A DNA stretch of 38,095 bases from Muribaculaceae bacterium (GTDB lineage: Bacteria; Bacteroidota; Bacteroidia; Bacteroidales; Muribaculaceae). The translations under genes and the position numbers were made by a program. Positions within the stretch are counted from its first letter, which is position 1. The number at the start of each line of letters is the position of its first letter. The stretch spans positions 1 through 38,095 of the forward strand of contig JAFTRI010000031.1 in assembly GCA_017462345.1 (NCBI GenBank). The letters are read 5' to 3'. The notes beneath the pieces were generated by a model, which saw nothing but the letters and a program-made list of their open reading frames with translations, was not told the DNA's origin and made no database searches. Shown one piece after another: positions 1 through 38,095 of this stretch.

Positions 1-117
1 AGGACATTGACATTGTTAACATGAAAAGGGCTGTGCCCGAACTGAGGACACCGCCCATGGTCAGTTATGGGGTTGTCGGGTCAGATTGATGTTTTCAGTG
101 TTTCTTACTTTGGGGAT

Positions 118-180
118 GGGAGACCCTCTCCGGCACTGCGTACCACCTCGCCCTACGAGGGAGAGGACTTGCCGGATGGA
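118..180. repeat. Intergenic palindromic element
   Basis: This G+C-rich non-coding stretch lies past the end of the efflux operon and holds several mutually exclusive inverted repeats. TCCGGCA (129-135) pairs with TGCCGGA (170-176), CCTCTCC pairs with GGAGAGG just inside, and CCTCG/CGAGG forms a central hairpin around 147-160. A second small palindrome, GCCATA/TATGGC, sits at 206-220. There is no U-run, so it is not a standard terminator. It looks like a dispersed intergenic repeat, but no second copy was seen in this window. No gene is supported in 1-229. Confidence 0.35.
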
Positions 181-229
181 GTAGCCTTCTGTTAGTCTGG
201 GTGACGCCATAGGCTATGGCATAGGGTGG

Positions 230-3200
230 TCAGATGTCGCTGGCGGTGGAGTCTTTGGTGTCAATAGGCAGTGGCTTGTCGGACGAGAACAGGCGGGAGA
301 GGTATTTCTCTCGGAAACGTTCGAGCAGTTCCCAAAAATTGGGAATGAACAATGTGCCGATAATGGCGTTTACCGCCATGCCGAACACTACTGCGGCTCC
401 GAGTGATATGCGGCTTTCTGCTCCTGCGCCAGAGGCAAACAGCATGGGCATTACTCCGAATACAAACGCCAGTGCCGTCATCATGATAGGACGGAAACGT
501 ATGCGTCCTGCATCGAGTGCCGCCTGTCGTATCGGTAATTCCGCTTTGCGGAAATCTATCGCGTATTCAACGATAAGGATGGCATTTTTGGCAGAGAGCC
601 CAAGCAGCAGTATGATACCAATCTGTGTGTAGATGCTTATGCTTTGGCTCATCAGGATACATCCGAGTATAGTGCCGAGTATGGCTGTCGGCATCGAGAT
701 TATCACGGCAACAGGATCGGTCCAGCTTTCGTATTGGGCGGCAAGTACGAGCAGCGTGATTATCACGGCAAAAATCAGTACCATGCTGATGGTTGTCCCG
801 GATTGCGTTTCCTGATAGGCTTCACCTGTCCAAGCGTATGAGTAGTTGTTGCCGAGGGTCTGCCGGACAATTTCTTCCATAGCCTTGATGCCTTCTCCCG
901 AGCTTATACCAGATGCCGGTGTGGCTGTTACTGATGCCGTGTTGTACATGTTGTAGCGACTTACTGTCGATTGTCCCATTGACGGTACAATTTCAGTGAA
1001 TGCAGCAAATGGGACCATGTCACCGTTGCTGTTGCGTACGCTGAGTTTCCTGATGTCGTCGATATTGCTTCTTGAATGTGCCTCAGTACCGAGCTGTACT
1101 TCATAGACTCTCCCGAATTTAACGAAATCGTTCACGTATGCCCCACCCATGTAGGATGACAGAGTGGAGAATACCGTGCCGAGCGACAGCCCTTGCATCT
1201 CGACCTTGTCGCGGTCGATGTTGAGTGTGTATTGCGGCACTTCTCCCTCATACAACGATGTTACTGATGCAATGCGGCTATCATGTAGTGAAGCCTGTTG
1301 TATTCCGGTAACAGCCTGCTGCATCTCCTTTGCCCCGAGGTTGTTTATGTCAAGCAGTTGCATCTGCAGTCCCGATGACATCCCAAGCCCCGGGATTGCC
1401 GGCGGGTTGATTGAAAATATCACTGCTTCCTGAACACGTGATGTTATTGCATAGGTTTTCTCTATTACTGCAAATATCGATTCATCCGCGGCTCTGCGTT
1501 CTTTCCATGGTTTCAGTACGACAAACAATGAGCCCATATTGCTGGCCGCACCGCCTTGCAGGAACGAAAATCCCGATATTGAAATTACGTCGGCAACTTC
1601 GGGCAAGGCCTTGATGCTATTGGAAACTTCGTTGACTATCCTGTCGGTGCGTTCAAGTGATGCTCCGGTAGGGAGTTGTACTGAGGTTATGAAGTAGCCC
1701 ATGTCCTCCTCCGGGATGTAGGATGTCGGCCATCGGGATAATCCCCAGAAAGCAAGTGCAGTCAGGATAAGGTAGGATAGAATGGCAATGACCGGACGTT
1801 TCAGGAAGCGGTCCACGATTGCCGTGTATCCGGTGAGGCTCTTTGCATATCCTTTGTTGAACCATCTGTAGATGAAGAATCCCGAGGGTTTTCCCGGCTT
1901 TAGGAACAGCGCACACATTGCGGGGGTGAACGTGAGTGCATTTATGCCAGAGAATGCTGTTGAAACGGCAATGGTCAGGGCAAATTGTTTGTAGAGTTCT
2001 CCGGTGATGCCACTGATGAATGCCGTGGGAACGAATACCGACAGCAGTACAAGTACTTCACCGATAACCGGACCCTGAAGTTCGACCATAGCTTTTTCGG
2101 CAGCTTCCCGTGGGGACAGCTTGCCCTCATCGACAATGCGGGCGCAGTTCTCCACTACGACTATCGCGTCATCCACCACGATTGCTATGGCGAGCACGAG
2201 TCCGAACAGTGTTAATGTGTTAATGCTGAATCCCAACAGTTTCATTACGGCAAATGTCGCAATGAGTGACACGGGAATCGTCAGCATGGGTATTATGACA
2301 GCACGCCAGTTCTGCAGGAAAATGAGTATCACTGCCATCACAATCAGTGTGGTCTCAACGAATGTAACCAGTACTTCGTCGATCGACTCTGTGACAAATG
2401 CGGTGGTGTCCATTATCACACGGTAACGGATACCGTCGGGAAAATATTCCTGAAGTTCGGCGAGTTTGGCTTTAACCCCGTCGGCTACGTCGAGGGCATT
2501 TGCTCCCGGAAGCTGGTATATGCCGAGCAGACCTGCCTGTTTGCCTGATACACGCGAAATATTCCCGTATGTTTCGCTGCCAAGGTCGATTCGTGCTACA
2601 TCCCGTAACCGCAGCAGACTGCCGTCGGGGTTGGCGCGTATAACGATGTTGCCGAACTGTGTTGCCGAATCAAGCTGCCCTTTTGTAGATAGTGTGAATT
2701 GGAATGCCTCATTGGACGACTGGGGAGCGGCTCCGACATTTCCTGCCGATACCTCCATGTTCTGTGCCTGTATGGCCGACATGACATCAGACGGAGTCAG
2801 TCCACGAATACGCATCAAATCGGGGTCGAGCCATACTCTCATGCTGTACTCTCCCGAGCCGAAGGCATTGACTCCGCCTACTCCCGGCAGACGGGACAGT
2901 TCGTCGACAATATTCAGTTTGGCGTAATTGGTCAGATACAGTTCGTCATAGCGACCCGAACCGTCCCCTTCGATGGCAACAAACAGAATGATATTGGTGG
3001 ATTGCGACATAACCGAAATCCCTTGCTGCTTAACCGGTGACGGCAGACTTGCTTCGGCAAGAGATATGCGGTTCTGTACCTTTACGGTTGCCATATCGAG
3101 GTCAGTTCCGGTCTCAAATGTCACTGTCAGTTTGTAACTGCCGTCGGAACTCGACGTGGAACTCATGTACATCATGCCCTCTATACCGTTGACCTGTTCT

Positions 3201-3400
3201 TCAATGGGTACGCCAACGGTTTCGGCCACGGTAGTCGCATCGGCTCCGGGGTAAGTTGCCGATACCTGTACCGTAGGTGGTGTGATGTCCGGGAATTGTG
3301 CGATTGGCAGGCTCTTGACAGTAATGAGCCCGACGATAATCATCAGTATCGCCACGACGGTGGCGAATATAGGTCGTCTTATAAAGAATCGGGATAACAT
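230..3400 (-). CDS. RND efflux pump inner-membrane permease (HAE1/AcrB type)
   Basis: This 1056-residue protein is a full-length proton-driven drug exporter of the hydrophobe/amphiphile efflux family, which forms the inner-membrane trimer of a tripartite pump. It has the standard N-terminus (MLSRFFIRRPIFA, first transmembrane helix), two large periplasmic loops, and the proton-relay Asp pair in AIVVDDAIVV (residues 410-411). The partner Lys is in the GLSAKNA segment of the C-terminal membrane bundle. Length and motifs indicate an intact gene. It is the last gene of a minus-strand operon, 27 bases after the adaptor gene and preceded by the outer-membrane channel. Substrates cannot be read from the sequence; AcrB/MexB-like drugs, bile acids or detergents are plausible. 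No local regulator gene is present. Confidence 0.95.
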   Translation of the reverse strand: MLSRFFIRRPIFATVVAILMIIVGLITVKSLPIAQFPDITPPTVQVSATYPGADATTVAETVGVPIEEQVNGIEGMMYMSSTSSSDGSYKLTVTFETGTDLDMATVKVQNRISLAEASLPSPVKQQGISVMSQSTNIILFVAIEGDGSGRYDELYLTNYAKLNIVDELSRLPGVGGVNAFGSGEYSMRVWLDPDLMRIRGLTPSDVMSAIQAQNMEVSAGNVGAAPQSSNEAFQFTLSTKGQLDSATQFGNIVIRANPDGSLLRLRDVARIDLGSETYGNISRVSGKQAGLLGIYQLPGANALDVADGVKAKLAELQEYFPDGIRYRVIMDTTAFVTESIDEVLVTFVETTLIVMAVILIFLQNWRAVIIPMLTIPVSLIATFAVMKLLGFSINTLTLFGLVLAIAIVVDDAIVVVENCARIVDEGKLSPREAAEKAMVELQGPVIGEVLVLLSVFVPTAFISGITGELYKQFALTIAVSTAFSGINALTFTPAMCALFLKPGKPSGFFIYRWFNKGYAKSLTGYTAIVDRFLKRPVIAILSYLILTALAFWGLSRWPTSYIPEEDMGYFITSVQLPTGASLERTDRIVNEVSNSIKALPEVADVISISGFSFLQGGAASNMGSLFVVLKPWKERRAADESIFAVIEKTYAITSRVQEAVIFSINPPAIPGLGMSSGLQMQLLDINNLGAKEMQQAVTGIQQASLHDSRIASVTSLYEGEVPQYTLNIDRDKVEMQGLSLGTVFSTLSSYMGGAYVNDFVKFGRVYEVQLGTEAHSRSNIDDIRKLSVRNSNGDMVPFAAFTEIVPSMGQSTVSRYNMYNTASVTATPASGISSGEGIKAMEEIVRQTLGNNYSYAWTGEAYQETQSGTTISMVLIFAVIITLLVLAAQYESWTDPVAVIISMPTAILGTILGCILMSQSISIYTQIGIILLLGLSAKNAILIVEYAIDFRKAELPIRQAALDAGRIRFRPIMMTALAFVFGVMPMLFASGAGAESRISLGAAVVFGMAVNAIIGTLFIPNFWELLERFREKYLSRLFSSDKPLPIDTKDSTASDI

Positions 3401-3427
3401 GGTCGTGTGGAGGTTGGAAAGTTTATG

Positions 3428-4543
3428 TTATTTTGTCAGTACGGGTTTCACTGTCATTCCGTCACGCACTTTCAGCAGGGCTTTTGTCACATATCGTGAC
3501 TGCGGGGAAATCCCGCTGTTGACGATGCGCATAGTGTCGTGAACGAGTTCACCTGCCGTAATCGGGGTATATACAATTTTGTCCGAGTCGCTGACGGTGT
3601 ACATGTAGCGGCCTGCCTGACCGTTGCCTACCGATGCGTCTCTGACGAGGATAGCGTCAGGTACGGTGGCGTAGGGCAGGGCGACTGTCACATACATACC
3701 GCTACGCAGTTCGCCGTATGGATTATTTATGCGTGCACGCACTCTCATTGTGCCGGTCTCTTTATCAATTTCCGGTGACAGGTAGTTTAGATCACCGGTG
3801 TAGGAGTGAGGCAATTGTTCATTGAATTTTACCGGTACACGGGTATAGTCGATGCCGTCGCGAGTGCCGGTGGAGGCAAACATTCTCATGTAAATGTTGT
3901 CTTCGATTGCGATATAGGCGTTGACGGTGCTGTCGTCATACAATCTGGCAAGTGTCACAGGTGATGCCTCTCCGTTGAGGTAGGTGCCGGCATCGACTTC
4001 CGATGCCGAGATGTGTCCTGTAAACGGTGCGCGTACCGTACAATAGCCCAGATTGGTCAATGCAGTCTGTAATAAAGCCTCGGCATTCTTGATAGATGCT
4101 TGAGCTTCAAGCATGGAACTTTCGGCCTGAATAACGTCCATCAGTGATACGGCGTCGGATTCCAATGCCTTTTTCATCGCTTCATACTGGCTGGAAGAAT
4201 AGGAGTAGGAACTGCGGGCTGTTTCAAGTTGCGCCTGTGCTTGACGTACTGCATCCCTATACCTGGTATCTTCAATGCGGAAAAGTATCTGTCCTTTGCG
4301 GACAATGTCTCCGGCTTTATAGTCTGACGCTATCAGATAGCCATCGACACGTGCTACAAGCTCAACTTCAAGATTGGCGGCCAGATATCCCGGGTAGTTT
4401 CTGTATAAGGTCACGGAGTCGGTAGCGGGGTATGTGACATCGACTGTAGGAATAGTAATGGCAGTATTGTTCCCTTGTTTCCCTGAACATGCAGGAAGCA
4501 TGAATGTAACGGCCGAAATGATAAGGATTACGTGTGGTTTCAT
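3428..4543 (-). CDS. RND efflux periplasmic adaptor (membrane fusion protein)
   Basis: This 371-residue adaptor couples the inner-membrane pump to the outer-membrane channel. The N-terminus is a lipoprotein signal with lipobox LPAC (Cys near residue 19), so the protein should be tethered to a membrane by lipid. It is followed by a biotinyl-lipoyl-like half (YLIASDYKAGDIVRKGQ), an alpha-helical hairpin (about residues 95-165), the second lipoyl half (TVRAPFTGHIS) and beta-barrel and membrane-proximal domains. This order is typical of AcrA/MexA-type HlyD-family adaptors. It is the middle gene of the efflux operon, 33 bases after the channel gene and 27 before the permease. Confidence 0.93.
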   Translation of the reverse strand: MKPHVILIISAVTFMLPACSGKQGNNTAITIPTVDVTYPATDSVTLYRNYPGYLAANLEVELVARVDGYLIASDYKAGDIVRKGQILFRIEDTRYRDAVRQAQAQLETARSSYSYSSSQYEAMKKALESDAVSLMDVIQAESSMLEAQASIKNAEALLQTALTNLGYCTVRAPFTGHISASEVDAGTYLNGEASPVTLARLYDDSTVNAYIAIEDNIYMRMFASTGTRDGIDYTRVPVKFNEQLPHSYTGDLNYLSPEIDKETGTMRVRARINNPYGELRSGMYVTVALPYATVPDAILVRDASVGNGQAGRYMYTVSDSDKIVYTPITAGELVHDTMRIVNSGISPQSRYVTKALLKVRDGMTVKPVLTK

Positions 4544-4576
4544 TGTCTCGGAACGTATTTTAATTGTTGTAGAGAG

Positions 4577-5986
4577 TTATTGCAGGCGTCCTGTCTCCCA
4601 GCCTCCACCAAGGGCTTCATACAAGGTAATGAGTGAGGTGAGAGCTTGTCCTTGCGCCATGATAAGTGAATTCTGATTTTCAAGCAGGCTCATCTGGGCA
4701 TCGACTACGTTGGAGAATTGTGCCAGTCCGCGCTTGTACAGATCAACTGACAGTTCAAGTGATTTGCGGCTTTGACTGATAACGTTGTCAAGAAGGTCGA
4801 TATGGCGCAATGAGTTGACGTAGCTTGTCATGGCATTGTCCGCTTCCTCAACAGCGGTCATGACAGTGAGATTGTAGGATTCGACCGCCATCTCCATCTG
4901 TTCCCGGGCTGCGATGGTGCTGTAGCGACGAGAAAATCCGTCGAAGATGGTCCATGTCAATGTAGGTGTAATGGAGTAGGTGAGGCTGCGGTTCCTGAAT
5001 AGGTCTCCCGTATGGTGAGCCTCAGTGCCGATCGAGCCGTTTAATGCCAAAGCCGGGAGGAACTCTTTTTTTGCTACACCGAGAGCAGCTGCGTATGATG
5101 CGATCTGGAATTCCGACTCTGCAATATCGGGCCGGCGGCGTAGCAGTTCCATCGGGATACCAGTGGCAACGATGTGGCGGTATTCAGGTAATGGTTTTAC
5201 TGAGGAAAGTTCAGATGTCAGACTGTCGGGGTATACTCCGATGAGTATCGCCAGAGAGTTTATCGCTGAGGATATGGATGTCTCAAGAGAAGGAACAGAT
5301 GCACAGGTCGAATAGTATACCAATCGGGCCTGGGTGACATCGAGCATGGATGCAATGCCTGCCTCATGCCGTGCTTCGGTGAGTTTGACGATCTTGTGTT
5401 GCGATGTAATGTGTTCTTGGGCAACAACCCATTCCGCTTGCCATGTGCGTAATTGCGCGTAGGTCTTGGCAATCTCACTGCACAAGGTTATCATTGCTCC
5501 GGCATATTGGGCTTGCGAAGCCTGCCACAGAGCCTTTTTCTCACGTGCTTGCGATGTTATTTTACCGAACAGGTCGATCTGCCAACTCATGTTTATTCCC
5601 ATGGAAAAGTAGTCGGCGGCCGACGGCTGAGTGCCGGTAGTGCCGTTCATCCCTGATGAGCGGACTTTATTCCAACTTGCATTGAGGTCAAAGTAGGGTA
5701 AATATTGAGAACGCGCGTTGTTGAGGTTCTGTCGGGCGATGGTTATGCGCCGTGCAGCCATCATCAGGTTGTAGTTGTTCTGTACTCCCTCGTAAATGAG
5801 TGAATCGAGCAAATTGTCGTCAAGGCATTTCCACCAATTGTCCTCGGTAGGTATAGTTTGAGTGAACGGGCTCTCATAGCTCCACTTTTCAGGTAATTTC
5901 TTGTCAAGGTAACCGTTGTCCTTTGCCCCGGTAGAGATTATTGCCGACAGACATAGTGGCAGGATGGTGAGTTTCTTATAGCGCAT
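4577..5986 (-). CDS. Outer-membrane efflux channel (TolC/NodT family)
   Basis: This 469-residue outer-membrane factor is the exit duct of the tripartite pump. It shows the duplicated alpha-helical barrel pattern of the family, with repeated motifs such as NNYNLMMAARRI and ARSQYLPYFDLN in the first half and AREQMEMAVESYN and LYKRGLAQFSNVVDAQ in the second. A short signal peptide is present without a clear lipobox Cys, unlike many NodT proteins. The ATG at 5986 is preferred over a TTG two codons upstream. It is the first gene of the operon, so the promoter should lie in 5987-6080; no strong TAnnTTTG match was found there. Channel-first order is common in Bacteroidetes RND operons. Confidence 0.92.
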   Translation of the reverse strand: MRYKKLTILPLCLSAIISTGAKDNGYLDKKLPEKWSYESPFTQTIPTEDNWWKCLDDNLLDSLIYEGVQNNYNLMMAARRITIARQNLNNARSQYLPYFDLNASWNKVRSSGMNGTTGTQPSAADYFSMGINMSWQIDLFGKITSQAREKKALWQASQAQYAGAMITLCSEIAKTYAQLRTWQAEWVVAQEHITSQHKIVKLTEARHEAGIASMLDVTQARLVYYSTCASVPSLETSISSAINSLAILIGVYPDSLTSELSSVKPLPEYRHIVATGIPMELLRRRPDIAESEFQIASYAAALGVAKKEFLPALALNGSIGTEAHHTGDLFRNRSLTYSITPTLTWTIFDGFSRRYSTIAAREQMEMAVESYNLTVMTAVEEADNAMTSYVNSLRHIDLLDNVISQSRKSLELSVDLYKRGLAQFSNVVDAQMSLLENQNSLIMAQGQALTSLITLYEALGGGWETGRLQ

Positions 5987-6081
5987 AACCAAGATTTAAT
6001 GGGAAATAAGTTTCAACCTATATAACCCAAGGACTGGTGAATGCGTTTATCCCGGAATGTGTGATTTAGGAATATTTAAGT

Positions 6082-6117
6082 AAAAAACCGCAGGGCTTAT
6101 TGAAATGTCCTGCGGTT
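6082..6117 (-). terminator. Rho-independent terminator of the amidase operon
   Basis: A perfect 9-bp inverted repeat (AACCGCAGG at 6086-6094, CCTGCGGTT at 6109-6117) lies just past the amidase stop. Read on the minus strand, the stem is followed directly by a T-run (GGTTTTTTAC), as expected of an intrinsic terminator. It separates the amidase operon from the efflux operon transcribed in the same direction. Confidence 0.8.
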
Positions 6118-6149
6118 GTATAGAGGTGAAAATCTGAGTGAAGTTAAAT

Positions 6150-9100
6150 TTACCGGTCAATCAAGACACGTGTTGCTTTCCCATTTTGGACTTTGATGTA
6201 AATGCCTGGTTTCATGTCGGTATTATTCATTCTCACTCCTTGCATGTTGTAGTACACGGCATGGGTATCGGTGTCGGACTTGATATTATCGATTCCAGTG
6301 CTTGATGCAAACTCAAGCAGTTGATCAGACTTTGCCTCGGAGCGTGTCAGTCGGGCATCGGTGCGCACCACATAGACAAGCAGACCTTGCTGACGGGAGA
6401 ATACATACAAGTTTCCTGCGATGTCAAAATCCATCTGGTTTATCTCGGTTGTCCCATCGATTGTAATCATGTATTTGTGGGTAAATGATGGTGTAGAGCC
6501 GTTCCATGCCAGAGTGAAAATGTCAATGTTGCCATCACCGTTGACAATGGCGAATATGTCTCCGAATATTGCCATGCCTCCACCGTTACACCCGTTGAGG
6601 GAAGAAAGAGTCCCTGAATTGAATGTAATTGTCCCGTCGGTACTCATTACTGCAAAGGCCGGAACATCGGTAGTGTTGTTATTGCTATAACGGGTCTGTG
6701 AACAGAATATTCCGTTTGCCGTAGCAAGAATCTCGACGTTGGCATTGGCCATCTTGGCAGATATTGCGTCAAATTGAGCAGAAGGTGCTGAAGTCCATGA
6801 ATCAGACTCGCCGATGTCATAGCGAAGCAGTTTGTTGCTTGCATTTACAGTCGGCACATCCTGACTGAAAATATACATTTTGCGGTCAGCTCCCTCTCCT
6901 GTAAAGGTAACAGTTGTAGCCTGTCCTCCTGTTGCAGTAGAGCCGTTAACGATTTGCCCGTTACCGTCATTTGTCCCGACAAACATGTTGGTGACCGATT
7001 CTCCGGCTGCCGGATCATATACCCACACACCTGCATGACCGGCACTATGGTCGGAGATGTATAATTTGCCGTTATTCACTTCGATACGGTAAGGAGAATG
7101 GATATTTGTGCCGAATCCGGTTCCAAGTATTGCGTTACCGTTCTTTGTCAAATCGGGATTGAATTTCTGTATGCCATAGCTGCCACCGGTCGAGGTGTAT
7201 ATAGTACCGAAGTTGTCGCTTTCCGGATCTTTATCGATGGCAACACCTCCGCGACAATCGTATGAACCGTTGTTATAGTAAATGGAATTGTCGGCAAGTA
7301 TCTGCTCTACAGAAGGACTTGACGGGTTTTCTATTTCAACAGCCCATCGGAACTTGGTATCCTGAGCGAGTTCTGAACGGTCGATCACCACAGTGTTATC
7401 ACCCTCGACAACTGTTCCGATACCTATTTTTGTCTCGGTGTTATCACTTGTGTCAATGAGAACAATATGGGCGTTGTCGGCCGCTCCTGTTGACTTGAAT
7501 GACAGGGTATAGTTAGTTGCCGATGTTTCTGTCGACAATGCGTAGGCATAGTGTCCGCGTACTGACGGTTGTGCTTTTCCCTGGATTGTAGAGGTTGCCT
7601 TGGTAACGGTCTGCCGTGCAGGATTTTTGATCGCATAAACAAGCAGCCCTTCTTGTTTTGAGTAAGCATAAAGATTACCGGCATGGTCAAATGCCAACTG
7701 ATTTATGACGGTCGTGCCTGATAATGTGATTGTGTAAAGGCTCGTGAATGACGGAGTAGAACCACTCCATGACAGAGAATACAGTTGAATGTTGCCATCT
7801 CCGTTCACAATAGCGAATGTATTATCATTGTACAATGCCATGGCACCTGAATTACACCCGTTAAGAGTCGTGAGGCTTGTACCGGAATTGAATGTAACTG
7901 TTCCATCGGTACTCATTACGGCAAATGCCGGAGTCCCAGTTGAATTACTTCCACTATAACGGGTCTGGGATGCAAAAATTCCGTTTGCTGTAGCAAGAAC
8001 CTCAACATTGGTATTGGCAAATAGTGTCGATGCTGTCATAGTTGTAAATGCCTGAGAAGGAGCTGCTGTCCAAGTGTCGGAAGTCCCGATGTCATAACGC
8101 AATAGCTGGTTGCCTGCATTTCCGGAAGGATAGTCTTCACAGAATGCGTACATTTTGCGGTCAGTCCCTTCACCAATAAATGACACACCGGTTGTTCCAC
8201 CACCTGTTACCGTAGAGCCGTTTGTGATTTTGCCTGTCCCGTCATTGGTTCCGGTAAACATGTTGGTAACGGTTGCGCCGGCTTTCGGGTCATATACCCA
8301 AACTCCTCCGTGCGCATCACTCCAGTCGGTAATATATACTTTACCGTTGCTTGTCGCTATGCGGTAGGGAGAGGAGGAATTAGAACTATTGAAACTGCTG
8401 CCAAGGATGGCATCACTCTTCGTTGAGAAGTCAGGATTGTAGGAACGGATGCCTTTGCCGTATCCGGTGGAGGTGTAGATTGTCCCAAAATTAGTGCTTG
8501 TTTCATCAAGGTCGATAGCAACGCCGCCATTGGCGTAATATGACCCCGGCATGTAGGCGATGTTGTCACTGTAAATGAGTTCGGTTGCTGTACTTTTGGG
8601 GTTATCGATAGCTACCGACCATGAGAACAGGGCATTTTCGCCAAAAGTGTTGGCATCAACGGTAACCGAGTTTTCGCCTTTCACAATCGCACCGGTTGGC
8701 ATGGATTGTGTCGCACCGGTTGAGGTGTTGGTAAATATTATCGATGCGTTGTCAAAAGCTCCTGTGGATTTAAATTTTAAAGTGTAAATGTCGCCGTTTT
8801 GAGAAGAACTCAATGCATAGGCGAAATGTCCCTGTACCGCTATTTGCTCATCCGATGTGGAAATTTGCGGAGTAGGGAACACGGTTTCATCTGCAGTAAC
8901 CGTAACGGTTTCGCTGAGGTCTTTATAGTCAGGATGTGAATATACGATAGTGTATGTTCCCGGAGTCACTTTATTAAAGACGAAAACACCGTTATATTCA
9001 TCATCGGTGGTATAGGTAGAGACGACAGTCCCTTCGCTGTTTTTAAGTGTTACAGTAGCGTTGTTGATGGGCAGGTATCTGTCGAGAGTCGTGTCATTCG

Positions 9101-9968
9101 GGGTATAATAGGTGTGGGTGAACGTCTGTTCTGCATCACGAAGCACTCCATATATTGTCCCATAGGAGTCTTTCTTACCGAAACCAAAATAGTCGTTAAC
9201 TCCCTTGGCATAGGCTTCCCCTTCCCAACGGCATGCATCCCAGTTCATCGCCTTGTGGCGTGCCGGTTGATAGGTGTGGAAGAATCCTTCTACAAGAAAG
9301 CCGGGGACACCTTGACGCAACACGCCATAGTAGCCGGTATATGTTTTTCCGTTGGAGTGGGTTGTAGAGTAGGATGCCCCCATGTGTGAGACATCTCCTC
9401 GTATGTTGGTAGAGGTTTGATAGCGAGTCCACATCATGTGTGGATTCTTTTGCCAATGCGGCCAACAGGCAGTCGCCATAGCTTTGCTTCCGGCATTACC
9501 TTCAGCGGCATCAGTTCCCCGATAAAGGAATAGCGGAAAGTTAGTCGTTGATCCTTCGACTGTAGCATTGGAGTGGATTGAGATGAACATGTCGAAATTA
9601 TTCAGTTCGGCTTCTGCTGCAATTTCGGATAAAGGCCTGTCGTACAATCCTTCATGAACATCACCGCTCTTGTTACGGCTCATCACAAGGTTTTGTGTCA
9701 GGTCAAGAGCTGATGAGGCATTGTGTTTCACTCCGTATTCTTTCAGCTTGTAAAACATCCCGAAACCTTTCTGTAGATTGGTGTTTGATTCGTAGAAACC
9801 CGCGGTATCGGTATAATTGGCTGCTCCGTGGGTTACAGTTCCCATGTGACGGCATTCGGAACACCATGCTCCGTGTCCGGGGTTGATATAGATGCGCACA
9901 TCTTCAATGCTTGCCGATGCGGTTGCGGCACAAAGTGCAACGGCTGCAGACAGTATTAACTTTTTCAT
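6150..9968 (-). CDS. Secreted N-acetylmuramoyl-L-alanine amidase with two duplicated propeller-like modules
   Basis: This 1272-residue exported protein cleaves, by family, the amide bond between MurNAc and the stem peptide. After a signal peptide (cleavage near ATASAS) comes an Amidase_3 domain. Its likely zinc ligands are His32 (NPGHG), Glu60 (FYESN) and His132 (SIHSN), and its catalytic Glu is Glu227 (VEGFF). A carboxypeptidase-regulatory-like beta-sandwich follows (about residues 275-380). Two tandem copies of a roughly 420-residue module then follow (about 385-800 and 805-1215), sharing GTIYTSTG, SPYRI, GVWVYDP, NMF.GTNDG and VNGDGNI. The last 45 residues (YYNMQGVRM, PGIYIKVQNGK) resemble a type IX/Por-type sorting tail. 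The amidase domain is at the N-terminus, whereas dedicated septal amidases are much shorter. Last gene of its operon, 15 bases after the propeller gene. Confidence 0.87.
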   Translation of the reverse strand: MKKLILSAAVALCAATASASIEDVRIYINPGHGAWCSECRHMGTVTHGAANYTDTAGFYESNTNLQKGFGMFYKLKEYGVKHNASSALDLTQNLVMSRNKSGDVHEGLYDRPLSEIAAEAELNNFDMFISIHSNATVEGSTTNFPLFLYRGTDAAEGNAGSKAMATACWPHWQKNPHMMWTRYQTSTNIRGDVSHMGASYSTTHSNGKTYTGYYGVLRQGVPGFLVEGFFHTYQPARHKAMNWDACRWEGEAYAKGVNDYFGFGKKDSYGTIYGVLRDAEQTFTHTYYTPNDTTLDRYLPINNATVTLKNSEGTVVSTYTTDDEYNGVFVFNKVTPGTYTIVYSHPDYKDLSETVTVTADETVFPTPQISTSDEQIAVQGHFAYALSSSQNGDIYTLKFKSTGAFDNASIIFTNTSTGATQSMPTGAIVKGENSVTVDANTFGENALFSWSVAIDNPKSTATELIYSDNIAYMPGSYYANGGVAIDLDETSTNFGTIYTSTGYGKGIRSYNPDFSTKSDAILGSSFNSSNSSSPYRIATSNGKVYITDWSDAHGGVWVYDPKAGATVTNMFTGTNDGTGKITNGSTVTGGGTTGVSFIGEGTDRKMYAFCEDYPSGNAGNQLLRYDIGTSDTWTAAPSQAFTTMTASTLFANTNVEVLATANGIFASQTRYSGSNSTGTPAFAVMSTDGTVTFNSGTSLTTLNGCNSGAMALYNDNTFAIVNGDGNIQLYSLSWSGSTPSFTSLYTITLSGTTVINQLAFDHAGNLYAYSKQEGLLVYAIKNPARQTVTKATSTIQGKAQPSVRGHYAYALSTETSATNYTLSFKSTGAADNAHIVLIDTSDNTETKIGIGTVVEGDNTVVIDRSELAQDTKFRWAVEIENPSSPSVEQILADNSIYYNNGSYDCRGGVAIDKDPESDNFGTIYTSTGGSYGIQKFNPDLTKNGNAILGTGFGTNIHSPYRIEVNNGKLYISDHSAGHAGVWVYDPAAGESVTNMFVGTNDGNGQIVNGSTATGGQATTVTFTGEGADRKMYIFSQDVPTVNASNKLLRYDIGESDSWTSAPSAQFDAISAKMANANVEILATANGIFCSQTRYSNNNTTDVPAFAVMSTDGTITFNSGTLSSLNGCNGGGMAIFGDIFAIVNGDGNIDIFTLAWNGSTPSFTHKYMITIDGTTEINQMDFDIAGNLYVFSRQQGLLVYVVRTDARLTRSEAKSDQLLEFASSTGIDNIKSDTDTHAVYYNMQGVRMNNTDMKPGIYIKVQNGKATRVLIDR

Positions 9969-9983
9969 TGTCGTAACGCTTAA

Positions 9984-10889
9984 TTATTTTACTTCAAGGA
10001 TGTGAATTTCGCCGTAGGCTGTGCTGTAGGAGATTTTGGAGCCGTCGGCACTGACAGTCGGGTACATGGCCATCGATGCATCGTCGGTCAGGGCCTGTGA
10101 CATTGTCCCGTCGGCCTTGGCGGCAACGATTTTGGAAGATGTTACCACTTGTCCGTTGTCCTTGTCGTTCATTCCCACGACGATGTCGTTGTTGTACCAG
10201 CGCGGAGCACGTATCGAGCCGAGGAACACCGGATTGGAACCGTCGATGTTGCACACGTATGCCCCGTGGCGTCCGAGATAGTAGGCGATGCGTGTCCCGT
10301 CGGGCGAAATGCTCGGCCACAGGTAGCTCTGGCCTTCAACTCCCTGAGGAGCGATTACCTTAGTCTCGCCATTGACGGTGAGCATCATGCGTCCCTTGTC
10401 GATAGAAACCACCGGGGCGACAGTAGCTACGCCCGAGAGAGCTTTTGTTGTCAGCTTGCCCTTGTTCATGGCCATGACAGTCGCGCCTTTTATGGCAAAT
10501 CCCTGAAGGTCGCGTGTCGGCTTGACGATGGTTGCGACGCGTCCTGTTGCCATGTCGGCCGATTTCAATGCCGTCCTGCGCAGCCGGTCTTTCCCGATAG
10601 TGCTTTCACGGAACAGCACAGTCTTGCTGTCATCGGAGATCTTCAGACCGAAACCTGTTCCGGTCTCGGAAATTGTTGTTACGGCAGATGTCTCAAGGTC
10701 TAATCGGAACAGACCGTTCTTCTCGTTCGGGGAAACTACCATGTAGCTCCCGTCGGGGATTATTGTTGCGGTATTTGCGGTTACACCGTCGGGCAGCGAC
10801 ACCTTTACATTCCTGGTGACGCTGAGCAGCTGGGAATACCCGTAGATACCTGAACACAACAATAAAGCCGAAATGAATACTTTTTTCAT
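9984..10889 (-). CDS. Exported TolB/PD40-like beta-propeller protein
   Basis: This 301-residue protein has a signal peptide (MKKVFISALLLCSGIYGYS) and repeated beta-propeller blades of the PD40/TolB kind. Typical blade motifs are ATIIPDGSYMVVSP, LKISDDSKTVLFRE, WPSISPDGTRIAYY and PTVSADGSKISYS. It has no enzymatic motif. By family it is probably a periplasmic or surface binding scaffold. It is the middle gene of an operon with the metallophosphoesterase (34 bases upstream) and the large amidase (15 bases downstream). All three carry propellers, which suggests they act together at the cell surface; that is an inference from context. Confidence 0.75.
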   Translation of the reverse strand: MKKVFISALLLCSGIYGYSQLLSVTRNVKVSLPDGVTANTATIIPDGSYMVVSPNEKNGLFRLDLETSAVTTISETGTGFGLKISDDSKTVLFRESTIGKDRLRRTALKSADMATGRVATIVKPTRDLQGFAIKGATVMAMNKGKLTTKALSGVATVAPVVSIDKGRMMLTVNGETKVIAPQGVEGQSYLWPSISPDGTRIAYYLGRHGAYVCNIDGSNPVFLGSIRAPRWYNNDIVVGMNDKDNGQVVTSSKIVAAKADGTMSQALTDDASMAMYPTVSADGSKISYSTAYGEIHILEVK

Positions 10890-10923
10890 AGTGAATCTTG
10901 ATTGGGGGGTGGTTAGTAATATC

Positions 10924-12756
10924 TTAGTGTAAGGATGTATTGCGTATGCGCCATACTGTACCTTCTATCAATGACAGATAAATGTCGCCATTTGTCGGGT
11001 CGATGTCAATGCCGTTGACTTCAGATACCCCGAGAGGCAAGCTCCAAAGCATTAGCTGACGGACCGGGTCGACTGCAGTGACGATACCACGTCGGGAACC
11101 GGCATATACGATACCGTCACGCTCGACAATCACGCAAGGCGCATGTTCATAGCCTAATTCCATGTCGATTTTCCATAACAGTCTGAATGTGTCACTCGCA
11201 GCATCGACAGCGACAAGTTCCCCGTCCATAGTCTTGGCGTAAACGCGACTGCCGTCTCTACTGCATCCGAGACTTTCGCGGTATTTGAAATCCTTGTTGC
11301 GCCATAACTGACGTCCTGTCTTGCGATCGACGGCTGTCATATAACGGTCGGGAGCGACAATGATAACCTTGTCATCGGTGACCACTGGTACTACATTGCC
11401 TGGCCCGAGCATATTGGCATTCTTGCCATTGTTCCATTTCCATCGCATTCTGCCTGTCCTGTTGTCAATGCAGTACAAGTAAGAGTCCCATGCCCCGAAG
11501 ACAATGTCATTGCCGTGTATGGCAGGAGCCGCCTGGCAGTAGTTGCCGATGGAGTCGAAGCGCCATAGGAGTTCTCCTGTCGCTACATCCCACTTTTCCA
11601 TCTTCTTGTAGCCGCCCTGATACAGTGCCCCGTTGTGGTATAGCCCGTCGGCAACGTATGGGCCAGTTGACGGGGAGCGATGGATGATGTCTCCTGACTG
11701 CTTGTCAACAGACAATAATTCTTTGTTGGCCGACGGGATAAACAGTTTATTGCCGGCATCGACAGGACGGGCAAACATTGATGCTCCTGTCTGTAACTTC
11801 CATCGTACTTTACCGCTATGCTTGTCGATTGCTTTGGCTTCCCCGAGAGAATTGCCGAAATAGACGGCTTCACTGTCGATAGCGAGGCGGGTGAATATTG
11901 AGGCACTGTCGACGTAGATACGTGTTATCTCGAATCCGTCGGGATTGGTAATACCGGATTGAGACTCTGAAACTATGGGGGTGAGATTGCGTTTGGCTGC
12001 GAATGCTTCTACTCTAACCGCATCCCGACCGAGCTGCTTGTTGCTGAATATAACCGAGTCGGCGGTTACATCCATTATTGTGTAACCGAAATCGCCGTGC
12101 TTACGGTCGAGGGAACGTACCATCATGCAGTCGATGTCCCCTCCCAAATACCGCTCAAACTTGTGGTAATGACCGTTGACATGGATAATCACGGGGTACT
12201 GTTCAAGTACTTTGATATAATCAATATAATTGTCAAGATCGTTTTTCAACGGGTAGTGATTGAACGATATGACGCGTTTGCCATGGGTAACCTCCCTGTC
12301 AAGTGTAGTTTTGAGCCAATGCAGGTCTTCCTGCTTTATGTGACCGTCGCCCATTTTCATGTAAGGCCCGCAGTTTATCCCGACAATGACTAAAGAATCC
12401 ACTTCGGTGGCAAACCGGTCGTTACCCCAGAGGTCGATGAAAGTCTTGGTGGCACTTTGTGACCATGTCGTCTCATGGTTTCCGGGAAGGACATACAGCG
12501 GATGGCTTATGCCGTCAAGTATCGACTTCACGTTACTCAATTGTTCGTCCGATCCCTCATTGGTCAGATCTCCGTTCATGACAACGATGTCGGCATCGGT
12601 AAGGTTTATCTCTTTTACCGCTTCTTTCAGCCTGGCCTCGCATTCATTGCCGGGAGTGACGTGAACGTCTGAAAGAATCACGATGCGGGTAGCCTGCATC
12701 ATTATGGGCGAAAGCATTATTGCAGTGCCCAGTATCGATTTTAGTATCTTCATCAT
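10924..12756 (-). CDS. Exported calcineurin-like metallophosphoesterase with PQQ-type beta-propeller
   Basis: This 610-residue protein starts with a signal peptide and then an intact calcineurin-like phosphoesterase domain. Visible metal and active-site motifs are SDVHV (Asp30, His32), NGDLTN (Asp63), GNHE (Asn93, His94), FNHYP and GHYH. From about residue 290 the protein is a PQQ/pyrrolo-quinoline-type propeller with repeated blades (AIDKHSGKVRWKLQTG, WDVATGELLWRFDS, CIDNRTGRMRWKW, AVDRKTGRQLWR). The substrate is unknown; these phosphoesterases act on phosphomonoesters or diesters. It is the first gene of the amidase operon. A 7-of-8 match to the -7 element (TATCTTTA on the minus strand) lies about 45 bases upstream of the start, without a clear -33 element. 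Confidence 0.85.
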   Translation of the reverse strand: MMKILKSILGTAIMLSPIMMQATRIVILSDVHVTPGNECEARLKEAVKEINLTDADIVVMNGDLTNEGSDEQLSNVKSILDGISHPLYVLPGNHETTWSQSATKTFIDLWGNDRFATEVDSLVIVGINCGPYMKMGDGHIKQEDLHWLKTTLDREVTHGKRVISFNHYPLKNDLDNYIDYIKVLEQYPVIIHVNGHYHKFERYLGGDIDCMMVRSLDRKHGDFGYTIMDVTADSVIFSNKQLGRDAVRVEAFAAKRNLTPIVSESQSGITNPDGFEITRIYVDSASIFTRLAIDSEAVYFGNSLGEAKAIDKHSGKVRWKLQTGASMFARPVDAGNKLFIPSANKELLSVDKQSGDIIHRSPSTGPYVADGLYHNGALYQGGYKKMEKWDVATGELLWRFDSIGNYCQAAPAIHGNDIVFGAWDSYLYCIDNRTGRMRWKWNNGKNANMLGPGNVVPVVTDDKVIIVAPDRYMTAVDRKTGRQLWRNKDFKYRESLGCSRDGSRVYAKTMDGELVAVDAASDTFRLLWKIDMELGYEHAPCVIVERDGIVYAGSRRGIVTAVDPVRQLMLWSLPLGVSEVNGIDIDPTNGDIYLSLIEGTVWRIRNTSLH

Positions 12757-12916
12757 AATTGTGAGATGTAATCAAGTGTAAATTTCCGGTAAAGATAGGT
12801 AAAAAATCGATATACCGTAAATGTCGAGGCTAATCGTTAAGAGAAAATAAGTTGGGACAGTTATTGATTTAGGGATTATTTGGGGTTTGTATGGGGTAAG
12901 GTAGGGAGGAAACCGT

Positions 12917-12924
12917 TATCTTTG
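12917..12924 (+). promoter_or_regulatory. -7 promoter element of the amgK-like gene
   Basis: TATCTTTG is a perfect match to the Bacteroidetes -7 consensus TAnnTTTG, 22 bases before the ATG at 12947. A TTTG occurs upstream but about 27 bases away, farther than the usual 19-20, so the -33 element is uncertain. Confidence 0.55.
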
Positions 12925-12946
12925 CAGTCAGATATTATTTATTATC

Positions 12947-14377
12947 ATGGAGTATAATGTTTTAAAAGATTTATATAGGAAAGTGACCGGACAAGAGCCG
13001 ACAGCAGTTGTTGAAATGCCTTCGTCCGGGTCTAACCGACGTTATTTCCGGTTGACCGGAGTACAGTCGTTAGTGGGGGTTCTCGGGACTTGCGTTGAGG
13101 AAAACAAGGCGTTCTTATATATGGCAAAACATTTTGCCGACAAAGGTCTGCCGGTTCCGGAAGTGTATGCCTGCTCTGACGACGAGATGGCATATATCCA
13201 GCAGGATCTCGGTGACACTCTCCTTTTCAATGCGATAGAAAAGGGCAGGGCGACAAGCGTGTTCAGCGAGGAAGAACGGCAGACATTAATCAAGACCATA
13301 AGACTGTTACCCGATATTCAGTTTGCCGGCGCGGTAGGCCTTGATTTCAATATGTGCTATCCGTTACCTGAGTTTGATTCACGCACGATACTATGGGATC
13401 TGAACTATTTTAAATATTGTTTTCTGAAAGCCACCGGGCTTGAATTTCAGGAAGATAAGTTAGAGGATGATTTTCATGCAATGGTGGAAGTGCTTATGCG
13501 CAGCCAGTCAAGTACGTTCATGTATCGCGATTTCCAATCACGAAACGTGATGATCCATAACAACGAGCCTTGGTTCATTGATTTTCAGGGAGGACGAAAA
13601 GGTCCGTTATACTATGATGTTGCATCATTCCTTTGGCAAGCCAAGGCCAATTTCCCAGACAGCCTTCGTCAGGAACTGATAAAGGAATATATCGATTCAT
13701 TACACCGATATAAACCGGTTGATGAGGCATATTTTCACGAACAGTTACGCCACTTTGTATTGTTCAGGACATTACAGGTGCTTGGTGCGTACGGATTCCG
13801 CGGATATTTTGAGAAGAAACCTCACTTTATCCAGAGTGTCCCGTTCGCGATAGCAAATCTCCGCACATTGTTACAAGAACCCTATCCCGAGTATCCCTAC
13901 TTGAGTAAGGTGCTAAAGGAACTTGTTAACCTGAAACAATTCAGTGATGATCTCCAGAAGCATACCCTAACGGTGAAGGTGATGAGTTTTGCCTACAAGA
14001 AAGGTATTCCTAATGACACCTCAGGAAACGGGGGAGGGTATGTGTTTGATTGCCGCGCGGTAAACAACCCCGGAAAATATGAGCGGTACAAGCCGTTTAC
14101 CGGACTTGACCAGCAGGTAATAAAATTTCTTGAGGATGACGGCGAGATTGTACAATTCCTTGACCATGCTTACAGTCTGGTGGATTCGTCGGTAAAAAGA
14201 TACATTGAACGTGGATTTTCCAATCTGATGGTGTGTTTCGGCTGTACAGGAGGACAACATCGTTCGGTATATTGTGCGCAGCATACGGCAGAGCACATAA
14301 ATAAGAAATTCAATGTGAAAGTTGAACTCGTTCACCGTGAGCAGAATATAGAACAGACCTTCAAGGCAAAATATTAG
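12947..14377 (+). CDS. AmgK-like sugar kinase fused to a RapZ C-terminal domain
   Basis: This 476-residue protein has two domains. Residues 1-330 form an aminoglycoside-phosphotransferase-type kinase with the catalytic loop YRDFQSRN (Asp195, Asn200) and metal-binding IDFQ (Asp212). This is the pattern of AmgK, which phosphorylates MurNAc/GlcNAc at C1. Residues 340-476 closely match the C-terminal domain of RapZ, with SFAYKKGIP, YVFDCR, TGLD and GCTGGQHRSV (432-441). In E. coli that domain binds RNA and senses glucosamine-6-phosphate; the N-terminal P-loop half of RapZ is absent here. A MurU-like gene follows 187 bases downstream, which supports a MurNAc-recycling role. The fusion suggests that amino-sugar status feeds into recycling, but this is inference. 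The family also contains lipopolysaccharide and choline kinases, so the substrate is not certain. Confidence 0.85.
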   Translation: MEYNVLKDLYRKVTGQEPTAVVEMPSSGSNRRYFRLTGVQSLVGVLGTCVEENKAFLYMAKHFADKGLPVPEVYACSDDEMAYIQQDLGDTLLFNAIEKGRATSVFSEEERQTLIKTIRLLPDIQFAGAVGLDFNMCYPLPEFDSRTILWDLNYFKYCFLKATGLEFQEDKLEDDFHAMVEVLMRSQSSTFMYRDFQSRNVMIHNNEPWFIDFQGGRKGPLYYDVASFLWQAKANFPDSLRQELIKEYIDSLHRYKPVDEAYFHEQLRHFVLFRTLQVLGAYGFRGYFEKKPHFIQSVPFAIANLRTLLQEPYPEYPYLSKVLKELVNLKQFSDDLQKHTLTVKVMSFAYKKGIPNDTSGNGGGYVFDCRAVNNPGKYERYKPFTGLDQQVIKFLEDDGEIVQFLDHAYSLVDSSVKRYIERGFSNLMVCFGCTGGQHRSVYCAQHTAEHINKKFNVKVELVHREQNIEQTFKAKY

Positions 14378-14564
14378 AGGACTGTAAAAATTCTGTTGAA
14401 AAGGTTTTTGTGACCTTTGTGAAAAAATGGTTTCGGCTTCATCAGGGCTTTTCCGGTTACCTTACGAAATTGTTTATTGGTATACCCTGCGTAATCTATC
14501 AAAAAATCATACAAATCGCTTTTAATTATCTCGAAATAAAATTTAAACAGCTTATAAATGTAAG

Positions 14565-15296
14565 ATGAAAGCAATGGTTTTTGCCGCAGGCCTTGGCACA
14601 CGTCTGCGACCGTTAACCGACAGCAGACCCAAAGCACTTGTCGAGGTAAACGGAGTCCCGATGCTTGAACATGTCATCCGTCATATCGTTGCATGCGGTT
14701 TCTCTGAAATAGTTGTCAATGTTCATCATTTCGGTGATATGGTTATCGATTTCCTGCAATCAAAAGAATGGGATGCCAAAATATTCATCAGTGATGAACG
14801 GGGTGAATTGCTTGATACCGGGGGAGGAATCCTGAAAGCACGTGAATGGCTTGACGACGGCAGGCCGTTTCTGGTGCATAACGCTGACATACTGACCGAT
14901 ATTGATCTGATGATGATGTACCGTCATCATCTGGATTCACATGCTGATGCAACTCTGCTTGCCGCAAGCCGTGAGACATCGCGCTATCTTCTGTTTGACG
15001 CGAAAGGGCAATTGCACGGATGGATAAATACAGCCACGGAAGAGGTCAAGCCCGCCGGTTTCGTGTATGACAAGAAAATATACCGCCCGTTGGCATTCGG
15101 AGGTATACATGTTGTAAGCCCGACAATATTCCCGTCACTTGAGAAGTATTCGAGCGAACGAAAGTTCTCAATCACGCCATACTATGTGTCGGAGTGTAGG
15201 AAACTCAGTATAATGGGATATTCACCCAAAGAAAGCTACCGGTGGTTTGATATAGGCAAGCCGGAAACGTTAAGGCTTGCGGAATCCTCATTCTGA
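14565..15296 (+). CDS. murU: MurNAc-1-phosphate uridylyltransferase-like nucleotidyltransferase (MurU type)
   Basis: This 243-residue sugar-1-phosphate nucleotidyltransferase has the N-terminal signature FAAGLGTRLRPLT with a following KAL. The GGGI loop (TGGGILKA) and the metal-binding Asp in HNADILTDID are also present. Length and motifs fit MurU better than the longer glucose-1-phosphate enzymes. With the AmgK-like kinase upstream it would convert MurNAc to MurNAc-1-phosphate and then UDP-MurNAc. That salvage route bypasses MurA, the fosfomycin target, in Pseudomonas. The last 9 bases overlap the end of the convergent uvrA. A mannose- or glucose-1-phosphate substrate remains possible from sequence alone. 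Confidence 0.8.
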   Translation: MKAMVFAAGLGTRLRPLTDSRPKALVEVNGVPMLEHVIRHIVACGFSEIVVNVHHFGDMVIDFLQSKEWDAKIFISDERGELLDTGGGILKAREWLDDGRPFLVHNADILTDIDLMMMYRHHLDSHADATLLAASRETSRYLLFDAKGQLHGWINTATEEVKPAGFVYDKKIYRPLAFGGIHVVSPTIFPSLEKYSSERKFSITPYYVSECRKLSIMGYSPKESYRWFDIGKPETLRLAESSF

Positions 15297-18128
15297 TGTC
15301 AGTTCCTCACGCAAGTATGGAGCAGTGGGGGAGTCGCCTGCGGCAATCTCTTCGGGAGTCCCCTGTGCGATTATGTATCCTCCATTTTTACCGCCACCGG
15401 GTCCCATGTCTATAACGTAGTCGGCACTCTTTATCACGTCAAGGTTGTGCTCTATAACCAATACTGTGTTGCCTTTGTCCACTAAGCGGTTGAGTACCCC
15501 GAGCATTACGTTGATGTCTTCAAAATGTAATCCGGTTGTAGGCTCATCGAGTATGAACAGAGTCTTACCGGTATCCCGCTTTGCCAATTCAGTGGCAAGC
15601 TTGACACGCTGGTTTTCTCCTCCGGAGAGAGTGCTTGACGGCTGTCCGAGTCTTATATATCCGAGACCGATATCCTGCAGGACTTTTATCTTGCCAAGAA
15701 TGCCGGGTATGCCGGAAAAGAAATCGACAGCCTGATTTATTGTCATGTCAAGAACATCGGCAATCGATTTTCCTTTAAATCTCACTTCAAGTGTCTCGCG
15801 ATTATATCGTCGGCCGCCACATACCTCGCAGGGAACAAGAACATCAGGGAGGAAGTTCATTTCAATAGTCTTATACCCGTTTCCATTGCAAGCCTCGCAG
15901 CGTCCACCTGAAACATTGAAAGAGAACCGTCCGGGTTTATATCCGCGTATCTTGGCTTCAGGAAGTCCGACAAACAGAGAACGGATATCGGAAAACACGC
16001 CGGTGTAAGTGGCCGGGTTGGAACGCGGAGAACGCCCGAGCGGAGACTGGTCGACAGTCACAACTTTATCAATATTCTCTATTCCGTCAATCTCCTTGTA
16101 GGGCAAGGGCTCTTGTTGTGACCGGTAGAAATGACGGCTCAGAATGGGTTGCAGTGTAGCATTGACAAGGCTTGATTTACCGCTGCCCGAAACTCCTGCC
16201 ACACAGACCAGGCTTCCTAATGGCAGAGACAGCGTCACATCCTTCAGATTATGTCCCGTACAGCCAGAAATTGTCAAGAATTTACCGTTCCCGTTACGTC
16301 TTACGGACGGAATCTCTATTTTCTTGTTTCCATTAAGATAATCGGCAGTCAGCGTATCGGAAGCAAGCATCTCTTGAGGTGTCCCTTGAAAAACCACTTC
16401 TCCTCCACGACGTCCTGCTTTAGGGCCAATGTCTATGACATAATCGGCTTCAAGCATCATCTCCTTGTCGTGCTCGACAACAATAATCGAATTGGAAGCA
16501 TCGCGCAGTTTTTTCAGAGAATCAATCAGCCGCTTATTGTCCCGCTGATGTAATCCGATACTCGGCTCGTCAAGGATATACAGCACATTGACCAGTTCCG
16601 ATCCGAGTTGTGTCGCCAATCTTATACGTTGGCTTTCTCCACCTGACAGTGTTGCCGAATTCCTATTCAAAGACAGGTAGTCGAGTCCCACATCGATAAG
16701 GAAACTCAGACGTGTGCGTATTTCTTTCAGGATTTCCTTTGCGATAATTGCATGGGACGGACTCAGCTCTTTTTCAGCAGTCAATGACCATTGGTACAGA
16801 TCGGAAATGTCAAGACGCGCCAACTGGGCTATATTCTTATCTCCGATAAAGAAATGTAAAGCCTCCCTGTTCAAACGGTCACCGTTACACTCCGGACATA
16901 CGGTGCGGGAAAAAAACTGACCGCTCCATTTTTGGGCTGCCGAAGTCGCATCTTCGGACTGTTGCATCTCGATATACTTTATCAGACCCTCGTAGGTCAT
17001 GAAATAGTTGGATGTACTCAGGGTCTCAGTCTTGATTGCCAACCGTTCTGTTGTCCCGTTAAGGATATCGTTGATTGCATCTTCACTCAGTTCCCTGATA
17101 GGGGTCTTTATTGTAAAACCGTATTTTTCGCAGATAGCCGAAATCTGCCAGAAAATCATGGAATTCCTGTATTTCCCCAATGCGACAATCCCTCCGTCAT
17201 GTATCGACATCCTGTCATCGGGAATTATTTTAGCACGATCGACAATATTCACATATCCGAGCCCTTTACAGCAATGGCAGGCTCCCTGTGGAGAATTGAA
17301 AGAGAAATTGTGCGGTGCCGGTTCACGATAGGATATGCCGCTAACGGGATCCATAAGCATTTGACTGTAATGCCCTATGGAATCATTGTCCACATCGTAA
17401 ATCATCAGCTGGCGACTACCCTGCTTCAATGCATTGCTGACCGTGTCGCGCAACCGGGCGTCATCTTTGTCGCTGACTTTGAGCCGGTCGACAACGAGTT
17501 CAATTGAATGGTTCTTGTACCGGTCGAGTTTCATGCCGAAAGTCATTTCCCTCAGTTCTCCGTCAACCCTAACCGTTATATATCCTTTTTTACGCAGATT
17601 CTCAAACAGTTCCTTATAATGCCCTTTCCGGTTCTTTATAAGGGGAGCCAAGACGTATATTTTCTTGCCGTTATATCTGGAAATGATGAGTTCGACAATC
17701 TTTTCCTCTGTGTATTTGACCATCGGTTCGCCCGAGATGTAGCTACGGGCCTGTCCGACGCGAGCGTACAGCAGTCGTAGAAAATCATATATTTCGGTCG
17801 TTGTACCTATCGTGCTTCGCGGATTCTTGTTGATGGTCTTCTGTTCAATGGCAATAACAGGACTCAGTCCGGAAATATTGTCTACATCGGGGCGTTCCAA
17901 TGCTCCGAGCATGTTGCGAGCGTAAGAAGAGAATGTCTCGATGTATCGCCGTTGCCCCTCGGCATAGATGGTGTCGAATGCTAATGAAGACTTGCCGCTA
18001 CCGCTCAATCCGGTAATCACCGTAAGGCGATTATGCGGTATGGTCACGTCTATATTTTTCAGATTGTGAACTCTTGCCCCGTGAACATCAAGGGTTTCGG
18101 TAACCGGCTGTTTTTCTTCGGACTGCAT
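15288..18128 (-). CDS. uvrA: Excinuclease ABC subunit A
   Basis: UvrA is the damage-sensing ATPase of nucleotide excision repair. The protein has both ABC modules, with Walker A motifs GLSGSGKSSLAF and GVSGSGKSSLVN and ABC signatures LSGGESQRIRLA and LSGGENQRVKLA. Two CxxC zinc-binding clusters are present (CHCCKGLG and CEACNGNG/CEVCGGRR). Length (946 residues) is normal. The ATG at 18128 shares its A with the TAA stop of the transglycosylase gene (TAATG), a sign of translational coupling; a TTG five codons upstream is the alternative. It is the last gene of a three-gene minus-strand operon whose other members are envelope proteins, an unusual setting for a repair gene. Confidence 0.97.
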   Translation of the reverse strand: MQSEEKQPVTETLDVHGARVHNLKNIDVTIPHNRLTVITGLSGSGKSSLAFDTIYAEGQRRYIETFSSYARNMLGALERPDVDNISGLSPVIAIEQKTINKNPRSTIGTTTEIYDFLRLLYARVGQARSYISGEPMVKYTEEKIVELIISRYNGKKIYVLAPLIKNRKGHYKELFENLRKKGYITVRVDGELREMTFGMKLDRYKNHSIELVVDRLKVSDKDDARLRDTVSNALKQGSRQLMIYDVDNDSIGHYSQMLMDPVSGISYREPAPHNFSFNSPQGACHCCKGLGYVNIVDRAKIIPDDRMSIHDGGIVALGKYRNSMIFWQISAICEKYGFTIKTPIRELSEDAINDILNGTTERLAIKTETLSTSNYFMTYEGLIKYIEMQQSEDATSAAQKWSGQFFSRTVCPECNGDRLNREALHFFIGDKNIAQLARLDISDLYQWSLTAEKELSPSHAIIAKEILKEIRTRLSFLIDVGLDYLSLNRNSATLSGGESQRIRLATQLGSELVNVLYILDEPSIGLHQRDNKRLIDSLKKLRDASNSIIVVEHDKEMMLEADYVIDIGPKAGRRGGEVVFQGTPQEMLASDTLTADYLNGNKKIEIPSVRRNGNGKFLTISGCTGHNLKDVTLSLPLGSLVCVAGVSGSGKSSLVNATLQPILSRHFYRSQQEPLPYKEIDGIENIDKVVTVDQSPLGRSPRSNPATYTGVFSDIRSLFVGLPEAKIRGYKPGRFSFNVSGGRCEACNGNGYKTIEMNFLPDVLVPCEVCGGRRYNRETLEVRFKGKSIADVLDMTINQAVDFFSGIPGILGKIKVLQDIGLGYIRLGQPSSTLSGGENQRVKLATELAKRDTGKTLFILDEPTTGLHFEDINVMLGVLNRLVDKGNTVLVIEHNLDVIKSADYVIDMGPGGGKNGGYIIAQGTPEEIAAGDSPTAPYLREELTSE

Positions 18129-19084
18129 TATTCTACGACCCAATTTTTATTATAAACCGTTTTCTTCTGTGACGAACGATACAGGGCATCTTTATGTGGA
18201 ATCCTGACATTGTAGATCTTTCCCGACTTGTTTGGCAATGATTTTGCACGAATCCACGGATTCAACTCCTTGAGCTGGTAAAATGTAATGCCCCGCTCCT
18301 TTGCCCATGCCGGCCAATCCTCTATCGCGCTGTCAACTTTTTCCGTATGGTAGGATATTGGTTGGTAAAGCTGATGCCGGGACAACCTGAAGCCGTATTT
18401 GGCGGGACTTTCCATTATCAGTTTTGTCGCTAATATGCGGAACATGTATCGGGAGGTCTCATCGGCAAGATAAAGATCAAATGCCGAACCGGCAAGCTGT
18501 TTTGACAACTCGGTTGAGATTCGTGTCATCCCTCCATTATAGGATGCTGCCACCGACTCCCAATTGCCGTATTGTGAATACGCTTTCCTGAAATATCGAC
18601 ATGCTGCCTCAGTGGCTTTCTCAATGTCATAGCGCTCATCCACATAGTCGTTGATCTCGAGACCGTACTGCTTTCCGGTGCTCGGAATGAACTGCCACAG
18701 CCCGGCAGCCTTGGCCGGAGAGTAGGCGCGGATATTCAGTGTGCTTTCAACGCAGGCAAGGTACACCATGTCCTGCGGCACTCCGTATCGTTTCAGTAAC
18801 GGTACCAGCTCGGGGAAAAAACGGTTGGCACGTTTAAGCAGCAACAATGTATTGCCATGAGTATATGTCAGAGAGGTCAGTTCCCTGTCCATGCGCTCAA
18901 ACATGTCGATACGGTCAAGATTGATACGTTGTCCGGCAAATTCAACGGACAATGGTATTTCCGGATTTTCAACCGTCGAGAAGATGTCGTTTTTCTTCGG
19001 GATACCGGTTGTTACAGCTTGTATGTTACCGCCTGTCAGAAACATCACTGCCGCCAAAACAATCTTGTAAATATATTTATTCAT
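18128..19084 (-). CDS. Membrane-bound lytic transglycosylase (MltD-like, SLT domain)
   Basis: This 318-residue exported enzyme should cleave the MurNAc-GlcNAc bond non-hydrolytically. After a signal peptide it has a GH23 SLT domain with catalytic Glu113 (ACVESTLN) and the family motifs AAGLWQFIPSTG and AASYNGG. The C-terminal segment (YQLKELNPWI ending in VRIP) looks like a single LysM-like wall-binding motif, as in MltD. The ATG at 19084 is preferred, 11 bases past the upstream stop; a TTG at 19099 that overlaps that stop is the alternative. It lies between the sorting-domain protein and uvrA in one operon. Confidence 0.9.
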   Translation of the reverse strand: MNKYIYKIVLAAVMFLTGGNIQAVTTGIPKKNDIFSTVENPEIPLSVEFAGQRINLDRIDMFERMDRELTSLTYTHGNTLLLLKRANRFFPELVPLLKRYGVPQDMVYLACVESTLNIRAYSPAKAAGLWQFIPSTGKQYGLEINDYVDERYDIEKATEAACRYFRKAYSQYGNWESVAASYNGGMTRISTELSKQLAGSAFDLYLADETSRYMFRILATKLIMESPAKYGFRLSRHQLYQPISYHTEKVDSAIEDWPAWAKERGITFYQLKELNPWIRAKSLPNKSGKIYNVRIPHKDALYRSSQKKTVYNKNWVVE

Positions 19085-19095
19085 TGTGTTTCTGT

Positions 19096-20418
19096 TCAAT
19101 TGGCAGATGTCTTCTGCGAATTCTTGTATTTGATTATGTTGATGTCGCCTTTCAGCTCATAATTCTTGCCGTCGGCACCGGTGGCCTTTATCACGTAGTA
19201 ATAAACTCCTGAAGGTACGTATTTTCCGCCATGTTTGCCGTCCCAGCCTTGGGACGGATCGGTAAATTCTGCAACCTTGATTCCCCAACGGTTGAATATG
19301 TGGCATTCAAATGATATTATCGACTTATAGCTTACTTTCCACTCGTCATTAATCCCTTCGGTAGCCCCGGGCGAGAACGCATTCGGGCAATCTATGCTTG
19401 ACTCACCGATAAATACCTCGTATGTAGGGCTGAAGTAGTCGCATGTCCCGGCTGCATTACTGGCCATGAATCTGACGTAAGTAGTCCCTTGGTTGCGGAA
19501 TGTATAGGTTACATCCGGTTCGTTCATCCTTAATGTTATATTCTCAAATTCCTGGTCGGTTGAGAACTGCCATTCCTTGAATATTGCCGCATCGCTGCAT
19601 ACGGCACGAAACTCGATTTCTGACGGGGCAGAACCTCCGAGAGCTTCACTTTCCTCTTTCTTTTCGTTTGAATTGTCACGCGCTGTCTGCGTTGCACTTG
19701 TCTCGGCGCTCACAGCCGTTGTAGTGAATGTGGGACTTACGGCTGACACCTCCTCGCCCCATGTCCTCAGAAAACGGTCGCCTGACATCTGGAAATCAGT
19801 GTCGCACAATGGCGCTTGTGTATGGATTGTGGTTGAAAGATACGAAAGTGACTCTATTTTCTCTATCTGGTTGTACACCCCGTTGTCACCATCCCATTCA
19901 AGAGTCATGTAACTCAACTTTATATCGCGATCCAATTCCTTGGCTTGACCGTTGATTGTGTAGTACAGGATTTTATCACCTGAACCAGTCGGTGTAAGGA
20001 ATGTGACGTCACATTCCTGTTCCTGCGAAATTGACAGGTCGGACAGTGAAAAATAATGTTTTGAGTAGTCCACCACCCAAAGGTAATAGCGGGACGTTCC
20101 TTCCTCGATTATGTATCCCATGTCGGAGTCGATCTTCGGCAAGGTGTAGGTATTCCCGTTGCGTATCACCCCGTTCACCTGTTCTGAATATGCTCCGCCG
20201 AGATTGCTGTACCGGTACCATGTCACAGCCGATGATGTCGTGGCAGTATATTGCATCGACACTCCTGACACATCATACAGTATATATATTTGATCCAGCC
20301 CTGTTGATGCCTCCGGCGTTTCGGTTATAACCTGCCTGCTGCTACCCGTAAACGAAACTGCGGCTTTCACGGTCCCGAATATCGTCAATAATACGATAAG
20401 AATTATACTTTTCCTCAT
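19096..20418 (-). CDS. Exported protein with gliding-motility-type (type B) C-terminal sorting domain
   Basis: This 440-residue protein has a signal peptide (MRKSIILIVLLTIFGTVKA) and Ig-like or adhesion-like middle regions. Its C-terminal 90 residues are a CHU_C/gliding-type domain with CPNAFSPGATEGINDEW, FNRWG, GWDGKHGGKYVPSGVYYYVI and KGDINIIK. In Bacteroidetes that domain directs secretion through the type IX system. The body of the protein is not recognised, and it includes a Ser/Thr-rich low-complexity linker near residues 230-260. It is the first gene of the operon with the transglycosylase and uvrA. Confidence 0.85.
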   Translation of the reverse strand: MRKSIILIVLLTIFGTVKAAVSFTGSSRQVITETPEASTGLDQIYILYDVSGVSMQYTATTSSAVTWYRYSNLGGAYSEQVNGVIRNGNTYTLPKIDSDMGYIIEEGTSRYYLWVVDYSKHYFSLSDLSISQEQECDVTFLTPTGSGDKILYYTINGQAKELDRDIKLSYMTLEWDGDNGVYNQIEKIESLSYLSTTIHTQAPLCDTDFQMSGDRFLRTWGEEVSAVSPTFTTTAVSAETSATQTARDNSNEKKEESEALGGSAPSEIEFRAVCSDAAIFKEWQFSTDQEFENITLRMNEPDVTYTFRNQGTTYVRFMASNAAGTCDYFSPTYEVFIGESSIDCPNAFSPGATEGINDEWKVSYKSIISFECHIFNRWGIKVAEFTDPSQGWDGKHGGKYVPSGVYYYVIKATGADGKNYELKGDINIIKYKNSQKTSAN

Positions 20419-20444
20419 TCCTTAATTCCAATGTCTTGATTATA

Positions 20445-20452
20445 CAAAGATA
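20445..20452 (-). promoter_or_regulatory. -7 promoter element of the sorting-domain/transglycosylase/uvrA operon
   Basis: On the minus strand this reads TATCTTTG, a perfect TAnnTTTG match, 26 bases ahead of the ATG at 20418. The -33 region is T-rich but has no clean TTTG. The divergent glycosyltransferase promoter starts 47 bases away. Confidence 0.5.
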
Positions 20453-20499
20453 CATAGAAAAAACGGAAAAATGTACTCACATATTATTATTTGCACGCA

Positions 20500-20531
20500 T
20501 TTGCCCGTAGGATAAATTCTGCGTACATTTG
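20500..20531 (+). promoter_or_regulatory. Bacteroidetes-type promoter of the glycosyltransferase
   Basis: TTTG (20500-20503) and TACATTTG (20524-20531) are separated by exactly 20 bases, a full match to the -33/-7 consensus. The predicted start site lies about 15 bases before the ATG at 20552. Confidence 0.75.
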
Positions 20532-20551
20532 TAACAGGTAAAACGCCACAG

Positions 20552-21742
20552 ATGAAAGTTGTTGCAATAAATACCGTTGCCTCTGCCGACAATGCACCGG
20601 GACGTATAATGACAGGAATATGTACTGCCATTGCCGATGCCGGACATGAGGCAATCGCTGTCTATGGCAGGGGAAAGGCTCCGGATGCCGGCGTAATCCG
20701 TTCAGTCAGGATGGGGTCGGATGCGGCAGTGCTGTGCCACACACTCATGAGCCGGCTGACCGACAGTGAGGGACTGCATTCAAAATGCGCCACACGTCAG
20801 CTTGTAAGGGTTCTCGATAGGGAGCAGCCTGATATTATACATCTCCACAATCTACACGGGCATTACCTCAATTACCCGTCATTGGTCTCATGGATAAACT
20901 CGGTCGGGATTCCGGTTGTGTGGACGCTGCATGACTGCTGGCCGATGACCGGACATTGCGCATACTATCACGATTGCCGCAAATGGTTGTCGGGATGCAA
21001 TGATTGCCGACAGTTGTCATATTATCCCAAGAGTATGCTGCTGTGCCGTTCCGGGCGTAATTCCCGGATGAAACGGATGCTGTTCGGCTCTATCAGGAAT
21101 CTCACGGTTGTCGCCGTTTCACGATGGCTTGCCGATGAGGTGGGGCGGTCGTTCCTTGGAGACAACCCTGTAAGGGTAATACCCAACGGTGTCGAAACGG
21201 ATTGCTTCAAGCCTCATGTGGCAGCTATAGGCAATCGGCGTTTTACGATTCTTGGCGTTGCCTCCCGATGGGAGCGGCGCAAGGGACTTGACACTTTTGT
21301 CAGTCTTGCCCCGCATTTAGAGGGGTGGGGTGAAATCATCCTCGTGGGTGTAGACAAGCATGAGCCGTTGCCCCGACCGGTAAAGGCGATTGGTCGTATT
21401 ACATCCCCGCAGGAACTTTCCCGAGTATATTCCTGTGCCGATCTGTTTATCAACCCGTCGAAAGCCGAAACGTTCGGCATGACCACTGTCGAGGCGATGG
21501 CGTGTGGCACGCCGGTGATAGTCAATAATTCAACGGCGTTGCCTGAATGTGTTGCGCATGATACAGGAATTGTCGTGGATACCGGCAATATCGACGCGCT
21601 GTTACGCTCCATCAACGAGATACGTTCCAAGGGAAAGGCATACTATTCCGCACGTTGCATCAGTCACATCCGTGACAACTATTCCATAAAACGTATGACT
21701 GACGCCTATCTGTCTCTGTACAATTCCGTCCTTGGCCGGTAA
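20552..21742 (+). CDS. Glycosyltransferase family 4 (GT-B fold)
   Basis: This 396-residue cytoplasmic glycosyltransferase has a typical GT4 C-terminal nucleotide-sugar domain. It contains RVIPNGVETDCFKP, an ILGVASRWERRKG segment, and the EX7E motif in KAETFGMTTVEAMACGTPVI. The N-terminal half carries IIHLHNLHGHYLNY and TLHDCWPMTGHC, motifs seen in WcaL-like exopolysaccharide glycosyltransferases. It stands alone with its own promoter, outside any capsule cluster, so the acceptor cannot be guessed. The gene appears intact. Confidence 0.9.
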   Translation: MKVVAINTVASADNAPGRIMTGICTAIADAGHEAIAVYGRGKAPDAGVIRSVRMGSDAAVLCHTLMSRLTDSEGLHSKCATRQLVRVLDREQPDIIHLHNLHGHYLNYPSLVSWINSVGIPVVWTLHDCWPMTGHCAYYHDCRKWLSGCNDCRQLSYYPKSMLLCRSGRNSRMKRMLFGSIRNLTVVAVSRWLADEVGRSFLGDNPVRVIPNGVETDCFKPHVAAIGNRRFTILGVASRWERRKGLDTFVSLAPHLEGWGEIILVGVDKHEPLPRPVKAIGRITSPQELSRVYSCADLFINPSKAETFGMTTVEAMACGTPVIVNNSTALPECVAHDTGIVVDTGNIDALLRSINEIRSKGKAYYSARCISHIRDNYSIKRMTDAYLSLYNSVLGR

Positions 21743-22041
21743 TATGGTCTGAGACAATCTGTTTTTCAACGAACCGAATCGGATTCACTCTGTCGTATTT
21801 AGACAAATATTGGCAAGGTGGACAAAAATAGAATAAAATATCTACAATAGTTTGATATTCATATCTTTGCAAAGATAATCATTGATATGCTGAAAATGCT
21901 GTTATTACTTCTCCTCCAATGTGGTCAAGAATGGCGTAAGAGGGCGAAAACAGATGTACAAATGCAAGATGGTGTTTGATTCGTCCTAACTTGTAGGCAA
22001 AGACAAACGTTAATTCCGGAATAATGATATGTGCAGGCGGA
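21743..22041. other. Intergenic region with perfect 16-bp palindrome
   Basis: This non-coding gap lies between the converging glycosyltransferase and metA genes. Its notable content is the perfect palindrome at 21862-21877 (TATCTTTG followed by CAAAGATA), which presents a -7 promoter element on both strands. A 30-codon reading frame (21887-21979), starting 9 bases after the palindrome, encodes a Leu-rich N-terminus with one Cys. Its coding status is not established. No -33 element sits at the usual distance. Confidence 0.4.
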
Positions 22042-22959
22042 TTATTTTATGTCGCGGATGTCATAGGGGGTTTCCTGATAGACGAAGTAGTTGAGCCAGT
22101 TGGCGAAGAGAAGGTTGGCATGAGAACGCCAGCGCACAATGGGGGGATTCTGCGGGTCGTCGTTGAGGTAATAATTGGTGGGAATGGAGGGGTTCATCCC
22201 TTTCTCAAGGTCGCGCCTGTACTCAAAGTCGAGTGTGTATGGCGAGTATTCGGAATGTCCGGTGATGAAAAATTCGCGGCCGCCACGTGCCATGACCATA
22301 TAGATGCCACTTTCGTCACTTTCGGCGATTATTTTTAATTCGTGCACTTTTTCGATATCTTCACGGCGCACCTCACTGAAACGGCTGTGCGGTACATAAA
22401 ATTCATCATCGAATCCGCGAAATATGGGATTGAGCTCGTCGTCAATGTGGTGTTTGAAAACACCGGAAATTTTTGTGTCAAGTACATATTTCGGAATGCC
22501 GTAGTGATGGTATAATCCGGCAAGTGCAGCCCAACAGATGTATAAGGTGGAGGTGACATGTTTTTTTGCCCATTCAAAAATCACAGTCAGTTCGTTCCAG
22601 TAGTCAACGGCTTCAAAATCGACTTTTTCTACGGGAGCGCCTGTTATGATAAGCCCGTCGTAGTTGTTGTGCCTGACTTCGTCGAATGTCTTGTAGAATG
22701 CTTCGATGTGTTCGCGCGGAGTATTTTTTGATACGTGACTGTCGGTATCGATAAAGTCAAGTTCAATCTGTAGAGGGGTGTTGGATATGAGACGCAGCAG
22801 ATCAGTCTCTGTCATTATTTTCAGAGGCATGAGGTTGAGGATGGCAATGCGCAAAGGGCGGATGTCTTGCGATGATGCGCGTTGTTCATCGATTACGAAT
22901 ATGTTTTCTTCTTTCAGTGCTTCTACGGCCGGAAGCGAAACGGGCACTCTTACTGGCAT
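22042..22959 (-). CDS. metA: Homoserine O-acyltransferase, probably acetyl-CoA-using
   Basis: This 305-residue enzyme catalyses the first committed step of methionine synthesis, activating homoserine. The fold is that of MetA, a class I glutamine-amidotransferase-like protein, with nucleophile Cys142 (YICWAALAG) and catalytic His235 and Glu237 (TGHSEY). The acyl-selectivity position is Glu111 (TGAPVEKV). In characterised MetA enzymes Glu there goes with acetyl-CoA and Gly (as in E. coli) with succinyl-CoA, so this is probably an acetyltransferase despite the name. Numbering from the ATG at 22959 reproduces the family residue numbers exactly. That start also leaves the upstream promoter outside the gene, whereas an ATG 75 bases upstream would bury it. 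Confidence 0.93.
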
Positions 22960-22984
22960 ATATTTCCCTTTCAAATATCGTATG

Positions 22985-23016
22985 CAAAGGTACACAATTA
23001 GCTCCGTAATGGCAAA
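22985..23016 (-). promoter_or_regulatory. Bacteroidetes-type promoter of metA
   Basis: On the minus strand TTTG (23013-23016) and TACCTTTG (22985-22992) are separated by 20 bases, a full consensus match. The -7 element ends 25 bases before the metA ATG. It fixes that start, because the longer reading frame would begin upstream of the promoter. No methionine riboswitch was recognised in the short leader. Confidence 0.78.
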
Positions 23017-23077
23017 AATACACGGACACTGCATGAGCCTAAAGAATAAAAGAAAGAAAAAATATCGGGAATGTTTG

Positions 23078-23092
23078 GTTTATATTATAAAC
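23078..23092. promoter_or_regulatory. Possible operator palindrome upstream of the membrane protein/regulator pair
   Basis: GTTTATA, one T, TATAAAC forms a perfect 7-1-7 palindrome 44 bases before the ATG at 23137. It lies where a promoter-overlapping operator would be. The winged-helix regulator encoded by the second gene of this pair is the obvious candidate to bind it; that is inference. Confidence 0.35.
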
Positions 23093-23136
23093 TAATTTGT
23101 GTAACGATAAAGCAGTAAGACGATGGAAGAGAAAAA

Positions 23137-23745
23137 ATGACGGAAAAGGAGAGTTTTGAACTGATTGCATCAATGATTCAAAACACTAAGAAACGAATGG
23201 AACTCGGTTCAGGTAATATCCTTATCGCATGGGGATATGTAACGGTAATTGTGGCACTTGTTGTGGGATGCGGTTATATGGCGACTGGTAATGTGGCATG
23301 GTTATGGTGCTGGTTTGCCGTCCCGTTAGTAGGGTGTCCGTTGCATTGGGCTTTGGCAAAAAAGAAGGATCGAATGGCTCTTGTCAAGACAGTCGTGGAC
23401 GGTTATGTCTCACGGATATGGGCGGGAACCGGTATACTGTTCGTGTTAATGATGGTGTTATGCCTTGGCTTTGGTCTTGGCGGATATAATGCCTGGGGAG
23501 TGATGTACTTGATGACGTTGCCGCTTTGCGGATTGGCTTCGATGGCAACCGGTGTGATACTTAAAGAATGGTCATTGATGACAGGAGGGGTCGTGAGTGC
23601 CATTACCGGTTCATGGTTTATTATCTGCCAGATCTGCCGGATTGATATTTTCGGGTACGACGTATTTGCATTCGCATTTTGTTTTGCCGTGATGATGGTA
23701 ATCCCCGGACATATTATTAACCGTAAAGCGAGAAAGGCATGTTAG
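23137..23745 (+). CDS. Polytopic membrane protein of unknown function paired with a winged-helix regulator
   Basis: This 202-residue protein has a hydrophilic N-terminal 30 residues (TEKESFELIASMIQNTKKRM) and about five or six predicted membrane helices. It shows no enzymatic motif, and I do not recognise the family beyond resemblance to Bacteroidetes membrane proteins found beside small winged-helix regulators. Its stop overlaps the regulator start (ATGTTAG), so the two are co-translated. A five-codon frame (23123-23140) ends in ATGA at the start codon and could be a coupling leader or chance. A role in sensing or in adjusting the membrane to stress is conceivable but unsupported. Confidence 0.75.
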   Translation: MTEKESFELIASMIQNTKKRMELGSGNILIAWGYVTVIVALVVGCGYMATGNVAWLWCWFAVPLVGCPLHWALAKKKDRMALVKTVVDGYVSRIWAGTGILFVLMMVLCLGFGLGGYNAWGVMYLMTLPLCGLASMATGVILKEWSLMTGGVVSAITGSWFIICQICRIDIFGYDVFAFAFCFAVMMVIPGHIINRKARKAC

Positions 23746-24023
23746 GGGAATTGAATCCGGTGCTGCATTCGCAGTTGCGATTGGCGATAGTGTCAATCCT
23801 GATGAGCGTTGAGGAGGCTGATTTCGTTTTCCTTAAGGAACAGACCGGGTCGACATCGGGAAACCTGAGTGTTCAGATTGACAAGCTGCGTAATTCCGGG
23901 TATATCACGGTGGAGAAATGTTTTGTCGGTAAAAAGCCACGGACGGCATGTCGCATAACCCAAGCCGGACGTCAGGCTTTTGAGGAATATGTCAATGCGT
24001 TGAAAACTTATCTCAGGCTGTAG
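23739..24023 (+). CDS. Winged helix-turn-helix transcriptional regulator
   Basis: This 94-residue protein is a compact winged-helix DNA-binding domain of the MarR/PadR-like group (HTH_34-like). The recognition helix is in TSGNLSVQIDKLRNSGYITVEK and the wing in KKPRTACRITQAGRQAFEEY. There is no ligand or metal domain, so it probably responds through its partner or through dimerisation. It overlaps the membrane-protein gene by 7 bases. Its 3' end overlaps the convergent PHP gene by 11 bases. Confidence 0.85.
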   Translation: MLGELNPVLHSQLRLAIVSILMSVEEADFVFLKEQTGSTSGNLSVQIDKLRNSGYITVEKCFVGKKPRTACRITQAGRQAFEEYVNALKTYLRL

Positions 24024-24822
24024 CTGATGGCAGGAGGCGTAAAGCCGTGTCACGGGAGGCATTGATGAGATGAGGGTAGTGGGCGTCACTGTTGACAACG
24101 ATGGGGACGTGGTGTTTCAGCAGGTACGGAATCCATTCGGTTCCAGGAAACATGCGGTGATGGTCATTCCATGCCTTGGTGTTTATTTCCACGATAACCC
24201 CTTTCTCGATAATCAGGTCCATCAGGTCGTGGACCTGATTCCTGTACCACGGCTCCTGTTCAATGCCATCACGGTAGTGCCCGGCATTGTGTCCTATTTT
24301 GTCGAAATGCCCGATGATGTCGAACCCTCCGGCTTCAAGCATCCGTGCCGACTGCCTGTAAAAAGTATTGACAACATAACGTATGTCGTTGTGGAAATAC
24401 CGGGTCATTTTTATCCTGAAATTCTCATAGCTGCCATCAACATCGATGTATCCGGCATCGGACGGGATGAAGTGGACTGAACCGATACGGTAGTCAAGCG
24501 GGATGGTGTCAAAATAGGGATTGGACGGTCCCCATTCATCACCGAGATAGTCAATCTCCATTGATGCAAATAGTGTTATACGGTCTTTGTAGGCATTTGC
24601 CAGCCGGTGATATTCGGCTATGTATGCCGGAACGTCATCGCTGTTCATGTTGCAGGGGGATTCTATCGGGACTGGGGAGTGAGGGGAGAAGCCGTAATGG
24701 GAGAATCCTTGGGCGACCGCTTCTTTTACAAAATCCTCCATCCCTGCGCGCCCGTCACAGAACTGTGTGTGGGAGTGCAGGTTGTATTTGAGGCTTGTCC
24801 CTAATGAGTCGAGCAGATTCAT
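24013..24822 (-). CDS. PHP-family histidinol-phosphatase
   Basis: This 269-residue protein has a polymerase-and-histidinol-phosphatase (PHP) metal-binding TIM-like barrel. Visible ligand motifs are LHSHTQFCDGR (His16, His18), GFSPHSP, the Glu in SMEIDYL, SVHF, DIIGHFD and NSDAHY. This is the HisK/HisJ type that removes phosphate from histidinol phosphate; other PHP phosphoesterase activities cannot be excluded because no his gene is nearby. The ATG overlaps the cstA stop by one base (TGATG). The preceding TTG is not preferred. It is the last gene of an operon after cstA. Confidence 0.83.
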   Translation of the reverse strand: MNLLDSLGTSLKYNLHSHTQFCDGRAGMEDFVKEAVAQGFSHYGFSPHSPVPIESPCNMNSDDVPAYIAEYHRLANAYKDRITLFASMEIDYLGDEWGPSNPYFDTIPLDYRIGSVHFIPSDAGYIDVDGSYENFRIKMTRYFHNDIRYVVNTFYRQSARMLEAGGFDIIGHFDKIGHNAGHYRDGIEQEPWYRNQVHDLMDLIIEKGVIVEINTKAWNDHHRMFPGTEWIPYLLKHHVPIVVNSDAHYPHLINASRDTALRLLPSATA

Positions 24823-26273
24823 CAATAGCTGAATTCACGTTTTATTTTCCCGTTAGCTATGCGGCGCATATAGTTCAGGAACATGATAAACATGGCTATG
24901 GCAACCATGCAGCCGGCACCTACTGCTACCGGATAGTCCAGACCGAAACCTTCGGGTCGTGGCGCATACAGGATGTAGGACACGCTTACCGCCGACATGA
25001 ACATTGCCGGAATCAGTGTTATGATATAGAGTTTCTTCTTGCGTGCAAGATATACCGTTACCGCCCATAGTGTAAATACGGCAAGAGTCTGGTTGCACCA
25101 TGCAAAGTAGCGCCACAGTACACTGAAGTCAATCATCATGACAAGGAATGTAAGGACGAATATGGGCACTGATACGACAAGCCGCTTGAGAATCCCGGAT
25201 TGGTCAAATTTAAGGAAATCGGCGGCTATCAGGCGGGCACTGCGCAGTGCCGTGTCTCCGGTAGTGATGGGGGCGGCAACTACTCCGAGCAGCGCAAGGA
25301 TGCTTCCGAATGAACCGAACCATGATCTTGAAAGCTCGTTGACAAGTGCTCCCGCATTATTGCCGTGTTGTGCCATGTACTGTGTCAGCCCGTCGTAGCC
25401 TCCTGTGAAAGCGATGGCGGCTGCAGCCCATATCAGGGCTACAATACCCTCGGCCACCATTGCACCGTAGAATACGGGACGAGCCAGCCGCTCATTCTTG
25501 AGGCATCGTGCCATCATGGGTGACTGTGTGGCGTGAAATCCCGATATGGCGCCGCAGGCAATGGATACGAACATCATGGGGAATATCGGGAGCTCCTTGG
25601 GATGCCGGCAGTACAATCCGTAGTTGAACCCGTCGGGTATTGTGCAATCCCCGAATAGGAGTATGCCGAGTATCCCTACCGCCATAAACAGTAGGGCGAA
25701 ACCGAAAACAGGGTACAGGTTGCCGATCAGTTTGTCGATAGGGAGGATGGTGGCGAGCATATAGTAGACAAAAATCACAACGACCCAGAATGTGCGGTCG
25801 AGTGACTCCGGAGTGATTCCGGCAATGAGGTCGGCTGGCTGGCTGACAAATACCGCTCCGACAAGCACCATCAGAATGATTGAGAACACACGCATTACTT
25901 GTTTTATCCCTGTCCCAAGTTCGTTGCCGACTATCTCGGGCAGGGATTCACCCCCGGCACGTATTGAGACGGCACCGGATATGAAGTCATGTACCGCTCC
26001 GGCAAATATCGTACCCACTACAATCCAGATAAATGCGGATGGACCGAACATGATGCCCATTATCGCTCCGAAGATAGGGCCAAGACCGGCAATGTTCAGG
26101 AACTGGATCAGAAATACTTTCCATGTGGGCAGTGGCATGTAGTCTACGTTGTCGCGTTTGGAGTAGGCAGGCATCGTGCGTTTAGGGTCGATGCCGAACA
26201 CTTTTTCCACAAAAGCCCCATAAATGAAATAGCCTCCAATGAGGATGGCAAGTGCGGTCAGGAATGATGTCAT
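24822..26273 (-). CDS. cstA: Carbon starvation protein CstA-family transporter
   Basis: This 483-residue polytopic inner-membrane protein is the short form of CstA, with an N-terminal GLGPIFGAIMG segment and CstA motifs GAVHDFISGAVSIRAGG and ISGFHATQSPMMARC. About 13 membrane helices are apparent. CstA-family members take up peptides or pyruvate, and E. coli CstA is induced by carbon starvation. The substrate here is not determinable. It lies 26 bases after the TPR/PD40 gene and overlaps the PHP gene by one base. Confidence 0.93.
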   Translation of the reverse strand: MTSFLTALAILIGGYFIYGAFVEKVFGIDPKRTMPAYSKRDNVDYMPLPTWKVFLIQFLNIAGLGPIFGAIMGIMFGPSAFIWIVVGTIFAGAVHDFISGAVSIRAGGESLPEIVGNELGTGIKQVMRVFSIILMVLVGAVFVSQPADLIAGITPESLDRTFWVVVIFVYYMLATILPIDKLIGNLYPVFGFALLFMAVGILGILLFGDCTIPDGFNYGLYCRHPKELPIFPMMFVSIACGAISGFHATQSPMMARCLKNERLARPVFYGAMVAEGIVALIWAAAAIAFTGGYDGLTQYMAQHGNNAGALVNELSRSWFGSFGSILALLGVVAAPITTGDTALRSARLIAADFLKFDQSGILKRLVVSVPIFVLTFLVMMIDFSVLWRYFAWCNQTLAVFTLWAVTVYLARKKKLYIITLIPAMFMSAVSVSYILYAPRPEGFGLDYPVAVGAGCMVAIAMFIMFLNYMRRIANGKIKREFSY

Positions 26274-26299
26274 GGCGGTAATATGTAAAATTGTATATA

Positions 26300-27718
26300 T
26301 TAGCGTGTGAAATAATCGGTCTCAAGTCTTATTACTTCGTTTTTAAGTTGCTTCAGCGACTCGCGGGATGTGAGTAGCTTACGTTCGAGTGACAGTATCT
26401 CGTTGGAGCAACTGTCATCTCCTGAAGCATAGCGGTGGCGCATGGTGGCAAGTGCCTTGCAGTCCGCCTCGTAATCGTCCATTGTAGCCATATATCTCTC
26501 CATCATGAGGCGTGCCTGCTCGTTGCTGAAGTCGTCCCATGAGGTGTATATGCGTCCGCCGGGGAGGGCAAGGCGGAAATCGTCCGATTGTTTTTTACGG
26601 GTCGGGTCGATGTTGTCTATCTGCCGGAGAAGATCGGAGTAATCCGTTCCATCGCTCCATGTGTCACGATATGAGCGTACCCGGGCAAAATCCACTAAGC
26701 GTGGTTCGTCTACCGGATAGTTTATACGCAGTTCTCCCGGAATGAACTTGTATATGGTGACCTTGTCATCAATGCAGTTCCGGTCGGTAGCCCACCATCC
26801 TACGCCTGTGACTTCATCGATAGCAAGCATATAGTCATTATATGGTGAATTGTATGGCATCCCTATGTTTTGTGGCTGTAGGAATCCGTCCTCACCGCGT
26901 CGGGAGATGAAAATGTCATATCCGCCTATGGTGTTTTCACCATCGTTGGCATAATAGAGTGTGACACCGTCACTCATGAGGAAAGGGAAATTGGCGTCGC
27001 CGCCTTCATTAAGTGCATCGCCAAGAAGGCGGGGAGTCTCCCATTGCCCGTCGGCAAGCAGTGAGGAGCTGACCAGCATATAGTTTTCAAGAGAGTCGGG
27101 TGCTGACCATATCATCGAGGATTTGTCCTCGGTCATGTAGACTACTGCAGGAATAGCGGCATTGAATCCGTCTGGCAATACTTCGTCGGAGTTGAGTGAC
27201 CCGCTCTCGGGCGCAAGCCGGTAATATCGGAAAAACGAGTCCCTATCGACAGAAATGCTGTCGATAATCACAATGTTCTCGACACGGTCAAACATTGTGC
27301 GCATACGGTTTATGCAGTTCACGGTATATCCTACTTCCTCGGGCATATCCTTACGGGCGTCGTCAAGTGCTTTCCGGTAGCGTTCCATGTAGGAATCGGC
27401 ATCATCCAGACGGTAGTCCCTGTAGGCGATTTCGGCAAGATAGCGTGGCGCCTCGACAATCCCTTTCTTGTCGGCATATTCCAATAACGGTATTGCTTTC
27501 CCTACTTGTCCCGACTGTAGCAGGCATACACCCATCCAATGATTCAGTGAGGCATTCCTGGGGTCTTTTTTCAGGTGGGACTCGAATACCGGCAATGCGC
27601 TTGCATAGTCACCGGCAATATACATTTCCTTGGCTTCATCAAGTGATACGGCATGGGCGTTTATTCCAACCGATAGAAATATGACGGCTAAATATCGTTT
27701 CAGTGATAGGGCATTCAT
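26300..27718 (-). CDS. Exported TPR protein with PD40 beta-propeller and C-terminal coiled coil
   Basis: This 472-residue protein has a signal peptide (MNALSLKRYLAVIFLSVGINAHA). About three tetratricopeptide repeats follow (residues 20-130), then a PD40/TolB-like propeller with NFPFLMSDGVTLYYAND and GYDIFISRRGEDG. The last 80 residues form a charged, Leu-rich helical segment likely to be a coiled coil. The architecture resembles the N-terminal part of Bacteroidetes OmpA/TPR/PD40 proteins but lacks the OmpA domain. The ATG at 27718 is chosen because an upstream ATG at 27760 would place the promoter -7 element inside the gene. First gene of the operon with cstA and the PHP phosphatase. Confidence 0.82.
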   Translation of the reverse strand: MNALSLKRYLAVIFLSVGINAHAVSLDEAKEMYIAGDYASALPVFESHLKKDPRNASLNHWMGVCLLQSGQVGKAIPLLEYADKKGIVEAPRYLAEIAYRDYRLDDADSYMERYRKALDDARKDMPEEVGYTVNCINRMRTMFDRVENIVIIDSISVDRDSFFRYYRLAPESGSLNSDEVLPDGFNAAIPAVVYMTEDKSSMIWSAPDSLENYMLVSSSLLADGQWETPRLLGDALNEGGDANFPFLMSDGVTLYYANDGENTIGGYDIFISRRGEDGFLQPQNIGMPYNSPYNDYMLAIDEVTGVGWWATDRNCIDDKVTIYKFIPGELRINYPVDEPRLVDFARVRSYRDTWSDGTDYSDLLRQIDNIDPTRKKQSDDFRLALPGGRIYTSWDDFSNEQARLMMERYMATMDDYEADCKALATMRHRYASGDDSCSNEILSLERKLLTSRESLKQLKNEVIRLETDYFTR

Positions 27719-27740
27719 TCCTGATTCCAAAAAGTAAACC

Positions 27741-27771
27741 CAAAGGTAGCAACAATTCATCTAACTGCAAA
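27741..27771 (-). promoter_or_regulatory. Bacteroidetes-type promoter of the TPR/cstA/PHP operon
   Basis: On the minus strand TTTG (27768-27771) and TACCTTTG (27741-27748) are 19 bases apart, a full consensus match. The -7 element ends 22 bases before the ATG at 27718 and decides that start. Confidence 0.75.
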
Positions 27772-27967
27772 ATCAACGTGAATATCGGGAATGACAGTTT
27801 CGTGAACGGAACGAGTATATGCAATTATAGTCGAGGACAATAAGTCGGTAGCCACTTTCCCATGCTGTATATTTGTAAATTTGCCGACTTTATAAGGTTT
27901 GGACCGATAGACCATAACGATTTCAGATTTATAAAACACCATTTTTACGTAAAAATCAACATGATAT

Positions 27968-28081
27968 ATTGCAAAAACTCAAAAATAGTTTTACATTTGT
28001 GTCGCATATCGCAAGCGGAGTCCCGATATGGGGCAATGCGGGCGGGATGCGAACATAAATAAAAAGCGTTTATCGACGCTT
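27968..28081 (+). promoter_or_regulatory. Promoter and structured leader of a possible small RNA
   Basis: ATTG (27968-27971) and a perfect TACATTTG (27992-27999) are 20 bases apart, a near-consensus promoter with no gene downstream. Transcription would begin near 28006. The region just downstream contains CATATCG (28005-28011) pairing with CGATATG (28024-28030), then a G-rich stretch and a hairpin (AAGCGT/ACGCTT, 28064-28081). I do not recognise an RNA family. Confidence 0.35.
28064..28081 (-). terminator. Possible terminator hairpin, minus strand
   Basis: A 6-bp stem AAGCGT/ACGCTT with a 6-base loop is followed, on the minus strand, by TTTATTTAT. It could stop read-through from the IS transposase. 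On the plus strand the following sequence (GTTCTTG) is a poorer U-run. Confidence 0.35.
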
Positions 28082-28174
28082 GTTCTTGATGGTTCGAAAT
28101 TTGGCAGTTTCTTTATCCAAGTCAAGAATGAGGCAACGATAGGCAGTTTCAGGTATGATAATTATGCAGCCGTT

Positions 28175-28311
28175 TACACGAGAGTGTGAATGTTGTATTT
28201 GTTGTTGTACAGCGTGAGGCTCCGCGTTGCTCGTTCAGCTTGGATGGGCATATGCCAAAGCCTCGAACCGTGGGACGAGTAACACATACAGACTCTCACG
28301 CTTTTTTTTTA
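28175..28311 (+). ncRNA. ssrS: Candidate 6S-like regulatory RNA
   Basis: The two ends pair in a closing stem, 28180-28193 with 28284-28297 (GAGAGT/ACTCTC plus further pairs broken by single mismatches), and nine T residues follow at 28302-28310. Inside is a large open region, then GAGGCT (28216-28221) pairing with AGCCTC (28259-28264) around a short apical hairpin. The core GGCTCCGCGTTG, then AAGCCT, then ACGAGTAACACAT follows the order of motifs in E. coli 6S RNA (GCUCCGCGGUUG, AAGCCU, ACGACACAU). 6S RNA binds the housekeeping RNA polymerase holoenzyme. There is no reading frame of note. The family call rests on this eye alignment; the structured-transcript call is firmer than the name. Confidence 0.55.
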
Positions 28312-28373
28312 TAACGTTTTGAGCCGGAATCGGGGGAGTCTATACGGTAGGGAAAAGAGGGCACAGTAGTTAT

Positions 28374-29443
28374 TTAGTGTGGGTAAGCGTAAAGCTTGGC
28401 AATGCGCAAGAGGAAAAATTTCTTATCGACGACACCCCTCAGATTGGCTCTGAAAAGTTTGATTTTAGCATTGAATGATTCCACCAATGCGTTTGAGGAA
28501 CGATTGCTGTAAAAGTTCAGAATCTCGTCATAGTGTTCGTAGAAGGTTGCGGCAATAACGTTGAATGGGTGAAGTCCTGCCTCTTCAACCTTGTTGTACC
28601 AACGGGCCATCGAAAGCCTGGCTGCGTCTTTAATCGTATTCTTGGAGAAGGTCATCCGTAAAGAATGGCGCAAGCCGTAAGCTGCCTTAATGTCGGGGTA
28701 ATTATCAAAGAGGATGGCCGCTCTTTCTTTTTGTGTCGAAGACCATTTGTCAGCAGGTTTAAAAAGCAGATAGCGTGACCGTATAAGCAGTTCTTTTCTC
28801 GTGTCGCCATTGGAATAACGAAAAGGCCCATACGGTTTACCCGAAAGCTTTGCCTCTTCCATTTCGTCATTGCACTGCTGTATCGCATCCCACCGGTGTT
28901 TGATACGAAGTTCCTGTACGGCATCGCAGGCTAATTCCTGTATGTGGAATCGGTCTATAACGCGACTGGCCTTCGGGAACGCTGTGCGTACAATTTTACG
29001 CATTGAATCCGACAAGTCCAGCGTAACTTCCTCCACTTGGTTGCGTTTATCCCCGTCAATCAATTTTAAGACTTCTATGACATCTTCTGATTTTGTCCCG
29101 GCAACAACGGCTACCAGGCTCTGGTCTCGTGTGCGGGCGTCTCTGTTGGTTAATAAAGGTGTATAACTCTCCGTTGGACAGCGACGATTCATCAATCGCC
29201 AAACGGGGGCCAATGTTATCGGCAAACAGCATCCATTCTTCTGCATGGTCCAATTGCTCCCAGCTGCGAAAGCCACTTAGCATCTCCTTGTATTGTCTAT
29301 CAAACAAATGTCCGTCTATGTGATAAAACTCCTCAAGCGTACGGCAAGTCACCGGGGATGTCTCCATACGTCTCTTTAAAAAAAGCCGCAAACTTTTTTG
29401 AGTAGCGGGTGCCTTTCTCCGTTACGCTGATTCGTCCTACAAA
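28374..29443 (-). pseudogene. ISL3-type DDE transposase (orfB), frameshifted
   Basis: The coding sequence can be followed in three frames. It begins FVGRISVTEKGTRYSKKF and reads to DLPYA, then stops near 29336. Homology continues in a second frame (TLEEFYHIDGHLF, GPRLAIDESSLSNGELYT), which contains the first acidic catalytic region. It shifts again near 29145 into a third frame (LTNRDARTRDQSL, GTKSEDVIEVLKLI, SRVIDRFHIQELA, NALVESFNAKIKLFRA) that runs intact to the stop. Two independent single-base indels make it a pseudogene unless they are sequencing errors. The C-terminal DDE_Tnp_ISL3 half is well preserved. Confidence 0.83.
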
Positions 29444-29733
29444 GCTTCTCCCGTTTGTTTATTCTTCCATCTGCGACGCCGTAATTTTAAGACTACTTTA
29501 TGATCCCTGATAGGAAAATCTGTAACAGAAACTGCATCCATAAACCCAAGTGACTCATATCCGTCACTCTCTTGATACGCTGTATTCATTCGTTCATCCA
29601 AATGAATCGTCATTGACATCGCGTTTATGTCTCGCTCATCAGTCTCGATTTTAACTATCGCAAAGCGTTCGAGTATTTCTTTGGGCAGTACGATACCCGC
29701 TAATTGTTCCAATATCTTTGTTCCCATATCCAT
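29437..29733 (-). CDS. ISAon1-type transposase N-terminal protein (orfA)
   Basis: This 98-residue protein is the small upstream frame of the element. It begins MDMGTKILEQLAGIVLPKE and ends in a basic motif (KLRRRRWKNKQTGEAL) that would precede the DNA-binding part of the transposase. In related Bacteroidales elements orfA and orfB are separate or joined by a -1 frameshift. Here orfB continues in the -1 frame from the last codons of orfA. Its product alone is unlikely to move the element. Confidence 0.75.
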   Translation of the reverse strand: MDMGTKILEQLAGIVLPKEILERFAIVKIETDERDINAMSMTIHLDERMNTAYQESDGYESLGFMDAVSVTDFPIRDHKVVLKLRRRRWKNKQTGEAL

Positions 29734-29781
29734 GCAAAGATAACTGTTTTATCTATTCCCACACCTTTTTGCTACTGTGCC

Positions 29782-29844
29782 GGGATATGTCCTTATTGTG
29801 GAGGCAGTGGAAAAGGAGTCGAAAAATGTAAACAATGTAATTAA
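29782..29844 (+). pseudogene. C-terminal remnant of a Cys-rich zinc-finger-like protein
   Basis: Directly against the right inverted repeat of the insertion sequence, an open frame without a start reads GICPYCGGSGKGVEKCKQCN and ends in TAA, 13 bases before the next gene. The CxxCxGxG...CxxC pattern resembles a DnaJ-type zinc finger. The rest of the gene is missing: the left flank of the element does not continue it. It was probably the upstream member of the operon below and was removed with the adjacent DNA. Base composition is AT-rich like the genes that follow. Confidence 0.45.
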
Positions 29845-29857
29845 ATTTATTTGTATT

Positions 29858-30133
29858 ATGAAAAAATTAGTTGGACAAGTTACAACAGAAGAGAAAAATG
29901 AAGTTCAAGCTCTTTTTGAACGCCGTAATGGGTTGAATGAGTTGGCGAAAATCTTAACTGTCGAAAATGAAGCCTTGGATGATAAACTTGTAAAAGATAT
30001 GGGTGAGGCAGGCACGAAATTCCAAAATTGGTGGAATGCAATGGCTCAAAAATATCAGTGGGAAAGTGTTGATGGTGGTAATTGGGAAATAGATTTTGAC
30101 ACTTGCAATATTTATTTAATTGACAATAATTGA
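29858..30133 (+). CDS. Cys-X-X-X-repeat peptide modification system protein (small)
   Basis: This 91-residue cytoplasmic protein has no signal peptide. It resembles, from memory, the small Bacteroidales family annotated as CXXX repeat peptide modification system protein, which accompanies radical-SAM maturases and Cys-repeat precursor peptides. Recognisable segments are [41 protein letters not shown] and [13 protein letters not shown]. The molecular activity is unknown. The ATG at 29858 is preferred; a longer frame begins inside the insertion-sequence repeat and has no coding character there. It lies 4 bases before tatA in an AT-rich island. No precursor peptide or radical-SAM gene remains nearby. 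Confidence 0.6.
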
Positions 30134-30137
30134 TTTT

Positions 30138-30377
30138 ATGTTAGGAACAACCGAACTACTGCTTTTAGGTGGACTGGCTTTGTTGATTTTTGGAGGTAAG
30201 AAAGTCCCAGAACTGATGCGAGGGTTGGGGCAAGGTGTCAAAGAGTTCAAGAAAGGTATGAGTGATTGTGACGATGTGATGACTTCGAATAATGAAGCCC
30301 TCCTATCTAATGAAGAAAATGTGAATAATATTCCATTAGAAGAAAAAGATTGTTCGAATAATGTGGAACAAAAATGA
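30138..30377 (+). CDS. tatA: Twin-arginine translocase subunit TatA/TatE
   Basis: This 79-residue protein has the TatA plan. A short N-terminal membrane helix ([15 protein letters not shown]) is followed by the [20 protein letters not shown] amphipathic helix and an acidic, unstructured tail containing two Cys. TatA forms the pore-like assembly that moves folded Tat substrates after TatC binds the twin-arginine signal. The start at 30138 is 4 bases past the preceding stop; an upstream TTG is less likely. It overlaps the start of the damaged tatC by 17 bases. It may be orphaned, because its partner here is broken. Confidence 0.88.
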
Positions 30378-30815
30378 TAATCAGTTACTAACATTCGGCG
30401 GACGCTTAGAAGTGCTTCGCCGAATGTTATTTCGGATTTTGGGCGTAACTGCTATTATTGCAGTTGTCATATTCGTAATTAAAGATGTTGCATGGGGGAT
30501 TCTGTTAGCTCCAAGCGAGTATGACTTCGTGACATATCGTTATATGGAAAATTTCATACAATGGTTTGGTATTGATTTTTCGTTTGATAAGTATGTGGTT
30601 GGTTACCTGTAATAATTTACTTATTGGCAAAAATGGGGATGGTGAATTTCCAGATATTGTCAAAATATCGAAAATATGCACTTTTTATCATCACGGCTAT
30701 ATCTGCTATTATAACACCTCCGGATATAATGTCATGTGTTCTTGTCGCCTTACCTCTATATGCTCTGTATGAGTGTAGTATATGGATAGCCAAAAAGGTC
30801 AATAGAATAGTATAA
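30361..30815 (+). pseudogene. tatC: tatC with internal deletion
   Basis: The N-terminal part reads LLTFGGRLEVLRRMLFRILG, then ILLAPSEYDFVTYRYMENF, the standard TatC opening and first periplasmic region. It runs to about residue 82 and stops at 30610-30612. From about 30608, in the next frame, the sequence resumes with PVIIYLLAKMG, LSKYRKYALFIITAISAI and ITPPD, the last third of TatC. Roughly 130 middle residues, holding three or four of the six membrane helices, are missing, and the two halves are out of frame. A functional receptor cannot be made from this locus. Confidence 0.85.
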
Positions 30816-30933
30816 TCCATATAATTTCAATTGTGCTATTCGGGAATAATGGTTTTATATCTGCTATGGTAAGCAAAGTCTCAGAATCGTAGTAAAACGA
30901 AAACTATAACGATGATAAATTGGGGGGAGATGT

Positions 30934-30963
30934 TTTGAGTGGGGGAAATTTTGTGTTACTTTG
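30934..30963 (+). promoter_or_regulatory. Likely promoter of the lnb-like operon
   Basis: TTTG (30934-30937) and TTACTTTG (30956-30963, 7 of 8 to consensus) are 18 bases apart. The -7 element ends 25 bases before the ATG at 30989, which supports that start over an upstream ATG at 30920. Confidence 0.5.
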
Positions 30964-30988
30964 CAGGGAATTACAGATAATTGAACTG

Positions 30989-32188
30989 ATGGGATTCCTG
31001 AAATATTTTGTGTCTCTTGTGTTGTCGTGTACGGCTCTGGCTGTTATGGGACATAATGATACGGTGAGGGTGAGCATGATTACCTGTCATGCCGGCAGCG
31101 ATATCTATGAATTGTGCGGGCATTCGGCTTTACGGATACAGGCAGGGGGTGATGATATTGCCGTGAATTATGGCATGTTTGATTTTGATGCGCCCAATTT
31201 TGTGTACCGTTTTGTCAAAGGAGAGACTGACTACATGGTCGGGGCATATCCGTTCGAACGTTTCTTGCGCTCTTATCTGAGGGATGGCCGTCGTGTCGTG
31301 GAGCAGGAACTGAATCTGACCCAACAGCAATCCCGCAGGATGTTAAGGCTTGTGGAGGAGAACCTGTTGCCGGAAAACCGTGTGTACCGTTACAATTATG
31401 TCAAGGATAATTGTGCCACACGACCTGTCGCAATAATAGAACGGGCGATAGGGGACACCATAACGTTTCCTGTGTCAGAAACCGGTGGGGTTGGACTTTC
31501 GAGTTTCCGCGATGAGATGAGGCGATTCCACAAAAATTATCCGTGGTATCAATTTGGGATAGACTTGTGTCTCGGGAACGGTATCGATTACGTTATCACG
31601 GCGAGGGAAAAGGGATTTGCCCCGGAAACGCTTGAACAATTGCTCTGTTGTGCTACAATACCTGACTCGGCCGGTGTGACAGTCCCTCTCGTAAAGAGAA
31701 CAAGCATAATAAACGAGGGTAAGCCCGGAGGGGTGGTTGACGGTCCCACGCCGTGGTATATTACGCCGATGGCTGTGGCATGGCTGTTGCTTGCCGTGAT
31801 TGTGGCCGTATCGGTTTATGACATCAGGAGGAGGGGTATATTTCGTGTGGCCGATACATTACTTTTCGGTATCGAGGGGCTGGCGGGATGCTTGCTGACA
31901 TTTCTGATATTCGTGTCAGTGCATGAGGCCACGTCTCCCAACTGGCTGTATCTGTGGCTTAATCCGTTGTGTTTTATTCCCGCAGTCGTAGTGTGGACAA
32001 AAAAACATGTCAGGCTGTTAATGTCATGTCATTTTGCTAATTTTGTGGCATTGTTTTTGTTATTGATATTGTTGGGCTGTGGTGTCCAGTCGGGTAACCC
32101 CGCGTTCATTCCGCTGATACTTGCCTCTGCCATACGTTCAATAACCTGTCTGTATAATATCCGATGTTCTGTAAAGACAAAAGCATAA
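30989..32188 (+). CDS. lnb: Lnb-like lipoprotein N-acyltransferase (DUF4105)
   Basis: This 399-residue membrane protein has an N-terminal signal/anchor and a periplasmic DUF4105 domain (about residues 25-250). Conserved Cys/His motifs are ITCHAGSDIYELCGHSALRI and YNYVKDNCATRPVAI. About five membrane helices follow. The arrangement matches the Bacteroidetes Lnb family, recently described as adding the third acyl chain to lipoproteins. I infer the catalytic Cys-His from conservation and did not verify it. The start at 30989 gives a normal signal segment (MGFLKYFVSLVLSC). Its last 25 bases overlap the next gene, and secA follows that. Confidence 0.75.
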   Translation: MGFLKYFVSLVLSCTALAVMGHNDTVRVSMITCHAGSDIYELCGHSALRIQAGGDDIAVNYGMFDFDAPNFVYRFVKGETDYMVGAYPFERFLRSYLRDGRRVVEQELNLTQQQSRRMLRLVEENLLPENRVYRYNYVKDNCATRPVAIIERAIGDTITFPVSETGGVGLSSFRDEMRRFHKNYPWYQFGIDLCLGNGIDYVITAREKGFAPETLEQLLCCATIPDSAGVTVPLVKRTSIINEGKPGGVVDGPTPWYITPMAVAWLLLAVIVAVSVYDIRRRGIFRVADTLLFGIEGLAGCLLTFLIFVSVHEATSPNWLYLWLNPLCFIPAVVVWTKKHVRLLMSCHFANFVALFLLLILLGCGVQSGNPAFIPLILASAIRSITCLYNIRCSVKTKA

Positions 32189-33765
32189 CCAGTCGCGTAG
32201 CGCTTGCCATTGTTGCCTCGATGGTGACCATGACTGCCGTTGCACAAGCCCCGGCAAAGCGTCCGGCACTTGTGGTGGGTATCATGGTCGACGGATTGCG
32301 CTCGGAGTATATCGAGTTACTCAAAGGGTATTTTACCGAGGGGGGATTCAAGCGCATGATGCGTGACGGTGTGGTGCTTGAAAATGTCGAGTACGGGAAT
32401 GGGGTAGATGCTGCAGCAGCGACCGCAATGATATACACCGGTGCTCCTGCGTCGGTCAATGGGATTCCTTCCTCGGTCGTATATGATCCCGAAAATAAAC
32501 GCAGTTACCCGATACTGCTCGATCCTACCAAAATAGGTAATTATACCGATGAGACTTATTCGCCGGGTGCATTGCTTGTGTCAACCCTTGCTGACGAGAT
32601 ACGCATAGATGACAATGGCATGGGATATGTATACTCGGTATCACCCGATGCCATACAGTCGATACTGATGACAGGTCATGCCGGAAACAGTGCCTTCTGG
32701 ATAAACGACGTGAGCGGCAAGTGGGCTACCACAACCTATTATAAGGACGTGCCTGCCGCGATACAGTCGCGTAATTTAAAGACTCCGTTATCTTCCCGTT
32801 TAGACACGTTGTCGTGGATTCCGTCGATGCCTCTTGAGCAGTATCCGGATCTTGCCACGTACAAACGCTACTATCCGTTCCGTCACATGTTCCTACGCAA
32901 GGATAAAGACCGTTACCGGAACTACAAGCAGTCGGCTCCTGTCAATGCCGAAGTGACCAGTGTCGCTACTGACTACATAACCGGTATGTCTCTCGGTAAA
33001 CGCGGGACAATGGATATGCTCAATATCGGTTATACGCTTGAGCCGTTTCCGCAATCCAAGGATGCCGACCACCGGCTTGAAATGATGGATTCCTACATCA
33101 GGCTCGACCGGAATCTCCAGCAGCTGTTTTCGGCAATCGACCGGAATGTGGGGATGGAGAACACGCTTGTGTTCCTTGCCGGGACACCGGTCCAGTCAAA
33201 CGGCAAGCGCGATGACGAGAAATGGGGTATCCCTTATGGTGAGTTCCTGCCACGCCGCGCCGTGTCGCTGCTCAACATGTACCTGATGGCGATATATGGT
33301 AACGGGGACTGGGTTAACGGGTATCATAACGGTCAGTTTTTTCTCAATCACAAGCTGATTAAGGAACAGGACAAGAATGTTAAGGAAATGCGTGCTGAGG
33401 CTGCCGGATTCCTTGCACGTATGAGCGGAGTCAGCGAGGCTTTCACAATCGATGACATCACGTCGGGAAATAGCGGGATAAATGCGCAGGCGCGCAAACG
33501 CAATACACATCTGGCTCATGCCGGCGACGTGTTCGTGACGGTCAATCCGGGATGGGAGACAGTTGAGGATGACGGGGTGACAGAAAAACGTACCGTGTCA
33601 AGAATAAATGCCTTGTCGTCCCCGGTTTTCATAATGGCTCCGGAGTTGGCTCCGCAGCGTATCGGTGACGGTGTCGATGCCCTGGCCATATCACCGACGA
33701 TAGCCCGTCTGTTGCGTATACGTTCACCGAATGCAGCGTCGTTATCGCCATTGCATCTAAAATGA
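32164..33765 (+). CDS. Alkaline-phosphatase-superfamily protein lacking catalytic residues
   Basis: This 533-residue exported protein (signal peptide ending near AVAQA) has the overall sequence plan of PafA-like alkaline phosphatases. It keeps GIMVDGLRSEY (Asp43, a metal ligand position), GGFKRMM, IYTGAPASVNGI and FWINDVSGKWATTTYY. The DSYIRLDRNLQQLF and ENTLVFLAG segments are also kept. The active-site positions differ. The nucleophile motif (usually TxPGH) is AAAAT at 83-87, the usual SDxxGH is NIGYTLE, and the usual TADHG is LAGTPV. The final His motif reads INALSSP. It is therefore probably a pseudoenzyme. It overlaps the lnb-like gene by 25 bases and precedes secA by 129. Confidence 0.83.
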   Translation: MFCKDKSITSRVALAIVASMVTMTAVAQAPAKRPALVVGIMVDGLRSEYIELLKGYFTEGGFKRMMRDGVVLENVEYGNGVDAAAATAMIYTGAPASVNGIPSSVVYDPENKRSYPILLDPTKIGNYTDETYSPGALLVSTLADEIRIDDNGMGYVYSVSPDAIQSILMTGHAGNSAFWINDVSGKWATTTYYKDVPAAIQSRNLKTPLSSRLDTLSWIPSMPLEQYPDLATYKRYYPFRHMFLRKDKDRYRNYKQSAPVNAEVTSVATDYITGMSLGKRGTMDMLNIGYTLEPFPQSKDADHRLEMMDSYIRLDRNLQQLFSAIDRNVGMENTLVFLAGTPVQSNGKRDDEKWGIPYGEFLPRRAVSLLNMYLMAIYGNGDWVNGYHNGQFFLNHKLIKEQDKNVKEMRAEAAGFLARMSGVSEAFTIDDITSGNSGINAQARKRNTHLAHAGDVFVTVNPGWETVEDDGVTEKRTVSRINALSSPVFIMAPELAPQRIGDGVDALAISPTIARLLRIRSPNAASLSPLHLK

Positions 33766-33810
33766 TGCGATTTATATAGGCGAGACGCACTTATTTCTCA
33801 AGGATTTAAA

Positions 33811-33818
33811 CTATCTTT
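33811..33818 (+). promoter_or_regulatory. -7 promoter element of secA
   Basis: TATCTTTG is a perfect TAnnTTTG match, 76 bases before the secA ATG. No TTTG is at the right distance upstream. The leader has a G+C-rich stretch (GCCGGCTTTGCCC...GGCGGG) that may fold. Confidence 0.5.
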
Positions 33819-33894
33819 GTGCCGGCTTTGCCCTTTGGCGGGTGGGGTCATTAAATTCCCAAACAAGTAAAAAACAATAAAACATAACAGAATA

Positions 33895-36800
33895 ATGTCA
33901 TTTACATCATTCCTAAACAAGATTTTCGGCAACAAGTCACAACGGGACCTGAAAGAGATCCAGCCGATTGTCAATAAGATAAAAGCACTCATCCCACAGA
34001 TGCAGGGGCTGAGCAATGATGAGCTGCGCGAGACGGTAGCGAATGTGCGCAAGTCGTTGGCCGACAGTATTGCCGCAGATGAGAATGCCATCGCCGAAAT
34101 AAAGGCTAAGGTGGAGGAACTGCCGTTTGACGAACGTCAACCGCTGTGGGACGAGATAGACAAGCATGAAAAGAATATACTTGATATTCTTGAGCGAGGG
34201 CTTGATGAGAACCTGCCCGTGGTGTTTGCTGCAGTACGTGAGACCGCAGCGAGGTTTGCCGCAAACGAGACCGTGGAAGTTACTGCCACTCAGATGGACC
34301 GGGATCTTGCCGCGGCAGGAAAGGACTTTGTCAGTATAGAAGGAGACAAGGCTTTGTACAAGAATCACTGGATTGCCGGCGGAAACGAAATAGTGTGGGA
34401 CATGGTACACTATGATGTCCAGCTCATAGGCGGTATAACGCTTCATCAGGGAAAGATTGCCGAGATGGCTACCGGTGAAGGAAAAACGCTTGTGGCTACG
34501 CTTCCGGTGTTCCTCCGTTCGCTCTCTGGCCGAGGTGTGCATGTCGTGACAGTCAACGACTACCTGTCAAAGCGTGACTCGGAATGGATGGGACCGTTGT
34601 ACATGTTCCACGGGTCTACTGTCGACTGTATAGACAAGCACCAGCCCAATACTCCCGAACGTCGTGCGGCGTATAATTGTGACATTACATTCGGTACAAA
34701 CAACGAGTTCGGCTTTGACTACCTTCGTGACAATATGGCGATGTCACCGCTTGATATGGTACAGCGCAAGCATTATTATGCAATTGTCGATGAGGTTGAC
34801 TCGGTGCTTATAGATGATGCCCGTACCCCGCTTATCATCTCCGGTCCTGTGCCTAAAGGCGATGACCAGCTGTTTAATGAATACCGCCCCAATGTGGAAA
34901 AAGTGGTGCAGGCACAACGTCGTCTTGTCACCCAGATATTGAGTGAGGCGAAGACAAAGATTGCTTCGGAGGACAAGGAGGTACGCAAAGAGGGGGCATT
35001 GCTGTTGTTCCGTGCCTACAAGGGGCTTCCTAAAAACGGTGCCCTCATCAAGTTCCTCAGTCAGGAGGGTATGAAGCAGATCCTGCTTGACACTGAGGCA
35101 TACTACTTGCAGGACAATGCGCGTGAAATGCCAAAGGCAACCGATCCGTTGTACTTCGTTATAGATGAGAAGAACCGTAGTGTGGAACTGACGGACAAGG
35201 GTATCGACGAACTTACCGGAAAGAGCAGTGACCCGCAATTTTTTGTGCTTCCGGATATTGCCGCCCAGTTGTCGGAACTCGAGAATATTGCCGATGTTGC
35301 CGAGCGTCAGCAACGTAAGGACGACCTGATGCAGAACTATGCCGTGAAAGCCGAGCGTGTACACACGGTGACACAGCTCCTGAAGGCGTATACACTCTTT
35401 GAAAAAGATGTCGAATACGTTATAGATGACAACAAGATCAAGATTGTCGACGAACAGACCGGACGTATTATGGAGGGACGTCGTTACAGTGACGGGCTGC
35501 ATCAGGCTATCGAGGCCAAAGAGGGTGTAAAGGTGGAGGCCGCTACACAGACGTTTGCGACCATTACATTGCAGAACTATTTCCGTATGTACCACAAGTT
35601 GGCCGGAATGACCGGTACTGCCGAGACTGAGGCAGGCGAGTTGTGGGATATCTACAAACTTGATGTGGTTACAATCCCGACTAACCGTCCTATTGCGCGT
35701 ATCGACATGAACGACCGTGTATATAAGACCAAAAAGGAAAAATATGCAGCGGTAATCGAGGAGATCGTCAGCATGGTTGAAAAGGGGCGTCCGGTACTTG
35801 TCGGAACAACTTCGGTAGAAATCTCGGAACTGTTAAGCCGCATGCTGACCCTGCGGCATATCCCTCACAATGTGCTTAACGCCAAGTTGCATCAGAAGGA
35901 GGCCGACATCGTTGCCCTTGCCGGTAAGGCTGGAACGGTGACTATCGCAACCAATATGGCGGGTCGCGGTACCGACATCAAGCTGCCGGCAGAGGTAAAG
36001 GATGCGGGAGGTCTTGCAATCATCGGTACCGAGCGTCATGAGTCCCGCCGTGTCGACCGCCAGTTACGCGGACGTGCAGGACGTCAGGGCGACCCGGGCT
36101 CATCAGTGTTCTATGTGTCGTTTGAGGATCAGCTCATGCGCCTCTTTGCCACTGACCGCGTGATGAAGATGCTTGACACTCTCGGACTTAAAGAGGGAGA
36201 GATGATTGATTCCAAGATGGTGACGCGTGCTATTGAAAATGCGCAGAAACGTGTCGAGGAAAATAACTTCGGAATACGTAAACGCCTGCTTGAATATGAT
36301 GACGTAATGAACAAGCAGCGTACTTATATCTATTCCCGCCGTCATCATGCGTTGCTCGGAGAACGTATAGGAATCGATATTGCCAATATGCTTTATGACA
36401 CGATTGAGAATATTGTCAATACCTACGATTCACCAAATGATTATCAGGATTTGACTCTCGAACTGTTCAAGGTGCTCACTATTGAAACGCCGTTTACTGA
36501 GGACGAGTTCAAGAACATGAGCAAAGAGGAAATGACAGATAGGATCAATGTGGCTGCCAATGAGGCATTTGCCCGTAAGGGACAGCGCATTGTCGAGATT
36601 GCACAACCGGTAATCAAGGATTGGGTGGAGAACCGTGAAGCCAAGGGTAAGATTCTTGTTCCTATCACTGACGGTAAGCGTATTTTTAATCTTCCGGTAG
36701 ACATCCTTGAAGCATATAATTCAGAGTGCAAGTCGATCGTGAAGGAATGGCATAAGGCGATCCTGCTTGTGACAATCGATGAATTATGGAAGGAACATTT

Positions 36801-37227
36801 GCGTGAACTCGACCAGTTACGCCAGTCGGTTCAGAATGCGTCATACGAGCAGAAAGACCCGCTGGTAATCTATAAAGTGGAGTCTTTCCATCTCTTTGAG
36901 TCAATGCTCAATAATCTTAACGTCAAGGCTATGTCGGCACTGATGCGCGGGCAGATATATGTCCAGCAGCGTCCTGCCGAGAGTGAGCAGCCCAAACAAC
37001 CTGAGGTTAAGGAGGCATTACCGGAGCGCCCCAATGACTATTCACGTTACCAGGCATCAAAGGAGCAATATCCCGGAGAGAGCGCGCAGCGACAGGCGGC
37101 ATCGGCTCCGCAAGGTCAGCGTCCTGCTCCGCAACCGGTAAAAGCCGGTCCCAGAATCGGGCGAAATGACCCGTGTCCCTGTGGAAGCGGCAAGAAGTAC
37201 AAGGCATGCCACGGCAAAGGGCTTTAA
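33895..37227 (+). CDS. secA: Preprotein translocase ATPase SecA
   Basis: SecA drives Sec-dependent export by ATP hydrolysis at the SecYEG channel. This 1110-residue form is longer than E. coli SecA (901 residues), chiefly through extra N-terminal sequence and an insertion after [12 protein letters not shown] (about residues 325-410), as in other Bacteroidetes. Walker A is TGEGKT (193-198), the DEVD box is in [16 protein letters not shown], and helicase motif VI is in [14 protein letters not shown]. The C-terminal zinc motif ([14 protein letters not shown]) for SecB or lipid binding is intact, after a Pro/Gln-rich linker. It follows the lnb-like and pseudophosphatase genes on the same strand. 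Confidence 0.98.
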
Positions 37228-37252
37228 CGGACAATCATTGTGATATATAGAC

Positions 37253-37291
37253 GCGATGGCGGCTTCCCCTGCACAGGAGTGCCGCCATCGC
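37253..37291 (+). terminator. Strong hairpin downstream of secA
   Basis: GCGATGGCGGC (37253-37263) and GCCGCCATCGC (37281-37291) form a perfect 11-bp stem with a 17-base loop, 25 bases past the secA stop. No U-run follows, so it may act as an RNA-stabilising or Rho-linked end rather than a classic intrinsic terminator. Confidence 0.55.
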
Positions 37292-37365
37292 CGTATATGG
37301 ACCGGTCGGGAATATAAATAGACCCTGCGAAAGGTCTGTCAATGTGTGTCTATTGTAAAAGTCAG

Positions 37366-37770
37366 TTACTTCAATAGCTTTGTCATCTTGTCAATACAAC
37401 GCTTCTTTTGTTCAAGGTTTGGGTGAACATATAAGTTTAGGGTTGTGCTTATATTGGCGTGTCCCAAAATCACGCTTACTGTTTTATAGTCGCATTGGCT
37501 TTCAATGCAGCGTGTGGCGAAACTATGTCGCGCAACGTGGAAACTAAGTAGCAAAGCAAACGATTTCAGAATTGAATAGGCTAAACGTAAATGGATGCGA
37601 AACAACAAAAAGCGATTTTCCTGCATAGTGTAGGTTATGCAAGAAATTACGGATTTAGGCAAGAGTTCTGTTACCAAATCGTTAGCTTTGCTGTTACCGA
37701 AAGCCGAGAGGTAACGAAATAATCTGTAACGACATCGCATTGCGTTGATTGTCATCATTTTGCATAGCAA
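37366..37770 (-). pseudogene. C-terminal remnant of a tyrosine recombinase
   Basis: The final 60 residues are an unmistakable phage-integrase C-terminus. HVARHSFATRC carries the HxxR pair, ILGHANISTTLNLY carries the second His and the nucleophile Tyr, and VHPN follows. The preceding 70 codons (SILKSFALLL and upstream) show no integrase homology, lack the first catalytic Arg and the core-binding domain, and begin with TTG. The protein is therefore a 5'-truncated fragment fused by rearrangement to unrelated sequence. Such fragments are common at the edges of integrated elements. Confidence 0.75.
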
Positions 37771-37774
37771 AGAG

Positions 37775-37815
37775 CGCTTATATATGGGCTAACTTAGCAA
37801 CCAAAAATATAAGCG
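37775..37815. promoter_or_regulatory. Inverted repeat abutting the integrase start
   Basis: CGCTTATAT (37775-37783) and ATATAAGCG (37807-37815) form a perfect 9-bp inverted repeat with a 23-base spacer. It ends one base before the ATG of the following integrase gene. It could be an operator, a recombinase arm site, or, in RNA, a hairpin that masks the ribosome-binding region. Confidence 0.45.
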
Positions 37816-37816
37816 T

Positions 37817-38095
37817 ATGAAAGTGGAAAAATTCAAGGTGTTGCTCTACCTTAAAAAGAGCGGATTAGACAAGTCGGGTAAGGTTCCAATCATGGGACGA
37901 ATTACCGTAAACCGAACGATGGCACAGTTCAGTAGTAAATTGTCGTGTACTCCCGAATTATGGAATCCTCGTGAAAGCCGCCTCAATGGCAAAAGTAAAG
38001 AGGCTGTAGAAACTAATGCCAAGATTGACAAGTTGCTGCTTGCCATAAATTCGGCATTCGATTCTCTTTTGGAACGCAAGATTGATTTCGATGCA
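37817..38095 (+). CDS. Tyrosine recombinase/integrase, 5' part (runs off window)
   Basis: Ninety-three codons are open from ATG at 37817 to the window end with no stop. The protein begins MKVEKFKVLLYLKKSGLDKS, then GKVPIMGRITVNR and FSSKLSCTPELWNP. This is the N-terminal arm-type DNA-binding domain of Bacteroidales integrases found on conjugative transposons and mobilisable elements. The helical NAKIDKLLLAINSAFDSL segment leads into the core-binding domain. Catalytic residues lie beyond the window. It marks the end of a mobile element that continues to the right. Confidence 0.8.
   Translation, partial: MKVEKFKVLLYLKKSGLDKSGKVPIMGRITVNRTMAQFSSKLSCTPELWNPRESRLNGKSKEAVETNAKIDKLLLAINSAFDSLLERKIDFDA

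Follow-up and report, generated by a model that had tools for sequence, protein, structure and literature searches.

The window analysed here is a 38,095 nucleotide stretch of a contig from a Muribaculaceae bacterium. At positions 12947..14377, on the + strand, it contains a gene for a 476 amino acid protein in which an AmgK-like kinase is joined to the C-terminal domain of RapZ (RapZ-C). The kinase portion covers residues 1-315 (12947..13891, +), with Asp195, Asn200 and Asp212 as its catalytic residues, while RapZ-C covers residues 339-468 (13961..14350, +) and has an insert ending in GGG that precedes the VFDCR strand. Within RapZ-C lies a CX5RS loop, C433-T-G-G-Q-H-R439-S440 (14243..14266, +), which by alignment is the equivalent of C247-S254 in E. 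coli RapZ; in the secondary structure it connects a strand (426-433) to a helix (439-455), the setting of a phosphatase-type CX5R(S/T) loop. Upstream of the gene, TATCTTTG at 12917..12924 (+) is a putative promoter that we take to resemble the Bacteroidetes -7 element TAnnTTTG, and this position would imply a short leader ahead of the ATG at 12947. The next gene, at 14565..15296 (+), encodes a 243 amino acid protein identified through NCBIfam MurU matches as a MurU-like sugar-1-phosphate nucleotidyltransferase. The 187 nucleotides between the two genes (14378-14564) compare with spacings of -56 to +11 in eight loci of the same genus that have a MurU match, and a minus-strand open reading frame that spans the gap (14374-14637) gives a slight impression of the helix-turn-helix end of an AraC-type protein. 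Judged by eye from the translations, a secreted protein with long repeats that resembles N-acetylmuramoyl-amidases (6150-9968) and a lytic-transglycosylase-like protein (18128-19099) also lie near the fusion.

The original prediction for this locus, an APH-type kinase continuing in frame into RapZ-C, is confirmed. The kinase part has an APH fold with the catalytic Asp, Asn and Asp intact, these three residues being invariant in the 35 kinase parts that we aligned, and its closest structure is 3csv. Against the NCBIfam AmgK equivalog NF045759 it scores 64.6 bits, far below the cut-off of 550 bits, and for this reason we call it AmgK-like rather than AmgK. The C-terminal part scores above the cut-off of PF22740, the RapZ C-terminal domain, and has the same fold. 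The P-loop N domain that makes up the other half of RapZ (PF03668), predicted to be missing, indeed has no match in the fusion protein or in the 84% complete genome. For the MurU-like protein the two best NCBIfam families are both MurU families, at 134 and 130 bits, although these scores are under the respective cut-offs of 370 and 250, and the closest structure is 4y7t (E 4.3e-22). The fusion thus joins the metabolite-pocket half of RapZ to a sugar kinase that probably serves to recycle the cell-wall sugar MurNAc. Both domains are already known singly. Judged by titles and the openings of abstracts, none of the papers among the matches listed treats their fusion, in a search that subscription journals mostly lay outside. 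We would presume the pairing to show in domain databases.

The linkage had been read as a trait peculiar to the source organism. It is instead a phylum-wide family, kept across much of Bacteroidota. Of 392 genomes sampled evenly from the phylum, 54 contain RapZ-C, within frames of 476-524 amino acids in 40 genomes and of 134-169 amino acids in the other 14, and the 40 are the fused form that the prediction had proposed looking for across Bacteroidota. In the order of the source organism 198 of 247 genomes contain RapZ-C, and 139 of the 150 matches listed lie in frames of at least 460 amino acids. Nearer still, 27 of 31 genomes, source included, match the fusion protein; one of these 27 (G411) has the kinase alone, as a 330 amino acid protein, and in another (G418) the contig ends within the gene. 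In another of the 27, a genome of the same order (G413; L143 1671-3092), the kinase and RapZ-C occupy adjacent frames with a stop between them. A scan of genome contigs gave at least 595 stretches, at least 591 of them encoding a relative of the fusion. The best 80 of these stretches carry Bacteroidota names, including Bacteroides, Parabacteroides, Phocaeicola and Tannerella, apart from one named just "uncultured bacterium", and both domains were matched by tblastn at all 80 of these best loci.

Fusion is not the only arrangement. RapZ-C stands as a gene of its own in 14 genomes: in eight of these it is one of three adjacent genes with kinase and MurU, in one it adjoins MurU while the kinase lies elsewhere, and in five neither kinase nor MurU occurs within the 6.4-10 kb around it. 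The kinase and RapZ-C are far apart or on separate contigs in six of the 54 RapZ-C genomes. The kinase itself was sought in the 392 genomes with an alignment of the 35 kinase parts, at E 1e-15 or better, and was found in 120, of which 55 match at E 5.9e-77 or below; the remaining 65, which belong to a single family, match at approximately 1e-30 to 1e-45. The closer tier occurs in all 54 RapZ-C genomes compared with one of the 338 others (G009; Fisher p 5e-66, uncorrected for kinship). Because six genomes carry the genes unlinked, the partnership of kinase and RapZ-C is independent of fusion or linkage. A kinase tree, made by a quick method and with many open forks and long branches, contains four switches between the fused and non-fused states.

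The presence of a MurU-like gene next door, also part of the original prediction, extends well beyond the source locus. In 42 of 44 loci, source locus included, a same-strand MurU-like gene follows downstream (the exceptions are L025 and L038), and by tblastn one lies directly downstream in 72 of the 80 best contig loci (of at least 595). The remaining eight comprise one locus with MurU about 1 kb further on, two with MurU elsewhere in the locus on the opposite strand and five with none there, one of the five having just 1 kb of sequence remaining. A value of 58 of 76 obtained by a greedy choice of open reading frames, which hid those lying under longer antisense frames, is superseded by the tblastn count. 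When neighbours in the 80 loci were clustered, likewise with greedy choice, the largest cluster after the one containing the fusion was represented in 10 of the 80. In an uncultured member of the Bacteroidales (L141 4989-7274) the kinase, RapZ-C and MurU are joined in a single frame of 761 amino acids. Both split-gene loci that were scanned have a PF03641 (Possible lysine decarboxylase) gene after MurU (L054 6103-6855 and L052 3602-4312).

AnmK produces MurNAc-6P, which MurQ consumes. Using profile TIGR00274 at E 1e-20 for MurQ and profile PF03702 for AnmK, we found MurQ in 292 and AnmK in 287 of the 392 genomes. An AmgK-type kinase of either tier is present in 97 of the 100 genomes without MurQ compared with 23 of the 292 with MurQ. 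This complementarity across the 392 genomes is the pattern expected of a MurNAc-salvage kinase that replaces the etherase route and, together with the downstream position of MurU, it supports the role in MurNAc salvage that had been predicted. AnmK is not enriched in RapZ-C genomes (35 of 54 vs 252 of 338, p 0.14). RapZ-C is present in 17 of the 18 genomes that have AnmK and no MurQ, and those 17 span six families. Among the 120 kinase genomes AnmK is accompanied by RapZ-C in 35 of 35 cases (the AnmK match in G216 is weak, at 1.2e-10) and by profile search is absent from all 66 kinase-only genomes; since 65 of these 66 belong to one family, the AnmK pattern is not independent of kinship and is suggestive only. 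AnmK is absent from 19 of the 54 RapZ-C genomes, the source genome included, and MurQ is present in 23 of the 54. A single genus contains both a genome with kinase and RapZ-C but no AnmK (G230) and one with AnmK but neither of the others (G238). The 65 genomes of family f19 have the distant AmgK-type kinase and gave no match to RapZ-C, AnmK or MurQ.

Elsewhere in the source genome a run of + strand genes (L149 33-8316, contig C12 14032-22315) encodes an AmpG-like transporter, a NamZ exo-muramidase, a 931 amino acid protein, a NagX-like membrane protein, a MurK-like kinase and MurQ. The MurK-like kinase beside MurQ is 280 amino acids long and has a weak BadF/BadG match. AnmK had no match in the 12 members of the genus examined, source genome included, several of these assemblies being incomplete. 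The run recalls the MurNAc cluster of Tannerella, and the AmgK-like/MurU-like pair is present besides. Tannerella forsythia, which is probably in the same order as the source organism, is reported to have a MurT-MurK-MurQ operon where MurK is a MurNAc 6-kinase of the BadF/BadG ATPase family (PMC5790795), and is said to route MurNAc through AmgK/MurU to UDP-MurNAc as well (PMC7670621); as far as these two accounts were accessible, they mention no RapZ domain on the kinase. Since the MurK-like/MurQ run and the AmgK-like/MurU-like pair coexist in the source organism, as in Tannerella, MurNAc likely has both a catabolic and an anabolic fate there, with the fusion on the anabolic branch.

What RapZ-C has kept and lost was assessed from 55 aligned domains, the source fusion included. 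C433, T434, G435, G436, H438, R439 and S440 are each present in all 55, the same holds for D368, R370, H463 and the insert's GGG, and the E. coli pocket residues C247, T248, G249, H252 and R253 have their equivalents in 55 of 55. His190, reported to be required in the E. coli pocket (PMC9841335), is replaced by Gly in 54 of the 55, source fusion included. RNA binding by E. coli RapZ is described as needing Lys270, Lys281, Arg282 and Lys283, with K170, R184 and R196 in contact-facing positions toward RNA (PMC5737377, PMC7073468, PMC9841335). The four columns of the first group are variable, with Asn456, Ile468, Glu469 and Gln470 in the source fusion, and beyond His463 the tail is 10 residues long at the median, with two basic and two acidic residues, its net charge reaching +3 or more in one of 55 domains. 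The second group stays basic, with K or R at the K170 position in 53, a basic residue at R184 in 55 and K or R at R196 in 47 of the 55. Compared with E. coli RapZ-C (5o5s, 5o5o), the source protein has no P-loop N domain, has the GGG insert, is fused to a kinase, and differs in the Gly at His190 and in its unconserved RNA-binding tail residues. YvcJ of B. subtilis resembles the source fusion as a RapZ homologue whose tail lacks the motif for RNA binding, and is tied to amino-sugar control; it has Walker A and B motifs, and its account, so far as available, describes no kinase fusion (PMC7525490). Because the pairing with the kinase has been kept across much of the phylum, this conservation suggests that RapZ-C in Bacteroidota may handle a sugar phosphate rather than RNA. 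Besides the sensing of GlcN6P, a catalytic role as a phosphatase would fit both the invariance of the cysteine-loop pocket and the existence of free-standing copies.

From the domains, gene order, invariance and co-occurrence described above, we tentatively infer that the fusion is a bifunctional anabolic enzyme of MurNAc salvage, in which RapZ-C would most likely dephosphorylate a phosphosugar in the slot of MupP. Family, context and complementarity with MurQ suggest that the kinase part, as an AmgK-type anomeric kinase, would convert MurNAc to MurNAc-1-phosphate, and that the MurU-type uridylyltransferase of the next gene would convert this to UDP-MurNAc. RapZ-C would hold the phosphate of a phosphosugar, and no RNA, in its invariant C-x5-R-S loop, and would hydrolyse MurNAc-6P to MurNAc, passing the product to the attached kinase. 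Cysteine-dependent phosphatases are recognised by just such a C-x5-R-S loop leading from a strand into a helix. We favour hydrolysis because the cysteine is invariant, free-standing copies persist and genomes with AnmK and no MurQ retain RapZ-C; a free-standing RapZ-C beside two enzyme genes is most simply read as a third enzyme. In the source genome, since the MurK-like/MurQ pair is present, a MurNAc-6P phosphatase would oppose MurK. The AmgK/MurU system of Pseudomonas resembles that of the source in its APH-fold kinase, in the MurU-type gene directly downstream and in its complementarity to MurQ, its AmgK presumably carrying no RapZ-C. The route in Pseudomonas, which has no MurQ, is reported to run through AnmK, MupP, AmgK and MurU (Borisova et al., PMC5371407), and the MupP step, between MurNAc-6P and AmgK, would by analogy be the one proposed for RapZ-C. 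MupP was found among HAD-like candidates, a family other than RapZ-C (PMC5371407).

The pocket of E. coli RapZ is said to resemble a PTP loop, and its authors describe hydrolysis of GlcN6P as a hypothesis under investigation (PMC7199280). C247A and C247S are both reported to abolish activity, the authors suggesting that the SH group may be catalytic, and a crystal structure of RapZ-C with GlcN6P present is described as likely to contain a transformed product; changes at C247 reduce RNA binding as well (PMC9841335). YvcJ is said to show phosphatase activity, which its account does not assign to the RapZ-C domain (PMC7525490). When RapZ-C was compared by hhalign with four DSP-type phosphatases, from the four of five loci with a motif-bearing frame (L150 was left out), there was no significant similarity (probability 0.2%, E 0.28) and the loops alone aligned, and among the PDB profile matches up to E 10 there was no phosphatase. 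The VIA-align list for the whole protein consists mostly of kinases and names no phosphatase for residues 339-468, which is evidence in neither direction. More generally, it is possible, if rather doubtful, that RapZ-C is fundamentally a phosphatase of phosphosugars that depends on its cysteine, and that in Bacteroidota it is the missing MurNAc-6P phosphatase of anabolic recycling. If so, its fusion to the kinase, and at times to MurU, would convert MurNAc-6P to UDP-MurNAc on a single protein or operon, and E. coli RapZ would have come to serve as an RNA adapter later, by reusing the phosphosugar pocket.

RapZ-C could instead be an allosteric sensor, as the original prediction had it, tuning the kinase at the branch between MurK/MurQ and UDP-MurNAc when GlcN6P or another phosphosugar of this kind is bound. 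Fusion to the kinase fits regulation in cis, the residues equivalent to T248, G249, H252 and R253 are present in all 55 domains, and E. coli RapZ-C, known as a sensor, is reported to bind GlcN6P alone (PMC7073468). The AmpG-like, NamZ, MurK-like and MurQ run also gives MurNAc two possible fates in the source genome, and we regard sensing as a serious contender, nearly as likely as hydrolysis, above all in MurQ-bearing genomes like that of the source. Plain binding, however, needs no invariant cysteine, the His190 required in E. coli (PMC9841335) is Gly in 54 of 55 domains, and in 14 of 54 genomes RapZ-C has a gene of its own, which in six of them is not linked to the kinase. The persistence of unlinked copies also weighs against a ligand-free structural role, in which RapZ-C would merely dimerise the kinase or dock MurU, as does the invariance of the entire polar phosphate loop. 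We consider such a role improbable, even though the E. coli RapZ C-terminal domain is reported to dimerise alone (PMC7073468, PMC7199280) and one fusion with MurU is known (L141).

The MurNAc label could itself be wrong, the kinase and nucleotidyltransferase using GlcNAc or a heptose. The complementarity of the kinase to MurQ over 392 genomes, the closest structures (3csv for the kinase, 4y7t for the MurU-like protein) and the reported use of AmgK/MurU for UDP-MurNAc in Tannerella forsythia (PMC7670621) argue against this, and leave it with a small chance. The RNA-binding role that the original prediction had raised fares worst. A regulator that carries an sRNA or mRNA, and so couples salvage to the regulation of amino-sugar genes after transcription, would draw on the reported ability of E. 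coli RapZ-C to bind RNA by itself (PMC5737377, PMC7073468) and on the basic residues at K170, R184 and R196 (53, 55 and 47 of 55). The four E. coli tail residues are not conserved, however, the tail is short, Gly replaces His190 in 54 of 55 domains, the N domain is unmatched in protein and genome, and no Rfam family was found in the window at gathering thresholds; for YvcJ, which is likewise without the tail motif, the authors are reported to find no evidence of RNA binding (PMC7525490). Because the tail residues are not conserved yet K170, R184 and R196 stay basic, we call RNA binding very unlikely and put it no more strongly than that.

RapZ-C has so far been studied as an RNA-binding, GlcN6P-sensing domain, with cysteine catalysis left open in the accounts concerned (PMC9841335, PMC7199280). 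In many Bacteroidota the pocket is retained, the RNA tail is gone and the domain is tied to a MurNAc-salvage kinase, the P-loop half also being absent from the source genome. This provides a clean system for asking how the RapZ-C pocket acts on a sugar phosphate, and bears on cell-wall recycling in Bacteroidota. One locus (L142 1573-3783, in G412) has a frame of 736 amino acids in which approximately 270 additional residues lie N-terminal to the kinase, and its loop is a variant one, GCTGGKHRSA.
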